Assembly (NCBI GenBank): GCA_025056455.1
Contig: JANWVY010000007.1
Span: 1 to 64,000 of the forward strand
Reading direction: 5' to 3'
DNA: 64,000 bases
From: Bryobacteraceae bacterium
GTDB lineage: Bacteria > Acidobacteriota > Terriglobia > Bryobacterales > Bryobacteraceae
The notes beneath the pieces are model-generated. The model did not search any database. It was not told the origin of the DNA and saw only the letters and a program-made list of their open reading frames with translations. Made by a program: the position numbers and the translations under genes. Below are positions 1-64,000 of this stretch, in pieces. Position 1 is the first letter of the stretch, and the number at the start of each line of letters is the position of its first letter.

Positions 1-499
1 GGGGCGCATCGAGCGAGGGGTGATCAAGGTTGGGGATGAGTGTGAGATTGTAGGGTTCCGGCCGACGCGGAAGACGGTGGTGACTGGGGTGGAGATGTTC
101 AAGAAGCTGCTGGATGAGGGGCAGGCGGGAGACAACGTGGGGTTGCTGCTGAGAGGGATTGACAAGGACGAGGTAGAGCGGGGGCAGGTGATCGCCAAGC
201 CGGGGTCGATTACGCCGCACAAGAAGTTCCGCGGCGAGGTGTACGTGCTGACGAAGGAAGAAGGGGGCCGGCACACGCCGTTTTTCAAGGGATATCGGCC
301 GCAGTTTTATTTTCGGACGACAGACGTGACGGGGGTAGCGCTGTTGCCGGAAGGGACGGAGATGGTGATGCCGGGGGACAATGTGAACCTGACGGTGGAG
401 CTGATCACGCCGGTGGCCATGGACAAGGGGTTGCGGTTTGCTATCCGCGAAGGCGGACGCACGGTTGGTGCCGGTACGGTGACTGAAATCCTCGAATAG
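1..499 (+). CDS. tuf: Elongation factor Tu, C-terminal part (5' end outside window)
   Basis: EF-Tu delivers aminoacyl-tRNA to the ribosome as a GTPase. The frame is open from base 2, so the gene begins before the window; only domains 2 and 3 are present and the GTP-binding domain is missing. The start reads [13 protein letters not shown], a hallmark of domain 2, and the end ([13 protein letters not shown]) is the typical EF-Tu C-terminus. It is followed by tRNA-Trp, secE, nusG and rplK, the classical bacterial order. Most glycine codons in this fragment are GGG and valine is mostly GTG, unlike the GGC/GGA-rich genes just downstream; the bias fades in the last 50 bases or so. Confidence 0.97.
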
Positions 500-605
500 C
501 TGAGTGGCCGGCCTAGGTCCAGCTTGGGAATGGCCCTTGGGGGCTTACTCGCTTCCCTAGGCGGCACTTCCAAACCGGTCCATGGCGGCACGAGATGTTT
601 CAAGA

Positions 606-611
606 TACAAT
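606..611 (+). promoter_or_regulatory. Possible -10 box ahead of tRNA-Trp
   Basis: The hexamer TACAAT differs from the sigma-70 -10 consensus at one position and lies 18 bases before the mature 5' end of tRNA-Trp, as expected for a tRNA promoter. No convincing -35 box is seen 17 bases upstream, so the call rests on one element and its position. Confidence 0.3.
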
Positions 612-629
612 GGCAGGTTAGGAGTTCCT

Positions 630-704
630 AGGGGCGTAGGTTTAACGGTAGACCAGCGGTCTCCAAAACCGCCTGTGGGGGTTCGAATCCCTCCGCCCCT
701 GCCA
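630..704 (+). tRNA. tRNA-Trp (anticodon CCA)
   Basis: A complete cloverleaf can be read directly. The acceptor stem AGGGGCG pairs with CGCCCCT. The anticodon arm GCGGT-CTCCAAA-ACCGC carries anticodon CCA at 663-665. The T arm contains GGTTCGAATCC, and the 3' CCA end is encoded (702-704). Its place between tuf and secE is the usual site for tRNA-Trp in many bacteria and supports the assignment. Confidence 0.97.
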
Positions 705-787
705 CCTCCCGGTTCGACATTCCGTCAAGAGCCCAAATCTCGACAGATCGTCCATCTCGGCAGTGCGAGTGGTGAAAAGTGGTGGGT

Positions 788-1039
788 ATGCAAGGCGAAA
801 CTTCAATTGAAACGGTATCGCTTGGCCGGCGGATCAGTTCCTGGCCCCAGCGCGTCAAGGATTACTACGAAGATCTGAAAGCTGAAATGCGTCGCGTAAC
901 TTGGCCCAGTTGGAAGCAAGTACGCGCCACCACCACCGTTGTCATTATTTCTGTGTTTGCTTTTTCGGCCTATTTCTTCGTTGTAGATCTATTGATCACA
1001 CGGTTGATTACCAAGATTTTCGACACGTTCGCAAAATAG
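788..1039 (+). CDS. secE: Preprotein translocase subunit SecE
   Basis: SecE is the small essential membrane subunit of the SecYEG channel. The protein is about 83 residues: a soluble N-terminal helix with the conserved stretch [20 protein letters not shown], then one transmembrane helix ([20 protein letters not shown]). This is the short single-span form found outside enteric bacteria. The ATG at 788 is preferred; a GTG at 779 is also possible and no strong ribosome binding site decides between them. nusG starts 10 bases after the stop, so the two are almost certainly cotranscribed. Confidence 0.95.
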
Positions 1040-1049
1040 GCGGTGTGAC

Positions 1050-1712
1050 ATGTCTGAAGACACGAATGTTGTGCGCGAAGAAACCCGTGACGCTGCTGCC
1101 AGCGGCAGCAGCGAACGCACCGCAGAACCAGATACGGCCCCTGAGAGTTCCTCTCTACCCCCCGTGGAAGCGTTTGAGGATCCCACAAAACGCTGGTACA
1201 TCATCCATAGCTACTCCGGATTCGAGCAGAAAGTTGCCGAATCCATTCGCAGCCGAGCCGAGGCTTTTGGCTTTGCCCACAAGATTGGGCAGATTCTCAT
1301 TCCAACCGAAGAAGTGGTGGAATTACGCAATGGCAAAAAAGTGACGAGCCGCCGCCTTCTGTATCCCGGCTACGTCCTCGTGCAGATGGAAATGGATGAT
1401 CAACTCTGGCACGAAATTAAAAATACTCCCCGGGTGACGGGATTTGTTGGCGGAGGCAATACCCCCGTTCCGCTCAGCCCGGAGGAAGTCCGTGCAGTGC
1501 TCTACCGGCAAGCATCCTCGGCTGAGCGTCCCAAGCCCAAACTTACTTTCGAAAAAGGAGAAACGGTCCGCATCATCGATGGCCCCTTTTCCAACTTTTC
1601 GGGCAAAGTGGACGAGGTCAATGCGGACCGAAATACCTTGCGAGTTCTCGTTACCATTTTCGGCCGCGCGACACCGGTCGAGCTGGAATTTCTCCAAGTG
1701 GAAAAGATTTAA
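1050..1712 (+). CDS. nusG: Transcription termination/antitermination protein NusG
   Basis: NusG binds RNA polymerase and couples it to Rho or the ribosome. The 220-residue protein has an NGN domain from about residue 48 ([20 protein letters not shown]) and a C-terminal KOW domain from about residue 165 ([20 protein letters not shown]). The first 47 residues are an acidic, Ser/Glu-rich extension absent from E. coli NusG but common in other phyla. It lies between secE and rplK, its standard neighbours, with about 22 bases to rplK. Confidence 0.97.
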
Positions 1713-1734
1713 ACTTACTGGTTAAAGGTGTTTC

Positions 1735-2166
1735 ATGGCGAAGAAAGTTACTGGTCAGGTAAAGTTACAAATCCCTGCTGGAAAGGCGACTCCTGCGCCT
1801 CCTGTGGGCACCGCACTCGGGCCCCAAGGCGTGAATATCATGGAGTTTTGTAAAGCCTTTAATGCCAAAACTTCTGGCAAAGAGAATGAAGGCTTGATCA
1901 TTCCTGTGGTCATCACCATTTACTCTGACCGCACCTTCACCTTCGTCACCAAAACCCCACCCGTGCCCGTCCTCATTAAGCGCGCTGTGAATCTCGCCAA
2001 GGGTTCCTCCGAGCCAAACAAGAATAAAGTTGGCAAGATCACGATGAAGCAGATCGAGGAAATTGCAAAAATCAAGATGCCCGATCTGAATTGTTTCACC
2101 CTCGAGGCAGCCATTAACTGCGTGAAGGGAACGTGCGTGAGCATGGGCGTGGATGTGGTCGGTTAG
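1735..2166 (+). CDS. rplK: 50S ribosomal protein L11
   Basis: L11 is part of the GTPase-associated centre with 23S rRNA. The 143-residue protein is full length and ordinary: the N-terminal domain has the conserved [20 protein letters not shown] loop and the C-terminal domain ends in [10 protein letters not shown]. The gene normally heads an rplK-rplA pair whose mRNA is the target of L1 autoregulation. Here rplA does not follow; the next gene is a TetR-family regulator 111 bases on. Confidence 0.98.
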
Positions 2167-2277
2167 CTCGCCTTGCACAATTTGACTTCCGCAATTTCGA
2201 GCTGTTTGCCCGCCTCCTTTTCCCCGCATTGACGGCGCCCGAGTCGGTTCGCTAACCTGCCGGATAGCGAGACGGAA

Positions 2278-2955
2278 ATGGGCATTGCCGAGCGTCGAGC
2301 CCGCGAGAAAGAAGAGCTTCGCTCAAAAATCCTTGAAGCTGCGGGACAACTTTTTGTTGAACAAGGCTTCCAGAACGTCTCCCTCCGTAAGATTGCAGAC
2401 CGGATCGAGTATTCCCCTGCAACGATTTATCTTTACTTTCGCGATAAGGCGGAGTTACTCAATACGCTCTGCGGGGAGACTTTCTCGCAACTGCTCGCGG
2501 CTTTGCTCGAACTTGAGAAGGCGGATGCGGACCCATTATCGAAGCTCCGTGCCGGGCTCCGGTTCTATATCGATTTCGGGCTCCAGCACCCCAATCACTA
2601 TCTGCTAACGTTCTGCACACCGCACCATCACTGCCGCCAGCTAGAAAAGACCCCGGAGTTCGAACAAACAAACCGCACGGCGCTGGAAACTTTTGATTGT
2701 CTCCGGCGCTCCCTTCAACACTGCCGCCAGGTTGGCCTGCTCGAGTTCGAAGATCTCGAACTGACGGCGCAAACGGTCTGGATGTTCATTCACGGAACTG
2801 TATCGCTGCTGATCCTAAATTCCGGCGATCCACATTTTCCTTGGTGCGAGAAAGAACAGTTGATTGAAAACAGCTTGGACCTAGTTCTGGCCAGCTTGAA
2901 ATGCGGAGCTCGCACCGGGACGACCAAACAGCAGCACCCAGTTGCTCATTGGTGA
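2278..2955 (+). CDS. TetR/AcrR family transcriptional regulator
   Basis: This is a 225-residue TetR-type repressor. The N-terminal HTH domain is clear: KILEAAGQLFVEQGFQNVSL, then RKIADRIEYSPATIYLYFRD. The C-terminal ligand domain (about residues 85-200) is helical and resembles the TetR_C_11/WHG type. The ligand cannot be read from the sequence. The gene sits alone after rplK on the same strand and converges with the PIG-L gene. TetR proteins usually control themselves and a neighbour, but no obvious efflux gene or operator is adjacent. It occupies the place where rplA is expected. Confidence 0.9.
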   Translation: MGIAERRAREKEELRSKILEAAGQLFVEQGFQNVSLRKIADRIEYSPATIYLYFRDKAELLNTLCGETFSQLLAALLELEKADADPLSKLRAGLRFYIDFGLQHPNHYLLTFCTPHHHCRQLEKTPEFEQTNRTALETFDCLRRSLQHCRQVGLLEFEDLELTAQTVWMFIHGTVSLLILNSGDPHFPWCEKEQLIENSLDLVLASLKCGARTGTTKQQHPVAHW

Positions 2956-2972
2956 AGAGGTTCGCTCAAAGG

Positions 2973-2988
2973 GCCGCGGGTCCGCGGC
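2973..2988. terminator. GC-rich inverted repeat between convergent genes
   Basis: GCCGCGG-GT-CCGCGGC is a perfect 7-base inverted repeat located between the end of the TetR gene (+) and the end of the PIG-L gene (-). It could act as a two-way terminator hairpin, although no U-rich tract follows on either strand. Confidence 0.3.
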
Positions 2989-3039
2989 GCCAAAAGCGGC
3001 GAGCGGTTTTGTCGACGGGGAAGGCTTCGCGCCATGAAA

Positions 3040-3051
3040 CCGTTATAACGG
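3040..3051. repeat. Perfect 12-base palindrome over a stop codon
   Basis: CCGTTATAACGG is a perfect palindrome overlapping the TAA stop (3043-3045) of the PIG-L gene. It lies in the same convergent gap as the inverted repeat at 2973-2988. It may help terminate transcription or be chance; its position at the gene end argues against an operator role. Confidence 0.3.
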
Positions 3052-4044
3052 CTGGGAGTACTTTTGAATGTATTCTTCCTCCAGCGAATCGTCCGGGCCG
3101 ATGTAGTGAAAGTACTCGGCAAACTCCACTCCGTAGGCTTGTCCGCGCGCGCGATCCCGGGACAAAGCGAAGTATTTCGTATACTGACGGTTGGCTGTAT
3201 CGTTATCATCCCCTAACAGCGCTAGCCGCTTGCCCTCGCGGGCCAGGCGCTCGCGCAAGGCTGCGCCCCGGTTGCCAGCAGGACCTTGAGTGACGTTGGC
3301 GAGGTTGGCCCAGACCTTCTGATCCATGTATTTTGAGATATCCACCACCCGGTTTACCAGCTGCGGCCCCCGAGCGAAATAATATTTGCGGGTCACTGCA
3401 TGAGGCTTCAGGCCGGCGCGAAAATGTTCCGGATAATCCCACTGGCTCCCGGCCATCCAGCAGGCGGATTCCACTGCCTTGGCTGCGACGTAGTGATCGG
3501 GATTCTCTTCGTATAGCGCAGAAGGATCGTAGGTCAGCACCGTGTCAACCCGCAGCAACCGAAACAGGAAAATTAAGCGCGCGCGAATTTCGACCGTGGG
3601 CCAGGCATCAAAATTGTGGTTCGGATAGTTCAAAAACAACGCATCTTGGCAACCAAGCCGCTTGGCCACTTCAAGCGTATCTTTCTCATTCTTCCAAACG
3701 ATCTCGCCATAGGAGGAACCCGCACCCGCCATCGAATCATCCGACAGCGTGATGAGATATCCGGTGTACCCCTCGTCAATAAGCTTGAGAACCGTGCCGC
3801 CGGCGAAGATCGCGATATCGTCACAGTGCGGCTGAATGGCAGCTAGCACTTTACCCTGATATGGCTTTCCAGTAACGGGGCGTTCCACGGTGACCTCCAT
3901 TTGGTAGGAAGTGCTTCCCGTTCCACCCGACCTCCCTTCTCGTGCAGGAGGTAACGGCGCGCGGGGGCCTTGCTGGGCGAGAGCTCCCGCTGCGCTGGCA
4001 GTCATCAACAGAAAGCCTCGTCGGCTAAAGAGAATTCTGTCCAT
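3043..4044 (-). CDS. Exported PIG-L (LmbE-like) family deacetylase
   Basis: This 333-residue protein belongs to the PIG-L/LmbE zinc-dependent N-acetylglucosaminyl deacetylase superfamily. A twin-arginine type signal is present (SRRGFLLMTASAAGALA). The zinc motif appears as QPHCDD near residue 93 (the family has PHPDD or PHxDD), and a second conserved block (YEENPDHYVAAKAVESA) supplies the further histidine. It probably acts in the periplasm on a sugar amide or similar substrate, which cannot be read from the sequence. Such Tat-exported LmbE-like enzymes are common in Solibacter-type genomes. Confidence 0.88.
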   Translation of the reverse strand: MDRILFSRRGFLLMTASAAGALAQQGPRAPLPPAREGRSGGTGSTSYQMEVTVERPVTGKPYQGKVLAAIQPHCDDIAIFAGGTVLKLIDEGYTGYLITLSDDSMAGAGSSYGEIVWKNEKDTLEVAKRLGCQDALFLNYPNHNFDAWPTVEIRARLIFLFRLLRVDTVLTYDPSALYEENPDHYVAAKAVESACWMAGSQWDYPEHFRAGLKPHAVTRKYYFARGPQLVNRVVDISKYMDQKVWANLANVTQGPAGNRGAALRERLAREGKRLALLGDDNDTANRQYTKYFALSRDRARGQAYGVEFAEYFHYIGPDDSLEEEYIQKYSQPL

Positions 4045-4183
4045 GCGCCCGATTCTACCCAGGCCCAGACCAAGTTTTCATCCAGGACGCCTCCACCTCG
4101 CTGCGGATTCTTGAGGGGGCGAGCTGGTAACCCCGATCTGGCCTGGGCGAACGGCTTGAGTCAGACGGCCAGGATGGCACGGC

Positions 4184-5179
4184 TTAGAAGGAAACGCCGA
4201 AGCTGCTCACCAAGCCGTAGTCATTACGCTGGACGGCCTGCGGCGGCCGGCTGTCGAAGCGGTTGAACCAGCGCAGGTTGTAATTCATCCGCCCCACCAC
4301 AGGCATGGTGATTCCGCCATCTAGAGTCATTCGCACGCGACCAGTGTCAATGAGATTGGGGAAAACGGAGAGCCTGGTTGTCAGCGCCACCCGGCCAAGC
4401 TGCATGCGGTCTAAGCTGAAGCCCGCAAGCGCTTCTCCGGTAGTATTGGAGCGGTCAAAGAAGGCCTCATAAACATAGGTGCTGCCGCCAAGCAGGGACA
4501 GTTGTCGCTGTGTGCTCCGCAACAGTTTAAACCCCACGCCGCCTCCCAGATTGCTTCGTAAGTTGAGTCGCTGGCGTTCGTCCGCTTCGAGGTTGGCCAG
4601 GGAGAAGGCGAAAGAACGGCTGCTGAGAGAATAATCTCCTCGAAGTTGGCCCGTGTGTCGATTGACGCTGCTGTCTGCGACGGTGGTGAAGAGGCTGGCC
4701 ATATCACCTTGAAGCTGCCAGTTCCGCTCGATGTAGCGAGCCTTAAAACCTAACGAGTAGGTGTTCGACTCGGCGTTGCCCCGCGTGATGCTGTATCCGA
4801 CGTCCGTACTGCCGCTAAATTTGCTGAGCAGCGCTTCTCGCGTTTCCGGCTTAGGTCCAATTTTTACAATAGCTACGGGGCTGAGCACGGCCTGGTCTGT
4901 GGTTCCAGTAACCTCTATGCCAGCGGCGCCGGGCCGGATTTTGCCAATGAGCCGGCGACCCGTGTCTGTTTCCACAAGCAGCTCTTTGTCACCAACGACC
5001 TGCTCCACCATTCTCCAATCAATCTGGATCGTGCCGGCGTACGTGGTCCTGAGGTGGAGCTTTTGGTCCTCGAGTTTGAGGATCTGGCCCGTAAGGCGGT
5101 CCGAATTGCGCAGAATAACGGTGTCTGCCTTGCCCGCGTGAGCAAGCGCTAGAAAGACTAGGATAAGGCTCCGCGCCAT
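4184..5179 (-). CDS. DUF481 family outer-membrane beta-barrel protein
   Basis: This 331-residue protein has a signal peptide (MARSLILVFLALAHAGKAD), an N-terminal module of about 100 residues (DTVILRNSDRLTGQILKLED), and a C-terminal DUF481-type barrel. The barrel is rich in alternating strands and ends in phenylalanine (LVSSFGVSF), the usual BAM recognition signal. The DUF481 family is of unknown function; members are salt-induced or general outer-membrane proteins. The neighbouring genes on the same strand are separated by about 100-140 bases and may be independent units. Confidence 0.85.
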   Translation of the reverse strand: MARSLILVFLALAHAGKADTVILRNSDRLTGQILKLEDQKLHLRTTYAGTIQIDWRMVEQVVGDKELLVETDTGRRLIGKIRPGAAGIEVTGTTDQAVLSPVAIVKIGPKPETREALLSKFSGSTDVGYSITRGNAESNTYSLGFKARYIERNWQLQGDMASLFTTVADSSVNRHTGQLRGDYSLSSRSFAFSLANLEADERQRLNLRSNLGGGVGFKLLRSTQRQLSLLGGSTYVYEAFFDRSNTTGEALAGFSLDRMQLGRVALTTRLSVFPNLIDTGRVRMTLDGGITMPVVGRMNYNLRWFNRFDSRPPQAVQRNDYGLVSSFGVSF

Positions 5180-5275
5180 GTTTCCATTGTAAGAACAGCG
5201 GGGCGCCGAAGTCCGGATTGTTCCGCGTCTGGCGAGCCTTGCGTTTAGCTGGAAAGATCGCGCCGTGGATCTGCG

Positions 5276-7348
5276 CTATCGCACCGGGAGCATCACCGTG
5301 TTTGAGCTCGACGTCCCAACCCGGATCTGCAAAGGATGTAAGCCGGCAGCTAGACCAGCAGGAACTCGAATGGCAACGATATACGAGCCGGGTAAACCGG
5401 GAGCCGCGCCCGCCCCGAGTACGGTGGCCGACCGTGCCCCGACGGTTGCTGTCACCGCCTGCGGGACGAAGAATAAGCCATCGTCTGGAATACTCACGCC
5501 GGTTTGAAGGGGGGGCATGGTTTGGCCGAGACCGGTGGCCCAGACAGCAAGTACGTCCTCCGCAGTTGCCGGGTTGTCCAGTGTGATGAAGACGAAATCC
5601 GCGACCCGAATGGCTTGCGCAATCTGCTGATCGAGGCGGTAAAGTGCCGGTGCCACAGGGGCCACCTCCACGTTGAAACCAGCGCTGGAACCCGCGGGAT
5701 TGGTTACCACCACGGGTCTTGTGCCTGGCGTGACCTCAAATGGCACCTGTGCATCAATCCGGCCCTCCGACACCATGAGCAAGGGGGCCGGTCTTCCTCC
5801 AATGTTCACTTCGACCCCGTTTAGCGACAAGGGTAAACGCAAGCCCGGCATAGAAAACGTATCTGTAGGGACATGGGCGAAGCGTTCGCCAAAAAGTGAG
5901 ATCAATCCGCCGGGAGCTACATTCCGCTGGCCAGGATCTACAACGATGCTCAGTGCATCTCCAACAGCCGGCGGCCGGGGGAATGCTTCCCCAACCTGAG
6001 CGCGCAGCACGCCCCCAGGGTGAGCCGTTGAATGGAGATTTACATAATGTTGCTCTGGCCGAGCCACTAGAGAGTTCAAGGTGGTGATGCCAACCGGAGT
6101 GCTGACGTTGACCTGTCGATAAATGTTGCCAAACCCGCTATCGCTCACAACGGGTGTGGCCGAAGTCATGCCGCTATCAATGGTTACCGGACCATTTTGC
6201 CCAGCCACCTGGTTGTGCACGTGAAGACCAATGAACGTTGAGGCGCCAGGCAGGCGGTAATTGATATCGAAAGTCACCCGAGCAATTTGAATTTCGCCAT
6301 CGTCGCCGCGAAGCGACTGCACCACGACATTGGAGGGCCCGCTACCTTCCAAATTCACCGGCGGCACTTCGTTGCGTGGAGACAGCTCCATCTGAAAGCG
6401 CATCTCATCCGTACGTCGAAGCTGGCTCCGAACGAGCCCACCAGGGGCTTCGGTGGTATGTAAGTTGACGTAATAACTCTCCGGATCGATGAACAGTCCA
6501 TTCACTGTCTCTGCCTGGGCCGGGCGTGATAAATCAACTTCCACCGAATAAAGCAAGCGTCCGCGCGCAGTTGGGGGCGTAGCAAGGCTCGTCAAACCGC
6601 TATTGATCGTGACGGGGCCGTTCACCCCGCGCGGACCCGCATGGACATGCAGGCCGGTCAAGGTGGTTGGGTTCGGGAAGACATAGTCAACGTCAAAGAT
6701 CACCAAAGCGGAATCCATCTTGCCGTTTGAATCGACAGTTCGCATCACGGTGATGGCTCCTACGCCCGAAGCATCAGAAGTGAGGATCGGGGGTACTTCA
6801 TTGCGCGGCGACATGGCTCCTAGCAGCGTGATGATTTGTGGTCGCTGCAGTTGCGCACGCAGAACTCCTCCCGGGTGGGCCGTGGTATGCAAATTCACAT
6901 AGTAGGCAGAGGGGTCCTCGAGCATGCCTTGCAGTGTCGCCAATCCGTTTCCATCGCCCGGAAATACTTGCGCCTGCCGCTCAATGGTTCCCCGGCCGGA
7001 AGGGTCTTCCAAGTTCCCAGCGGCACCCCCAATTCCTGCGTTGATCGTCACCGGGCCGTTCTCGCCGGCTCTCCCCCGATGAATGTGCAAGCCTGTAAAG
7101 CTGGCTGCACCTGGCAGGGAATAGCTCACGATGAAATCCACTGAACCGGAAATGATTTCCCCCGAGGCGTTGCGGACAACGTGCGCCCGGATGGTGGCCG
7201 TGCCGGTAGCATTGATATTGACAGGAGGCACTTCGTTGGCCGGAGACAAGATTGCGCGGAAGAAGACGGTCTCTGTCCGCTGGCCCAACAACAGCAGCGG
7301 AAACACACTGAGAAAGCAGACTAGCCTCGTAAGCACGAAAACCCCCAC
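5276..7348 (-). CDS. Secreted protein with three CHRD domains and a Solibacter-type C-terminal domain
   Basis: This 690-residue protein starts with a GTG codon and a signal peptide (LTRLVCFLSVFPLLLLG). Three consecutive CHRD domains occupy about residues 25-165, 170-315 and 320-460. Each begins with a SPxNEVPP motif, carries a GLHVHxGxxGxNGPVTI-type block, and ends with YYVNLHTTxHPGGxLRxQL. The last 210 residues or so (from VDPGQRNVAPGGLISLFGER) match the pattern of TIGR03437, a domain described from Solibacter. CHRD is an extracellular domain first described in chordin. A cell-surface or extracellular binding role is inferred; no enzyme motif is seen. Confidence 0.88.
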   Translation of the reverse strand: MGVFVLTRLVCFLSVFPLLLLGQRTETVFFRAILSPANEVPPVNINATGTATIRAHVVRNASGEIISGSVDFIVSYSLPGAASFTGLHIHRGRAGENGPVTINAGIGGAAGNLEDPSGRGTIERQAQVFPGDGNGLATLQGMLEDPSAYYVNLHTTAHPGGVLRAQLQRPQIITLLGAMSPRNEVPPILTSDASGVGAITVMRTVDSNGKMDSALVIFDVDYVFPNPTTLTGLHVHAGPRGVNGPVTINSGLTSLATPPTARGRLLYSVEVDLSRPAQAETVNGLFIDPESYYVNLHTTEAPGGLVRSQLRRTDEMRFQMELSPRNEVPPVNLEGSGPSNVVVQSLRGDDGEIQIARVTFDINYRLPGASTFIGLHVHNQVAGQNGPVTIDSGMTSATPVVSDSGFGNIYRQVNVSTPVGITTLNSLVARPEQHYVNLHSTAHPGGVLRAQVGEAFPRPPAVGDALSIVVDPGQRNVAPGGLISLFGERFAHVPTDTFSMPGLRLPLSLNGVEVNIGGRPAPLLMVSEGRIDAQVPFEVTPGTRPVVVTNPAGSSAGFNVEVAPVAPALYRLDQQIAQAIRVADFVFITLDNPATAEDVLAVWATGLGQTMPPLQTGVSIPDDGLFFVPQAVTATVGARSATVLGAGAAPGLPGSYIVAIRVPAGLAAGLHPLQIRVGTSSSNTVMLPVR

Positions 7349-7401
7349 CGCCGTTTCTACACCCTTTCGTCTTTTTGCGCAAGCGACTGTAAAGCTAAGA
7401 T

Positions 7402-8133
7402 TTACAGAAGCAAACTCCGCAGCTCTGCAACTTGCTTTTCAAGTTCGGCCAGTCGAGTTCGCAAATCTGCTGTCTCGGTTTCAAGCCGCTCTAGGCGCTC
7501 TTGCTGGGAATCTGGGGCCGGATGGGCTGCGGAAGGCAAAGAGACCGTCTTTGTGCAGTGGACGGCTTCTCGCTCGACTGGGCCGCCCAGCAAATGCATA
7601 GAACGGGCTTCCTTCTGTCCTGGCATCCGCGCGAGGCGCACCACAAGTGGTTGAGGCCGGCGCTGAGCCAGCCGTTCCAGCACAGCCTCTACCTCAGTAG
7701 CATCGGCAAACTCATGGATGCGGTTGGTGCGTTCCCTGAGCTCGCTGGTTGTTTGCGGCCCGCGCAGCATCATGACGCACAGCAGGGCGAGTTCGGAGAC
7801 CCTCAGTTCCGCTTTTTCGCTGAACAGTTCGCGGTATTTCGGGACACGGTGCTCCGGCCCCACAATGCGTTCGACAAGTCCCTTAGCTTGCAAGGACTCG
7901 AGCGTCCGCAAAACGGTTTCTTCATCGTAGGCGACCACGGGGTCGCGGCTGGTTTTCTGGTTACAAGCGGTCATGACGCCGTTGAGTGACATCGGGTAAA
8001 CGTCTGGCGTTAGGTATTGCTTTTCCATGAGGCAGCCAAGTACGCGCAGCTCTTCCGCCGTTAACTCCGGTAAAAGGAAAGATTCAGAGGAACGGTCAGG
8101 TTGGCTTACTCCTCCGAAAAATACGGATCGCAT
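7402..8133 (-). CDS. YceH family (DUF480/UPF0502) protein
   Basis: This 243-residue protein is recognised by its YceH N-terminal winged-helix block (LTAEELRVLGCLMEKQYLTP, then DVYPMSLNGVMTACNQKTSR) and a second winged-helix region (LSELALLCVMMLRGPQTTSE). The last 40 residues form a predicted coiled coil (ERLETETADLRTRLAELEKQ). YceH function is unsettled; the fold suggests DNA binding or protein scaffolding. It lies 47 bases downstream of the MFS gene on the same strand and may be cotranscribed. Confidence 0.9.
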   Translation of the reverse strand: MRSVFFGGVSQPDRSSESFLLPELTAEELRVLGCLMEKQYLTPDVYPMSLNGVMTACNQKTSRDPVVAYDEETVLRTLESLQAKGLVERIVGPEHRVPKYRELFSEKAELRVSELALLCVMMLRGPQTTSELRERTNRIHEFADATEVEAVLERLAQRRPQPLVVRLARMPGQKEARSMHLLGGPVEREAVHCTKTVSLPSAAHPAPDSQQERLERLETETADLRTRLAELEKQVAELRSLLL

Positions 8134-8180
8134 CGCTACAAGAGTAGCAAGCTGCTAGGGCCGTGCACGGTACGCCGATG

Positions 8181-9518
8181 CTAATCGGGGAGGTCTTGCT
8201 TGCTTGGTTCCGGCAGCCAGAAACTCGCCACGAAGCCGATCAAATAGACGCTCGTACCTACGATGGTTGCGGCTAGAGCGAGCTTCGCTGCGGGACCTGC
8301 CCCGGGGAGCCAAGTCGCGAGTTTCGTTGTGACCAAGGCGGCGCACGTGCCGATCATTCGGCCGCCGACATTCGCCGCAAAGCTCTCGCCGGTGCCCCGC
8401 AGATAGACGGGATAGACCCGGGGAAGATAATTTCCCCAGAAGCTAAATTGCGCAACCGTTACGAGGCCAACGAGAAAGATTCCAAGCCGCGTCAAGTCAA
8501 GGCTGCTAGTGGCCGCAACGCTAAAAGTGAAGGGGACCAACAGTAACCCTGGAATCTGGAAAATTCGCAGCAAACGGCGGCGGCTCACGATCCACACCGC
8601 CAGCGCCGCGAGAATCACCCGGCCTGTCAACCCCCCGATTTCTTGATACAGCTGCACGTTGCTGACAATTTGTTGTTGTTGGGGCCGGGCCAGGCCCGCG
8701 ACCTCAGGCAAGCTGGGAACAATGCGCGGCATGTGCTGAATCGCGCCGAACGCGGCTCCGTAGCTACAGGCAAACATGAGGGTCGTCACAACCGTCGTGC
8801 GGCGGAAACGGGGTTCAAATAGCTCGCGGATGCTCGGCCGCTTCAAAAGTCCGGCTTCTTTCTTGCGCTTCCACTCGGGGGACTCCGGCAAAAACGGACG
8901 GATGATCATGAGTGGGAAGGCAGGAATGACGCCTGAAATCAAGGTATAGCGCCAGGCAGAATGTGCGCCATGAATTTCTGGCAGCGAATCGGCATAGGTT
9001 ACTGCCAGGTAGTAAGCCCCAGTCACCATCAGTCCGCCAATCGAGGAAAAGGCCTGCGTGTAGCCCAAGACTGCTTCCCGTTGTTTCGGATTCGGGAAGA
9101 GTTCTGCTAGCCAGGCCACAGCAGCGACAAATTCTACACACACGCCAATGAATGTCGTGCACCGCAGCAAAAGCAACATCTCGAGCGAGGTTGCATAGCC
9201 CGCTGCCAGCGCCGAAAAAGCATACAGCAAGATGCTGTAGACCAGTACGCGGCGCCGGCCGAAAAGGTCCGTGAGGTAGCCCCCAATCAGCCCGAAGATT
9301 CCTCCCGCCATGGCCGGGATGTAGAAGAGATTCCCGGCCCAGTCATTATAGGCAGCCGTGCCTGGTTTCAAATTACCGAGCTCGGATAAGGCTGGCCCTA
9401 CAATGAGCGGCAGCACGAGCACTTCATAAATGTCAAAGGCGAAGCCGAGGGCGGCGACAATGCAGATAAGCCACTCCGTGGTCCGCATGGTTTGAGGTGG
9501 CGGCGTCGAGTTCTCCAT
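8181..9518 (-). CDS. MFS transporter
   Basis: This 445-residue protein has about 12 hydrophobic segments typical of the major facilitator superfamily. The conserved loop 2-3 motif appears as GGYLTDLFGRRRVL, and an equivalent of the sugar/acid symporter motif is seen at FLPESPEWKRKK in the central loop. This resembles the sugar and metabolite:H+ symporter families. The start lies 18 bases after the upstream regulator gene, which carries a sugar-binding-like sensor. A carbohydrate or organic acid substrate is therefore an inference from context. Confidence 0.9.
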   Translation of the reverse strand: MENSTPPPQTMRTTEWLICIVAALGFAFDIYEVLVLPLIVGPALSELGNLKPGTAAYNDWAGNLFYIPAMAGGIFGLIGGYLTDLFGRRRVLVYSILLYAFSALAAGYATSLEMLLLLRCTTFIGVCVEFVAAVAWLAELFPNPKQREAVLGYTQAFSSIGGLMVTGAYYLAVTYADSLPEIHGAHSAWRYTLISGVIPAFPLMIIRPFLPESPEWKRKKEAGLLKRPSIRELFEPRFRRTTVVTTLMFACSYGAAFGAIQHMPRIVPSLPEVAGLARPQQQQIVSNVQLYQEIGGLTGRVILAALAVWIVSRRRLLRIFQIPGLLLVPFTFSVAATSSLDLTRLGIFLVGLVTVAQFSFWGNYLPRVYPVYLRGTGESFAANVGGRMIGTCAALVTTKLATWLPGAGPAAKLALAATIVGTSVYLIGFVASFWLPEPSKQDLPD

Positions 9519-9536
9519 ATGAGTCGATTTGCCAGT

Positions 9537-10661
9537 TTATCGGATTCTTCGAACCGCAAGCCCCTGGCGCTTGCAGTCTTCTGCATAGATGTGATCCACG
9601 TTGGTAGAAGTTACGATGCGGTGGCGGGTATAGACCGCGGGAGGCACTTTTTTCTTCTGAAGCACATCCAAGGCGAGCCGGATCAAGCCGTCCCCATAGC
9701 GCTCAGGAAAATAAGCGACGGTTCCAATCAAGCGCGAGGCGGGCTGGCGCAATTCCTGCCGCGCATCAACTGTGGCGCCCTGGCCGACCACAATGCAGTG
9801 CTGCTCCCGGCCGGCCGAACGAAAGGCCTCGAGTGCCCCTAAGGCATTCGGGTCGTTCATGGCTAAAACGGCAATTTGTTTCGCTTTCGATTTCCGCAGG
9901 TAGCGCCTGACAGCGTCTTGGGCCCCTTCGAAGGTATTCCGGCCATCTAGGCGGATCACCCGCGCGGGCCAGTTCCGGAAGCTGTTTAACCCGGCCAGCG
10001 CACCCGCCATCCTTGATTCCAGCAGCGCGCCACCGTCGGCCAGCTCAATCAACAGCACCTCATCGAGTTGCTTCCAATGTTGCTGCACCCACCTAGCCGC
10101 GGCCCGACCGGCAAGCCGCCCCGCCTCGTAATTGTTGGCCCCGAAATAAATCGCCCCCGGCGCGGGCAGATCGACGAAGATCACCGGAATGCGCGCCTGC
10201 TGATACATAGCGGCTAGCGTTTGCGCCAGCTTCTCGAAAGTCTGGAACTCGATGGCCACGTCCACCCGCTCGGCAATCATGCGTTCAGCATTGCGGAGCG
10301 TGGTTTCTGGGTCGTAACGGTTGTCGAAGGTGATCAGCTCCACGTTTTGGGCCCGGGCCGCGTTTTCAATGCTTTCTGTTACGGTCTGCGCAAAGAGCGA
10401 ACGCTGAGTTTGCGAGGCGTAGCCAAGGCGGAGCCGGCGTGCCGTCAACCTGAGCTGAGAACGGTATCCGCGGCGCCCTAGCCGTTCCAGAAATCCTGCC
10501 ACTTCGAGCGTCTTCAAAAGCCGGGAAACGGTCGCCTTGTGCAGGCCCGTACGGTCGGCGATGTCTTGCACGCGGAGAATGGCGTTTGAATCTCCCCCCA
10601 AACCCGCAAAGCAGCGTAAAATCTCACAAGCTCGAAGCACGGCTTCCACGTAGTCGCTCAT
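9537..10661 (-). CDS. Hybrid regulator: IclR-type HTH plus periplasmic-binding-protein-like domain
   Basis: The first 85 residues of this 374-residue protein look like an IclR winged helix (EILRCFAGL, then VQDIADRTGLHKATVSRLLK). The rest is a type I periplasmic-binding fold as in LacI and ABC sugar-binding proteins (SIENAARAQNVELITFDNRY, FGANNYEAGRLAGRAAARWV, VLAMNDPNALGALEAFRSAG). IclR proteins normally have a GAF-like effector domain, so this is a swapped sensor. It probably senses a small carbohydrate-like ligand and controls the MFS gene 18 bases downstream. It faces the DUF1549 gene across a 78-base gap. Confidence 0.85.
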   Translation of the reverse strand: MSDYVEAVLRACEILRCFAGLGGDSNAILRVQDIADRTGLHKATVSRLLKTLEVAGFLERLGRRGYRSQLRLTARRLRLGYASQTQRSLFAQTVTESIENAARAQNVELITFDNRYDPETTLRNAERMIAERVDVAIEFQTFEKLAQTLAAMYQQARIPVIFVDLPAPGAIYFGANNYEAGRLAGRAAARWVQQHWKQLDEVLLIELADGGALLESRMAGALAGLNSFRNWPARVIRLDGRNTFEGAQDAVRRYLRKSKAKQIAVLAMNDPNALGALEAFRSAGREQHCIVVGQGATVDARQELRQPASRLIGTVAYFPERYGDGLIRLALDVLQKKKVPPAVYTRHRIVTSTNVDHIYAEDCKRQGLAVRRIR

Positions 10662-10667
10662 AGCGTC

Positions 10668-10678
10668 TCGTATGACGA
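10668..10678. promoter_or_regulatory. Small inverted repeat, possible operator
   Basis: TCGT-ATG-ACGA is a perfect 4-base inverted repeat with a 3-base spacer, 7 bases upstream of the regulator start codon and within the 78-base divergent gap. Its position suits autoregulation, but the arms are short and chance is a fair alternative. Confidence 0.2.
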
Positions 10679-10739
10679 TAGCGCAAGTCTCATCCAGTGA
10701 AACACAGATGCTTGGCGGTCGAAATAAGATAGTGGCATC

Positions 10740-13280
10740 ATGCGGGTGCTCTCTCCGTTGCTTGCAGGCTTGTACTTACTGGCCTGGCGCCCAGACTTGA
10801 TGGCTGCCGTCGACTTCCAAAAACAAGTCCAACCCATCCTCCGTGCCCGTTGCCAAGCTTGTCACGGCGCGGCCCAACAAATCAGCGGTCTTCGCCTAGA
10901 CACCAAGCAAGGCGCCCTCGCGGGCGGCTATTCCGGTCCGGTGATTGTTCCTGGCGATAGCGCCAAGAGCAAGTTAATTGACCGCGTGACGGGCGCTAAG
11001 GGCGTGATGCTCATGCCGCCCGGAGGCAAACCGCTGTCCGCCGAAGAGATCGCCATTCTGCGCCAGTGGATTGACGAAGGCGCCTCTTGGCCCGAATCGG
11101 CAGCGGATGCTTCTCAGCCGGCGAAAAGCCTCGCCCAGACTCTGGTTTCGAAACACTGGGCCTTCCAGCCGGTTGCAAATCCGAGGATCCCAAGTGCCGG
11201 CCTTCCTCCCTTGTCCAATCCCATCGATGCCTTTGTGCGCCAGAAACTGAATTCGCTGGGAATTTCGCCCTCTCCTGAAGCGCCTCGCCACACACTGGCG
11301 CGCCGGGTGTATCTCGATCTGGTGGGTCTTCCTCCAACGCCGTCGCAACTGGAAGAATTTCTTTCCGACGCCCGGCCAGACGCCTACGAGCGGCTCGTGG
11401 ACAAACTTCTGGCATCGCCACACTTTGGGGAGCGGTGGGCGCGCCCCTGGCTCGACCGCGCCCGATACGCCGACAGCGATGGGTATGAGAAGGATTGGAT
11501 CCGTCCTTATGCCTGGCGCTACCGCCACTGGGTGATCAACGCGCTGAACCGCGATCTGCCTTTTGACCAGTTTACGATCGAGCAGTTGGCCGGGGACCTG
11601 TTGCCCCAAGCCACCGTCGAACAGCGTGTGGCGACTGGCTTCCACCGCCAAACCATGACCAACCGCGAGGGCGGAATCGATAACAAGCAGTTCCGTTTTG
11701 AGACCGCTGTCGACCGCGTGAACACGACCGCTGCTACCTGGCTCGGCCTCACCATGGCGTGCACCCAGTGCCATGACCACAAATACGATCCGTTCACGCA
11801 GAAAGATTTCTATCAGCTGTTTGCATTCTTTGAACACGTCGAGGAAGTAGACATTGATGCGCCTTTGCCGGGAGAGCTGGAACCTTATTTCGCCAAACGC
11901 GATGAATATCGCGCGGAGCGCAACCGCCTGCTTGCCGAATACAAAGTGCACGAACAGCAGGTTGCTTGGGAGAAAGAGATGCTGCGCGCCGCCGCCAACC
12001 CGGGCGAGCGAACCGATTGGGATCTGGCCTGGGACTGCTTGCTAAAGTTAACAGAATTTGGCGATGGCGAGAAAATCATCCGGATTCCCTGGGACAAGCG
12101 CACTCAACGCGAGCACGACATCCTCACCAACCATTTCATTCGCAACTATCACTTCGCTGTTGGACCGAAGAAATACGCCGAAACCAAGTTTAAGGAGCTT
12201 GATCAGAAGCTCACCGAGCTTGCGGCGAAGTATCCTCAACTGACCCAAGCCATGACGCTCCAAGAGGAGCCTTCGGAGCAGCCGACCTATTTGCGTGTTC
12301 GCGGGGATTACCGCTCGCTTGGCATCCCGGTTCAACCGGCGACGCCGGCGATTCTGCCGCCTCTCGGCGTGAAAGGCCGCCGGCCCAACCGCCTGGATCT
12401 GGCCCGGTGGCTAGTTTCCAAAGAGAACCCTCTGACGGCTCGCGTTACCGTCAACTGGGTGTGGGCCGAACTGTTCGGCCGGGGCCTGGTGAAAACGCTT
12501 GACGATTTTGGTGTGCGCGGCGACCCGCCTTCGCATCCTGACTTGCTCGATCACCTGGCTTATACGTTTCGTGAGGATGGCTGGAGCTTGAAGCGGCTGA
12601 TCCGCCGGATCGTAACCTCGGCGACCTACAAGCAATCCTCAGTCGTCCGCCCTGAGCTAAAAGAGCGAGATCCAGAAAACGCCTTGCTGGCCCGTCAAAA
12701 CCGGCTGCGGCTGCCGGCGGAGCTACTCCGCGATTCGGCTCTTGTGGCAAGCGGGCTGATCACACACGAGATCGGAGGCAAGAGTTTTATGCCGCCGCAA
12801 CCCCCCGGTGTCACAGAACTGGGCTACGGAGCCAAGGGTTGGGGAGTGGGATGGAAAGAATCGGCTGGGGCACAGAAGTACCGGCGCGGGCTCTATATCC
12901 ATTTCCAGCGCACGACGCCCTATCCGATGCTGATGAATTTCGATGCGCCGAAAGCGGCAGTCGCTCAGTGTAAGCGAGAACGCTCCAATACGCCTTTGCA
13001 GGCCCTGAATCTTCTCAACGACCCTGTGTTCTTTGAAGCCGCCCAAGCTTTAGCGCGGGAGGTGATGACCGGCTCGGAGGATTGGAACGGGCGGTTAAAC
13101 CAGGCCTTCTTCCGCGTTCTCAGCCGCCCGCCAAGCGCCTCCGAACGCCTCCATTTCGAGAAATTCTATGCGCGCCAAAAGCAACAACACCAGCAAGGTG
13201 GGGATTCTGGCGAAGTTGCGGCTTGGACGGTTCTTGCCAGCGTACTTCTCAATGTTGATGAATTCGTTACCCGAGAATAG
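10740..13280 (+). CDS. Planctomycete-type cytochrome c / DUF1549 / DUF1553 protein
   Basis: This 846-residue exported protein has a signal peptide, then a PSCyt1-type cytochrome domain with a heme motif CQACH (residues 38-42). A DUF1549 domain follows (about 140-345), with a second CxxCH in TMACTQCHDHKYDPF, and then a DUF1553 domain (about 545-800, FGRGLVKTLDDFGVRG and SNTPLQALNLLNDPVFFEAA). These proteins occur in large families in Planctomycetes and Solibacter-type Acidobacteria. They are thought to act in periplasmic redox steps of polysaccharide breakdown, but the reaction is not known. It is followed after 28 bases by its usual partner, a DUF1501 gene. Confidence 0.9.
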   Translation: MRVLSPLLAGLYLLAWRPDLMAAVDFQKQVQPILRARCQACHGAAQQISGLRLDTKQGALAGGYSGPVIVPGDSAKSKLIDRVTGAKGVMLMPPGGKPLSAEEIAILRQWIDEGASWPESAADASQPAKSLAQTLVSKHWAFQPVANPRIPSAGLPPLSNPIDAFVRQKLNSLGISPSPEAPRHTLARRVYLDLVGLPPTPSQLEEFLSDARPDAYERLVDKLLASPHFGERWARPWLDRARYADSDGYEKDWIRPYAWRYRHWVINALNRDLPFDQFTIEQLAGDLLPQATVEQRVATGFHRQTMTNREGGIDNKQFRFETAVDRVNTTAATWLGLTMACTQCHDHKYDPFTQKDFYQLFAFFEHVEEVDIDAPLPGELEPYFAKRDEYRAERNRLLAEYKVHEQQVAWEKEMLRAAANPGERTDWDLAWDCLLKLTEFGDGEKIIRIPWDKRTQREHDILTNHFIRNYHFAVGPKKYAETKFKELDQKLTELAAKYPQLTQAMTLQEEPSEQPTYLRVRGDYRSLGIPVQPATPAILPPLGVKGRRPNRLDLARWLVSKENPLTARVTVNWVWAELFGRGLVKTLDDFGVRGDPPSHPDLLDHLAYTFREDGWSLKRLIRRIVTSATYKQSSVVRPELKERDPENALLARQNRLRLPAELLRDSALVASGLITHEIGGKSFMPPQPPGVTELGYGAKGWGVGWKESAGAQKYRRGLYIHFQRTTPYPMLMNFDAPKAAVAQCKRERSNTPLQALNLLNDPVFFEAAQALAREVMTGSEDWNGRLNQAFFRVLSRPPSASERLHFEKFYARQKQQHQQGGDSGEVAAWTVLASVLLNVDEFVTRE

Positions 13281-13291
13281 CTAGTTCAATC

Positions 13292-13299
13292 GGAAGGAG
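13292..13299 (+). promoter_or_regulatory. Strong ribosome binding site fixing the DUF1501 start
   Basis: GGAAGGAG lies 9 bases before the ATG at 13309. The in-frame TTG at 13300 directly abuts this site, so the ATG is the better start. Confidence 0.7.
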
Positions 13300-13308
13300 T
13301 TGATTTCG

Positions 13309-14763
13309 ATGCCCTCACCTCTCCGCCCGGAACAATTGCTCGCCATCCACTCGCGCCGGGCCTTCCTACGCGATTGCGCGGGCGGAATCGGGGCCATGGC
13401 GCTGGCCCATCTTCTGGCTCGCGATGGTTATAGCGCCCCAGTTGCTTCACCCAGCGCCAATCCCCTGGCTCCCAAACCGCCACATTTTACCCCGAAAGCC
13501 AAGAATGTCATCTTCCTTTTTATGGAGGGGGCGCCGAGCCAGATGGACCTCTTCGACGAGAAGCCAGAACTCCGCAAATGGCATGGCAAACCGCTTCCCG
13601 CTTCGCTGACCAAAGACCTGAAACTAGCGTTCATTAAACCGACCGCTACCGTGCTGGCAAGCCCTTTCCGCTTCCGCCGTTACGGTCAGTGTGGCATGGA
13701 GTTGTCGGAGTTGCTCCCCAACCTTGGCTCCTGCGCCGACGAGATCACCCTGATCCGCTCGATGTACAGTGAGGCCTTTAACCACCACCCGGGACAATTG
13801 TTTTTGTTCACCGGCAGCATGGTGGCGGGACGTCCCACCATGGGGGCGTGGATCCAGTATGGGCTAGGGAGCGAATCCCAGAATCTGCCAGGGTTCGTCG
13901 TGCTGGCTTCGGGTGTGGGAACGAGCGCTGGCTCGGATAACTGGTCTAGCGGTTTCTTACCTTCCTCTTACGCAGGCACTGTTTTTCGGAGCCAAGGCGA
14001 TCCCATCCTGTATCTTTCCAACCCTGCTGGAGTGAATCAGCAGACCCAACGAGAGCGGCTTGATTTGATCCGGCAGATGAATCTCGAGCATCTGGAGCGG
14101 ACTGGCGATTTGGAGATTGCCTCGCGCATTCATTCCTACGAGCTTGCCTATCGTATGCAGATGTCCGCTCCCGAGCTGATCGACTTCTCCCAGGAGTCGC
14201 CCCAAACTCTGGAAGCTTACGGGCTCAACAACGAAAAGACGCGCGCCTTTGGCGCGAACTGTTTGCTCGCTCGCCGGCTTGTGGAGCGCGGCGTGCGTTT
14301 TGTCCTGCTCATGCACGCCAGCTGGGACCATCACAGCGGTTTGGCCAAGGGTCTGCCCCGGATGTGCGAAGCCACGGATCAACCTGCTGCGGCTCTGCTC
14401 AAAGACCTTAAACAGCGGGGGCTTTTGCAAGAGACGCTGGTCATTTGGGGTGGGGAGTTTGGCCGGACCCCGCTTTCTGAAATCCGCCGCCCGGATGATC
14501 CGGACAGCATTGGCCGCGATCACCATCCCAACGGCTATTCTATGTGGATGGCTGGCGGGGGAATCAAAGCAGGCTTTACAATCGGGAAAACCGACGAGCT
14601 AGCTTTGCAGGTTGTGGAAGACCGGATCCACGTCCACGATTTGCAGGCGACCATTCTCCATTGCTTGGGCATGGATCATACGAAACTCACGTATCGACAT
14701 ATGGGTCGGGACTTCCGCCTGACCGACATTCACGGCGAAGTCGTTCAGAAAATCTTGGCCTGA
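13309..14763 (+). CDS. DUF1501 domain-containing protein (exported, sulfatase-like fold)
   Basis: This protein of about 484 residues has a Tat-like N-terminus (SRRAFLRDCAGGIGAMALAH) and is a typical DUF1501 member, a family related in fold to alkaline phosphatases and sulfatases. Visible family blocks are VIFLFMEGAPSQMDLFDEKP near the start, SMYSEAFNHHPGQLFLFTGS, and WGGEFGRTPLSE followed by GRDHHPNGYSMWMAGGGIK near the end. DUF1501 genes are almost always paired with cytochrome/DUF1549/DUF1553 genes, as here. The pair is presumably one exported redox/hydrolase unit; the substrate is unknown. Confidence 0.9.
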   Translation: MPSPLRPEQLLAIHSRRAFLRDCAGGIGAMALAHLLARDGYSAPVASPSANPLAPKPPHFTPKAKNVIFLFMEGAPSQMDLFDEKPELRKWHGKPLPASLTKDLKLAFIKPTATVLASPFRFRRYGQCGMELSELLPNLGSCADEITLIRSMYSEAFNHHPGQLFLFTGSMVAGRPTMGAWIQYGLGSESQNLPGFVVLASGVGTSAGSDNWSSGFLPSSYAGTVFRSQGDPILYLSNPAGVNQQTQRERLDLIRQMNLEHLERTGDLEIASRIHSYELAYRMQMSAPELIDFSQESPQTLEAYGLNNEKTRAFGANCLLARRLVERGVRFVLLMHASWDHHSGLAKGLPRMCEATDQPAAALLKDLKQRGLLQETLVIWGGEFGRTPLSEIRRPDDPDSIGRDHHPNGYSMWMAGGGIKAGFTIGKTDELALQVVEDRIHVHDLQATILHCLGMDHTKLTYRHMGRDFRLTDIHGEVVQKILA

Positions 14764-14794
14764 GGCAGTCGCTTGTCTCCTGGCCAGGCTAAGC

Positions 14795-17488
14795 CTAGGG
14801 CCGGCGCTGGCGGTGCTGTTGTTCGAGTACGCGGGGATCATCCATCCGGGGGCTTGGCTTCGGATCCAGTGGCTCGCGGGCTTGTTGCGGATCGAATAAT
14901 TCCGGGCGGATGGGTTGCACCACATACGGGGTGAAGTCCGGTGTGGACGTGAAACAGTCCAATAAATCCGCCGCTGTCGCGTCGTACAGGTTGAGCGGCG
15001 GCAGGCCCAAAATCCGGAATACGGTTTTCAGCAAACCAGGGAAGCTCGTATTTACACGCGAGACGTAATTCTTCTTGGCGTACGGGCTCACAACAAGAAG
15101 CACCGTGCGGTGTGAATCAATATGATCCACGCCACCTTGGGCATCGTCTTCGGTAATGAAAACTGCCATGGTCTTCCACCACGGCGTCTGAGACAGGTAT
15201 TCGATGATTCGCCCCAGGGCATAGTCGTTGTCGGCGACATAAGAGGCTTCAAAGGGGTAGCCGTCTTCTGGCCTTGGTTTTGCAATATGGTCATTCGGAA
15301 GGTGAATAAAGATCAGCCGGGGAAATTCTTCTCCGCCTTTCACGAAGCGCTTTTCCACGTCTTGGATGAACTGTGTGGCCCGGTATTGGTCAGGAATGTT
15401 CATGTTGTACTGCGGGTAATCCCGAGCTGTGTTTCGATATAGCGGCTCGGGCATCGGAACATTCGTAAGCAAGCGCGCCCCGGTTGGTTTGAGTCCGGGC
15501 CCTTCGTCCACGCCGGCGAGTTCAAAGCCTTCTCCGTAGTTACGGAACGAAACGCCATGGCGCTCGAGATGATGCCAAAGCGTGCCGGCCTCGAGCTGCT
15601 CTTCCGGATGAACCGAGGAATTGCTCTCCATGAACTGTAATCGGCCAGGCGCCTTGGTTGGCAAACGGAAATCCTTTTGCCCGCTCGACCGAAGGCTGCT
15701 TTCAATCCAGGCATTGGGATAGGAGCCGACAATCCAATGATGACCGTCTACGCTTACCTCTGAATCGGCGTAAAAGTTATCGCTGAAGGCATAGCGCGCA
15801 GCCAAGAGATGATGGTTCGGTGTCACGTTGACGCTTCGCAGGGCGAAGCGCAATTGCAGGCCGCTGCCCTGACGGGGATAAACATTCCCCGTCTGACCGA
15901 ACCGTGCCAGATCCCAGACGCCTCGCGGAGCGCCGTTGGAGGCTTGTTGGATGTCTCCAAAAACTTCATCGTAGGTGCGGTTCTCCTTGACGATGATCAC
16001 CACATGGCGAATCTCTTTGGGAGGCGCAAGTGCAGCTTCCCTAACGGGAAGAAAACCGTTGTTGGCGAGTACCCGGTTGGTGAGCTGCTTCAGATCGTTT
16101 TTGTCGGGAACGGGAAAAAACGTGAGGGCCCCGCGGCGCAAATTCATCATGAAGCTTTCTGGCAAGGGGCCGGCAGTTGTGGCATTGGGTCCTGTCCCGT
16201 CTCCTTTGGCGTTGGCGACGTACACCTGATCGCGGTCTACCACCAAGCGTGCCGGAAACCACGCTGCCGGAATATGCCCGGCGACTTGGTGAGTTTGCAA
16301 GTCGACAACACCCACCGCGTTGATCCCTGCTTCCGCAACAAAAAGCAAGTTCGATGCCTGATGCCAAGCCAGGCCAATGGGCAAAACCCCCCGGTAGTTT
16401 TCCAGGCCCGGAATGCGGATGGTAATTTCCTCAATCACGCGCCGCTGAATGGGATCTACGACGGAAACCGTGTCGTTGTGGGCGTTTGAAACATAGACGC
16501 GATCCTTGGTGGCGACAACGCCTGAGGGACTGCTACCACCTAAGCTCTGGCCTCCAAACGGTAATCCCGTCCGCACAAACCCTTCTACGGCGGGATTGGA
16601 GGGATCCTCCACGTTGATCACGCAAAGCGAGTTTGACTCTGCGACATTCGGGTCTCCGAGACCTGGAACCTTTACCGCTTGGCCGGCCGCGTTGAGGCGC
16701 GTTGCGCCCGCGCGCGCTTCGGCGGAGGGAAAACCGAAGGCCGGAAACTCTAGCCCAGTTTCTCGCGCCCGGCGGCGGTCAGCGCCTGGAACGGGCTGAT
16801 ATTCGAACATCCCGATGTTGGTGACGAAGGCGCGGTTGCCCTCGGGCGACAAGGCCACGGCAAACGGCAAGCGCCCGACTTTGGCCGAGGCCAACAGTCG
16901 CTTCTTTTTGGTGTCAAGGATCACGAGCCGGTAGTTGGCCTGATCGACCACAAACAGCAGCGACCGTTTTGGGTCGAAAACCAAGTCCCCAGAATAGCTG
17001 TCCTGAAACCCACCTTGGTTCAAATCGTAAACGTGCTTTGTGCGGCCCGTTCGAACGTCTAGCAAGCGCACCCGGCCGGAGTTCCCTTCCGAGACGTACA
17101 GCCCGCGGTCATCCTCAAAGGCGAGACCCATGAAAACCCCGCGCCAGTCCTCTTCCTCGGGCTCTTGATCGGCCTTCCAGGGGGCAAGCGACGTACGCTG
17201 GTAGCGCCCCCCGGGCAGCGCCCGCAAGACGGTGAGCGAGAAACGTCGCGAGCCGCCGTCTGCCGTCACAATCGTCTTTCCATTCGGACTCACCGCCAGG
17301 CCAAAGGAGCCAGGTCCGGTTTTAAAAAATTTTCCGAATGGTGTAATCAGCCGTCCTCCTGGGAGGATGCTTTGCCCTCCGCCACGCTGGAGCGGGGTTC
17401 TTGTACCGGCCGGAGCGCGATACTCGGCAGCTTGTGCTGGCAGGAGCGTAGCCAGCAGCGCCGCGATCAGCAGGCGTCGACGGTCCAT
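14795..17488 (-). CDS. Exported beta-propeller / phosphoesterase fusion (YncE-like plus PF04185-like)
   Basis: This protein of about 897 residues starts at the ATG at 17488, which gives a clean signal peptide (MDRRRLLIAALLATLLPAQA). Residues about 50-480 form a YncE-like seven-bladed propeller (VVDQANYRLVILDTKKKRLL, RVYVSNAHNDTVSVVDPIQR). Residues about 500-870 are a phosphoesterase domain of the phospholipase C/acid phosphatase class (VVIIVKENRTYDEVFGDIQQ, FSDNFYADSEVSVDGHHWIV, FIHLPNDH, VFITEDDAQGGVDHIDSHR). The hydrolysed substrate is not known. It converges with the DUF1501 gene with only 31 bases between. Confidence 0.88.
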   Translation of the reverse strand: MDRRRLLIAALLATLLPAQAAEYRAPAGTRTPLQRGGGQSILPGGRLITPFGKFFKTGPGSFGLAVSPNGKTIVTADGGSRRFSLTVLRALPGGRYQRTSLAPWKADQEPEEEDWRGVFMGLAFEDDRGLYVSEGNSGRVRLLDVRTGRTKHVYDLNQGGFQDSYSGDLVFDPKRSLLFVVDQANYRLVILDTKKKRLLASAKVGRLPFAVALSPEGNRAFVTNIGMFEYQPVPGADRRRARETGLEFPAFGFPSAEARAGATRLNAAGQAVKVPGLGDPNVAESNSLCVINVEDPSNPAVEGFVRTGLPFGGQSLGGSSPSGVVATKDRVYVSNAHNDTVSVVDPIQRRVIEEITIRIPGLENYRGVLPIGLAWHQASNLLFVAEAGINAVGVVDLQTHQVAGHIPAAWFPARLVVDRDQVYVANAKGDGTGPNATTAGPLPESFMMNLRRGALTFFPVPDKNDLKQLTNRVLANNGFLPVREAALAPPKEIRHVVIIVKENRTYDEVFGDIQQASNGAPRGVWDLARFGQTGNVYPRQGSGLQLRFALRSVNVTPNHHLLAARYAFSDNFYADSEVSVDGHHWIVGSYPNAWIESSLRSSGQKDFRLPTKAPGRLQFMESNSSVHPEEQLEAGTLWHHLERHGVSFRNYGEGFELAGVDEGPGLKPTGARLLTNVPMPEPLYRNTARDYPQYNMNIPDQYRATQFIQDVEKRFVKGGEEFPRLIFIHLPNDHIAKPRPEDGYPFEASYVADNDYALGRIIEYLSQTPWWKTMAVFITEDDAQGGVDHIDSHRTVLLVVSPYAKKNYVSRVNTSFPGLLKTVFRILGLPPLNLYDATAADLLDCFTSTPDFTPYVVQPIRPELFDPQQAREPLDPKPSPRMDDPRVLEQQHRQRRP

Positions 17489-17677
17489 GTTTCGCACTCT
17501 AGCAAAGCAGGCTTCCGGAGTGGTTTGTGGGTGGAGTTGCCTGTGGGGAGGCCAGCCGCATGGCAAGAAACGGGGCGCTACGGCAGTACAGGGTCGGTGT
17601 TATGCTGGAAGGGAACTTCGAGGGAACTCCAGGCGATTTGGTTGCCTGAAGGAGCCCGCAAAGGAGTGTGTTGATCC

Positions 17678-18946
17678 ATGTCTGATTCGGTTTCACGCCG
17701 GAGTTTTGTCAAAACGAGCGCCGCTGTGGCGCCGGCCATTCTGTCCGCACAGAATGTCAATAGTGAGTTGCAGCTTGGCTGGATTGGCACCGGTAGTCGC
17801 GGCTACTACCTTCTTGAGCGCGCTTACAAAAGTAATGCAAAGCCGTTCAAAGTAGTCGCTACCTGTGACACCTACGAGGGCAATCTCGCTCGAGGGAAAG
17901 ACCGCGTGCAGACCATGGGCGGCAACACGCCGAAAACCTTCAAGGATTACCGCGATCTACTCGCCGAGAAATCGATCGACGCCGTGGTGATCGCTACCCC
18001 CGAACACTTGCACCATCCCATGGCCATGGCGGCGCTCAAGGCGGGCAAGCACATCTACATCGAAAAGCCCCTAGCGCACACCATCGAAGAAGGCTGGGAG
18101 ATTGTGAAGGCCACGGAGCAGTCAGGCAAGGTGGTGCAAGTTGGGACTCAAAACCGGAGCAACACCCTGTATCAAGAGGCACGCGAGATGGTGCAGAAGG
18201 GCATGATCGGGGACATCCACTATGTCCGTGCCTTCTGGTATCGCAACTCGCTTCCGGATAACCCTGCTTGGCGCTACACCATACCAGCAGACACGAACGA
18301 GCAAAACACGGACTGGCAGCGGTTCTTAGGCGGGGCTCCGAAGCGTCCCTTTCATAAAGGTCGTTACTTCCAGTGGCGTCTGTACTGGGATTACTCGGGC
18401 GGCATCTCCACGGATCTCCTGGTTCATCAAACTGACATCACCCACTTTGTTTGCGGCAAAACCGTTCCTCTTTCCTGCATGGCCTCGGGCGGCATTTATC
18501 GCTGGACCGATCCTAACGACGATCGCGAAGTGCCGGATACGTTCAGCGCCATTTATGAGTATCCTGGCAAGTTTCACATCAACTACTCCTGTTACTTCGG
18601 CAACGTGAACTATGGGTATGGCGAGCAGTTTTTGGGTAACGAGGGGACCATTGAAGTCCTGAACCGCCAGGTGCTCACCTTCACACCAGAGAAATTTGGC
18701 GGCAAGGCGCCGGCTCACGTCGCCGCGCGGAAAGAGATCCGGATCGAGCGGCCGGGAAACGACAATCTGGCCGTCGAAGCGCACCTTGCCAACTGGCTGG
18801 ATGCTATCCGGGGGAAAGCGAAACTCATTGCGCCCGTCCAGGTCGGCCAGCAGGCGGCCATTTCCGGTCATATGGCCACCCTGTCTTACCGCAACAACAA
18901 AAAGATCCTTTTCGACGAGAAGACGAACAAGTATCGCTTTGTATAA
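17678..18946 (+). CDS. Tat-exported Gfo/Idh/MocA family oxidoreductase
   Basis: This 422-residue protein has a twin-arginine signal (SRRSFVKTSAAVAPAILSA), then the NAD(P)-binding domain (LQLGWIGTGSRGYYLLERA) and the conserved catalytic lysine motif IYIEKPLAH. The C-terminal Gfo/Idh domain begins near TQNRSNTLYQEAREMVQKGM. Exported members include glucose-fructose oxidoreductase-like and glycoside-processing enzymes, which keep their nucleotide bound. The substrate here is probably a sugar or sugar acid. An AAGGAG site (17661-17666) lies 11 bases before the ATG. The gene appears monocistronic. Confidence 0.92.
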   Translation: MSDSVSRRSFVKTSAAVAPAILSAQNVNSELQLGWIGTGSRGYYLLERAYKSNAKPFKVVATCDTYEGNLARGKDRVQTMGGNTPKTFKDYRDLLAEKSIDAVVIATPEHLHHPMAMAALKAGKHIYIEKPLAHTIEEGWEIVKATEQSGKVVQVGTQNRSNTLYQEAREMVQKGMIGDIHYVRAFWYRNSLPDNPAWRYTIPADTNEQNTDWQRFLGGAPKRPFHKGRYFQWRLYWDYSGGISTDLLVHQTDITHFVCGKTVPLSCMASGGIYRWTDPNDDREVPDTFSAIYEYPGKFHINYSCYFGNVNYGYGEQFLGNEGTIEVLNRQVLTFTPEKFGGKAPAHVAARKEIRIERPGNDNLAVEAHLANWLDAIRGKAKLIAPVQVGQQAAISGHMATLSYRNNKKILFDEKTNKYRFV

Positions 18947-19057
18947 GGTCTGGTCGGAAAGACCGAGAATCCCGAAAGGCCAGTGTGTCGTGGCTCGCTC
19001 GGCCTTATCGCACGAGGGTGATCCAGGTCTTGCCTGCCGGCCAAAAAACAAAGCCGA

Positions 19058-20860
19058 TTATTTCAGGAACTGGGCGGCTTTGGCGGCATCGGAAGCAGCT
19101 CCTTCCGCGTCCCCCATCAATTTCCGCAACGCAGCCCGGTTGCGGTAGGCGTTCGAATAGGTGGGATTGAGGCGAATTGCAGTGTCCAGCGCGGCGCGGG
19201 CTCCTTCATAATCCTTCTGCTTCATCTTGGAGAATCCCAGCGCGTTCCAGGCCAGCGCATGTTCTGGGTTTACTGTCACAACCTGAGTGAGAAGCTCCAC
19301 CGCCTTGCCATAGTCTCCGCTTTCCAAAAATTTTCGAGCTTGGCGGTGAAGACCCTCAGCGGCAGACTTCATTCGCTCGGCGCTAACTGCCGGCGAAAGG
19401 GGGCCAGCTGCTGAGGGTGGAGGAGGGGCGGTTGGCGCCGGGGAGCTCGGCGTAGAGCCATCGGCCTGTAGGGATGAACCCTTGGGAGCCAGTTGGGGAC
19501 TTTCGCCCGCCAGGGAGGGATTGGATCCAGACAGCGGGCTAGCGGCGGGCGAACCGGGTGCAGCAGGTGCAGCCGTCGCTGAAGTTGCAACTGCGGGTTG
19601 GTTGGCGCTTGCCGCCTTTTCTGCTGCCGGGGCGGCCGATTCGGCCGGGCTTGCTGGAGTTGTCTGAGCCGAGGCGACTGTCCCTTGTGCTCTGGCCAGC
19701 GCCTCTTGGGCCTGTTGGAGCACTTCTGCAGCTTCGACAAGGTTCGGATTCAGGCGGATGGCTTCCTTCAAATCCTCCACTGCCTTTTCATATTGACCCA
19801 GTAGAAAATACGCGCTGCCCCTGGCATGCCAGGCTTCGGGAAGCCCGGGCTTCAAGCGAATGGCTTCCGTACGGTCCGCTAAGCCCTTTTCGTGGATTCC
19901 CAGCAGGTGATAAGATCCTCCCCGCGCGATGTAAGCCTCTGCGTAGTCTGGTTTCAGTTGAACCGCTTTTTCGCGGTCGGCCAGGGCTTTTTCAAGCTCG
20001 CGCAATTGGACGTAGGCCGAACCGCGAGCCAAATAAACATCAGGATTTTGGGGATCCAACTCGATGGCCTTGCTGAGATCGGCCACGGCCTTTTCATAGT
20101 CTTGGATTCGCCGGTAGGCTTCGCCGCGCAATCCCCAAGCTCGGGCGACTTTGGCGTCGAGCTCAATGGCTTTGGTGAAATCCTGGATGGCCTTGGTAAA
20201 CTCGCCCAGCTGACCATAGGTGTAGCCTCGCTCGAGAAAAGCCTCTGCGTAGCCGGGCTTGTATTCGATGGCGCGCGTGAAGTCTTCAATGGCTTCTTGA
20301 TAGGCTTGAGCCTTTTGTAACGCCAAGCCGCGTTCTTGATACAAATCGGCGCGGTCGAGGCGCAGTTTGATGGCTCGGGAGTATTCCTCGGCCGCCCGCC
20401 GGTGCTGCCGCAACATGGAGTAGGCCGCGGCGCGGCTTGTGTAAATCTCAATGCGTTCGCGTTTGAGCGACAAAGCTTGCTCGTAGTCCTTTAGCGCTTT
20501 TTCAGGCTCGTTGGTCCGAAGCAACAAGTCAGCTCGAAGATGGTACGCCTCAGCATCATCGGGCTGGAGGCGGATGGCGGCGTTGAAATCCGCAAGCGCC
20601 TCGGCGGTCTGACCCAGCTGAGCTCGAATTCTTCCCCGGTGCCGGTAGGCCGCTCCAAAGTCCGGCGCATGCCGAATTGCCTCGCTGTATCGTTGGAGGG
20701 CTTCTGCTAGCTGATTGGCTTGCTCCAGGCGGCGTGCCTGGGTGAAGGCCGACTCCGCCTTCCGGAAATCTGGCTGCGCAGCAGTCTGCGCGCTGAGCAG
20801 CGTCAGAGCCGCCCCAAGAGCCCACAGCGAAACGGTTTTCAAGGGTTCGCCAACTGCCAT
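19058..20860 (-). CDS. Secreted TPR protein with Pro/Ala-rich linker
   Basis: The ATG at 20860 gives a protein of about 600 residues with a signal sequence (LKTVSLWALGAALTLLSAQT). About ten tandem TPR units (34-residue blocks such as ERGYTYGQLGEFTKAIQDFT) fill residues 30-380. A linker of about 130 residues rich in Ala, Pro and Ser follows, then about three more TPR units at the C-terminus. TPR arrays bind other proteins, so a periplasmic scaffold role is likely. The start overlaps the end of the upstream JAMM gene by 22 bases, which implies translational coupling and a shared job. Confidence 0.88.
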   Translation of the reverse strand: MAVGEPLKTVSLWALGAALTLLSAQTAAQPDFRKAESAFTQARRLEQANQLAEALQRYSEAIRHAPDFGAAYRHRGRIRAQLGQTAEALADFNAAIRLQPDDAEAYHLRADLLLRTNEPEKALKDYEQALSLKRERIEIYTSRAAAYSMLRQHRRAAEEYSRAIKLRLDRADLYQERGLALQKAQAYQEAIEDFTRAIEYKPGYAEAFLERGYTYGQLGEFTKAIQDFTKAIELDAKVARAWGLRGEAYRRIQDYEKAVADLSKAIELDPQNPDVYLARGSAYVQLRELEKALADREKAVQLKPDYAEAYIARGGSYHLLGIHEKGLADRTEAIRLKPGLPEAWHARGSAYFLLGQYEKAVEDLKEAIRLNPNLVEAAEVLQQAQEALARAQGTVASAQTTPASPAESAAPAAEKAASANQPAVATSATAAPAAPGSPAASPLSGSNPSLAGESPQLAPKGSSLQADGSTPSSPAPTAPPPPSAAGPLSPAVSAERMKSAAEGLHRQARKFLESGDYGKAVELLTQVVTVNPEHALAWNALGFSKMKQKDYEGARAALDTAIRLNPTYSNAYRNRAALRKLMGDAEGAASDAAKAAQFLK

Positions 20861-22788
20861 TCGATCACAATTACGGAAACCTTTTTGTTGCCTGCGCGCA
20901 GCGTTAGCGCAGATTGTGAACCTGATCCCGGGGTGCGTTCCACAATCACTTGATTGAGGCTTTTTGGATCGTAGACATACTCTGTCATGTTCCACCCGTT
21001 TGCGGCGCTTGGCGGTTCAGTCCTCGGTTTGGTCGCAAACGCAGGGTTCGCAGTGTACACCCGAAGACTCCTTGCGCCCAACTCGGCCGGATAGGCGCCG
21101 ACTCGGAGTGCGCCGGCAGGAAGTTCCCCGCTGAGCACGCTGCCGCGGGAGGCTTTCTTCCCTTGAATGGATAATTCTGCCCCCTTGGCTAACTCTCCAA
21201 CCCACAATAACCGCCCAGAAGTGGAATTGGCTGGCGCTGGTCTGGGAGGCGCTGCCGCAGGCGGTAGTCCCGCTAGCGACGCGGGCGCCGGCGAGGCCAC
21301 TGGCGGCGCAAGGGGGGTTGGAGCCAGACGGGGAGTCATGGCGCTAGGTGCTTGGACGGAGGTCAGGAGTGGCAGAGGCGGTGGGGCGGGGGGCGCTGGC
21401 GCCACAGGGGGCGACTCGATCAAGCTAACGGCTGGAAGTTGGGTCTCAGAAGATTTGACTCCGGCTGATAGAACCTTCCCAGTTCGGTTTCCTGTGAGGG
21501 GAAAGGGGGACAGCCTTCGCGGGTCCGCCGCCTCGCGGATCTCCGGTTTTGACGGAGAACTCCCACCGGGAGTCATCCGCTCGGCCACAGGCGCTTGGCG
21601 CTCTCGCTCACGCTCCTGGCGCAAGGCGGCAACACGCTCCTGGAGCTCCTGGTTTTTGGACAGCTGCTGGTCGAGTTCTTGACGGAGAATCTGAGACTCG
21701 TTGAGAAGCTCGCGTTCCCGTTTGCGGACCTCCTCCAGTGCGCGAGCCGGCTGATGGAGATTCGGGTGATAGACGAATGTCATCCGCTCTTCCATCGTTT
21801 GTCCAGCTGGTGAGGTCCGGAGCACAAGATCGAGGCGAGAGGAGCGGGGGCGGTAGAGAACATGAGACTGGCCGGGTTGCAAAATGATCCGCTCAGAGCC
21901 CTCCCCCTCCCGGACGATCAGCTCTGCCTTCTGGGCTTGGCGAAACGCCGGGCTCGCCCGGTTCCATTCGATCCGCAAATGCTCGCCCTCGGCAGTAACG
22001 CGCAGACCTAGCTCCGACTTCGCTTGACGCAAGATCCAAATGCTATAGATGCTAGCCGCGAGAGCAATCACCGCCAGCAGGGCGAAAGCCCAGGCCTGCC
22101 ACCGGCGCCGAAGTGGCGGCTCTGAGGGTTCCGGCGCTAGCTCGTAGGCTTCGAGGCCCGCGGACGGGCCGGCTTCGAGGACAGGATCTTCCGGCTGCCC
22201 GAAAGAATCCAGCTTCCAGGGCGGAGTCTTGCGCAGCCGGTTTGGGCGAAGGGGAGCCTCAACGGCAAATTCTTGGTAGCTCTGGTCGGCGCGAATGAAT
22301 CCATCTGGCTCGCGAAAGAAAAACCCAATCCGCACTGGCTCGAATTCGGAGGGATGGAGCACCATGGCGATTTGCCAGGGCTCGGGGAAATGGCGGTTAT
22401 AGACTTCTAGGTCACCTTCTGACAGGAAAATCTCGCTACGCGTGTGCGAGTGATACCATCCGAGGGGCGCCATGCCTTGAAGCTCTGGGTCGGCGAGTCC
22501 TTGTTCGAGCAGTTGATCGAGCTTTCGAGAGTCGCTTTCTGAGAGCACAAAGGATGGACGCGGAGGCTGTATTTCCAGGGCGCGGTAAGCCAGGATGCGA
22601 AGGGTAAACTCTTCCCTTACACCGTAGAGAACTCCGCCCACCTCATACCCTCCTCCGAGGTAGCTCTCAAAGGCGTCGCAAACCTCGGAGACAATCTCAC
22701 TCAGTACGGACCGCGAGTACTCGATTCGCACTGGGTAACCGGGTACAGTCCAAACACCAACTTCGGTCCCACTTTGCGCGGGCATCAT
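20839..22788 (-). CDS. Membrane-anchored JAMM/MPN+ metalloprotease-like protein
   Basis: This protein of about 649 residues carries an N-terminal JAB1/MPN domain with an intact JAMM zinc site: Glu49 (YEVGGVLYG), then HSH at 113-115 and S123 and Asp126 (HSHTRSEIFLSEGD), fitting HxHx7SxxD. One transmembrane helix follows at about 231-253 (WAFALLAVIALAASIYSIWI). After it come a coiled coil (about 345-400), a long Pro-rich region and a C-terminal beta-rich domain. JAMM enzymes cut isopeptide or peptide bonds next to ubiquitin-like proteins or process small peptides; the target here is unknown. The ATG at 22788 has AAAGG upstream and is preferred over the GTG at 22824. Confidence 0.85.
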   Translation of the reverse strand: MMPAQSGTEVGVWTVPGYPVRIEYSRSVLSEIVSEVCDAFESYLGGGYEVGGVLYGVREEFTLRILAYRALEIQPPRPSFVLSESDSRKLDQLLEQGLADPELQGMAPLGWYHSHTRSEIFLSEGDLEVYNRHFPEPWQIAMVLHPSEFEPVRIGFFFREPDGFIRADQSYQEFAVEAPLRPNRLRKTPPWKLDSFGQPEDPVLEAGPSAGLEAYELAPEPSEPPLRRRWQAWAFALLAVIALAASIYSIWILRQAKSELGLRVTAEGEHLRIEWNRASPAFRQAQKAELIVREGEGSERIILQPGQSHVLYRPRSSRLDLVLRTSPAGQTMEERMTFVYHPNLHQPARALEEVRKRERELLNESQILRQELDQQLSKNQELQERVAALRQERERERQAPVAERMTPGGSSPSKPEIREAADPRRLSPFPLTGNRTGKVLSAGVKSSETQLPAVSLIESPPVAPAPPAPPPLPLLTSVQAPSAMTPRLAPTPLAPPVASPAPASLAGLPPAAAPPRPAPANSTSGRLLWVGELAKGAELSIQGKKASRGSVLSGELPAGALRVGAYPAELGARSLRVYTANPAFATKPRTEPPSAANGWNMTEYVYDPKSLNQVIVERTPGSGSQSALTLRAGNKKVSVIVIEWQLANP

Positions 22789-22876
22789 GGTGAACGACCT
22801 TTCGCTCTTGTCTGAAAGTAGCACAAATTCACTGGGTTACTAAAACATCAGCGGCGCCCAAGGCAGTCGATTGCGG

Positions 22877-22882
22877 TATAAT
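22877..22882 (+). promoter_or_regulatory. Consensus -10 box for the Ig-protein operon
   Basis: TATAAT matches the sigma-70 -10 consensus exactly, in the divergent gap between the JAMM gene and the Ig-like genes and 74 bases before the start at 22956. No good -35 box is seen at the expected spacing, so an activator may be needed. Confidence 0.5.
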
Positions 22883-22892
22883 CTCGGCAGTA

Positions 22893-22912
22893 CCGTACTG
22901 GCCTTCGTACGG
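22893..22912 (+). promoter_or_regulatory. Inverted repeat in the 5' leader
   Basis: CCGTAC-TGGCCTTC-GTACGG is a perfect 6-base inverted repeat with an 8-base loop. It starts about 10 bases after the TATAAT at 22877, so it would lie at the very start of the transcript. It could be an operator or an mRNA-stabilising 5' hairpin; the sequence alone does not decide. Confidence 0.4.
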
Positions 22913-22955
22913 ATTTCATCGGCGCTCGGAGGCGACGCCTGGAGGTCAATCAACC

Positions 22956-23564
22956 ATGTGCGACTTAATCCGTATGGAGCCTTGGCGCGGTCTTTTGGCC
23001 AGCATCCTGGTGGTTACGCTCGCTCCGTGGTCCGTGCTTCACGCCCAACTGACCATTCCAGGCGCTCCCGCAAGCATGAAGCTCACGGTCAAGGAAGGCG
23101 ATGGCGCTCTCAACAATATTAAGGCCATGCGGGCCAAAGAGCCTGTCGTCTTGGTGACGGATGCCAACGACCGTCCGCTTGCTGGAGCGTCGGTCACTTT
23201 CCTCCTTCCCGAACTGGGGCCAGGGGCCATGTTTCCAGAGGGCTACTCTACCACGGTCACCACGGGCCCCGACGGCCTTGCTGTGGGCCGGGGCATGCGG
23301 CCCAACAATGTGGTGGGGCCATTTGAGATTCGCGTAGTGGCGTCATATCAGGGACAGACCGCACGTGCTGTGATTAAACAAACCAACGCTGCTCCGCAGG
23401 CATCTAGCGGTAGCGGCAAAAAGGCCGCGATTCTCGTGGCCGTGCTGGGTGGAGCCGGAGCCGCTGTCGCTTTAGGCGTCACCCGGAGTGGGAAGTCCAA
23501 TCCCAGCCAGCCAGGCGGAACTTCAATTTCTGCCGGCGGTTCAACGTTTGGTCCTCCGAGGTAG
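22956..23564 (+). CDS. Small membrane protein with a bacterial Ig-like (Big_1-type) domain
   Basis: This protein of about 202 residues (GGAGG site 10 bases before the ATG) has a signal peptide ending near VLHAQ. It carries one Ig-like domain (about residues 40-145) with the invasin/Big_1 pattern (VTDANDRPLAGASVTFLLPE, then TGPDGLAVGRGMRPN). A glycine/alanine-rich hydrophobic segment follows (AAILVAVLGGAGAAVALGVT), and the tail is Ser/Gly-rich. It is probably held in a membrane with the Ig domain outside. It precedes the 22-repeat Ig gene by 14 bases, so the two should be cotranscribed. Confidence 0.78.
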   Translation: MCDLIRMEPWRGLLASILVVTLAPWSVLHAQLTIPGAPASMKLTVKEGDGALNNIKAMRAKEPVVLVTDANDRPLAGASVTFLLPELGPGAMFPEGYSTTVTTGPDGLAVGRGMRPNNVVGPFEIRVVASYQGQTARAVIKQTNAAPQASSGSGKKAAILVAVLGGAGAAVALGVTRSGKSNPSQPGGTSISAGGSTFGPPR

Positions 23565-23578
23565 AGACGTAAATCATC

Positions 23579-26500
23579 ATGTTGGCTTCGATTAGGTTTT
23601 TGCCGTGGCTCTGGGTAGCGATGGCGGCTCCGGCTTTCGCGCAGTTTCAAATCACCACCAACTCACCGTTGCCCGCCGCCATGGTGGGCGCCGTCTACAA
23701 CCAGAATTTGGTTACCACTGGCGGCACCGGAAATCTCACAAGTTGCCAGTTAATTTCGGGTGCTCTACCCAATGGAATCACGTTGGGAGTAAGCGGAACC
23801 AGTTGCACGTTAAGTGGCACTCCCACTGCCACCACGGGCAGCCCCTTCAGCTTTCAAGTGCGGGCTCTCGATAGCGCTACACCCACGCCCAACCAAACCC
23901 CAGCCCGCACGTTTTCGCTCACCGTCCTGGCTCAGCTCGCCATCACCACTGCGGCCCTGCCCGCGGCTGTTTCAGGGGCAGCCTATAATTTCACGCCTGC
24001 GGCGACCGGCGGTGCGCCTCCCTACAGCTGGTCGGCAACTGGTCTGAGCGGCAGCGGAATCTCAATTAACCCAAGCACGGGTCAACTTTCGGGCACCGCG
24101 ACTGCTCCCGCCACCTACAATGTCAGCCTTACTGTTGCCGATAGCACCACGCCTCCCTTCACCGTCACCCGGACTTACACCTTGCGGGTGAGCAATCTCA
24201 CAATTTCATCCAGCAACTTAGCGAACGGAACGCTCGGCAACTTCTACAATCAATCGCTGAGCGCCACGGGAGGCTCTCCGCCCTATACTTGGTCGCTCGC
24301 CTCAGGCAGCAATCCGCTGCCTCCAGGTTTAGCGCTCTCAAGCAGTGGCGTCATCAGCGGCACTCCAACGGCTACGGGCGTGTTCAATTTCACGGTTCGG
24401 GTCGTGGACTCCGCTAACGATGAGACAACCCGTGCCCTGACAATCACTGTTTTCAGCAGCGCACTGACCATCACAACAGCGTCTCCACTGCCTCAGGCTG
24501 TGGTGAACACGGCGTACAACGCGACGCTTACGGCAAGCGGTGGTTCTGGGAGCGGCTACAACTGGAGCGTTACCGGCGGGACGCTGCCAGCAGGCTTATC
24601 GCTTTCAGCCGCTGGGGTTCTGAGTGGCGTTCCCACAACCGGGGGCGCGTTCTCGTTCACGGTTACTGTGCAGGATTCGGCGAACAATTCGTCGCAGCGC
24701 ACCTTCAACCTGTTTGTCGCGACCTCCGCACTCACGATCAATACGGCCTCCCCACTGCCAAGTGGGACCGTCGGCGCTACCTACTCCCACGCTTTGCAAG
24801 CGTTGGGTGGCTCGGGTTCCGGATACGTTTTCACCATCACTTCGGGTGTATTGCCGGCTGGTCTCGCCCTATCCGTTAACGGTGTGGTTGCCGGAACTCC
24901 AACCGCGGCAGGTACGGCCGAATTCACGGTGCAAGTTGTTGATAATGCAGGCGGGCGGGCGACCAAAAGCTTCCTGCTTACGGTGAATGCGCCGAATTTG
25001 CAGATCACGACCACCTCGTTGCCGGTCGCCCTCGTGAACGCCTCTTATTCGGCAACGCTGACTGCGACAGGCGGACAAAGCCCCTATGTGTGGTCCATCG
25101 TGACCGGCTTGTTGCCAGCGGGAATTAGCTTGGATTTCAGTACAGGCGTGATTAGCGGTACACCCACGCAGCTTGGCACTTTCAACATCCGTTTCCGGGT
25201 GCAGGACTCGAGTGGCTTGACCGCTACTGCCGATCTCGGCCTTCAGGTGGTGGGTTTCAGCATCATCACCAGCGTTTTGCCCCCGGGAAACGTCGGCCAA
25301 CCCTACAGCGCGCGGTTGCAGACCATCGGCGGTACGCCTCCCATCACCTTCCTCAATGTTGGGTCCAGTTTGCCGCAAGGGTTGACGCTAAACGGCGCGA
25401 CTGGGGAAATCACAGGCACGCCAACCATTCCGGGGACTTACAACCTAGCCTTCCAAGCGCGGGATGCCGCCAATGCCACGACTCCAGCGCGTGCCCTCAC
25501 GCTAAGCATCACCTCAAACCTGACCATCATAACTTCCTCGCCTCTGCCCAACGCGACACTTGGCGTCTCCTACAATCAAACTCTCACTGCAAGCGGGGGC
25601 ACGGGACCTTACACCTGGGCGGTTACCAGCGGGGCGTTGCCGGTTGGCCTGACCCTCAACGGCGGCACGGGACGAATTTCTGGCGTGCCAGAGCTTCCGG
25701 CGCAGACGTTTAACTTTGTCGTTCAAGTGACGGATACGCTCAATGCGACTGCGGAAAGACCGTTTAGCATCACGGTGAGTTCCGGCTTGGCCATCACCAC
25801 GAACACCTTGCCGAATCCCTCGCCGGGAGTGTTTTATCAGCAAACCCTGCAAGCGACAGGCGGTTCTCCGCCCTATGTCTGGTCGCTGCTTCCAGGTGGC
25901 GGGACTTTGCCCGCAGGAATCTCCCTGGGCTCCAACGGGCAGCTTTCTGGCACAACCACCCAGCAAGGCACGTTCAACTTTACCGTCGTGGTGACCGATG
26001 CGACGGGCTCCACGGCTACCCAGCAGTACACCTGGCAAATTGGCAGTCCGCTGACCATCTCACCAGCAAGCCTTCCGGACGCAACAGTCGGCGTAGCCTA
26101 CAACGTTTTGTTGACGGCTACGGGCGGCTCTGGCGCAGGTTATGTGTGGAGTCTGTCAAGTGGTGCGCTGCCGAATGGCTTAACCCTGAACCCGACGACA
26201 GGACTCTTAGCTGGAACACCTTCTGGACCGGCGACTATTTCCGTTTTCACGGTACGAGTAGTGGACTCCGCCGGCAATAGCGCTACGCGGCAGTTTTCGT
26301 TGCGGATCGGCGCAACGAACCAGCTGTCGATTGTAACCACCTCTCTTCCCAACGGGGTTGTGGGCGTGCCTTACCCGACCACGGCGTTACAAGCTAGCGG
26401 CGGCAGCGGGGCGGGTTACACTTGGTCGGTTCTCGGCGCCTTGCCGCCTGGGCTCAATCTTACGCCATCAGGCGTGCTCGCTGGAACGCCTACCGTGGTG

Positions 26501-29500
26501 GGCACCTACACTTTCGGCATCCAAGTGCGTGACTCACTGAACGCCGTCGCGACGCAGAATTTCACGCTCACCGTCTCGCTTTCAGCGGCGCTCAGCATCG
26601 AACCGGCTTCGCTGCCTTCTGGATCCGTGGGCGTTACCTATACTGCCTCGGTTACGGCCAGCGGGGGAGCCGGTGGCTATGTCTTTACGCTGGTCACCGG
26701 GAGTGGCGCCTTGCCCCCAGGATTGATCCTCTCGCCAGGGGGTGTTCTTTCCGGAGTGCCTACCGCAGCGGGGACCTTCACCTTCACCGTCCGCGTCACC
26801 GATTCGCAAAACAATACAACCCAGCGAACTTACACCGTTGTCATTACGACGGGCATGACAATTACGAATCCTGAGGTGCTGCCAGCTGCAACGCTCAATG
26901 CTCCTTACTCGTTGAACTTCACGGTTTCGGGAGGAACTGCTCCCTATGGTTGGTTTATTGTGGCCGGACTTCCACCCACAGGATTGTCGCTAAACCCGTC
27001 GACAGGTCAGCTGACCGGTACCCCGGTCTTACAGGGTGTCTTTCAGTTCACCGTACGAGTGCAGGATTCTCTGAGTATCTCGGCGCAAAAACAGTTCAGC
27101 TTGACTGTCAACGCAAGCGGCCTGACTATTACGAATCCGGATCCTCTGCCGAATGCAGCTTTAAACCAAGCCTATAATCTGGCCTTGACCGCGGTGGGGG
27201 GCAGCACGCCCTATTCCTGGTCCATCGTTCAAGGCTCACTGCCTGCTGGGCTTCAGTTGAATGCAAGCAATGGGGTGATTTCTGGTACACCGACCGGAGC
27301 GGGGGCATTTACCTTCACCGTTCGGGTGCAGGATGCCACTGGGCTTTCGGCGCAGCGGCAATTCACGATCGTCGTTACAGCGGGCACGGGAGGCACGGGT
27401 AGCGGCAGTGGGACCTTAACTATTAACAACCCAGCAACGCTCCCCGCAGGTACTGTGAATGTACCCTACAGCGTGCAGCTGACAGCGAGCGGGGGACAGC
27501 CGCCCTACAGCTGGGAAATTCGTCAGGGTAGCTTTCCCGAGGGTCTAGGCTTTCTTACCACGAACGCTACGCTTTCGGGTACACCGACACGACCCGGCAC
27601 CTCCATCTTTAGCATCCGCGTAAGGGATAGTTTGGGGGCTTCCTTTGAACGGCAGTTCACACTTACGATCTTGGGCGGCGGTGCTAACCCTCTGACCATT
27701 ACCACGGTCTCCTTGCCGAATGGCGCCGTAGGGGTGTTTTACACTCAGCTTCTTCAAGCAACCGGTGGAACGGGAGAGGGCTACCGCTGGTCCTCCGAGG
27801 GTACATTACCTCCGGGTTTAGGTGTGCTGGAGGCCGGCCGCCTCTTCGGCACGCCGACCGGAAACGGCACGTTCAACTTCATCTTGCGTGTCACGGATAG
27901 CGGGGGCAATGTGGCGACCCGGCCAATTTCCTTGACCATTGGAAGCGCTGGATTATCCATCACCACGCAAGCCCTGCCGGCTGGCTCTCTTGGCGTACTC
28001 TACAATGCCACCTTTCAGGCAACAGGGGGCAGCGGTTCCCTGGTGTGGTCCGTGCTGGCAGGTCAATTGCCGCCCGGCATGACGCTGTCAAGCGCGACAG
28101 GCGTTCTGACAGGAATCCCTACCGTTGCCGGCAGCTTTGCGTTCACGCTACAGGTTGTAGACTCTGGCGGCGGGCGGGCAACGCGAGAATTTGTGCTGAC
28201 AATCAACTCGGGTCTCGCGGTTACAACCACGGCCCTGCCAGGTGGTTCGGTTGGTCAACCTTATTCCGCAACTCTTGCTGCGACCGGCGGCTCCGGCTCT
28301 GGTTACGTGTGGAGTGTCATTGCAGGCGCCCTCCCGCCAGGCCTCACCTTGTCGGCCAGTGGGGTAATCTCCGGAACTCCGACCACGAACGGAATCTCGA
28401 ATTTTACGGTGCAGGTGACAGATTCCAGCCTGCAAACGGCCTCACGGCCGCTGTCTATCACCATCGGAGCTACGCTGACCATCGTCACTCAAACCTTGCC
28501 CAACGGTCAGGTTGGCGTTGCCTACAACCAGATGGTGGCGGCGGCCGGCGCGATTGGATCCCTACAGTGGAGTGTGGTGGGATCGCTTCCGCCCGGGCTC
28601 ACCCTTAACCCGGCCACGGGGGTCCTTGCAGGCACGCCGACTCAGAACGGAAGTTTTAACTTCACGCTTCGCGTTCAGGATTCCTCGGCAGCCTCCGCGC
28701 AGCGTGCCTTTACGATCGTGATCGGGGATTCCTTTACGATCACCACACCCACCGCACTTCCCAATGCGACCGAGGGAGTGTCTTACTCACAAGTGCTCTC
28801 AGCGAGTGGGGGGCAGGCTCCTTACACTTGGTCGCTTTTGGTGGGAGTATTGCCTCCGGGATTGTCTCTGACTCCGACAACCGGTTTGATTTCTGGCAGC
28901 CCCACGACTGTTGGCAGTTTCAGCTTTATCGTTCAGGTTACCGACGCCACGCAGCAAACCGCCACGAAGGCTTTCACGATTACCATCGGCGGACGCTTAT
29001 CCATCTTGACCCCGGCTCAACTGCCTCCTGGCAGTGTCCGCACGCCCTATCGCGAGACGCTGACCGCTAGTGGCGGCATTGCTCCGTTCAGTTGGACGTT
29101 GCTGAACGGAGCGCTACCGCTCGGTGTCACCTTGACCACCGGGGGCGAAATCACGGGTACGCCCACTAGCGCTGGATTATTCACATTTACGGTTCAAGTG
29201 ACTGATGGAACCAACACGACGGCCAGCCGCACCTTCACGCTGAATGTGACGCTTGCCCTCAGCATTACGACGGCCTCGCCGCTCGCTCCTGCGACCGCGG
29301 GCAGTGCCTATGTACAAACTATTGCGGCGACTGGTGGCTTTGCGCCTTACACCTTCTCCCTGGTGGCAGGCGCTTTGCCGACGGGCTTAACCCTGAACGC
29401 GCAAGGTATTCTTGCTGGGACGCCGACCGCCGCAGGCGCCTTTAACTTTACGGTGCAAGTGACGGATGCCAACCGCGGGACAGCGACGGCGAACCTCTCG

Positions 29501-30214
29501 CTCACCGTACGCTTGCCGAATCTGCCAAGCGTTTTGATTACAGGCCTAGGGGAAACGGTGGAAGCAGCGCAGCAACCCCGGCTTGCGGTGAACCTTGGCG
29601 CTCCTTTCCCGGTGCCCCTGACCGGCGTGCTGACACTCACCTTTACCTCGGATGCCGCCGTTCCGTCCGACGACCCCGCTGTGGTCTTCAGCAACGGCCG
29701 ACGCACTGTGGATTTCACAATCCCTGCCAACAGCACTGCTGCGCAGCTACCGGCCGGATTCGCCATGCAGACCGGAACCGTGGCCGGAACGATCCGCCTC
29801 GCAGTGACGAGTTTGCGATCCGGCGAACAAATCCTAACGCCAGATCCTGCGATCGCGGTGACGGCGCGTGTGGCCCGGTCGTCACCCGTTATGCGGCAAG
29901 TTGTGGCCCGCCGCTCGGGCTCGACCCTCGAGGTCCAGGTCACGGGCTGGGCTACTTCTCGCGAGATCACCCAGGCCCTGTTCCGTTTTACGCCGGCGCC
30001 TGGGACCGCGCTGCAAACTACGGAGCTGACCGTGGCCTTAACGGAAGCCGCCCGGGCGTGGTATCAGAGCGAGCAGTCGCGTGCCTTTGGGAGCCAGTTT
30101 ACGCTCCTTCAACAGTTCAACGTGCAGGGCGACGCCGCGGCTATTGGCGCAGTGACGGTTACTCTCACCAACTCCCAAGGAAGCTCTCCAGCGGTTACGG
30201 CAAGTCTTCAGTAG
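23579..30214 (+). CDS. Giant secreted protein with 22 He_PIG-type Ig repeats
   Basis: This 2211-residue protein has a signal peptide (WLWVAMAAPAFAQ). I count 22 tandem repeats of about 90-97 residues, each starting like LTITTxxLPxGxVGxxYNxxL, continuing GGxxPYxWS and LPxGLxLxxxxGxISGTPT, and ending FTVxVxDxxxxxATRxFxLxV. This is the putative Ig (He_PIG) pattern of surface adhesins. A different domain of about 240 residues forms the C-terminus (from LPSVLITGLGETVE). I see only two cysteines, both in repeat 1. No sorting or transmembrane anchor is visible. A surface adhesin or matrix role is inferred. Confidence 0.88.
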   Translation: MLASIRFLPWLWVAMAAPAFAQFQITTNSPLPAAMVGAVYNQNLVTTGGTGNLTSCQLISGALPNGITLGVSGTSCTLSGTPTATTGSPFSFQVRALDSATPTPNQTPARTFSLTVLAQLAITTAALPAAVSGAAYNFTPAATGGAPPYSWSATGLSGSGISINPSTGQLSGTATAPATYNVSLTVADSTTPPFTVTRTYTLRVSNLTISSSNLANGTLGNFYNQSLSATGGSPPYTWSLASGSNPLPPGLALSSSGVISGTPTATGVFNFTVRVVDSANDETTRALTITVFSSALTITTASPLPQAVVNTAYNATLTASGGSGSGYNWSVTGGTLPAGLSLSAAGVLSGVPTTGGAFSFTVTVQDSANNSSQRTFNLFVATSALTINTASPLPSGTVGATYSHALQALGGSGSGYVFTITSGVLPAGLALSVNGVVAGTPTAAGTAEFTVQVVDNAGGRATKSFLLTVNAPNLQITTTSLPVALVNASYSATLTATGGQSPYVWSIVTGLLPAGISLDFSTGVISGTPTQLGTFNIRFRVQDSSGLTATADLGLQVVGFSIITSVLPPGNVGQPYSARLQTIGGTPPITFLNVGSSLPQGLTLNGATGEITGTPTIPGTYNLAFQARDAANATTPARALTLSITSNLTIITSSPLPNATLGVSYNQTLTASGGTGPYTWAVTSGALPVGLTLNGGTGRISGVPELPAQTFNFVVQVTDTLNATAERPFSITVSSGLAITTNTLPNPSPGVFYQQTLQATGGSPPYVWSLLPGGGTLPAGISLGSNGQLSGTTTQQGTFNFTVVVTDATGSTATQQYTWQIGSPLTISPASLPDATVGVAYNVLLTATGGSGAGYVWSLSSGALPNGLTLNPTTGLLAGTPSGPATISVFTVRVVDSAGNSATRQFSLRIGATNQLSIVTTSLPNGVVGVPYPTTALQASGGSGAGYTWSVLGALPPGLNLTPSGVLAGTPTVVGTYTFGIQVRDSLNAVATQNFTLTVSLSAALSIEPASLPSGSVGVTYTASVTASGGAGGYVFTLVTGSGALPPGLILSPGGVLSGVPTAAGTFTFTVRVTDSQNNTTQRTYTVVITTGMTITNPEVLPAATLNAPYSLNFTVSGGTAPYGWFIVAGLPPTGLSLNPSTGQLTGTPVLQGVFQFTVRVQDSLSISAQKQFSLTVNASGLTITNPDPLPNAALNQAYNLALTAVGGSTPYSWSIVQGSLPAGLQLNASNGVISGTPTGAGAFTFTVRVQDATGLSAQRQFTIVVTAGTGGTGSGSGTLTINNPATLPAGTVNVPYSVQLTASGGQPPYSWEIRQGSFPEGLGFLTTNATLSGTPTRPGTSIFSIRVRDSLGASFERQFTLTILGGGANPLTITTVSLPNGAVGVFYTQLLQATGGTGEGYRWSSEGTLPPGLGVLEAGRLFGTPTGNGTFNFILRVTDSGGNVATRPISLTIGSAGLSITTQALPAGSLGVLYNATFQATGGSGSLVWSVLAGQLPPGMTLSSATGVLTGIPTVAGSFAFTLQVVDSGGGRATREFVLTINSGLAVTTTALPGGSVGQPYSATLAATGGSGSGYVWSVIAGALPPGLTLSASGVISGTPTTNGISNFTVQVTDSSLQTASRPLSITIGATLTIVTQTLPNGQVGVAYNQMVAAAGAIGSLQWSVVGSLPPGLTLNPATGVLAGTPTQNGSFNFTLRVQDSSAASAQRAFTIVIGDSFTITTPTALPNATEGVSYSQVLSASGGQAPYTWSLLVGVLPPGLSLTPTTGLISGSPTTVGSFSFIVQVTDATQQTATKAFTITIGGRLSILTPAQLPPGSVRTPYRETLTASGGIAPFSWTLLNGALPLGVTLTTGGEITGTPTSAGLFTFTVQVTDGTNTTASRTFTLNVTLALSITTASPLAPATAGSAYVQTIAATGGFAPYTFSLVAGALPTGLTLNAQGILAGTPTAAGAFNFTVQVTDANRGTATANLSLTVRLPNLPSVLITGLGETVEAAQQPRLAVNLGAPFPVPLTGVLTLTFTSDAAVPSDDPAVVFSNGRRTVDFTIPANSTAAQLPAGFAMQTGTVAGTIRLAVTSLRSGEQILTPDPAIAVTARVARSSPVMRQVVARRSGSTLEVQVTGWATSREITQALFRFTPAPGTALQTTELTVALTEAARAWYQSEQSRAFGSQFTLLQQFNVQGDAAAIGAVTVTLTNSQGSSPAVTASLQ

Positions 30215-30255
30215 CTGTGCAGAGGCGCAAGCGCGGAGCGATCAAACCCTAGAAG

Positions 30256-31395
30256 TTATTTCCGGTGATCGGGAGTAGGGGAAATTTGCACCAGGGCCTG
30301 CGGACGAGACTTCTCGACGGCCGGCTTTGGCGGCGATAGCCAGCGGCCCGGTAGCTTGGAGTAGTACACCAGGCGTTCGACAACGGGTAGCATTTTTCGT
30401 ACTGTTTCCCCGTGGAACAGGAGACTGCCCGCTACGAGGAGCGGATGCGGAATGGTGGTGCAGCAACGCGAGCACATGTCAATCTCAGCGACCCGCCCCT
30501 GGGCGTGAAGCTGACGCAGTTGTTGCATCAAGCTGGAGTTGAAAATCGACGCCAGGCTCTGGCGCGCGAGGTTGCCCACTGGCTCCCCTCCTAGCATGTA
30601 GCTCTGGCAGCAGGGATAAACGTCGCCGTTGTGTTTGACGTACATCGGGCCGCGCCATAAATAATGACAGGGATGTTTGAAAGCGGATGGCTCGTGCCCT
30701 GCCTCCGGACGCATCAAATTCGTTTCATCCTCTTTAATCCGCACTTGGTCAACGCCCGGCACACGGCTCCAGAATCTTCGAAACTCCTCCACCTCGTGGC
30801 TGTTGCGCTCCATGCGCACCATCTGCACCACGATGTGGACCGGAGCGCGCCGTTCGTGCTTCATGCGCGCAAAGCGCACGAAATTTTCGCGCACCTTGTC
30901 AAACCGCGCGCCTTTTCGGTAATACTCGTAGCTATCTTTGCTAGCGCCATCAAAGCTCAAAGTGACATGCTTGAGCGGCGTGTTGAACAGCCGCTCCGCC
31001 ATCTTCTGGTCGAGCAAGGTGCCGTTGGTGGAAAGCAGGGTCGAGATGTTGTGCCGGTGGCAATATTCAATCCGGTCAAAAATTTTCGGATCGAGAAAAG
31101 GCTCGCCGAGGCCAATCAACATCATATGCTCGGCGCTTTGTCCCGCCTGCTGGATGAGCCGCGTAAAAATCTCATCGGTCATGTCCTCTTTGGGCTGGGG
31201 GTGTGTCTCGCGCGGACACATCGGGCAGTAGAGATTGCACTTGGCGGTGGTCTCAACGATATACTCAACGGGGAGCGCTGGCACACGGGTCCGGCGTGTG
31301 AGGTAAGCCCAGAGCAATTTCGCCCGGTTCCAAGCTCGCATTCGAAAGGTCCGAGCTTTTATTGTAGCTTCCAGATGGCTGCTGGCATCCTTCAT
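30256..31395 (-). CDS. Radical SAM protein with SPASM-like C-terminus
   Basis: This protein of about 379 residues has the radical SAM cluster motif CNLYCPMC and downstream family blocks (LIGLGEPFLDPKIFDRIEYC, STNGTLLDQKMAERLF). A C-terminal SPASM-like region has several cysteines (DVYPCCQSY, then DMCSRCCTT) that could bind extra Fe-S clusters. Such proteins often mature peptides or act on unusual substrates; none is evident nearby. The start at 31395 is 8 bases from the divergent photolyase start; ATG 31341 and GTG 31440 are alternatives. Confidence 0.85.
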   Translation of the reverse strand: MKDASSHLEATIKARTFRMRAWNRAKLLWAYLTRRTRVPALPVEYIVETTAKCNLYCPMCPRETHPQPKEDMTDEIFTRLIQQAGQSAEHMMLIGLGEPFLDPKIFDRIEYCHRHNISTLLSTNGTLLDQKMAERLFNTPLKHVTLSFDGASKDSYEYYRKGARFDKVRENFVRFARMKHERRAPVHIVVQMVRMERNSHEVEEFRRFWSRVPGVDQVRIKEDETNLMRPEAGHEPSAFKHPCHYLWRGPMYVKHNGDVYPCCQSYMLGGEPVGNLARQSLASIFNSSLMQQLRQLHAQGRVAEIDMCSRCCTTIPHPLLVAGSLLFHGETVRKMLPVVERLVYYSKLPGRWLSPPKPAVEKSRPQALVQISPTPDHRK

Positions 31396-31403
31396 GTGTC
31401 GTG

Positions 31404-32804
31404 ATGGAACGAGTGCGCTATTTGAACGACCGGGCCCCACGATCGAAGGCCCGGTACGTTCTTTACTGGTCGCAGATGAACCGGCGCGTCGACTGCAACC
31501 ATGCTCTGAGCTACGCAGCGGAAGTGGCGAATCGTTGTAAATTACCCCTGCTCGTCTACGAGGCGATTACTTGTTCTTACCCCTATGCCAACGACCGCTT
31601 GCACACCTTCATGTTGGAAGCAGTGCCAGAAACGGAACGTCGATTGAAAGCCAAGGGCATTGGTTACGTGTTTTATTTGCGGCGCCGCCATCAAGATGCC
31701 AACAACCAGCTCTACTGTTTGGCTCAGCGGGCTGCAGCCGTGATCACTGATGACTATCCAACTTTTATTGCCCGGCGTCACAACCAGAGCGTGCCCAGCA
31801 AGCTCGACATTCCCTACTGTGTCGTCGACTCGAGCTGCATTGTGCCGATGTCGCTGCTCGACAAGAGGGAATACGCTGCCTACACCATCCGCCCAAAAAT
31901 TCACCGGCTTCTTCCTCAATACCTCAAGCCTGCGCCCGAGGTCCGGGTCGACCGCCCCTGGGAGGACAAACTCCCCGAGTTTCACACCACCGTAACCGAA
32001 GACAACATCGCTCAACTGGTAGCCTCGTGTGAGATCGACCACAGCGTCAAGCCCTCGATATCGTTTCGGGGAGGACGTCTCATGGCCGAAAAACATCTGC
32101 AATATTTCGTAGAGAACAAGCTTCGGCGCTATGCCAAGGAGCGAAATGAGCCCTCAGCTCATGCCACCAGTGATCTAAGTCCTTACCTTCACTTTGGGCA
32201 AATTCATGCGCTTGAGGTTGCGCTGGCCGTACGCGAGTGGGCCATACGCCACCACTTGATTGCCGACGAGTTTCTCGAGGAGTTGATTGTACGCCGGGAG
32301 TTGGCCTTCAACTTTGCTCGCCATGTAGAGAATCCGGAAAGCTTTGATGCGCTCCCGGATTGGGCCCGAACCACCATCGAGAAGCATGATCACGATCGCC
32401 GCAATTACGTTTACACGCGAGAGCAGTTCGAGCGGGCCGAAACACATGATCCTCTGTGGAACGCCACCCAGAAGGAAATGTTGCTACGGGGCAAGGTGCA
32501 CGGCTACTACCGGATGTACTGGGGCAAAAAGATCATCGAGTGGTCTCCTAGCCACGAAGAAGCGTTGCGAACCATGATTTATCTGCACGACCGCTACGCG
32601 CTTGATGGGCGTGACCCGAACACCTATACGAATATTCTCTGGTGTTTTGGTTTGCACGACCGGCCGTGGCCCGAACGGCCCGTCTTCGGGACGCTGCGCT
32701 ACATGAGCTACGACGGGATGCGCCGAAAAACGAACGTCGAAGCCTATCTACGCGAAATCGAACACCTCGCGACAACGGGTGAGGATCCTTTTCGCATACA
32801 ATGA
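31404..32804 (+). CDS. phr: Class II CPD photolyase
   Basis: This flavin enzyme uses light to split cyclobutane pyrimidine dimers in DNA. The 466-residue protein belongs to class II rather than the common class I: the N-terminus reads ARYVLYWSQMNRRVDCNHAL. The C-terminal FAD domain has DPLWNATQKEMLLRGKVHGY, then YRMYWGKKIIEWS, LDGRDPNTYTNI and ERPVFGTLRYMSYDGMRRK, all class II hallmarks. Length is normal. The ATG at 31404 is used; a GTG lies one codon before. The epimerase gene starts 28 bases downstream and may be cotranscribed. Confidence 0.93.
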   Translation: MERVRYLNDRAPRSKARYVLYWSQMNRRVDCNHALSYAAEVANRCKLPLLVYEAITCSYPYANDRLHTFMLEAVPETERRLKAKGIGYVFYLRRRHQDANNQLYCLAQRAAAVITDDYPTFIARRHNQSVPSKLDIPYCVVDSSCIVPMSLLDKREYAAYTIRPKIHRLLPQYLKPAPEVRVDRPWEDKLPEFHTTVTEDNIAQLVASCEIDHSVKPSISFRGGRLMAEKHLQYFVENKLRRYAKERNEPSAHATSDLSPYLHFGQIHALEVALAVREWAIRHHLIADEFLEELIVRRELAFNFARHVENPESFDALPDWARTTIEKHDHDRRNYVYTREQFERAETHDPLWNATQKEMLLRGKVHGYYRMYWGKKIIEWSPSHEEALRTMIYLHDRYALDGRDPNTYTNILWCFGLHDRPWPERPVFGTLRYMSYDGMRRKTNVEAYLREIEHLATTGEDPFRIQ

Positions 32805-32832
32805 AGGCGGCCGAACTTTGAGCAGAGACTGC

Positions 32833-33729
32833 ATGAAAATTGTACTTACCGGCGCCAGCGGCTTGATTGGAGGAAAGCTCCTTCAGCGGCTATTTTCCGA
32901 GCCGCATCAAGTCCATGTTCTGGGACGGAAAAAGCCCCAAAATTTCAGTCCGTGGGCTCGGTTTAGCGAATGGGACGCCATGTCGGGAAGGCCTCCCGTA
33001 GAGGCTCTCGACGGCGCCGACATGGTGGTTCACCTCGCTGGAGAACCCGTGGCGCAACGCTGGGATCCAGAGGTGAAACGCCGGATTCGCGAAAGCCGCT
33101 TGCGGGGCACGAGAGCAATTGTCGAAGCGATCCAGCAAGCGGCACGCAAGCCCAGGGTATTTGTTAGCGCTTCTGCCATTGGCTATTACGGCTCCCGCGG
33201 AGACGAGGTGCTAACCGAGGAGTCTGTGCCAGGAACGGGCTTTCTGCCGGAGGTGTGCGTCGCCTGGGAACAAGAAGCGGACCAAGCAACACCTTATGTG
33301 TCTCGAGTGGTCAAGCTCCGGATCGGCATCGTGCTCAGCAAGCAGGGCGGAGCGCTGCCACGGATGCTGCCCCCGTTTCAGATGGGGCTCGGCGGCAAGC
33401 TGGGTGACGGCCGTATGTGGATGTCGTGGATTCATGTCGACGATGTTGTGGAGCTCATCCAGTTTTGCCTCTTTCACGAGGACTTGTCTGGAGCCGTCAA
33501 CGCGACGAGCCCCGAGCCAGTGCGCAATGAGGAGTTCACCCGTGCACTGGCTCGCGTGCTGAAACGTCCCGCTTTATTCGCAGTTCCGCCCTTTGCCTTG
33601 CGAGCCATGTACGGTGAAATGGCTGGCGTGGTCCTCTCCAGCCAGAGGGTGCTCCCGCAGGCCGCCCAAAAAGCTGGCTTTAATTTCCGCCACGCCGAGC
33701 TTCACGCAGCGCTTCGTTCTTTGCTGTGA
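32833..33729 (+). CDS. TIGR01777 family NAD(P)-dependent epimerase
   Basis: This protein of about 298 residues begins MKIVLTGASGLIGGKLLQRL, a Rossmann GxxGxxG nucleotide site. Typical TIGR01777/YfcH blocks follow: ADMVVHLAGEPVAQRW, SASAIGYYGSRGDEVLTEES, MWMSWIHVDDVVELI and SPEPVRNEEFTRALARVL. The C-terminal DUF1731 region is present. The substrate of this family is not known. The start was set at the ATG at 32833, since the longer frame would run into the photolyase gene. Confidence 0.92.
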   Translation: MKIVLTGASGLIGGKLLQRLFSEPHQVHVLGRKKPQNFSPWARFSEWDAMSGRPPVEALDGADMVVHLAGEPVAQRWDPEVKRRIRESRLRGTRAIVEAIQQAARKPRVFVSASAIGYYGSRGDEVLTEESVPGTGFLPEVCVAWEQEADQATPYVSRVVKLRIGIVLSKQGGALPRMLPPFQMGLGGKLGDGRMWMSWIHVDDVVELIQFCLFHEDLSGAVNATSPEPVRNEEFTRALARVLKRPALFAVPPFALRAMYGEMAGVVLSSQRVLPQAAQKAGFNFRHAELHAALRSLL

Positions 33730-33792
33730 CTCGAGCCCGGAAGTTGTCAAGATTCTTAACATTTATTCATTCGTAGCTTGATGGCCCTAAGC

Positions 33793-33798
33793 TATACT
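33793..33798 (+). promoter_or_regulatory. Likely -10 box for the paralogous secreted pair
   Basis: TATACT lies 33 bases before the ATG at 33831 in an AT-rich stretch of the intergenic region, and GGAGGA (33815-33820) gives a good ribosome binding site. The -35 hexamer at the right spacing (TTCGTA) is weak. Confidence 0.4.
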
Positions 33799-33830
33799 CA
33801 AGGCGTCCACTGTCGGAGGATTCTCGGACC

Positions 33831-34301
33831 ATGCACTCAATCCGCAGGCCCACTTGGTTGATCACAATCGCCCTTCTAATTCCCGTGTGGGCATCGGCCA
33901 AACCCAATTTCAGCGGAGAGTGGGTCATGAACGCCGCCAAAAGCGATTTTGGTCCGCTCCCCGCCCCATCGCGAATGGTTCGCACGATCCAACACGATGA
34001 GCCAAACCTGCACATCAAGAATCAGCAGACAGGCGCGCAAGGCGAGATCACTACAGAGTTGAAATACACCACCGACGGCAAGGAATGGACCAACACAACG
34101 CGCGCTGGTGAAGTGCGAGGAACCTGCAAATGGGAGGGCGAGACTCTGGTCGTTGAATCTCGGCGCACGATTCAGTCTATCGAAATTGTACAGACCGACC
34201 GCTGGACGCTCGGCGAAAACGGAAAGACGATGAAGGTAGAATCTGTTCTAAAGACTCCGCAAGGGGAATTTAGTCTCAGAATCGCTTTTGATAAACAATA
34301 G
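33831..34301 (+). CDS. Small secreted protein, paralogue A
   Basis: This 156-residue protein has a signal peptide ending in WASA. The mature part begins KPNFSGEWVMNAAKSDFGPL and contains regularly spaced beta strands with a C-terminal GRWTL-like block (DRWTLGENGKTMKVES). The pattern suggests a small beta-barrel or lipocalin-like fold; I do not recognise a named family. It shares start, strand pattern and end with the next gene, so the pair arose by tandem duplication. The two are 26 bases apart and presumably one transcript. Function unknown. Confidence 0.78.
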   Translation: MHSIRRPTWLITIALLIPVWASAKPNFSGEWVMNAAKSDFGPLPAPSRMVRTIQHDEPNLHIKNQQTGAQGEITTELKYTTDGKEWTNTTRAGEVRGTCKWEGETLVVESRRTIQSIEIVQTDRWTLGENGKTMKVESVLKTPQGEFSLRIAFDKQ

Positions 34302-34327
34302 CCATTATTTTTGATACGGGGACACCT

Positions 34328-34807
34328 ATGATGACTCGACGACTTGCATCTGTAGCGATGGCCGGTGTGCTGGCCTTCGTGGTTGCGGCGTTGCCTGCTT
34401 CGGCAAAACCGAATTTCACCGGTGTGTGGAAGCTCGTGGCGGACAAAAGTGATTTCGGACCGCTACCAGTTCCTGAAAAACTGGAGCAAAAGATCGAACA
34501 CAATGATCCGGAAGTGAAGGTTGTGGCGACGCAGTCCACTCAAAGCGGAGAGATGACGGCCGAGCTCAATTACAACACCGAGGGCAAGGAGACCACCAAC
34601 CAGTTCCGGGGCCAGCCGATGAAGTGCGTTGCCAAGTGGGATGGTGACGCGTTGACGGTGGATTCGAAGATCGATTTTCAGGGCAACGAAATCACCCTGA
34701 ACGATCGCTGGACGCTGAGCGAAGACGGCCAAACGCTAATCCTGAATCGAAAAATCAACAGCCCGCAGGGCGAGATGGAAATGAAAATCGTTCTCGCCAA
34801 ACAGTAG
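34328..34807 (+). CDS. Small secreted protein, paralogue B
   Basis: This 159-residue protein has a signal peptide ending LPASA. The mature part (KPNFTGVWKLVADKSDFGPL) matches paralogue A closely at the start. Shared features are the SDFGPLP motif, the TELKY/AELNY strand, the DRWTL block and a C-terminal PQGE(F/M) strand. The middle has diverged: A has a cysteine at RGTCKWEG and B at MKCVAKWDG. No catalytic motif is visible. The tight spacing to paralogue A suggests coexpression from the promoter near 33793. Confidence 0.78.
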   Translation: MMTRRLASVAMAGVLAFVVAALPASAKPNFTGVWKLVADKSDFGPLPVPEKLEQKIEHNDPEVKVVATQSTQSGEMTAELNYNTEGKETTNQFRGQPMKCVAKWDGDALTVDSKIDFQGNEITLNDRWTLSEDGQTLILNRKINSPQGEMEMKIVLAKQ

Positions 34808-34844
34808 TCCGAATCCGCGCAGCGCACTCTCTTGCGACATTTAA

Positions 34845-36341
<1,497 letters not shown>

Positions 36342-36362
36342 CGCCCACTCCGGCCGGGCGGC

Positions 36363-36383
36363 GAAGCGGTTTCCTAGCGCTTC
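36363..36383 (+). terminator. Weak hairpin after thiC
   Basis: GAAGCG-GTTTCCTAG-CGCTTC forms a 6-base stem with a 9-base loop, 22 bases past the thiC stop. Only a short T-containing stretch follows, so this is at best a weak intrinsic terminator. Confidence 0.3.
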
Positions 36384-36409
36384 TGTTCAGTGATAGGCTG
36401 TGAGTCGCG

Positions 36410-38437
36410 ATGGGGTTAGCCGCCTTTTTGCTTGGCCTAGCAGCCAGTTGTTCTGGCGCGAGCGTCCCAGTTGACCGGTCGTTCTACCGCCCGGGCCCGG
36501 TTACCGTAACCGAAGACGGCGACTTGTTTCGCATCCACTGGAAGGATGAACTTGCCCGCAGCTGGATTGCAGAATTCACTGTTGAACCGCGGAAACCCTT
36601 GATCCGCGCGATTACGTTGAATGGGCGCACGGTGGTGGAAAATGCCCAGCCACTGTATCGCTGCGCCGTGGGCAAACGGCGGGGAGGATGGGATCAATTC
36701 TTCGATCTGCCTCCCTCCCATCCAGATGGCACTCGCCAGTTCCTGGGGGAACTAGCCGTGCGGGGCGTGAAACTACGCACCGAAGGCAACCGCCTCGAAA
36801 TTGCCTTTGATGGCTTTCGCATGGGAATCTTCGAAGGCGCCATCGCCTTTACGTTTTTCCCGGGAACTCGATTCCTTCAGCAACAAGCGCTTGCTTCGAC
36901 TCGCGAGCCAGATACGGCTTACTACTATGACGCCGGCCTTCGCATGGCCTCGCCACGCAGTGTGCGCCCTGGCGGAAACATGGAAGCGTCGATCTTCTTT
37001 TACGACACCAACGGCGAATTCCGCGCCGCACCCGGCCAGGGTCCGGAGCGCACGCCGGTAGCGGTACGCTACCGTACGCTGGCAGCGCAACCCTCAGAAG
37101 GGACAATCGCCGTATTTCCCCCTCCCCACCAGTACTTCTTTGCCCGCGACTTCACCACTAACATGGGCTATCTATGGCATTCCGTTTGGCGGGGCCACGT
37201 CTCGCTCGGAATTCGCCAGCTGCCGGACGACAATACGGCCTATTATCCGTGGATCAACGCGCCGCCTGGCTCCTTGCAACGCATGAGCGTGTTTTACTTG
37301 ATGGATGATCGGGAGCCCAAAGCCCTACTCGAAGACGTCTTACGCTTCACCAACCGGGACCAGTTTGAACCTTTGCCCGGATATCAAACGGTGACCACCC
37401 ACTGGCATTTTGCTTACGCCGTACAGGCCATGAACAAAGGCTTCGACTGGACGCCCCCATTTAAAACCGTTCTCCAGACCATGGGGGTGAACGCTGCCAT
37501 CATCATGGATTTTCATGGGGACGGCCACCCGTCCGACGTCACGGAGATCCGGCTTGCAGAATTGGACGCTCTATTTCAGGCCTGCCGCCGGCAGTCTGAT
37601 TCTCACTTCTTGCTGATTCCTGCCGAGGAGGCAAACGTCCACTATGGCGGACACTGGGCGGTGGTTTTTCCGAAGCCAATTTACTGGATGATGCAACGGC
37701 CACAGGGCACCGAATTTGTGAGCCCCCACCAGAAGTATGGCCGGGTCTACCGGACCGGGAATGCCAATGAAATGCTGGAATTGATTCGAAGGGAAAAGGG
37801 ATTCGCCTATCAGACGCATCCTCGGACCAAGGGCTCGACAGGCTATCCGGACAAAATCCGGAGCGAGAGCTACTTCCTTGATTCGACTTACTTTGGCGCC
37901 GGCTGGAAACAGATGAACTCTGATCTTTCCTCTCCGCGCCTCGGCGAGCGGGCCCTCATTTTGCTCGATGACATGTGCAACTGGGGGTTGAAGAAGCGGC
38001 TGCTAGCTGAAGTGGACGTCTTCCAAATTGACTCGACACACGAGCTGTATGCCCATATGAACGTCAACTATGTACAGTTGCCAGCGTTGCCTTCCTTCGA
38101 CCAGTACGGGGCAGTTTTGGAGGCTCTGGCGCAAGGACGTTTTTTCCTTACGACGGGGGAGGTCCTTCTACCGGAGTATTCTCTACACGGTTCAGATGGC
38201 GGGCTTCGTGTCACAGCAACAGTGCAAAACCGTTTCCCGTTGCAATTTGCCGAAGTGGTTTGGGGTAATAAAGACGGCAGCACGCAGCGGAAAATCATTC
38301 CGCTCACGATGACCGGCCCGTTTGAGAAAAAGCGCTATGAGTGGGAAGTGGAAGCACCAGAGTGGAGATGGGCTCGCCTTGCGGTGTGGGACATTGCGGC
38401 CAACGGGGCAATGACCAATCCAATCTGGAGGCAATGA
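36410..38437 (+). CDS. Exported protein with a PHP-like phosphoesterase region
   Basis: This 675-residue protein has a hydrophobic N-terminus (MGLAAFLLGLAASCSGAS) that could be a signal or lipoprotein signal. The first 300 residues are beta-rich and unrecognised. From about residue 325 there are metal-ligand-like histidines and acids in the spacing of PHP hydrolases: THWHFAY, IIMDFHGDGHPSD, LIPAEEANVHYGGHW, AYQTHPRT and IDSTHELYAH, ending in GRFFLTTGE. The PHP match is by pattern only. The gene overlaps the next by ATGA, so the two proteins are translationally coupled. Confidence 0.65.
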   Translation: MGLAAFLLGLAASCSGASVPVDRSFYRPGPVTVTEDGDLFRIHWKDELARSWIAEFTVEPRKPLIRAITLNGRTVVENAQPLYRCAVGKRRGGWDQFFDLPPSHPDGTRQFLGELAVRGVKLRTEGNRLEIAFDGFRMGIFEGAIAFTFFPGTRFLQQQALASTREPDTAYYYDAGLRMASPRSVRPGGNMEASIFFYDTNGEFRAAPGQGPERTPVAVRYRTLAAQPSEGTIAVFPPPHQYFFARDFTTNMGYLWHSVWRGHVSLGIRQLPDDNTAYYPWINAPPGSLQRMSVFYLMDDREPKALLEDVLRFTNRDQFEPLPGYQTVTTHWHFAYAVQAMNKGFDWTPPFKTVLQTMGVNAAIIMDFHGDGHPSDVTEIRLAELDALFQACRRQSDSHFLLIPAEEANVHYGGHWAVVFPKPIYWMMQRPQGTEFVSPHQKYGRVYRTGNANEMLELIRREKGFAYQTHPRTKGSTGYPDKIRSESYFLDSTYFGAGWKQMNSDLSSPRLGERALILLDDMCNWGLKKRLLAEVDVFQIDSTHELYAHMNVNYVQLPALPSFDQYGAVLEALAQGRFFLTTGEVLLPEYSLHGSDGGLRVTATVQNRFPLQFAEVVWGNKDGSTQRKIIPLTMTGPFEKKRYEWEVEAPEWRWARLAVWDIAANGAMTNPIWRQ

Positions 38438-39276
38438 CGCGGATGTTGATCATCGATACGCACGCCCACATCTATTCGCCCGATGAGCGAAAGTATCCGC
38501 CCATCGAAAAACCGCTCCGGGTCCCTGGCGGCAAAGGTTCTCTCGAAGATCTACGCCAAGAAAGCGCCGAACATGGGGTGCGTGGCGTGTGCCTGATTCA
38601 AACCAGCACCTTCTATCGCTTCGACAACCGCTACGTTTGCGATTCTGCTCTTTCCGCGAAGCCGTGGGCAGCGGGAGTCTGTACGCTAGATCCCGATGAT
38701 CCCCACAGTCCGGGGCTGTTGAAGCACTACGTGCAAAAGTTCGGCATCCGCGGAATCCGGTCGATCCCAGCCAAGGACGGCCGACTTGACCATCCTGGCG
38801 TGCGCGCACTTTGGAAAGCCGCCCTAGAATCAGACATCGTTGTCAATGTGTTGATCGGGCGCGAAAAGGCGCCAGAACTAGCGCGGTTGCTGGGGCAATT
38901 CTCCCGGTTGCCTGTGGTCTTGGATCACTGTCTGAATTTGAAGGCCGGGCCTGAGATGTCGCAGACCCTGGATGCCGTCTTGCGCTTAGCGAGATTCCGG
39001 AATCTCCATGCGAAGCTCACGTTTCTCGCCACGGGCAGTCTCAGCGGCTATCCTTGTGACGACCTTCACGGTCCGTGCTTGAAAATTGTTCAAGCCTACG
39101 GCGCGGAGCGCTGTGTTTGGGGAAGCGATTTCCCGCTCGAGCTGTGGGCGCCGCGTCTCACCTACGCTGAGCATTTGCGCATCTTTCAACGGGACTTACC
39201 GTTGCCGGAGGAAGACCGAAAAAAGATTCTCGGCGAGACGGCGCGCAGACTTTGGTTCCGCTCAGCAAGCTTTTAA
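38434..39276 (+). CDS. Amidohydrolase family (amidohydro_2-like) TIM-barrel hydrolase
   Basis: This protein of about 280 residues begins near MLIIDTHAHIYSPDE, giving the first metal-binding HxH. Later blocks are GVRGVCLIQTSTF, LPVVLDHCLNL and CVWGSDFPLELWAPRLTYAE, which supplies the last Asp. Members include lactonases, decarboxylases and other metal-dependent hydrolases acting on small cyclic or acidic substrates. The ATG at 38434 forms an ATGA overlap with the upstream PHP-like gene. The two may act on one substrate in turn. Confidence 0.85.
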   Translation: MTRMLIIDTHAHIYSPDERKYPPIEKPLRVPGGKGSLEDLRQESAEHGVRGVCLIQTSTFYRFDNRYVCDSALSAKPWAAGVCTLDPDDPHSPGLLKHYVQKFGIRGIRSIPAKDGRLDHPGVRALWKAALESDIVVNVLIGREKAPELARLLGQFSRLPVVLDHCLNLKAGPEMSQTLDAVLRLARFRNLHAKLTFLATGSLSGYPCDDLHGPCLKIVQAYGAERCVWGSDFPLELWAPRLTYAEHLRIFQRDLPLPEEDRKKILGETARRLWFRSASF

Positions 39277-39328
39277 TTCGCCCGGCCAGAAACTTCGCGG
39301 CTATTGCTGGTGTTGCGCGGAGAGCCCG

Positions 39329-40564
39329 TCATCGCTTTGGCCACACCACCCCTTGATCCTTCTTGGTAACGGTCATCAGTCCGCGATAGAGAAATTTTTG
39401 GACCCGCTGTCCGCGGTAGGTTTCGGTTGTGTAGATATTGCCCTTAGAATCCGTGGCAATGCTGTGCACCGCGTAAAACTGGCCAGGCTGGCGGCCACCG
39501 TCGCCGAAACTGGTCAACACTTCGAGCGTTTCCCGCAGGAGAATGTGGACCTTCATGTTGGAGCCATCGCAGACATAAAGATACTTCTGTGCCGGGTCAC
39601 GCGACAGGGCCACGTCAAACACGGCGCCATCGCCAAGCGTACGCGGAGCAACCTGCGCTTCCTTCACAAAGGTTCCATCCTTTCGAAAAACTTGAATGCG
39701 GTTGTTGACCCGGTCGCACACATAGACCAGGCCGTCTTTCGAAAGCGTCAGCCCGTGGACCGGCGTACGGAATTGTTTGGGTAGGGGGGCGTCGGGATGG
39801 TACGGGCCGAGGTCCGTGTCGTCCGGTGTGTTGCCATATGCGCCCCAGTGTCTTTTATATTTGCCCGTGTCTGCGTCAAAGACAATCACTCGTCGGTTGC
39901 CATAGCCATCGGCGACATAGAGTTCATTGGTGTTCGGATCAACCACGGTCTTGGCGGGAAGTCGCAGATTCTCGGTATCGTGGCTCCCTTTGCCCGCATA
40001 GGGCCGCCCAATCTGCATTAAAAATTGTCCCGAGGGCGTAAACTTCAGGACCATGCCGTCGTGCACGCCGCCTTGGGCAATCCATCGACTTTCTTCCGGT
40101 GAGGGCGCACCAGGCTTGGCGGTACGGCCGTTCCCTCCAATCCAAACATTGCCTTTATGGTCGACCTCAATACCATGATTCGAAGCCGGCCAATCAAACC
40201 CCTTGCCCGGACCACCCCAGGCGGCAATGAGATCGCCTTGTGAGTTAAATGCCAGAACGGGCGGGGCTGGCAGGCAACACTCGGCAGCCTTCGGCTTCCA
40301 AGCCGCATACTGTTCCTTTTCTTCCAGGGATGTCGGGCGGTGAACAATCCAGACGTTATCCTTTTGATCGACCGCTACACCGACCGTAGCGCCAATCACC
40401 CAGTGGTTGGGAAGAGGTTTCGGCCAGAGGGGATCAACCTCAAAGCGTGGCGCTTGCACTTCAGCGGCTTGAACCAGATCGCTCTCACAAAGCCGGGCCA
40501 GGCCCGTAAGGAAAGCGACAATCGCTAGCGGCACGCTGCCGGGTTTGGCAAGACGGTGGAACAT
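39329..40564 (-). CDS. Secreted NHL-repeat beta-propeller protein
   Basis: This 411-residue protein has an N-terminal signal-like segment and about six NHL-type blades (VGVAVDQKDNVWIVHRP, IEVDHKGNVWIGGNG, LTLSKDGLVYVCDRVNNRIQ, IATDSKGNIYTTETYRGQRV). The pattern resembles peptidyl-amidoglycolate lyase-like propellers, but no catalytic residue can be confirmed. It probably binds ligand or protein in the periplasm. It is 75 bases downstream of the DapA-like gene on the same strand and may be cotranscribed. Confidence 0.82.
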   Translation of the reverse strand: MFHRLAKPGSVPLAIVAFLTGLARLCESDLVQAAEVQAPRFEVDPLWPKPLPNHWVIGATVGVAVDQKDNVWIVHRPTSLEEKEQYAAWKPKAAECCLPAPPVLAFNSQGDLIAAWGGPGKGFDWPASNHGIEVDHKGNVWIGGNGRTAKPGAPSPEESRWIAQGGVHDGMVLKFTPSGQFLMQIGRPYAGKGSHDTENLRLPAKTVVDPNTNELYVADGYGNRRVIVFDADTGKYKRHWGAYGNTPDDTDLGPYHPDAPLPKQFRTPVHGLTLSKDGLVYVCDRVNNRIQVFRKDGTFVKEAQVAPRTLGDGAVFDVALSRDPAQKYLYVCDGSNMKVHILLRETLEVLTSFGDGGRQPGQFYAVHSIATDSKGNIYTTETYRGQRVQKFLYRGLMTVTKKDQGVVWPKR

Positions 40565-40639
40565 GGCTCGACTCGACCCCTCATCCGTTCATGCGTTGCG
40601 TTTCACATGATACTGAATTCAGGATCGATCGCGAAGCGG

Positions 40640-41524
40640 CTAACCTCGAATCTCCCGGAACGCCTCTTCGATTTCTTGCTTGGCTGTGGGGCCGATCACT
40701 GTTAGGGGCAACCGCGGAGGACCTCCATAATAGCCATTTAGGTCCATCGCGTACTTCAATCCCGGCACCCCATATTTGGTGGTGACTAGCCGAGCCGCCT
40801 GCAAAATGCGGCCCTGCCAGTCCTTGGCGGCTTCCACTTCGCGTGTGCGGTGCGCTTCCCAAATGGTAATGCAGGCGTAGGGCGCGGCGTTCGCAAAGGC
40901 TAGGATCGCTCCAGCGGCCCCGACCGCTAGCGAGGGCCACAAGGTGGGAGCCGAACCAACAAGGATTTGGAAACCTGGCTTGGTCTCTCGGATCATTCGC
41001 ATCACCTTCTCAAGGTTGCCCGAGCTCTCTTTGATTCCAAGGATGTTTGGATGTTCACTCAAGGCGGCGACGGCCTCTGGGCTGATGTCGATGCCGGTTG
41101 TTTGCGGCCAGTTGTAGATGACAATAGGAATCTTTGATTGATCCGCTACCGTACGGAAGTAAATTAGCTGAGCTTCGTCGCGCTGCAGGAGATTCTTGTA
41201 ATAGTGCGGCGTGCGGACCATGGCAACTTGATATCCGATCTCGGCGGCCTGATTGGCGAGCCATACCGTTTCGCGAACGCTTTCTGCGCCCGTGCCCGCG
41301 ATCAGAAGTTTGCCAGGGGCGGCTGCCTCCGCGACCCAGCGAAACATCTCCAGTTTTTCTTCCGCGGTGAGCATTACGCTTTCGCCCGTGGATCCACAGA
41401 CCACATAGCCTGCCAGCGCGGTCTTGTTCCAACGCTCGACATTGTGGAAGACCTTGGCCTTATACAGCGATCCGTCGTATTGAAAGGGGGTGGTGATGGG
41501 AGGAAAGATGCCTTGAAGTTTCAC
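40640..41524 (-). CDS. DapA/NanA family aldolase (dihydrodipicolinate synthase-like)
   Basis: This 294-residue TIM-barrel class I aldolase shows the family signatures: GSTGES pyruvate-binding loop, Tyr in VIYNWPQTTGIDIS and the Schiff-base Lys in ILGIKESSGNLE. The rest of the DapA arrangement is not conserved enough to say it makes lysine; N-acetylneuraminate lyase, keto-deoxy-sugar acid aldolases and similar enzymes are alternatives. The GTG start at 41524 is supported by GGAGGAG 11 bases upstream. It lies downstream of atpE but across a likely terminator. Confidence 0.88.
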   Translation of the reverse strand: MKLQGIFPPITTPFQYDGSLYKAKVFHNVERWNKTALAGYVVCGSTGESVMLTAEEKLEMFRWVAEAAAPGKLLIAGTGAESVRETVWLANQAAEIGYQVAMVRTPHYYKNLLQRDEAQLIYFRTVADQSKIPIVIYNWPQTTGIDISPEAVAALSEHPNILGIKESSGNLEKVMRMIRETKPGFQILVGSAPTLWPSLAVGAAGAILAFANAAPYACITIWEAHRTREVEAAKDWQGRILQAARLVTTKYGVPGLKYAMDLNGYYGGPPRLPLTVIGPTAKQEIEEAFREIRG

Positions 41525-41551
41525 GTGCTACCTGACTCCTCCGAAAACACC

Positions 41552-41590
41552 AAGAGGGGAGAGGATCCCAAAGAACCCGCTCCCCCTCTT
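41552..41590 (-). terminator. Likely terminator of the F0 operon
   Basis: On the minus strand, 12 bases after the atpE stop, AAGAGGGGGAG pairs with CTCCCCTCTT (one bulged base) around an 18-base loop. The following sequence contains TGTTTT, a modest U tract. It separates atpE from the aldolase gene. Confidence 0.45.
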
Positions 41591-41602
41591 AGGATGCCAC
41601 CA

Positions 41603-41890
41603 CTAGACGACTTTGACGAAAATAATCACCAGCGTGTAAAGCGCTAGAGATTCGATGAGCACAAGACCGAGAATTAAGGCTCCGCGAATCGCCCCAGCGG
41701 CTGCTGGATTTCGGGCCATCCCTTCCGCCGCTTGCCCCACAGCGCGTCCCTGCCCAATGGCGCAAAGTCCGGAGGCGATGGCCATAGAAAAGCCGGAGGT
41801 GATCGCGACCCAGTTCGTTCCGTCCGCGCCAAACATCGGCGAGGCGACGAACATTAAAACGAGAAGCATCCAAACCGTTTTCAGGTTCAT
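41603..41890 (-). CDS. atpE: ATP synthase subunit c
   Basis: This 95-residue protein is subunit c of F0, which forms the ion-carrying ring. It has a short N-terminal signal-like segment (MNLKTVWMLLVLMFVASP) before the usual two helices, so it is longer than E. coli subunit c. The loop is AIGQGRAVGQAAEGMARNPA and helix 2 carries the ion-binding Glu in LVLIESLALYTLV. The Gln, Glu-Ser and Tyr match positions used for ion coordination in Na+-type rings, but the Thr of those rings is Leu here, so the ion is undecided. Confidence 0.95.
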   Translation of the reverse strand: MNLKTVWMLLVLMFVASPMFGADGTNWVAITSGFSMAIASGLCAIGQGRAVGQAAEGMARNPAAAGAIRGALILGLVLIESLALYTLVIIFVKVV

Positions 41891-41988
41891 CTTGTTTTCC
41901 TTTTCGATGAAATGTTCCCGCCGGAGGTGGTTCCTTCCGTGCGCTGGGGCGCCGGGGGCTCACGCGGCGGGCTTTAAAAAGCCGCTCT

Positions 41989-42729
41989 CTAATGCTCCTC
42001 GTGGGCGACGGCGCCCCCCACGTAAAGCATGGTCATCAAGGCGAAAATATAAGCTTGAAGAAAGGAAACGAAAACGTGCAGGCCCATAAAAACGGCCGGC
42101 ATCAGGAAGTAAGTCAACGAGATGAATAGAACCGTCACCATTTCGCCGGCATACATGTTGGCGTAGAGACGGATGGTGAGCGAAAGCGGTCGCGCTAAGT
42201 TGCTAATAATTTCGATTGGGAACATCAGCGGCGCGAGGGCCGGGATCGGGCCAGCAAAATGCGCAAGATACTTTCCCAGGCCGTTTTCCTTTACCCCAAC
42301 AAAGTTGTAGTAAAGGAACGAGGCAATCGCAAGTCCGCAAGGAACATAGGGAAACATCGTGGGCGATTCCAAGCCTGGAATGATTCCCAGAAGATTCGAG
42401 AACAAAACGAAGATGAAAATGGAGCCGAAGAACGCCACATAGTGATGGCCATGATGGCCCACATTGGACTTCGACTCGCTGTAGAGGAAGTTGTATATAG
42501 CCTCAAAAATATGCTGCATCTTGCCGGGCTGATTCATGGAAAGCCGAGGCCGAAGGATCGCGAAAACGGCGACGATGACCAGCGCTACCAGGATTTGCGT
42601 TGTAATCCAGTTGGTCCAGGGGCGAGCTGGATTGTGAGCGTGCAGACCAACCAAACCCAGGATGGCGTTGCCAAGGCCCGACAGATGGTCATTGAAGAAG
42701 CGAGTCAGCGCGATTTCGTGTTCGGCCAT
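41989..42729 (-). CDS. atpB: ATP synthase subunit a
   Basis: Subunit a forms the ion half-channels next to the c-ring. The protein of about 246 residues starts MAEHEIALTRFFNDHLSGLG at the ATG at 42729; the frame is open further upstream but that part overlaps atpI. Core features are present: ISNLARPLSLTIRLYANMYA with the essential Arg, SLTYFLMPAVFMGLHVFVSF, and an AYIFALMTMLYVGGAV end. The start overlaps the end of the atpI gene by 25 bases. The atpE gene starts 98 bases after the stop. Confidence 0.95.
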   Translation of the reverse strand: MAEHEIALTRFFNDHLSGLGNAILGLVGLHAHNPARPWTNWITTQILVALVIVAVFAILRPRLSMNQPGKMQHIFEAIYNFLYSESKSNVGHHGHHYVAFFGSIFIFVLFSNLLGIIPGLESPTMFPYVPCGLAIASFLYYNFVGVKENGLGKYLAHFAGPIPALAPLMFPIEIISNLARPLSLTIRLYANMYAGEMVTVLFISLTYFLMPAVFMGLHVFVSFLQAYIFALMTMLYVGGAVAHEEH

Positions 42730-43133
42730 GGATTTTCCGTGCCTGAATGTTCCCTTCCGTGGATGAGTTCGTACAGAATTTCGAGGATCGTGGCGCCGGC
42801 CGCGACCAGCATTCCACAGAGTGCGGCAACAATCTGCAATCCGAAAAGTTTCATCATAACATAGAGGACTCCCGCAAGGAGGAGCCACCGGGCGCCGAGC
42901 AAAGCCCTCTTCCAGGCCGCTGGCCGGGGCGAGGAGGGATGGCCGATCGACAGGACAAAACGGTGGGTCAAGCGCAAGCTGAGCGCTGACAGGACGGCGC
43001 CAGCGAAGAAGCTCGTTCCAATCCGCCGTCCATAACACAACCAGCTAACCAAGACGCCACCCGCTGTCAGAAGCCACAAAAACCGCCATAACCGGCTCAG
43101 CGTCCGGTCGAAATCGAAGTTTGCAGCGCTCAT
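42705..43133 (-). CDS. atpI: ATP synthase subunit I-like membrane protein
   Basis: This 142-residue protein has four predicted membrane helices (FLWLLTAGGVLVSWLCYGRR, TSFFAGAVLSALSLRLTHRF, ARWLLLAGVLYVMMKLFGLQ, IVAALCGMLVAAGATILEIL), the pattern of ATP synthase I chain proteins that assist c-ring assembly. Identity is inferred from topology and its place directly before atpB. It overlaps atpZ by ATGA (43130-43133) and atpB by 25 bases, so the three are translationally coupled. Confidence 0.8.
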   Translation of the reverse strand: MSAANFDFDRTLSRLWRFLWLLTAGGVLVSWLCYGRRIGTSFFAGAVLSALSLRLTHRFVLSIGHPSSPRPAAWKRALLGARWLLLAGVLYVMMKLFGLQIVAALCGMLVAAGATILEILYELIHGREHSGTENPWPNTKSR

Positions 43134-43339
43134 GGTTTTTCCTTGGTGAGCTCTCGGATCAAGTGCGTGATACCTGAGGCAATACCCAGCAGCAGGAAAA
43201 CAATTTTCAGAAAGGTGGTCCCGAGCCAGCTGTCCAGAAAGTAACCGATCAGATAACCGACAAACGTCGCTGCCGGTAACAGGGTAGCCAGAGCGCTGTA
43301 GCGGCTAAATTGTGACCAGAGGCGGCGGTCCCGGTTCAT
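43130..43339 (-). CDS. atpZ: AtpZ/AtpI family small F0-associated protein
   Basis: This 69-residue protein has two hydrophobic helices (ALATLLPAATFVGYLIGYFL and FLKIVFLLLGIASGITHLI). It has the AtpZ signature (the AtpZ/AtpI family, formerly called Ca2+/Mg2+ transport-like), which associates with F-ATPases. It overlaps the upstream HEM4 gene by 4 bases (43336-43339) and the next gene by 4 bases, both ATGA. Confidence 0.82.
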   Translation of the reverse strand: MNRDRRLWSQFSRYSALATLLPAATFVGYLIGYFLDSWLGTTFLKIVFLLLGIASGITHLIRELTKEKP

Positions 43340-44160
43340 TTGCGTTTGCTCCGCAGTAACTGCCGGGCGCGCTCGGCGGTTTCCTTGACGAGGAAACCCA
43401 TCTTTGGATGGCTTGGCGAGATATCGGTGGGCAGGCCGTATTCCTCTAGCATTTCGCTACAGCTGGGACCAACTGATCCAACCACGACGGAGGAGCGCAA
43501 CTGATCTTTCAGCTGCGCCTCGACCCCTTCTTCGCTGGCGATTTGCATCATGTGAGGCACTTGAATGGCGGTAGTAAAGAGGGCGACATCAAAGTCTCCG
43601 GCCGCCAGGCGCCGCACGGCCAGCCGCAGCGGGGCCGTATCGTGCGGTAGCGCCCACCGATAGACGCGGACAGGGGTGACTTGAGCGCCCCGCGCCCGGA
43701 GCGCCGCAAGCAGTTCTGGGTTGGGCCGCCCGTACTCTTGCACGGCCAGGCGCCGCTCGGGGCGATCCTTCATCGCCTGCAACAACTCGCGCCAAGTGTT
43801 GGGTTCTGGCGCAGTGACCGCAACGGGCACGCCCATCTCCCGGAGGGCCGCCACGGGTTTGGGGCCGCGGGCGGCTACCGCGATTTGGCGGAGCGCTTCA
43901 GCAAACTGCTTCTCCGGGTAGCGTGTAGCGAGCAGCTGGTTCAAGGCGCGCGTGCCCACCCCGGTGAGGAAAATCATCATGTCGAACTCGCCCGCAAACA
44001 ACCGCTCCGCGAACTCAAACGTAGGACGATGATCTTCTAACGGAGCTTCCCGCATGGAAGGGGCGACGAAGGCCTCGCCGCCTTGATTGCGAATTAACGT
44101 TGCCATTTCGGCGGCGCGGCGGCTTTCAAACGCCACGACGCGCAGGCCATCGAATCCCAT
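43336..44160 (-). CDS. Uroporphyrinogen-III synthase-like (HEM4) protein
   Basis: This 274-residue protein has the two-lobed HEM4 fold seen in HemD: LRVVAFESRRAAEMATLIRN, then DMMIFLTGVGTRALNQLLA, and in the second lobe VRVYRWALPHDTAPL, DVALFTTAIQVPHMM and VVVGSVGPSCSEMLEEYGLP. HemD cyclises hydroxymethylbilane to uroporphyrinogen III. HEM4 proteins also occur as non-enzymatic modules, so the catalytic role is not certain. Uniquely here it heads the F0 operon, overlapping atpZ by ATGA. HemQ (54854-55681) shows the cell makes heme by the coproporphyrin route. Confidence 0.85.
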   Translation of the reverse strand: MGFDGLRVVAFESRRAAEMATLIRNQGGEAFVAPSMREAPLEDHRPTFEFAERLFAGEFDMMIFLTGVGTRALNQLLATRYPEKQFAEALRQIAVAARGPKPVAALREMGVPVAVTAPEPNTWRELLQAMKDRPERRLAVQEYGRPNPELLAALRARGAQVTPVRVYRWALPHDTAPLRLAVRRLAAGDFDVALFTTAIQVPHMMQIASEEGVEAQLKDQLRSSVVVGSVGPSCSEMLEEYGLPTDISPSHPKMGFLVKETAERARQLLRSKRK

Positions 44161-44288
44161 TCCGCTTTCCAGTTTACTGCTGGTCAGAGCCGGTTGACCT
44201 TGCTACTACCTGTAACTTTTTTTGCGGGTTGCGGTACAGGTGCGGGCGAAAGACTGCACCCATCTGAGCCTATGCCATACTTTCTGTC

Positions 44289-45935
44289 ATGCAGATTACG
44301 CCACGCCGGGAGACATTTGACGCCATCGTCGTTGGATCAGGGGCGACGGGGGGCTGGGCCGCTAAGAAACTAACGGAAGGCGGATTCCGAGTCGCTCTTC
44401 TGGAAGCGGGACCCAAGATCACCCGGGCCGATTTTACGGAGCACAAACAGCCTTGGCAGCTGCCTTATCTCGGCATGTCGCCAAAAATCCTCCCCGACCG
44501 CCCGATTCAAGGTCTTTGCTACGCCTGTACAGAGCACAACTACAAGTGGTTTGTGAGCGACGTTGAAAACCCGTATACGCAGCTCAAGCCGTTCCACTGG
44601 ATCCGCCAGCGCATCCTCGGTGGCCGGAGCCTGAGCTGGGGTCGCCAAAGCTACCGCATGAGCAACCTCGATTTTCAGGCCGCCTCCCACGATGGCTACG
44701 ACGTGAACTGGCCCATCTCTTACGAAGATCTCGTTCCTTATTACGAAGAGGTCGAGCGATATGTAGGAATTAGCGGGATGGCCGAGGGCCTGCCACAACT
44801 TCCCGATAGCATTTTCCTTCCTCCCATGGAGATGACCTGTGGCGAACTGAAGCTACGTAAAGCCGTGAAAGAGAAGTTCGGGCGCACGGTGACGATTGGC
44901 AGAGCTGCGGTTCTCACCCGGAACCATAACGGAAGGGCAGCTTGCCACTACTGTGGCCCGTGCGAGCGCGGCTGCATCACGAATTCGTACTTCTCCTCGC
45001 CGTTTACAACAGTTGCCGACGCAGCCAAGACGGGCCGTCTCACGCTTATCACAGACGCCGTGTGTAGTCACATCCTGATGAAAGACGGCAAGGCCGAGGG
45101 CGTAGCCTACATTGACCGGATGTCGCGGCAGCCGCGTGAGGTCCGGGGAAAACTCGTCGTCTTGTGCGCTTCTACGCTGGAGTCGACGCGTTTGCTCTTG
45201 AACTCGAAAATTTGTAACTCCAGCGGAGTGCTCGGCAGGTATCTCATGGACCACATCTATCAGGGGGGAGCTGCTGGCATAATGCCGGATCTTGAAGCAA
45301 GACCCTGGGCCGGCCCTCCGCGACGGCCGAACGGCATCTACATTCCACGATTCCGCAACGTGAATCAGAAGGAGACCAACGGTTTCATCCGGGGCTACGG
45401 CTACCAGGGGGGATCGCTTCCCAGTTTTCATTTTGGGGCGCCAGGCTTTGGCGCGTCTTACAAAGAAGCGGTGCGCAAAGGCTACTGGGGAATTAGTATC
45501 TCGCTGTGGGGCGAGTGTCTAGCGCGAAAAGAAAACTACGTCGAAATTGATCAGTCGCGCGTGGACGCTTGGGGTATCCCAGTTCTAAAGATCCACGCCG
45601 AGTGGAGCGATAACGAAAAACGGATGTGGCACGATGGCCGCGAACAGGCCGCCGAAATGCTCAAAGCGGCGGGAGCCGTCGAGGTGCGATTGACGGGCCA
45701 GTATTCGGTGCCAGGATTTTGCATTCACGAAATTGGCACGGCTCGAATGGGGAACGATCCGAAGACAAGCGTATTGAACAAATACGCCCAGGCGCACGAC
45801 GTGGAAAACATTTTTGTCACCGACGGTGCCGCCTGGGTGTCGAGCGGATGCCAAAATCCGACTCTCACCATGATGGCCATTACCGTGCGCACTTGCGACT
45901 ACATCCTTCGGGAATATCGCAAGAAGCTGCTGTAG
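44289..45935 (+). CDS. GMC family FAD-dependent oxidoreductase
   Basis: This 548-residue flavoprotein has the N-terminal FAD site FDAIVVGSGATGGWAAKKLT and GMC blocks such as WGRQSYRMSNLDF. A C-terminal His/Asn-type block follows (IGTARMGNDPKTSVLNKYAQ, then VENIFVTDGAAWVSSGCQNP). It lacks a clear signal peptide, so a cytoplasmic or gluconate-dehydrogenase-like partner role is possible. Four cysteines in the middle (ACHYCGPCERGC) could bind a Fe-S cluster. Sugar, polyol or alcohol substrates are typical. It is divergent from the F0 operon and precedes the sulfatase by 45 bases. Confidence 0.88.
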   Translation: MQITPRRETFDAIVVGSGATGGWAAKKLTEGGFRVALLEAGPKITRADFTEHKQPWQLPYLGMSPKILPDRPIQGLCYACTEHNYKWFVSDVENPYTQLKPFHWIRQRILGGRSLSWGRQSYRMSNLDFQAASHDGYDVNWPISYEDLVPYYEEVERYVGISGMAEGLPQLPDSIFLPPMEMTCGELKLRKAVKEKFGRTVTIGRAAVLTRNHNGRAACHYCGPCERGCITNSYFSSPFTTVADAAKTGRLTLITDAVCSHILMKDGKAEGVAYIDRMSRQPREVRGKLVVLCASTLESTRLLLNSKICNSSGVLGRYLMDHIYQGGAAGIMPDLEARPWAGPPRRPNGIYIPRFRNVNQKETNGFIRGYGYQGGSLPSFHFGAPGFGASYKEAVRKGYWGISISLWGECLARKENYVEIDQSRVDAWGIPVLKIHAEWSDNEKRMWHDGREQAAEMLKAAGAVEVRLTGQYSVPGFCIHEIGTARMGNDPKTSVLNKYAQAHDVENIFVTDGAAWVSSGCQNPTLTMMAITVRTCDYILREYRKKLL

Positions 45936-45980
45936 CCATCTCCGCCGGCCTTGAGGCCGCTCCGATAGACTGAGAGTCGG

Positions 45981-47843
45981 ATGAAACGGAGAAACTTTCT
46001 TCTGGCAGCGGGCGCCGGGCCGGTCCTGCGGGCCCGCGGAGAGAACCGGCGGCCCAACATTCTCTGGATTACCTGCGAGGACATGAGCCCCCATCTGGGC
46101 TGTTATGGCGATGCTTACGCCATCTCTCCAAATCTCGATGAACTAGCAAAGCGCTCGCTCCGCTACCGTGTGGCCTGGTCGAATGCGCCCGTGTGCGCCC
46201 CGGCTCGCACGGCCATCATCACGGGCATGTATCCCCCGTCCACAGGCTCAGAGCACATGCGCTCTTTCACGAAGTTGCCGCCATCCATGAGAATGTTCCC
46301 TTGTCTGTTGCGCGAGGCCGGCTACTACTGCACAAACAACGTGAAGGAAGACTATAACCTCGAGCACACCGGGCAGGTCTGGGATGAATCAAGCAACCGG
46401 GCGCACTGGCGAAAGCGGCGGCCCGGCCAACCCTTTTTCTCAGTCTTCAACTTCACGGTGACCCACGAAAGCCAAGTGCGAAGGCGCCCCCATCAGCTCG
46501 TCCACGATCCGGCAAAGGTTCGCCTGCCGGCCTACCATCCGGATACGCCTGAGGTGCGGCAGGACTGGGCACAATACTACGACAACATCACAGTCATGGA
46601 CGCCCTGGCGGGGAAGGTGCTGAGAGAACTCCAAGAGGATGGCTTGGCCGAAGATACCATTGTGTTTTTCTACTCGGACCACGGTGCAGGCATGCCGCGC
46701 AGTAAACGCTGGCCCTATAATTCCGGCCTGCACGTGCCCTTGATCATCCATGTGCCGGAGAGGCTGCGGCATCTCGCCCCGGCGGATTACCAGCCAGGCG
46801 GCTGGACGGACCGGCTGGTTTCCTTTGTTGATTTTGCCCCAACGGTGCTGAGCCTGGCTGGCATTCGCAAACCGCCCTATTACCAAGGTCACGCCTTTAT
46901 GGGTCAGTTCAACGAGCCAGAGCAGCCTTTCCTTTACGGTTTTCGCGGCCGAATGGATGAGCGCTACGACATGGTCCGGTCCGTGCGCGATCGACATTAC
47001 ATCTACATCCGGAACTACATGCCACACCGAGTTTACGGGGCCCATATCGCCTACATGTTTGAAATGCCAACGACACAGAAGTGGCATGAGCTTTATCTGG
47101 CGGGCAAGCTCAACGATGCTCAAAAGCGTTTCTGGGAATCTAAGCCGGCTGAGGAGTTGTACGATCTTCAGGCGGACCCGGATGAAGTCCAAAATCTGGC
47201 CGAATCGAAGGCTCACCGGGCTATCCTTGAGCGAATGCGCGCCGCCCAGCTTGATTTGGCGAGAAAGATCAAAGATGTCGGCTACCTCGCTGAAGCGGAG
47301 ATCCAGACGCGTAGCGCTGGCGACGCTCCCTATGCCATGGGGCACGATCCGGCGCGATATCCCGCAGACAAAGTCATCGCAATGGCTGACCGTGCGACGC
47401 GGAAGCGCCGGCCGCCGTCCCGGCTCCTGGCGCAAGCGCTGCAGGATGAAGACAGCGGCGTTCGCATGTGGGCGGCAATTGGTCTCCGAATTTCGGGACC
47501 AAACGCCGTTCTGGCGCACCAGCCGGAGCTGGAGCGTTGTCTCTCTGACCGCTCGCCTGCTGTCCAAATTGCCGCAGCGGAAGCGCTGGCCAAATTCGCT
47601 GCGCCCGAGGCTGCCCAAAAAGCCATCGATGTTCTGCTGGATCGGGCGAATTTACACCGTCATGGATTTTACGTCGCGCTGCAAGCTCTCAATGCTCTTG
47701 AAGAGTTACGGGCCAAGCTGCAAGGGCGCAGGGCAGAGTTAGCCGCCCTCCCCACCCAGCATGAGTCGGTTCATCCTCGTATGCGCGAAAACATCGAGAG
47801 GGCACGCGATCACCTTGTTCGAAGTCTGCTAGCAGAGCGGTAA
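45981..47843 (+). CDS. Exported sulfatase with HEAT-like C-terminal repeats
   Basis: This 620-residue protein starts with a signal-like MKRRNFLLAAGAGPVLRARG. It has the sulfatase core: RRPNILWITCEDMSPHLGCY with metal-binding Glu-Asp, the formylglycine site CAPAR (Cys72 to Arg76), and FYSDHGAGMPRSKRWPYNSG. After about residue 450 there are helical repeats of HEAT type (LLAQALQDEDSGVRMWAAIG, VQIAAAEALAKFAAPEAAQK), an unusual tail. It needs a formylglycine-generating enzyme, not seen here. It probably desulfates a carbohydrate in the periplasm. It converges with the TPR gene 46 bases away. Confidence 0.9.
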   Translation: MKRRNFLLAAGAGPVLRARGENRRPNILWITCEDMSPHLGCYGDAYAISPNLDELAKRSLRYRVAWSNAPVCAPARTAIITGMYPPSTGSEHMRSFTKLPPSMRMFPCLLREAGYYCTNNVKEDYNLEHTGQVWDESSNRAHWRKRRPGQPFFSVFNFTVTHESQVRRRPHQLVHDPAKVRLPAYHPDTPEVRQDWAQYYDNITVMDALAGKVLRELQEDGLAEDTIVFFYSDHGAGMPRSKRWPYNSGLHVPLIIHVPERLRHLAPADYQPGGWTDRLVSFVDFAPTVLSLAGIRKPPYYQGHAFMGQFNEPEQPFLYGFRGRMDERYDMVRSVRDRHYIYIRNYMPHRVYGAHIAYMFEMPTTQKWHELYLAGKLNDAQKRFWESKPAEELYDLQADPDEVQNLAESKAHRAILERMRAAQLDLARKIKDVGYLAEAEIQTRSAGDAPYAMGHDPARYPADKVIAMADRATRKRRPPSRLLAQALQDEDSGVRMWAAIGLRISGPNAVLAHQPELERCLSDRSPAVQIAAAEALAKFAAPEAAQKAIDVLLDRANLHRHGFYVALQALNALEELRAKLQGRRAELAALPTQHESVHPRMRENIERARDHLVRSLLAER

Positions 47844-47847
47844 GCAC

Positions 47848-47875
47848 GCGGGGCGGCTTCCTCAGGTGGCCCCGC
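47848..47875. terminator. Hairpin between convergent sulfatase and TPR genes
   Basis: GCGGGGC and GCCCCGC pair over a 14-base loop in the 46-base gap between the sulfatase (+) and the TPR gene (-). The stem is strong but there is no T-tract; a Rho-independent role is doubtful. Confidence 0.35.
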
Positions 47876-47889
47876 CTGGTCTAGCTCGA

Positions 47890-48855
47890 TCATTTTGCAG
47901 CAGGTCCGTCGGGCAAGGCTGCCAGCCATTTCTCGACAAACTCCTTCTGTTGCGAACTAACCGTTAAATAGCGCTCTAATTCCCGGCGCGCCTCGACGAA
48001 TTTGCCGCTGCGCGTTAAAATCTGTGCAATCGAAAGCCGAGCTTGAGGGAACTCCTCTTGTGCCTTGCGAAGATAAAAAACAGCTTCCTCCCGTTTCTCC
48101 GGCTGATGAACAAGACACAGACCAAGGATGTACTCTGCCTTACTGTCCTGGCGAGCATGGCGCAACGCCCGTCGGGCTACGGCTTCCGCCTCATCACGCC
48201 GTTTGAGATGCATCAGAACGATGCCGAGATTTGTCAACACATGAGGATGATCGCCGTCGATCGCCTGGGCGCGACGCAAAGCTTCTAGAGCGAGCTCCAC
48301 CTTTCCTTCCCGCATATAGCGCGTTCCAAGGTTGTTCCAAGCTTCGAGATACAGCGGATCCTCTTTCACTGCGGCTTGGAGGAGTTCTAAAGCCTTTTCT
48401 CCATTTCCCCTGGCTTGAGCTTTAAGGGATTGTTGAAACAGCTTTCGTGCACTTTTCGGTGGAACGTGTTTTAAACGGTTGACGGATACCGTCTCCTGCG
48501 TGACGGGCGGGACACCGAATGAGGGAAGACGCAACCGGACTGGCGCATAGCTGTTCACGAGATTGACGTGCTCGCTGCGCAGCACAACGCCATCTCGCGA
48601 CACGAGGCGGATTTCCACCTGGTTGACAGTGAGATTATTCAGCTCAAAAAGACCCTGTCCTGCTAGAGGCACTTTTTCAATTGGTAAGTGGCTAAACGAG
48701 TCATAGACCTCTACGATCAAACCGTCTGGAATGCGTCCATGATCGGAAATGACTTCTCCGGAAATCCGGAATCGTTTTTGAAAATCTTGAGCAAACAGCA
48801 AGGAAAACCAAACCCATGCGACGAAACACAAACCAATCCGGCGAGAGAAAAACAC
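47890..48855 (-). CDS. Secreted TPR protein
   Basis: This protein of about 321 residues has a signal (VFFSRRIGLCFVAWVWFSLLFA), an N-terminal beta-rich part (about 30-130, GEVISDHGRIPDGLIVEVYD), which looks like a carboxypeptidase-regulatory-type Ig domain, and four or five TPR units (from PPKSARKLFQQSLKAQARGN). AGGAGG lies 8 bases before the GTG at 48855, which is preferred to the adjacent TTG. The domain pair suggests a periplasmic binding or assembly role. Function unknown. Confidence 0.8.
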   Translation of the reverse strand: MFFSRRIGLCFVAWVWFSLLFAQDFQKRFRISGEVISDHGRIPDGLIVEVYDSFSHLPIEKVPLAGQGLFELNNLTVNQVEIRLVSRDGVVLRSEHVNLVNSYAPVRLRLPSFGVPPVTQETVSVNRLKHVPPKSARKLFQQSLKAQARGNGEKALELLQAAVKEDPLYLEAWNNLGTRYMREGKVELALEALRRAQAIDGDHPHVLTNLGIVLMHLKRRDEAEAVARRALRHARQDSKAEYILGLCLVHQPEKREEAVFYLRKAQEEFPQARLSIAQILTRSGKFVEARRELERYLTVSSQQKEFVEKWLAALPDGPAAK

Positions 48856-49053
48856 CAAATATTCCTCCTAAGTTTTTGCAAAATAAAAAGTCGTTACGGT
48901 CGTGACGCTGGCATGGCAGCAACATGCGTCAAACGGAGCACGCGCGGGCAGATGAAGACACTTGTCGATCCGGCGAAACAGGGGACCCGATTAGGATTCA
49001 GCGGGAAGCGACAGCTAGCTAGATTGGAGCTGTCTCTGCTGGATGAAAACGAG

Positions 49054-49470
49054 CTAGGCTGCTGCCAACGATGCGGTTGCTAGCACCCAACGCATATGGG
49101 TAGGCTCAAACGGAGCGGCGCAGTAATCCGCCGCACCAGCCTCTAGAGCGTCAATCCACTGATTCACTTCTGGATGCCGGGAGACAACAATCACGGGAAT
49201 TTTTCTCCGCTTCGACGAGACGGCATCCAGAAAGGCGTTTAGTGAATTCGTGAAGCCGCAAAACACCACGTCGGGACAGGTTTCTTCTAGGCGCTGAAGA
49301 GCCGTGTCCAGATTCAAGCAAAATTCGGATGTTACGTCCTGCTGTTTCAGTACCCTTTCGAGTTGTTGCGCAAGGTCGAAATCCAAGTCGCATAGCATCG
49401 CTTTTGCGGGCGGATGCGCTGGGCTGGTGCTCCGCGAAGGTTTTCTTAACACGTGGTGTGGTGCTGGCAT
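49054..49470 (-). CDS. Receiver-domain protein lacking the phospho-Asp (pseudo-receiver)
   Basis: The protein of about 138 residues (from the ATG at 49470, MPAPHHVLRKP) is a single receiver fold: beta 1 AMLCDLDFDLAQQLERVLK, beta 3 CPDVVFCGF, beta 4 KIPVIVVSRHPEVNQ and beta 5 EAGAADYCAAPFEP. The Asp that is normally phosphorylated (end of beta 3, DVVxxD) is Gly, and the conserved Lys before Pro-Phe is Ala. It should therefore not be switched by ordinary phosphorylation. The longer frame to 49524 has no clear extra domain. A 409-base non-coding stretch lies upstream. Confidence 0.75.
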   Translation of the reverse strand: MPAPHHVLRKPSRSTSPAHPPAKAMLCDLDFDLAQQLERVLKQQDVTSEFCLNLDTALQRLEETCPDVVFCGFTNSLNAFLDAVSSKRRKIPVIVVSRHPEVNQWIDALEAGAADYCAAPFEPTHMRWVLATASLAAA

Positions 49471-49879
49471 GGTTGTTTTGGACCCTCCCCTTTTCTCTTT
49501 GTGAACTGCCTCAACGGAGAGCAACGTGTGTCAGCAGGGACGTGCCACGTACACCATAAGTCTAGCTGGAAAGATTGAAAACTTCCAATCGAAATCGTGA
49601 ATAGTGGGTATAAACGAGAACGAACCCGGGCCCCATTCTTTCCTCCACTTTGCTGCTGTGTCGAAAAATGCAACAGTCTCTCACGCCAAGTTGTGCGGGA
49701 AGTGTTTGTCTTAAGTGAAAGATCTGAGACGAAAATGCGGGAAGTGTCTTAGAGATCATCGTGCCTGGCCCGCGTGTTTCCTCGATGCAAGGGAGAAATG
49801 CGCCAAAGCTTGCCGCGCCAGCCTGAGCTCCGATTGCACCCGCTCGTTCTTCGCTGTCTTTTGCCGCGGCTGGGGGCGG
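49471..49879. other. Intergenic stretch of 409 bases
   Basis: No convincing gene is seen in this stretch between the peptidase/TPR gene and the pseudo-receiver gene, both on the minus strand. It holds the direct repeat TGCGGGAAGTGT at 49694-49705 and 49736-49747 (42-base period), which may be regulatory. The small open frames here have no family features. It presumably contains the pseudo-receiver promoter. Confidence 0.6.
49694..49747. repeat. Direct repeat TGCGGGAAGTGT, 42-base spacing
   Basis: Two exact 12-base copies (49694-49705 and 49736-49747) start 42 bases apart, about four helical turns, so a protein could bind both on one face of the DNA. The copies are each followed by similar TCTTA-type sequence. 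Function unknown. Confidence 0.5.
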
Positions 49880-51592
49880 CTAGGGAAACTCGATGGCCGT
49901 AATGATGCCTGCCACTCCAAGCTTGGCGTCCGGACGCCGCCGATATTCAATTCGCACAGGTGTGGGTTTTTGTGGACCGCAGCGAAACTCGAAGGTGGTG
50001 GAAGAGAGATTTTTGAGCAAAATCTCGCCGGGTTTTTCGACAAGCAAGGCTATGGTTTGATTGCCCGTGCGGATGAGAAAGCGAGCTGGCTCACCGAGGC
50101 AATCGATGCGCTCCAGAATCCCAGAAACTTCGGCTTCACCTTCGTTCTTCCGCCAAGAGTCTGGGAGGATCACGTCCACTTTCTTGCGCTCCGGACGCGG
50201 AGAGGGCGGCGACAGTTGAAGCGCCGCACGCGCCATTTCGGCCTGTTCGGCAGTGAGTGCAGAGTCCAGCGCGCGACGTGCTGCCGCCCGGGAGTCGCTC
50301 ACCTTACCGAGAGCCATGTAGCTAACGGCGAGCGCATGCCAGAAGTAGGACTGTCGGGGAAACACCGAAGCAGCGTGTTCGAGGTGAGGGATTGCGAGCG
50401 CATGCTGGCCGTTTTGCTGGTAGTCGACGCCGAGAAGAAAGTGTGCTTCGGCGTAGTTCGGATCCAGGGTGACCGCCTGGCGCAAATGGGGTAGATACTG
50501 CTCCCGGCTTGCCCCTTCGTCGCGCAGCAACATGGCATATTCAAAGTGCACGTCGGCGGGGACCTGTGGGGTCTCTAGCACGTTCTGGAAATGCAGCTTG
50601 GCTTGCTGCGTACGCCGATCGGCAAGAGCCAGCAAGGCGAGGGCTCGCGAAATCGCGGCTGGATTTTCGGCTACCCGCCGGCTCAGCTTCTGGTAGCTCC
50701 GTTGCGCCGCTTCCGGGCGGCGGCAGGCATAGGCAAGTTCGGCGAAGGCCAGCTCCCCCTCGATATCGGAAAGCGGCGTCAGGGTGGTTGCTGCGGGCGC
50801 CGTCTCCACAAGCAGGGGGTATTCCGCCACAGGCAGGGCTCCCTGGCGGAGGTAGCGCTCCACCTCAGCCAGCAACTCCGCCAGCGACTTCCCAAAAAAC
50901 CTCTGCAAAGCGGCGCCAGGTGGCTCGCCCGCTGCAACGGCTTGAAAAAAAGCCGAAAAAACTCCTCGAAAAGTTTCGCCCAGGCGTAGGCAGTGCACGA
51001 GGGCCCAGCTCTGGGCATAAAAAACGCTCGCGCGGGAGATTTCGTCGTAGACTGGCGAATTGCTAGTAACGGCGGCGAAGTCGCTAGCTGCCATCCACGA
51101 GGCTTTTCCAAGCAGCGCCACGTGATGTTCGATGGGCCGGCCCAAACGCAACTTCCCACTGGCCAACTCCAGCGTGGAGTAAAACTCGGCCAGGCCTTCT
51201 TCGAGCCATTTCGGCAAAGGGCCCGTCGTGTGATGCAGCACGAGGTGGACATATTCATGCAAGAGGATGCGAGAAAGCTCGGCGCCCACGCGAACCACGA
51301 TGTAGTCGCGCAAGGGAGCGCTTTGATAAAACCCGCGCGCTCCAGGTCCTGGCTGGACAGTGGCAAAGAGAGTCTCTGAGGCCAGGGCGTAGACCGTGAC
51401 CGGTAAGGGAGATTGGGATGATTGGGGAAGCAGGAAGGAGAACGCACGGCGCGCCCGCTCGAGTTGCTCCAGGCTTTGGCGGGCCGTTTTTTCTCCAGCG
51501 TCAGTCACGATGGCGAACGGACCGGCCTCGAGCCTAAGCCACCGCGGCTCGGCCCGGCCGGCCAGCAGGAGCAGGACGAGGAAAACCCGCAT
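49880..51592 (-). CDS. Exported HExxH metallopeptidase with TPR domain
   Basis: This 570-residue protein has a signal peptide (MRVFLVLLLLAGRAEP). The zinc site HEYVH is at 112-116 (LSRILLHEYVHLVLHH) and the third ligand is likely the Glu in WLEEGLAEFYS near 132, giving a gluzincin-like (peptidase MA) arrangement. TPR-like repeats fill residues 270-450 (HFEYAMLLRDEGASREQYLP, EAHFLLGVDYQQNGQHALAI). The last 100 residues are a separate beta-rich domain. Substrate unknown. It is divergent from rpoN with about 41 bases between starts, so the promoters may be interlinked. Confidence 0.85.
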   Translation of the reverse strand: MRVFLVLLLLAGRAEPRWLRLEAGPFAIVTDAGEKTARQSLEQLERARRAFSFLLPQSSQSPLPVTVYALASETLFATVQPGPGARGFYQSAPLRDYIVVRVGAELSRILLHEYVHLVLHHTTGPLPKWLEEGLAEFYSTLELASGKLRLGRPIEHHVALLGKASWMAASDFAAVTSNSPVYDEISRASVFYAQSWALVHCLRLGETFRGVFSAFFQAVAAGEPPGAALQRFFGKSLAELLAEVERYLRQGALPVAEYPLLVETAPAATTLTPLSDIEGELAFAELAYACRRPEAAQRSYQKLSRRVAENPAAISRALALLALADRRTQQAKLHFQNVLETPQVPADVHFEYAMLLRDEGASREQYLPHLRQAVTLDPNYAEAHFLLGVDYQQNGQHALAIPHLEHAASVFPRQSYFWHALAVSYMALGKVSDSRAAARRALDSALTAEQAEMARAALQLSPPSPRPERKKVDVILPDSWRKNEGEAEVSGILERIDCLGEPARFLIRTGNQTIALLVEKPGEILLKNLSSTTFEFRCGPQKPTPVRIEYRRRPDAKLGVAGIITAIEFP

Positions 51593-51633
51593 TCCTCTTT
51601 ATTCTACGGCGCGATAGAATGGGGGCAGAGAGA

Positions 51634-53262
51634 ATGAGCTTGCTTTCACCGAAGCTACAGCTAAAGGTTGCGCAAAAGCAGATCCTCACGCCGGGCCTGG
51701 TCCAGATGGTGACCGTGCTCCAGCTCAACCGCCAAGAGCTGCGCGAAATGATTGCGGCGGAAATGGCCAATAATCCGTTTCTGGAGGAAGGCGCCGAGGG
51801 CGAGGAGCTGACGCCGCAAGAAGTTCAAGCTTTGCTGGAGGCTGAAAGAAATCCCGAGCCGGCCGACCAGTCCATCACCGAGACCATCCGCGAGGCCGCA
51901 CAGCCCGATGGCATTTTCGCCCTCGATGCGGGGGAGTTGGAGGGGCGAGATGGGAGCGGTGCCTCAGGTTTGGAGGGCCCAGATGCCCTCGAAACGGGCC
52001 TCGGGGCCGACGCTTCGGCTGGCGATCCCGTGCTCGCCTTGGAAGAACCGGGCGCGGGTTCGCAGACCACCGATAGCTTTGAGGAGATCGATTTTGGCTC
52101 TTATTTTGACGATTATCTGGATCCAGGGTTCAAATCGCCGGCCGCAGAATCGGTCGAAAAGCCTTCCTTTGAGACCTTCCTTTCGTCGCCGGTCACGCTA
52201 GCCAGCCATCTTGAACAGCAACTTGCCTTGATGGTTCTGACGGACCCCGTTCGTGCGGCGGCGGATGTCATTGTCGGGAATTTGGACGAAAACGGCTATT
52301 TGAATGATCGTCTGGAGGACCTCGCAGCACTCGGAAACTTCCAACTAGAGGATTTGGAAGCCGCGCTGAAGGCCGTGCAGTCTTGCGACCCGGCGGGCGT
52401 GGGGGCGCGCAACCCCCGCGAGTGTCTCTTGTTGCAACTGGAAAGCCGGAATGGAAAAGGGGGCGTAGCCTGGCAGATTGTCTCCGATCACATGAAGTTG
52501 TTGGAGACGCGCCAGTTTAAAGAGCTGGCCAAAGTTCTCGGGCGTCCTCTCGAACACATCCAAATCGCAGTCCAGGTGATCCGGCATCTCGATCCCCGCC
52601 CAGGATTGCGCTACTCCGGACCAGCCGCCCGGCAGGTTGAACCCGATGTTTACATCTACAAAGACGGGGACGATTACATCATTCAAATCAGCGATGAGGA
52701 TTTGCCGCAGCTGCGCCTCAATTCTCAATACCGCCGCCTCATTGACCGTGACCAGGAGCCCAGCAAAGAAGTACGCAACTACATGCGGGAACGCTACGCT
52801 TCGGCGCTCCAACTCATGAAAAATATCGAGCAGCGAAAACAAACCATTTTTAAGGTTTGCCAGGCCATCGTGAACCGGCAGACGGAGTTTTTGGAACGCG
52901 GAATTGATTATCTGCGGCCGATGATGATCAAGGATGTAGCCGAAGAGATCGGCGTCCACGCCTCCACCGTAAGCCGCGCCGTGGCAAACAAGTACGCACA
53001 CACGCCCCAAGGCGTTTTCGAATTGCGTTTCTTTTTCTCCGAAGCGGTGCAGGGGCCCTCGGGCGGAGGGACGCCGCTGCTCATTTTGAAAAGGCGTGTC
53101 AAAAAGATGATTGAAGAGGAAGATCCGGCTCATCCCTTAACCGACGAACAAATCACCGAGCGCCTTCTTGCCGAAGGCATCCAGGTGACACGCCGCACCG
53201 TGGCCAAGTACCGCGAGGATATGAAGATACCTTCGACCCACCAAAGACGGCGTCGAGAGTAG
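51634..53262 (+). CDS. rpoN: RNA polymerase sigma-54 factor
   Basis: Sigma-54 directs RNA polymerase to -24/-12 promoters and needs enhancer-binding activators. Region I is present at the N-terminus (LKVAQKQILTPGLVQMVTVL, then ANNPFLEE), followed by an acidic region II of about 120 residues, the core-binding region, and the C-terminal DNA-binding part with the RpoN box RRTVAKYRE near the end. The ATG at 51634 (MSLLSPKLQ) is the typical start; an ATG at 51619 is also in frame. The rpoN-hpf-rapZ order is the known conserved cluster, here without the phosphotransferase gene ptsN. Confidence 0.95.
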   Translation: MSLLSPKLQLKVAQKQILTPGLVQMVTVLQLNRQELREMIAAEMANNPFLEEGAEGEELTPQEVQALLEAERNPEPADQSITETIREAAQPDGIFALDAGELEGRDGSGASGLEGPDALETGLGADASAGDPVLALEEPGAGSQTTDSFEEIDFGSYFDDYLDPGFKSPAAESVEKPSFETFLSSPVTLASHLEQQLALMVLTDPVRAAADVIVGNLDENGYLNDRLEDLAALGNFQLEDLEAALKAVQSCDPAGVGARNPRECLLLQLESRNGKGGVAWQIVSDHMKLLETRQFKELAKVLGRPLEHIQIAVQVIRHLDPRPGLRYSGPAARQVEPDVYIYKDGDDYIIQISDEDLPQLRLNSQYRRLIDRDQEPSKEVRNYMRERYASALQLMKNIEQRKQTIFKVCQAIVNRQTEFLERGIDYLRPMMIKDVAEEIGVHASTVSRAVANKYAHTPQGVFELRFFFSEAVQGPSGGGTPLLILKRRVKKMIEEEDPAHPLTDEQITERLLAEGIQVTRRTVAKYREDMKIPSTHQRRRRE

Positions 53263-53334
53263 CTTCTTTTGTTTTCCAAGCGAGGTGCGATGACCCGTAG
53301 CCGCAGGAGCTCGGATTTCCTGGGGAGGAACTCC

Positions 53335-53925
53335 ATGAAAGTCATTTACACTGGCTCAGCGCAGCTGTCTCCAGCGCAGCAAAAAAAAGTCGATGCCAAG
53401 CTCGCTAAGTTGGGGAAGCTGTTGGATCGCCGTGGCGAGAAGGAAGTACACGTCATTCTCAACACCGAACGGCACCTCCAACGCGCTGAGATCACCACGC
53501 ACTACTACGACCATCCCCTGGTGGGGATGCACAACGACAGCGATGCCTTCGTCGCCATTTCGGGAGCCATTGAGAAACTGGAAAAGCAAATCCTGAAACT
53601 GCGGGAAAAGTGGCGCGATACGAAACGCAGCCCCGATGCCAAGGCCTGGAAGGTGGTGGCTGCCGGGGAAGAGGCCAAGTCAACGGCTCCGGTTCAGAAG
53701 GCAAAAGTTAAAGCGACGGCAAAAGCGAAGGCTACCCCGCCGGCCGACGGCGATCGCCGCGTCTTCCGCGTCAATTACAGTCGCCGCAAGCCCATGACCC
53801 TCGAAGAGGCTATGATTGAGCTGGATGGCGACCGCGACTATCTGGTTTATCGAGATGCCGAGTCGGACCGCGTGAATGTGTTGGTCAAGCGGCGGGATGG
53901 CCATTTCGATTTGATCGAGGCCTAA
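53335..53925 (+). CDS. hpf: Long-form ribosome hibernation promoting factor
   Basis: Hpf inactivates ribosomes in stationary phase by promoting 100S dimers. The protein of about 196 residues is the long form: an N-terminal HPF/RaiA domain (MKVIYTGSAQLSPAQQKKVD), a Lys/Ala-rich linker (about 120-140) and a C-terminal dimerisation domain (RVFRVNYSRRKPMTLEEAMI, ELDGDRDYLVYRDAESDRVN). The ATG at 53335 with GGGGAGGA upstream is clearly the start. It lies between rpoN and rapZ; rapZ begins one base after its stop. Confidence 0.94.
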   Translation: MKVIYTGSAQLSPAQQKKVDAKLAKLGKLLDRRGEKEVHVILNTERHLQRAEITTHYYDHPLVGMHNDSDAFVAISGAIEKLEKQILKLREKWRDTKRSPDAKAWKVVAAGEEAKSTAPVQKAKVKATAKAKATPPADGDRRVFRVNYSRRKPMTLEEAMIELDGDRDYLVYRDAESDRVNVLVKRRDGHFDLIEA

Positions 53926-53926
53926 G

Positions 53927-54823
53927 ATGGCCCAGCAGCCCGAGAGCGCTTCGTTGAACCGGCCCGAACTGGTGGTGGTGACCGGGTTGAGCGGCTCGGG
54001 GAAAGGCACCGTGCTCAAATGCTTTGAAGACCTTGGGTATTATTCGGTGGACAACCTGCCCACCGAGCTTATCCCAAAGTTTGCCGAGCTCACAAAATCC
54101 TCACCCGACATTCGTTGCGCAGCGCTTGGCGTTGACATCCGGGAGGGCGCCGGGCTGAGCGAGTTCCCCGCCATTTATAAAAAGCTACGCCGGCGGTTAC
54201 GCACTCTGCTGCTTTTCCTGGAGGCCGACGACGCGACTTTGCTGCGCCGGTACAGCGAAACCCGGCGCCCCCATCCTTTGGGCGGTGAGGAAACCGTCAG
54301 CGAGAGCCTAGCCAAAGAACGGCGCGCCTTACAGCCCATCCGCGAACTCGCTGACCACATCGTCGACACTTCGCGCTTTACCGTTCATGAGCTCCGCGAA
54401 GTGATCCGCGAGCGTTTCGAAGGCTCACGCCAGGAGCAGAAACTGATGATTTGCGTCACCAGCTTCGGTTTCCGCCATGGACTGCCTCCCGACAGCGACC
54501 TCGTCTTTGACGTGCGGTTCCTTCCCAACCCAAACTACATTCCGGAATTCAAGTCTTTGAGCGGCCGGCATCCGCGGGTGGCCCGCTATATCCGGTCCTT
54601 CCCGCAAACGCAGGAGTTCATGACCAGAATTTCAGAACTGCTGCTATACCTGATCCCGCACTATATTCGCGAAGGGAAAAGCTATCTCACGATCGCTTTT
54701 GGATGCACCGGTGGGCAGCATCGGAGCGTCATGATGGCCTCCGATATCCGCAAGCGTTTGATGCGCGCCGGTTACAAGGTCAAGGAAGTGCACCGAGATC
54801 TTGGAAAGGCGGCGGCTGGCTAA
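53927..54823 (+). CDS. rapZ: RNase adapter / nucleotide-binding protein RapZ
   Basis: RapZ (YvcJ in Bacillus) is a P-loop protein; the E. coli homologue delivers the small RNA GlmZ to RNase E. The 298-residue protein has the P-loop GLSGSGKGT at residues 20-28, the downstream YSVDNLPTELIPKFAEL block, a Walker B-like region (LLFLEADDATLLRRYSETRR, P) and the conserved C-terminal domain (TIAFGCTGGQHRSVMMASD). Its role here cannot be assumed to be the enteric one. It is transcribed with hpf. Confidence 0.95.
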   Translation: MAQQPESASLNRPELVVVTGLSGSGKGTVLKCFEDLGYYSVDNLPTELIPKFAELTKSSPDIRCAALGVDIREGAGLSEFPAIYKKLRRRLRTLLLFLEADDATLLRRYSETRRPHPLGGEETVSESLAKERRALQPIRELADHIVDTSRFTVHELREVIRERFEGSRQEQKLMICVTSFGFRHGLPPDSDLVFDVRFLPNPNYIPEFKSLSGRHPRVARYIRSFPQTQEFMTRISELLLYLIPHYIREGKSYLTIAFGCTGGQHRSVMMASDIRKRLMRAGYKVKEVHRDLGKAAAG

Positions 54824-54853
54824 ACTAGACTCGCCGGTCCTTGAGCCATCATC

Positions 54854-55681
54854 ATGGAAAGAATGAAACTCCCTCCAGTTCCCTTGACCCTTGAAGGGGC
54901 TTCGGTCCTGCACCAGATGGTGCGGGTTCAGTGGAGCGCGCTGCGCAAGGTCTCTCCGGACGAGCAGATGGTTATCGCGCAAGAGGCGCAGGCCGTATTT
55001 GCCGATGCCAGCTTGTCAGCGATGTACGCGCTGCTCGGCCACAAAGGCGACTTGATGTTTCTCCATTTCCGCAAAGATTTTGAGCAGCTGGCTCAAGTGC
55101 AGCTTGATTTGTCTCATCTGCGCTTGATGGACTACTGCGAGGTTGTCAACTCATACCTTTCAGTTGTGGAGCTGGGGCTATATGAGTCGACGGCAAAGAC
55201 CTATCAGGCGCTCGCCGAGCGAGGAATTGAGCCGCATACGCCAGCCTGGCAACAAGGTGTCGAAGAGGTGCTGTCACGCCAGCGCCAGGCTATGGCGCCA
55301 AGGCTCTATCCACCGATCCCAGCAAACCGTTATGTCTGTTTTTACCCGATGGACCGCCGGCGCGGCGAGCAAAAAAACTGGTATATGGAGCCGATGTCCG
55401 AGCGCGCACGCATGATGCACGAGCACGGACTTGTGGGCCGGCGCTATGCCGATCAAGTCAAACAAATCATTTCTGGTTCCATCGGCTTTGACGACTGGGA
55501 GTGGGGTGTTGACTTGTTTGCTGACGAGCCGCTCGTGTTCAAAAAGCTCATTTATGAAATGCGGTTTGATGAGGTGAGCGCCATGTATGCGAGCTTCGGC
55601 CCGTTCTTCGTGGGGTTGCGGTTCCCGAGCGAGGATCTTGGTGCTTATCTTCAAGGCAAGCTGCCCGCCCTTAGAGGATGA
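54854..55681 (+). CDS. hemQ: Coproheme decarboxylase HemQ (chlorite dismutase family)
   Basis: HemQ converts coproheme to heme b in the coproporphyrin-dependent pathway. The 275-residue protein has the HemQ-specific stretch YPMDRRRGEQKNWYMEPMSE with the catalytic Tyr in NWYM, then RMMHEHG with the heme-binding His, and the signature ISGSIGFDDWEWGVDLFADE. The end matches too (YEMRFDEVSAMYASFGPFFV). The ATG at 54863 with GGAAAGA upstream is an alternative start. The chlorite-dismutating Arg of true chlorite dismutases is not expected in this subgroup. Confidence 0.92.
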   Translation: MERMKLPPVPLTLEGASVLHQMVRVQWSALRKVSPDEQMVIAQEAQAVFADASLSAMYALLGHKGDLMFLHFRKDFEQLAQVQLDLSHLRLMDYCEVVNSYLSVVELGLYESTAKTYQALAERGIEPHTPAWQQGVEEVLSRQRQAMAPRLYPPIPANRYVCFYPMDRRRGEQKNWYMEPMSERARMMHEHGLVGRRYADQVKQIISGSIGFDDWEWGVDLFADEPLVFKKLIYEMRFDEVSAMYASFGPFFVGLRFPSEDLGAYLQGKLPALRG

Positions 55682-55780
55682 GCCAGCGGCAAGAGCATTT
55701 TTCCAGGGCGGGAGGCGTTCCCGTTCTTTTGCTAGCGGTGCGAGCGCCTGCTTGAGGCCTTCGATGCGAGGAACCCAGCC

Positions 55781-56647
55781 ATGAAGATCTTTCTCACCGG
55801 CGCCACGGGCTACATTGGCCAAGTGGTGGCCGAACAACTCCAGCAATCTGGCCACCAAGTCTATGGACTGGCGCGGTCGCCGGCATCGGCGGCAAAACTG
55901 CACGCCATGGGTGTAGAAGTCGTAGCGGGGGACCTGCGCGATCTTCCGGTTTTGCAGGCGGCTGCTCGTCAAGCCGACGCGGTGATTCATACGGCCATCT
56001 GCTGGGGAGCTGAAGTCGCACAGTTCGATGAGCAGGCCGTCAGGGCCATGCTGGAGGCGATGGCTCGGTCCAATAAACCCTTCCTCTATACAAGTGGTGT
56101 TTGGGTGCTCGGCGATACCAAAGGGCACGTTGCCGGCGAGATGTGGAAGCCCCGCCCCCCTGCCATCGTTGCTTGGCGGCTGGCCGTTGAGCGGCTTGTG
56201 TTAACGGCAGGTGAACGTGGTGTGCGTGGCATGGTCATCCGCCCGGCGATGGTCTACGGCCGTGGAGGCGGATTTGTCGCGGGACTTGTCCAGCAGGCCA
56301 AGCAGAAGGGCTGCGTTGAAATTGCTGGCACCGGGGAAAACCACATGAGCTTTGTGCCTGTGGAAGGTCTCGCAAAACTTTACGTGCTGGCCGTTGAGTC
56401 CCCGCTCTCCGGCGAATTATTTCTCGCCGCGGATGGTCCCGCCTTCACCGTTCGCAGCTTGGCGGAGGCGACCGGCGCTCGCGTGGAAACGGTTCCCTTG
56501 GAGCTGGCGCGCCAGAAGTTCGGGCCCGTCGCCGACGCCCTGGTTATGGACCAGCGTGTCATGTCAACGAAGGCGGGCCGCCTACTCGGATGGAATCCGC
56601 GGTATCCCAGTGTGCTCGAAGAAGTGAAACGCATGATGGCGGAGTGA
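55781..56647 (+). CDS. NAD(P)-dependent epimerase/dehydratase (SDR-like)
   Basis: This 288-residue protein has the extended-SDR N-terminus MKIFLTGATGYIGQVVAEQL and the usual substrate-binding layout with a Tyr-containing SGVWVLGDTKGHVAGE segment. It is closest by pattern to NAD-dependent epimerase-like (YwnB/YeeZ-type) proteins of unknown substrate. GAGGAAC lies before the ATG at 55781. It follows hemQ by about 100 bases and precedes the DUF1232 gene by 28 bases. Confidence 0.88.
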   Translation: MKIFLTGATGYIGQVVAEQLQQSGHQVYGLARSPASAAKLHAMGVEVVAGDLRDLPVLQAAARQADAVIHTAICWGAEVAQFDEQAVRAMLEAMARSNKPFLYTSGVWVLGDTKGHVAGEMWKPRPPAIVAWRLAVERLVLTAGERGVRGMVIRPAMVYGRGGGFVAGLVQQAKQKGCVEIAGTGENHMSFVPVEGLAKLYVLAVESPLSGELFLAADGPAFTVRSLAEATGARVETVPLELARQKFGPVADALVMDQRVMSTKAGRLLGWNPRYPSVLEEVKRMMAE

Positions 56648-56675
56648 CATCTATTGAGTGCCAGCAGGAGGGTTC

Positions 56676-57062
56676 ATGGGCGAGTCTTTCATTTTCTCCG
56701 CGAAGCTCATCGGCGCCGTTGTTCTTCTCTACGTCGCCTATCGCCTGTTGCGATTTTCGCTGCGGGTCTGGCTTGCTTGGAAGATGGTGCGACGGGCGGG
56801 CTTCGCGCTGAAGGCCTTAATCGCGTCGGCTGCTGGAGCGGTTTACGGGCTGAGCCCGCTAGACGCTCTGCCGGATTGGATCGTTGGAGCAGGGTGGCTG
56901 GATGACTTCCTCGTGCTCCTGGCCGTCTGGTTCTATCTCAAGTACTTGGGCAAACCTCGTCCCTGGTCGCTCGTGACTCCGGTAGCCAGCAACCGTTTGG
57001 CTCCCTCCGCCCGGCCATCCAAATCCGCGTTTGCCCGCTGGCTACCCTCTCTCAACCGCTAA
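56676..57062 (+). CDS. DUF1232 (YkvA-like) membrane protein
   Basis: This protein of about 128 residues has a hydrophobic N-terminal helix (SFIFSAKLIGAVVLLYVAYR) and the DUF1232 motif YGLSPLDALPDWIVGAGWLD, then DFLVLLAVWFYLKYLG. DUF1232 proteins are small membrane proteins of unknown function. The start at the ATG at 56676 has AGGAGG only about 4 bases upstream, so the short spacing leaves the upstream in-frame GTG (56658) possible. Confidence 0.82.
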   Translation: MGESFIFSAKLIGAVVLLYVAYRLLRFSLRVWLAWKMVRRAGFALKALIASAAGAVYGLSPLDALPDWIVGAGWLDDFLVLLAVWFYLKYLGKPRPWSLVTPVASNRLAPSARPSKSAFARWLPSLNR

Positions 57063-57145
57063 CGTTTGGTTCCCCACTCTGGCCCGCCAATCAGCCCGGT
57101 AGCGCCGCGCGAGAGTGAGCTGCGAGAATGGCAGGGTACGTCTCT

Positions 57146-57895
57146 ATGCGCAAACCATTGATGGCCGGCAATTGGAAAATGTACAAGACTGCCGGCGAAA
57201 CAAAATCTTTTTTCGAAAAGTTTCTCCCGCTGGTTGCCGTCGCAACGCATGCGGATGTGGTGATCTGCCCGCCATTTGTCAATATTCCGGCAGCTGTCGA
57301 GGCTACTGAGACCAGTCGGGTCGAGATTGGCGCGCAGAATCTTTACTGGAAAAACGAAGGGGCTTATACGGGAGAAGTCTCTGGACCGATGATTTTTGCT
57401 GCGGGCGCGCGCTGGGTGATCATCGGGCATAGCGAGCGCCGGCAGTACTTCCAGGAAACCGACGCCACGGTGTTCCAACGAACGCAAGCCGCTCTGGCCT
57501 GCGGTCTCAATCCGATTGTTTGCGTCGGGGAGACACTCGCCGAGCGTGAGGCCGGAGCGACCGAGCAAGTGCTCAAAACGCAGTTCGAAGTTGGGCTAGG
57601 CTCGTTGGCGCCGGAGCAATTCGCCAAGATCACCATCGCCTATGAGCCAGTGTGGGCCATCGGGACGGGCAAAACGGCGACACCGGAAACCGCAGCGGAA
57701 GCGCACCGTTTTTTGCGGGGTTTGATTTCGGCCAAATTTGGCCATCCGCAAGCTGTGCAGACCCGCATCCTGTATGGGGGAAGCGTCAAACCAGAGAATA
57801 TCAAAGGTCTCATGGCGCAGCCGGAGATTGACGGGGCGCTCGTGGGGGGCGCGAGCTTAGATGCAGATTCGTTTTCTGCGATTGTGAATTTCTAG
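57146..57895 (+). CDS. tpiA: Triosephosphate isomerase
   Basis: TIM interconverts dihydroxyacetone phosphate and glyceraldehyde 3-phosphate. The protein of about 249 residues starts MRKPLMAGNWKMYKTAGETK, with catalytic Lys in GNWKMYK, His in IIGHSERRQYF and Glu in AYEPVWAIGTGK. Phosphate loop YGGSVKPENIKGLM and LVGGASLDADSF complete it. An upstream in-frame ATG at 57128 would add six residues; 57146 is chosen by family alignment. It is the last gene on the plus strand before the secretion operon. Confidence 0.95.
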   Translation: MRKPLMAGNWKMYKTAGETKSFFEKFLPLVAVATHADVVICPPFVNIPAAVEATETSRVEIGAQNLYWKNEGAYTGEVSGPMIFAAGARWVIIGHSERRQYFQETDATVFQRTQAALACGLNPIVCVGETLAEREAGATEQVLKTQFEVGLGSLAPEQFAKITIAYEPVWAIGTGKTATPETAAEAHRFLRGLISAKFGHPQAVQTRILYGGSVKPENIKGLMAQPEIDGALVGGASLDADSFSAIVNF

Positions 57896-57901
57896 CGCCA
57901 C

Positions 57902-59479
57902 TCAGCGGCGCCGGCTACCGGGTACGGGATTTCCCGTATTGAAACCGGAGCCCCGGCCCGAGCTGCCGCCTGTTCCAAAGGAGCCGGCGCCGGAACCGAA
58001 GCCGCTGCCGAAGCCTGGCGAGGATCCAGCGCCCGTTCCCAGTCCTGGATTCATGGCGCCGCCCGCTGGCAAGCCTGTAGACTGGCTCGGGCTCATCGTG
58101 CCCTGGACACTTTGACCGCTGAAGTTGACGCCGCCTCCCATCAACACCGGATCGCGTTTCGCATCATAAAGAAATTCCCATTCGTTGTAACGACTGCGAT
58201 CGTTGATCAGCTTAATGCCTTCTGCTTCGTATTTGCTGGCTACTCCGGCAATCCCAGCGCCAAAGGTCTGAGCGCCCAGGCCAGTACTGGTGCCAGGGCC
58301 CGCCCGCGGAGTGGTGAGGATGCGGTTGATCATGTCTCTCACGTTCGCGTTTTGCGGCTGGCCTAGGCCGGGTTGCTGCCCGAGGGCTTGCGCTTGCGCC
58401 CATCCCGGTTGCTGGCCGAGGCCCGGTTGGGGTCCGAAGCCCGGCGGTTGGGGATAGGCAGGTTGTCCTTGTGTTTGGGAACTTGAGGGGATCTGCGTAG
58501 TGTAGCCGGGGAAGGCGCCTTGAGGCGGCTGGACTGGTTGCACCGGCGTGATCCGTCCGGGAAATGCTCCTGGGCTCGGCGGAGCGGGTGGAGCAAAACC
58601 AGTCACGGAGCCTGGGACAACTCCGGGTTGAACAAAAGGCTGTTGTGGGAAGCCTGCACTTGGCGGAGGCGGCGCGCTCGGATCCTGGCCCCCGAGATTT
58701 TGCGGCGGAGGCAGGCTGGGAGACATTCCAGTTTGCGGTTGAGGAACAACCTGTTGTTGAGGCGGGTTCGCCTGCGGAGGGTAGCCTGGAAGTGGCGCGC
58801 TGATGCCTCCCGCCCAGGTTTGTTGTTGTTGCTGGAGAGCGAGAATCTGTTGCTGCTGCTGTTGCAGCATTTGTTGCTGGAGTTGTTGTTGTTCGGCGGC
58901 CGCTGCTTCGTTTGGATTACTGGGGTTGTTTGAGCCGCCCTCGGCGCCCGCCTGGCCCGGAGCGCCTGCCATTTCACTAGGTCGCAAACGGTTGGCCACG
59001 GTGGCCCCTCCCGGACCTTGGGTTGGGCCCGACCCGATCGAAGGTCCCTCGGTAATAAAGGTGTTTTGATTGCCCTGGCCTTGCTTCTGGTTCTGATAGA
59101 GCACGCTATCGGTGAATTCCCCGTTTGGACCTATGTGGATGAGCCGCCATTCATCCTTTCCTGTCATCGGATCCACGTATCGCCGTCTTAAGAACCGTTT
59201 TCCATTGGTGCTCTCCAAGGCCTCGATACTCGGCGGATATTGCCGCATCTTACGTACATAGAGTTGGATTGCACGGCGGTACTCCAGTCCGCGTTCCACG
59301 AGCAACTCTTCGCGCAGCCGCTGTGATTCAAACGCCACCCGAGGCAACTCTAAGTAGATAGTTAAGGCTGCGGCCGCCGCCATCAGGAATACAAACATCA
59401 GGACGAAACCGCCCTCGCCCGAGCGGCGCCGGATCGCCGGCTTCTGGCCAGGAATCGGTGCTGGTGAGCTGTTGTGCAT
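57902..59479 (-). CDS. Pseudopilin-like protein with long Q/P/G-rich tail
   Basis: This 525-residue protein has a prepilin-like N-terminus: GEGGFVLMFVFLMAAAAALT, with a Gly-Phe cleavage-like site but without the conserved Glu at position 5, as in GspK-type minor pseudopilins. The region up to about 130 resembles GspG (YPPSIEALE and RYVDPMTGKDEWRLI). The rest is unusual: a polyQ-like run with several Q5-Q6 tracts near residues 195-215, then Pro/Gly/Gln-rich sequence, and a Gly/Ser-rich tail ending in RRR. It starts four bases after the PilP-like gene. Confidence 0.75.
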   Translation of the reverse strand: MHNSSPAPIPGQKPAIRRRSGEGGFVLMFVFLMAAAAALTIYLELPRVAFESQRLREELLVERGLEYRRAIQLYVRKMRQYPPSIEALESTNGKRFLRRRYVDPMTGKDEWRLIHIGPNGEFTDSVLYQNQKQGQGNQNTFITEGPSIGSGPTQGPGGATVANRLRPSEMAGAPGQAGAEGGSNNPSNPNEAAAAEQQQLQQQMLQQQQQQILALQQQQQTWAGGISAPLPGYPPQANPPQQQVVPQPQTGMSPSLPPPQNLGGQDPSAPPPPSAGFPQQPFVQPGVVPGSVTGFAPPAPPSPGAFPGRITPVQPVQPPQGAFPGYTTQIPSSSQTQGQPAYPQPPGFGPQPGLGQQPGWAQAQALGQQPGLGQPQNANVRDMINRILTTPRAGPGTSTGLGAQTFGAGIAGVASKYEAEGIKLINDRSRYNEWEFLYDAKRDPVLMGGGVNFSGQSVQGTMSPSQSTGLPAGGAMNPGLGTGAGSSPGFGSGFGSGAGSFGTGGSSGRGSGFNTGNPVPGSRRR

Positions 59480-59483
59480 CGGC

Positions 59484-60242
59484 CTATCCTTGTGTTGGCT
59501 CTTCGAGCGGAAGCGACTGCTGGTGTTTGTATTCCGTATCCTCCACCAGAACCGAGTTCACTCCAATGCGCACCACTTTGTAGCGGCGCTTGATCAACTC
59601 GCCTTCTCCGGCCACGAAAATTTCGTCACCCTCGAGGAAGAAGGCGCGTTTGGCTCCCGATCGCGGAGCGCTGAATCCGTAAAACTTTAGGGGGATGGGC
59701 GGTGGGGGAGGCTTGGGCGGTTCAACAGGCTTCGGAGGGTCCGGCGGTTTGGTTTCTGGTCCCATCGCGCGAGGAAGAAAACCTTTTTTCGGAGCGGGCG
59801 GCTTCACTGGACCCACTTCCACCTTCGGCGCAGGTGTTGGCGAGAGTGGAGCTGCGGAAAAATCAAAGAGCGAGCGGTGACCTCCCTCAAGAGTGATGTT
59901 CTGAAGTTTGGCGATCAGATCGAGCCTTAGCGTCGGATCCACGGTCATCGGATCCGGTCGGTTCTTCGGGTCAACCGCAAGTGAGGGGACAAACTGTCCG
60001 AGGGAGCGGCCCGCTTGTCGGCGTTGCGTCGAGGCAGGTGTCCGCACAGGCGGAGGCTGAGACAGCGGAGGCTCGGCAAGCGGTGCGACTGCAGTCGTTT
60101 TTTTGGGGACCGTGTTGGTAGCTTGTCTTGCTTCTGGCGGAAGATCAGGACCAGAAAGCAAATTGGTATAGATCGAGTAGGCCGCTACGACGCTTAACAC
60201 GCCCAGCGCAATCACCTTATTTCTTTCCGCGCCGAGTTTCAT
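59484..60242 (-). CDS. PilP/GspC-like inner-membrane secretion protein
   Basis: This 252-residue protein has one N-terminal transmembrane helix (VIALGVLSVVAAYSIYTNLL), a Pro-rich middle (about 130-180) and a C-terminal beta domain (LKFYGFSAPRSGAKRAFFLE, IFVAGEGELIKRRYKVVRIG). Its layout matches PilP or GspC, which link the inner-membrane platform to the outer-membrane secretin; identity at family level is inferred from layout and order after PilO. It overlaps the PilO-like gene by ATGA (60239-60242). Confidence 0.7.
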   Translation of the reverse strand: MKLGAERNKVIALGVLSVVAAYSIYTNLLSGPDLPPEARQATNTVPKKTTAVAPLAEPPLSQPPPVRTPASTQRRQAGRSLGQFVPSLAVDPKNRPDPMTVDPTLRLDLIAKLQNITLEGGHRSLFDFSAAPLSPTPAPKVEVGPVKPPAPKKGFLPRAMGPETKPPDPPKPVEPPKPPPPPIPLKFYGFSAPRSGAKRAFFLEGDEIFVAGEGELIKRRYKVVRIGVNSVLVEDTEYKHQQSLPLEEPTQG

Positions 60243-60946
60243 GGTCTGCCTCCAGGTGCGACGCCTTGGCTCTGGGCGACGGCTGCGCTAGAAGCCGTAG
60301 CCGGTGCAAGCGGTTCCTCACGGACAAACACATTCACTTTGAGGTTGATGTTCAGCACTCCTTGACCGGATTGTTGAGGCGCAGCCGCCATGCTCTCCAC
60401 CAGAAAAAAACGTGGAGACCGGTCCAAACGGTTCACATATTGAATTAAATCAGCATAAGTGCCCTCGTAGTTCGCTGTAATGGTCATCATGCTGAGCTCG
60501 TCAGATCCCTCAATGGGCTCAAAGGCGAAGCTGTGTTCCTTGGGCTTAATGCCCGAAGCTTTCGACATGGTGATCAATTCATTCACAAGAGTTGAGGAGG
60601 CGGTTCTGCGGCTTAAAAAGAATTTCGCCAAGAACTGATCGCCTTCTTTACGCGCCTTTTCCGATTTGGCCGCCAGCACCGTCAGCCGTTCGATCTGCTT
60701 TTTGTGTTGAAGTTGCTGTTTGCGAAGAGCGGCGAGTTTCATTTCGAGCTGCTCCGGGGAGTCTTCCCACGGACGAAAGGCAAAGAGCGCAGCAATGACA
60801 TTCGCCAGCAACAGCAGGCCAACTACGACGCGAGCAACCAAGCGGGGATCGTGCTTGCGAATGCGGCCGGCTGCGAGGGAGGAGTTTGCCATCCGGCCCA
60901 GCTTCAGCCCCGCGAGCCGTTGTCGAATGCTAGAGCTTCTGGGCAT
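60239..60946 (-). CDS. pilO: PilO-like pilus assembly protein
   Basis: This 235-residue protein has one transmembrane helix (LVARVVVGLLLLANVIAALF), then a coiled coil (QLEMKLAALRKQQLQHKKQI) and a ferredoxin-like PilO domain (SMMTITANYEGTYADLIQYV, then RSPRFFLVESM). PilO pairs with PilN to set the inner-membrane alignment complex. It overlaps PilN by 17 bases and the next gene by 4 bases, which implies tight coexpression. Confidence 0.85.
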   Translation of the reverse strand: MPRSSSIRQRLAGLKLGRMANSSLAAGRIRKHDPRLVARVVVGLLLLANVIAALFAFRPWEDSPEQLEMKLAALRKQQLQHKKQIERLTVLAAKSEKARKEGDQFLAKFFLSRRTASSTLVNELITMSKASGIKPKEHSFAFEPIEGSDELSMMTITANYEGTYADLIQYVNRLDRSPRFFLVESMAAAPQQSGQGVLNINLKVNVFVREEPLAPATASSAAVAQSQGVAPGGRP

Positions 60947-61496
60947 AGTTCACACTGACGCGATAGCGGTACAGAGGCTCAGTTTGGGACGGCGGCAACA
61001 TGCTGTTGACTTGGGTTGCCCCAAACTGCGGCGAACTTTCAAGCCGCATCAGCATTTCAACAACCGGCTCAGAGGACTGCGCGCCGACCACCATTTCGAG
61101 ATAAACCTGATTTTCAGGCGTTACCTGGGGCCGGATGGAGATAATCCGCACCGAATGGGGAATCACCTTTTCTAAGTCCGAGAACATCCGGGTCCAGGAG
61201 ATGCTTTTCCGCAGCAGCAACTGATTGAGAAAAATGCTCCGTTCGATCACTTCGCTGTTTTCCGGTTGTCGCAGCACGGCTTCCAGGCGCGCTTGCTCAG
61301 CCGCTAGACTCCGGACTAGCTGTTCGGCTTTCTGGACCTCGGCGCGCGCCTCACGGGTGAGGTCATCGGTGAGCAGCGCCAGGTAGGTGAACACGCCAAG
61401 CGTTACGGTGAGCAGGCTGCCTAGCGCCCAGGCAGCGACCAGGTAGGGCCGCTCCCTGCGGAACGGTTCGGTGGCGAGGTTAATCGTGAGCCTCAC
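60930..61496 (-). CDS. pilN: PilN-like pilus assembly protein
   Basis: This 188-residue protein has the PilN N-terminal motif INLATEPFRRERPYLVAAWA directly before a membrane helix, then a coiled coil (LEAVLRQPENSEVIERSIFL) and a ferredoxin-like fold. PilN in this position links PilM to PilO. It starts at the base adjacent to the PilM stop and overlaps PilO by 17 bases. Confidence 0.85.
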   Translation of the reverse strand: MRLTINLATEPFRRERPYLVAAWALGSLLTVTLGVFTYLALLTDDLTREARAEVQKAEQLVRSLAAEQARLEAVLRQPENSEVIERSIFLNQLLLRKSISWTRMFSDLEKVIPHSVRIISIRPQVTPENQVYLEMVVGAQSSEPVVEMLMRLESSPQFGATQVNSMLPPSQTEPLYRYRVSVNYAQKL

Positions 61497-62405
61497 TTAA
61501 GCGGCCTCCCCCATTTCCATTCCAACGGTTTGAAGATAGCCAAGTAAACCAGCGTTAAAGGGGCCGGGAGCGCCGAATACCGACCGCAACGGGCTGACTC
61601 GCGTGTTCAATTCCCTCTCTAAATCGGCCGTCAGGGCCTCGCCAAAGGGCCCAAAACCGCACAACAGAAGCCGGCTTGGCCGGGTTTGCATCTCGTCTTC
61701 AATATAGGCGTAAGTCGGGAACAAAACGCCCGTCAGCTCCCGTGTGGAGACTTCTTCAAGCTCCACGCATCGAAACATGCGCAGGGCGTTGTTCTCGGTC
61801 ACGGCGACGCTCAGCACTAGTCCGCTGAGCTTGGCAGTAACCACCAAGCTCGTCTCGGAGACAAGGTTGAGGGCCGCCAAGGCGGAGATGGTCACAAACC
61901 CAGGATGAAGGCCAGCAGCTCGCAACGGTGCCTCGTATCGCGCGAGAATTTCGTGGGACACAACGGCCACCACGACATCGCGTTTCTTGCCGCCAATCCG
62001 GTGCGGCTGCACCTGAAAGGAAACGCTCGCCGCGTCCAGATCGAACGGTACGCTCTTCTTGACACGGAAGCGCACCAGCGCCATTTGCTCCTGCGGTTCA
62101 CTAGGAAAGGAATCAAAGTCGAGCACAGCTACGCGCCCACAATAGTCGGGTAGCAGCACTGCGGCTGTCCGCCTGCGTTGAGCGGCAGGCGGCGCCAGGC
62201 GGAAGATTGCTTCTTCGAGCCGTTCCGGTTGGAGCACGTTATCTCGCACAGGCGACGGAGAAATTACCCCTGGTTCAAGAGGTTCGAACCCCGTCGATTG
62301 CGTTTTTGCCCGGTGTGCCCAGGCAATTCCCGCCTCCGAGAATTCAAACAGGAATTCCGGCGGCGGATCCTCCACAAGGCGTTTCAATTTGGCGATGATC
62401 GACAC
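61497..62405 (-). CDS. pilM: PilM-like actin-fold pilus protein
   Basis: This 302-residue protein has an actin/FtsA-like layout for PilM: an N-terminal FEFSEAGIAWAHRAKTQ nucleotide region and the block VRFRVKKSVPFDLDAASVSF (typical RxKxxxPF in PilM). The C-terminal part carries RLLLCGFGPFGEALTADLER. PilM binds the N-terminus of PilN in the cytoplasm. It lies 7 bases after the ATPase gene and touches PilN. Confidence 0.87.
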   Translation of the reverse strand: MSIIAKLKRLVEDPPPEFLFEFSEAGIAWAHRAKTQSTGFEPLEPGVISPSPVRDNVLQPERLEEAIFRLAPPAAQRRRTAAVLLPDYCGRVAVLDFDSFPSEPQEQMALVRFRVKKSVPFDLDAASVSFQVQPHRIGGKKRDVVVAVVSHEILARYEAPLRAAGLHPGFVTISALAALNLVSETSLVVTAKLSGLVLSVAVTENNALRMFRCVELEEVSTRELTGVLFPTYAYIEDEMQTRPSRLLLCGFGPFGEALTADLERELNTRVSPLRSVFGAPGPFNAGLLGYLQTVGMEMGEAA

Positions 62406-62412
62406 GGGCGTT

Positions 62413-64000
62413 TCACCCTTCGATAAACGTCACTTTGTTAATCTCTTTCAGCGTTGTAACGCCCAGCCGTACTTTTTCAAGTGCGGATTCTCGCAGAAAA
62501 CGCATCCCCTCTTCCTTGGCGGCGCGCTTGATTTCCGAACCGGGACGCCGCTCGAGAATCAGCTCGCGGATGCGTTCGCTCAGATCGAGCAGCTCATGAA
62601 TGGCGGTTCGCCCGCGATAGCCTGTGCCCCCACATTCGAAGCACCCAGCTCCCTCATAAAAAGTAACGCTGCGCCATTGCTCCGGGTTGAGTCCGCTTTC
62701 GAGGAGAACCGAATCGTCATAGCGCACTGGCCTTTTGCAGTGCTCGCAAATGACCCGCACCAGGCGCTGGGCGAGAATGCAGTTGAGCGCGGAGACAAAG
62801 TTGTAGGGCTCGACGCCCATGTTCAGAAAACGGCCCAGCACATCAATCACGTTGTTGGCGTGAACGGTGGTGAAGACTAGGTGTCCGGTGAGAGCGGCGT
62901 TGATGGCGATTTGCGCGGTTTCTTGGTCGCGAATTTCGCCCACCATGACTTTGTCCGGATCGTGGCGGAGGATCGAGCGAAGACCGCGAGCAAAGGTCAG
63001 CCCCTTTTTTTCATTCACCGGAATTTGCGTAATGCCCTTGATTTGATATTCAACAGGGTCTTCAATGGTGATGATCTTATCCTCGTCGTTTTTGATCTCC
63101 ATGATGGCGGCATAGAGCGTGGTCGTTTTGCCAGAACCGGTTGGCCCGGTAACCAGCACCATGCCATAGGGCTCCTTAATCGCCCGGCGAAAGCGAACAA
63201 TATCATGCTCGGAAAAACCCACCACGTCGAGATTGAGTGAGGAGAATTTTTCGCTCATCGACTCTTTGTCTAAAACGCGGAGAACGGCGTCCTCGCCGTG
63301 GACCGTGGGCATGATCGAGACGCGGAAGTCGATGAGCCGCGATTTGTAGCGCACGCGAAAGCGCCCGTCTTGCGGAACGCGCCGCTCGGCGATGTCCAGC
63401 TCGCTCATGACTTTAATGCGGCTGATGATGGTGGAGTGCCATTCCTTGGCGATGGGGGGCATGGCGTATTGCAACACCCCGTCAATGCGATACTTGATGG
63501 CGACTTCCTGATCCCGCGTTTCGATGTGGATATCCGAAGCGCGGCGTTCCAGCGCATTGAAAATGGTTGTATCGACCAGCTTGATGACCGGCGCAATATC
63601 AGAGTCAGCCGCCGTCAGACGGTCAATGGACAGCGTCTCATCCTGATTTTCTTCATCGCCGACGACGTCAAGCGTAAAGCCTTCGGTTACTTCCTCCAGA
63701 ACGCGCTGGGATTGCTCGGTCTTTTTCAAAAGATCGGAAATTTGCGATAGTGTGGCAACTTTGACGTGCAGCTTCTTCGCCAGCAAAATGGAGAGCTCGT
63801 CAATCAGATTGAGATTGCGCGGATCGGCCAGAGCAATTTCCAGCGTTCCGTTGTCGGCGCGCAAGGGCACAAAGTTATAGCGAAACATGAGGTCCACGGG
63901 AATGGACCGGAATAGATCATGATCGATGCGGCCTTCTTTTAAGTCGACGAATTCGCAGCGGTAGCGGGCCGCAAGCGCCTTGGCTTGCTGGATCTCGGCC
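62413..64000 (-). CDS. GspE/PilB secretion or pilus ATPase (5' end outside window)
   Basis: The frame stays open to the right edge (readable to ...ARYRCEFVDLKEGRIDHDLF), so the N-terminus is missing. Present are the end of an N-terminal T2SSE_N/MshEN-like domain and the ATPase core: Walker A GPTGSGKTTTLYAA, the Asp box, Walker B VMVGEIRDQETAQIAI, and a zinc-binding tetracysteine (CEHCKRP, then CFECGGTGYRGR) typical of GspE and PilB. It powers pilus or pseudopilus assembly and leads the PilM-N-O operon. GspE and PilB cannot be told apart from the visible part. Confidence 0.93.
   Translation of the reverse strand, partial: AEIQQAKALAARYRCEFVDLKEGRIDHDLFRSIPVDLMFRYNFVPLRADNGTLEIALADPRNLNLIDELSILLAKKLHVKVATLSQISDLLKKTEQSQRVLEEVTEGFTLDVVGDEENQDETLSIDRLTAADSDIAPVIKLVDTTIFNALERRASDIHIETRDQEVAIKYRIDGVLQYAMPPIAKEWHSTIISRIKVMSELDIAERRVPQDGRFRVRYKSRLIDFRVSIMPTVHGEDAVLRVLDKESMSEKFSSLNLDVVGFSEHDIVRFRRAIKEPYGMVLVTGPTGSGKTTTLYAAIMEIKNDEDKIITIEDPVEYQIKGITQIPVNEKKGLTFARGLRSILRHDPDKVMVGEIRDQETAQIAINAALTGHLVFTTVHANNVIDVLGRFLNMGVEPYNFVSALNCILAQRLVRVICEHCKRPVRYDDSVLLESGLNPEQWRSVTFYEGAGCFECGGTGYRGRTAIHELLDLSERIRELILERRPGSEIKRAAKEEGMRFLRESALEKVRLGVTTLKEINKVTFIEG

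Follow-up and report, generated by a model that had tools for sequence, protein, structure and literature searches.

Gene 1 (36410-38437, forward strand) of the window, by which we mean the whole 64,000-nt stretch of Bryobacteraceae DNA analysed here, is predicted to encode an exported metallohydrolase (P0001, 675 aa) in which a galactose mutarotase-like domain precedes a CehA/McbA-like PHP domain. We put at about 70% the reading that this gene was inserted between thiC and an amidohydrolase gene (gene 2, product P0002) and that the abutment of genes 1 and 2 is incidental. The insertion would have taken place in the window lineage and brought the two reading frames together, any translational coupling being a by-product. 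A tight overlap of open reading frames need not mean a functional pair; in this case it masks a linkage of thiC to the amidohydrolase gene, one that may merit testing in its own right. The combination of a mutarotase-like domain with a PHP hydrolase points to little-explored exported hydrolases of common soil bacteria; gene 1 or its paralogues are present in 51 of the 101 genomes searched, the window's own included.

Gene order and boundaries at the thiC junction

Both open reading frames listed in the first-pass annotation (one of 675 aa at 36410-38437, the other following it and ending at 39276) are present and represent real genes; all features given here lie on the forward (+) strand. Upstream is thiC (HMP-P synthase, 34935-36341; PF01964, E 6.1e-195), and the 68 nt that separate gene 1 from the thiC stop (36342-36409) would form the left edge of the inserted stretch. 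In 9 of the 11 same-genus genomes thiC is directly followed by the gene 2 orthologue (66-72% identity for the orthologues beside thiC), and the distance from thiC stop to gene 2 start is -1 to 9 nt in those nine and 2101 nt in the window, with gene 1 inside it. A gene of a 159-aa family upstream of thiC is common to four of those loci. Genes were called with a codon-scored ORF caller, which replaced one that lost amidohydrolase anchors to antisense ORFs; anchors that the codon-scored caller missed (one in the thiC loci, three in the paralogue loci described below) were placed by tblastn. From this gene order we infer that gene 1 entered the thiC-gene 2 junction, rather than having been lost elsewhere; the supposed coupled pair then looks like a feature of this locus rather than a two-enzyme system that is conserved. 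A literature search of limited scope returned no publication on thiC-amidohydrolase linkage in Acidobacteria.

Gene 2 (38434-39276, likely start 38443) had been read as an amidohydrolase gene, and the profile match bears this out (PF04909, residues 7-275, 112.6 bits where the gathering cut-off is 26.4). Its product is closest to lactonases and matches PF04909 lactonase families over its full length, so that P0002 is a probable lactonase-type hydrolase. The ATGA overlap on which the first-pass annotation based translational coupling does exist at 38434-38437; its use as the start of gene 2 could not be confirmed. It is probably not the start used, because homology and Shine-Dalgarno spacing favour 38443. 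Homology in relatives begins at residue 4, which is the ATG at 38443, and the matching codon in 19 other loci is ATG in 16, with GTG, TGC and GCT once each. An in-frame stop lies 6-21 nt upstream of that codon in 13 of the 19, and a further in-frame start lies upstream in 7. Near its 3' end gene 1 contains a Shine-Dalgarno-like GGAGG (38427-38431), whose distance to the ATG at 38434 is 2 nt and to that at 38443 11 nt. A paired role deduced from the ATGA alone was rejected, since the gene 2 starts of relatives point to 38443. No Rfam-listed RNA (for example a TPP riboswitch) matched at the gathering score near thiC between 30000 and 45000, a promoter scan around both genes gave no promoter-like site, and a terminator scan of the same region gave 6 terminator-like sites against 5.7 expected.

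Conservation of the gene pair

The first-pass annotation had remarked that coupled pairs of this kind often share a substrate; it had named co-occurrence of the pair as a check and non-adjacent homologues as grounds for refutation. A gene 2 homologue was found beside gene 1 orthologues at 0 of 53 other loci within the flanks obtained, and thiC likewise at 0 of 53. The 53 flank searches cover 49 loci at E 1e-10, 44 of them with at least 1 kb downstream, and 4 at E 1e-5; the set leaves out two fragment matches of orthologue-level identity (G079:C61 and G051:C281), and a few of its loci lie at contig ends. We thus rejected a conserved PHP-amidohydrolase gene pair, and the shared substrate is left unsupported: homologues are not adjacent, gene 2 neighbours thiC in most same-genus genomes, and the predicted compartments of P0001 and P0002 differ.

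A functional pair of another kind seems unlikely to us: an exported CehA-like hydrolase would release a product, the cytoplasmic lactonase-type enzyme of gene 2 would open it after uptake, and the insertion would have been kept because the two steps are sequential. The window genes are co-directional and abutting, and a weaker, family-level link between amidohydrolases and CehA/McbA genes survives: at 10 of 20 loci examined, 15-60 nt separate a CehA/McbA gene from a gene 2 paralogue whose product shares 48-55% identity with P0002, with a second CehA 24 to 967 nt away in 7 of those 10. Adjacency in the window may therefore not be pure accident. The 20 loci, however, are 20 of 30 listed and were chosen, not blindly, after the co-location was known, and seven loci whose neighbourhoods were displayed share an aminotransferase neighbour and amount to about one event; the association is largely that of one conserved cluster. 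No CehA match lies within 1 kb of P0002 orthologues at any of 20 loci by a home-made CehA profile, which misses P0001 itself and so scores the window as a miss. The neighbours of gene 1 elsewhere also bear on the sequential scheme. P0001 follows a PQQ dehydrogenase gene in five same-genus genomes, a cytochrome c gene precedes the dehydrogenase in the four with enough DNA, and a TonB receptor comes after P0001 in three; this setting suggests periplasmic sugar or alcohol oxidation that could yield lactones, but a PQQ dehydrogenase is an unspecific neighbour, with 18 matched stretches in the window genome and none on the window's contig. The absence of an amidohydrolase homologue from all 53 flanks and the difference in predicted compartments weigh against sequential action as well.

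More speculative, and in our estimate improbable, is a recurrent two-compartment pathway: CehA-type PHP hydrolases, exported and present in many copies in these soil Acidobacteriota, would generate lactone-type products, and a cytoplasmic clade of PF04909 lactonases dedicated to them would open these. Genomes of the order hold up to 29 CehA/McbA matches each. If such a pathway were real, the window would represent an independent second origin of that partnership, through insertion of a mutarotase-PHP gene by a thiC-linked lactonase gene.

The order thiC-gene 1-gene 2 might instead be ancestral and lost in the other same-genus genomes. In a tree of gene 1 built from the window copy, 3 paralogues and 25 of the other 53 orthologue loci (row threshold 380 aligned residues), the window copy falls outside the main same-genus P0001 clade and could thus be an older copy; the same placement also fits insertion, and the tree does not trace the copy to a source. 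Yet an ancestral order requires that the other lineages lost gene 1 from the junction while having a copy at another site, as against one insertion, and neither thiC nor an amidohydrolase gene occurs in the flanks obtained for the 53 other loci. We regard it as highly improbable and retain insertion as the preferred reading.

Predicted domains, candidate metal ligands and probable export of P0001

P0001 matches no Pfam family at E up to 1, and its 21 aligned orthologues match nothing better than E 0.058, so the gene may go unnamed in annotation. Residues 1-21 (36410-36472) form a signal-peptide-like region. A hydrophobic signal-like N-terminus is present in 42 of the 43 proteins judged, P0001 among them, a count inflated by the picking of start codons for hydrophobicity (three partial loci were set aside, and for one locus no candidate start was available). 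The signal region of P0001 contains no Lys or Arg. P0001 is probably exported, periplasmic or secreted, and gene 2 encodes no signal-like N-terminus.

In the AF2 model (mean pLDDT 84.4) the N-terminal domain (residues 22-313, 36473-37348) falls below pLDDT 50 at 241-253. In VIA-align this domain reached Z 16.4 to a PL26 lyase and 13.9 to B. subtilis GalM, and Z 13-16 across PL26 lyase, GalM, GH36 and GH38 entries, which places it among the beta-supersandwiches of the galactose mutarotase-like superfamily. The first-pass annotation had described this part of about 300 residues as unknown, which holds at the level of sequence recognition only, the fold being a known one. Its suggestion of a new carbohydrate-binding or sensor domain likewise stands in part: a mutarotase-like fold makes a link to carbohydrates reasonable but does not support calling the domain new.

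The PHP-type ligand patterns noted earlier were recovered in the domain at residues 314-581 (37349-38152): HWH 331/333, DFHGDGH 367-373, EE 406/407, GGH 415, THP 470 and DVF 536. The candidate metal ligands H331, H333, H369, E406/E407, H415, H470 and D536 are invariant in 22 orthologues. P0001 thus carries the HxH and further His/Asp/Glu of the PHP superfamily, with an incomplete final DxH that reads DVF. In a mixed set (P0001, 8 orthologues and 13 paralogues at 33-40% identity) H331, H333, D367, H369, D371, E406, E407, H415, H470, E534 and D536 are also invariant. Loss of catalysis in the PHP part of P0001, with its mutarotase-like half serving as a sugar-binding or sensory module, would fit the last DxH site (DVF at D536, DTY in the 13 aligned paralogues) and a mean column identity of the N-domain (0.69) near that of the PHP domain (0.72). 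The invariance of these eleven residues from H331 to D536 across orthologues and paralogues speaks against it, as does the lack of the same final His in two clear CehA/McbA genes of the window's own genome, and we think degeneracy quite improbable.

A PHP fold for the C-terminal part had also been anticipated. With the domain modelled alone, the top seven VIA-align rows are PHP metalloenzymes (Z 14.2-9.4), and the best unrelated row has Z 8.7. Four of the seven are PHP by title; the other three are PsfC (7rty) and two EndoQ rows, which are PHP enzymes as well. The whole model gave Z 14.4 to 3e38_B and 14.2 to 2anu_D, and VIA-align on the model thus assigns P0001 to the PHP barrels (distorted TIM-type). 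Foldseek ranks a glycopeptidase first for the domain model (E 9.2e-4) with 3e0f as best PHP entry (E 2.7e-3), and for the whole model it places the PHP entry 7rty at rank 45 (E 3.4e-4); with PHP ranks this weak, the fold call leans on the second look by VIA-align. Two stretches that lie within or close to probable ligand loops, 370-372 and 540-545, have an AF2 pLDDT below 50. Neither P0001 nor three profiles, searched by sequence against solved structures, found a relative, the lone match of one profile search being an unrelated receptor (E 0.042). Residues 582-675 (38153-38434) are modelled as a C-terminal beta-sandwich, for which VIA-align rows over about 268-361 of the domain model (Z 7-8.7) include fibronectin-III modules and GH2 beta-sandwiches. 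Gene 1, on the predicted model, is a PHP-fold metallohydrolase gene and a distant CehA/McbA relative.

Under our preferred reading, P0001 would be exported to the periplasm or outside, where the CehA/McbA-related PHP barrel would bind metal via these His and acidic residues and activate water for cleavage of an ester-type bond in its substrate; such metal-dependent hydrolysis is what the model suggests. The mutarotase-like domain would probably hold a carbohydrate or glycosylated substrate against the barrel. P0002 would be a cytoplasmic PF04909/TIM-barrel hydrolase of a lactonase-rich branch, whose usual same-genus partner is thiC.

Comparison with known systems

By profile comparison P0001 is a relative of CehA/McbA and not a member by the NF038032 cut-off: it scored 47.5 bits (48.8 in the genome search) against a cut-off of 80, and five paralogues scored 24.8-41.4 bits. 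Homology to NF038032 over the PHP part is clear (E 1.6e-12, profile positions 54-313 of 315), the profile matches 21 of 22 gene 1 orthologues (best E 7.6e-17), and profile-profile comparison to CehA/McbA gave E 2.6e-7 (probability 93%) and E 3.6e-6 (87%). The NF038032 match starts at residue 395 of P0001 and the profile-profile alignments at 435 and 386, past 331/333, so likeness to CehA at the HxH rests on fold and not on sequence. A literature search of limited scope found no publication on P0001 or on a mutarotase-PHP combination, nor any that joins CehA with a PHP domain.

The carbaryl and carbofuran hydrolases CehA/McbA resemble P0001 in having a PHP domain behind an N-terminal part of about 300 residues, with the CehA HxH at 313/315. 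In CehA, His313, His315, His453 and His495 are reported to be important for hydrolysis (PMC8292978), and their HxH...H...H order is that of H331, H333, H415 and H470 in P0001. Profile alignment adds the GH...HP motifs, a GR-F segment and a C-terminal beta domain. P0001 differs in its mutarotase-like N-domain; TolB/PD40-type propellers are found instead in the CehA genes that were tested next to a paralogous amidohydrolase. With the predicted phosphoesterases BVU_3505 (3e38) and TM0559 (2anu) P0001 shares the PHP fold, at Z 14.2-14.4 and Z 12.8-14.2 respectively across 198-220 residues, and 14-16% identity; both are small, their chains having 342-343 and 220-222 residues, and lack a mutarotase-like domain. 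GalM, parts of rhamnogalacturonan lyases, GH36 and GH38 have the same beta-supersandwich as P0001 residues ~28-313; these galactose mutarotase-like entries differ in showing 5-12% identity, no Pfam match to P0001 and, by title, no PHP partner. For gene 2, the PF04909 lactonases compared (2-pyrone-4,6-dicarboxylate hydrolase, 4-sulfomuconolactone hydrolase and L-fucono-1,5-lactonase) are matched over its full length, but its scores to lactonase equivalogs, 31.6 bits where the cut-off is 500 and 25.1 bits where it is 400, indicate that they are not the same enzymes.

The gene pair and the start of the amidohydrolase gene

The 675-residue frame of P0001 (36410-38437, forward strand) is followed in the same direction by that of P0002, with a possible start at 38434 and its end at 39276, in a genome of 4.98 Mb (29 contigs, 98.9% complete). 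The first-pass annotation had read the two as a pair coupled through an ATGA overlap. Both frames and the ATGA exist, the P0001 stop overlapping one ATG of the P0002 frame, but ATG 38434 is probably not the start used. The homology of relatives to P0002 begins at residue 4, which is ATG 38443; at 19 other orthologue loci this codon is ATG in 16/19, GTG in 1, TGC in 1 and GCT in 1, an in-frame stop lies 6-21 nt 5' of it in 13/19, and a further-upstream in-frame start of some kind occurs in 7/19. A GGAGG at 38427-38431 is 11 nt from 38443 and 2 nt from 38434, the better spacing being that for 38443. Homology, upstream stops and GGAGG spacing suggest that translation of P0002 probably begins at 38443, 5 nt past the gene 1 stop and not inside gene 1.

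The identification of the second gene as an amidohydrolase was borne out by Pfam (PF04909, 112.6 bits). The nearest named models, 4-sulfomuconolactone hydrolase and L-fucono-1,5-lactonase, both score far under their cut-offs, and the closest solved structures are the 2-pyrone-4,6-dicarboxylate hydrolases 2ffi (putative) and 4d8l. The best prediction for P0002 is a lactonase-type reaction.

The thiC-amidohydrolase junction and the distribution of the pair

P0002 orthologues (63-72% identity) were compared at 20 loci, the window's included. In 9 of the 20 (L085-L088, L091, L093, L095, L096 and L103), all of the same genus and accounting for 9 of its 11 other genomes, thiC (HMP-P synthase gene) stands directly upstream of the orthologue. 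The thiC genes (34935-36341 in the window) are 79-90% identical over the stretch compared, and thiC forms a tight unit with the PF04909 amidohydrolase in the same-genus relatives: the distances from thiC stop to residue-4 codon are -1, 7, 3, -1, 9, 9, 3, 9 and 9 nt. In the window the distance is 2101 nt. Same-genus genome G007 carries thiC and the amidohydrolase on different contigs, and G010, also of this genus, has no close amidohydrolase orthologue; no thiC was found near the orthologue in the DNA compared at the other 10 loci (other genera or G007). Upstream of thiC, window positions 33831-34807 encode two tandem related small proteins (156 and 159 aa), each of which has a hydrophobic N-terminus. 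The 159-aa protein (34328-34807) has no Pfam match, and a gene of its family is also upstream of thiC in 4/9 loci, with 0-2 called genes between. A limited literature search found no thiamin-related role for a thiC-linked PF04909 amidohydrolase.

The simplest account is that P0001 (about 2.1 kb) would have been inserted at the thiC-amidohydrolase junction; among the genomes seen, P0001 is inside this unit only here. The P0001 tree does not resolve the window copy, which branches near other genera and not within the clade (support 100/100) that unites 7 same-genus copies, so that it may have been acquired from outside the genus.

P0001-like genes are found in 51/101 genomes (own genome and paralogues counted) and in 11/297 genomes of a thin draw of the phylum (own counted). 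Among 24 named loci with a P0001 match, 23 bear Acidobacteria-type titles (Bryobacterales, Solibacter, Terriglobia etc.) and one is titled Acidimicrobiia. The copy in the latter (VFZE01000013.1, L068) matches that on contig C13 of genome G042, which is assigned to the same family as the window; the record is probably mistitled. We compared the flanks of 49 distinct P0001-orthologue loci (44 with 1 kb or more downstream, 27 with 5 kb or more on each side) and of 4 loci from elsewhere in the phylum, two fragment matches being left out. No P0002 homologue was detected in the flanks of the 49 at E 1e-10 or 1e-5, or of the 4 at 1e-5; thus the pair occurs only in the window among the loci seen. Cooccurrence, to which the first-pass annotation had looked for a pair sharing one substrate, was found at 0/53 other P0001-orthologue loci, and the pairing of P0001 and P0002 is ordinary.

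Neighbours, probable export and a possible functional link

In 5 same-genus genomes (L066, L067, L069, L073, L076) a PQQ-dehydrogenase gene of the same orientation ends 7-54 nt before P0001. Upstream of the dehydrogenase there is a CBM9-cytochrome c type gene in 4/5, the remaining contig ending too early to tell, and in 3 genomes P0001 is followed by a TonB receptor. This setting would suit a periplasmic role with compounds of sugar or alcohol type, but the other 44 of the 49 orthologue loci do not show it; cytochrome c, PQQ dehydrogenase, P0001 and TonB receptor possibly form a periplasmic oxidation cluster. A signal-like N-terminus is present in 42/43 judged proteins (P0001 and 42 orthologues, starts picked for hydrophobicity), and the maximum 10-residue hydropathy is 2.48 for P0001 versus 1.04 for P0002. 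P0001 is probably exported, but its signal region contains no Lys or Arg.

A functional link between a CehA-type hydrolase and the amidohydrolase is unlikely, and is kept alive by the co-location of P0002 paralogues (48-55% identity) with CehA/McbA genes. These lie 15-60 nt apart in 10/20 loci examined (L215, L218, L219, L224, L227-L232; for example L232:4796-12714), a second CehA being 24 to 967 nt away in 7 of the 10; the 20 loci are 20/30 rows of that identity, chosen after some co-location had been seen, not blind. The hydrolases are of propeller type where tested and a class-V aminotransferase often adjoins, one order being propeller-CehA, propeller protein, amidohydrolase (other strand), second propeller-CehA, class-V aminotransferase and outer-membrane beta-barrel protein. 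However, the aminotransferase neighbour is common to 7 such loci displayed, so these count as about one event, and a CehA match within 1 kb was found at 0/20 P0002-orthologue loci with a profile that is blind to P0001 itself. CehA/McbA matches occur in 41/41 genomes of the order, up to 29 in one (fragments counted), and are greatly multiplied across its genomes.

Predicted fold and candidate active site of P0001

P0001 has no Pfam match with an E of 1 or lower, and its 21 aligned orthologues give none below E 0.058. The NCBIfam CehA/McbA metallohydrolase model matches P0001 at E 1.6e-12, although the 47.5 bits fall short of the 80-bit cut-off, and it matches 21/22 orthologues with an E of no more than 0.01. 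A model built by AlphaFold2 on 22 sequences (mean pLDDT 84.4, pTM 0.88) was compared by VIA-align. The N-terminal half, residues ~28-313, had been called unrecognised, which holds for Pfam; its fold resembles the known galactose-mutarotase-like supersandwiches, with a Z of 16.4 to PL26 rhamnogalacturonan lyase (247 residues, rmsd 4.3), of 13.9 to the B. subtilis mutarotase and of roughly 13-15 to GH36 and GH38 entries. The whole model also aligns with PHP protein 3e38_B over residues 315-672 (Z 14.4 for 220 residues at rmsd 3.9) and with 2anu_D over residues 323-584 (Z 14.2 for 200 residues at rmsd 3.7). The C-terminal PHP fold proposed earlier was upheld by modelling this part alone (mean pLDDT 85.3): the top seven rows are PHP, namely 3e38 (14.2), 2anu (12.8), 7rty (12.6), EndoQ (12.2 and 12.0), 3o0f (9.8) and 3e0f (9.4), where we take 7rty and EndoQ to be PHP proteins. 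The rows that follow have a Z of at most 8.7, and many are beta-sandwiches aligned to the last ~95 residues. Foldseek alone gave much weaker PHP support, and the fold assignment therefore rests on VIA-align and sequence evidence. We concluded that P0001 joins a mutarotase-like domain to a divergent, CehA-like PHP hydrolase, a modestly new architecture.

The PHP-type metal-ligand patterns noted at first sight are also retained, since H331, H333, D367, H369, D371, H373, E406, E407, H415, H470, E534, D536, D541 and H544 are invariant in 22/22 orthologues. When P0001 and 8 orthologues are taken together with 13 paralogues that are 33-40% identical to P0001, only H373, D541 and H544 among these residues vary. 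Profile-profile comparison with 14 CehA/McbA proteins of these genomes, of which the window's genome supplied two, gave E 3.6e-6 (probability 87%) and 2.6e-7 (93%). The THP motif and the GRFFLTTGEVLL segment are aligned, as is the P0001 DVF motif with the ED/TD motif of CehA/McbA, and the GGH motif is aligned in the second comparison. HxH 331/333 lies outside both alignments and the NCBIfam match, and its putative pairing with the CehA HxH rests on fold and order. We infer that the candidate ligands H331, H333, H415 and H470 bind metal. In P0001 the last canonical DxH reads DVF; its His is also missing from two of the genome's clear CehA/McbA genes. A review (PMC8292978) names His313, His315, His453 and His495 of CehA as important for hydrolysis and His467, His477 and His504 as PHP-domain histidines of McbA; the CehA order HxH...H...H agrees with H331, H333, H415 and H470 of P0001.
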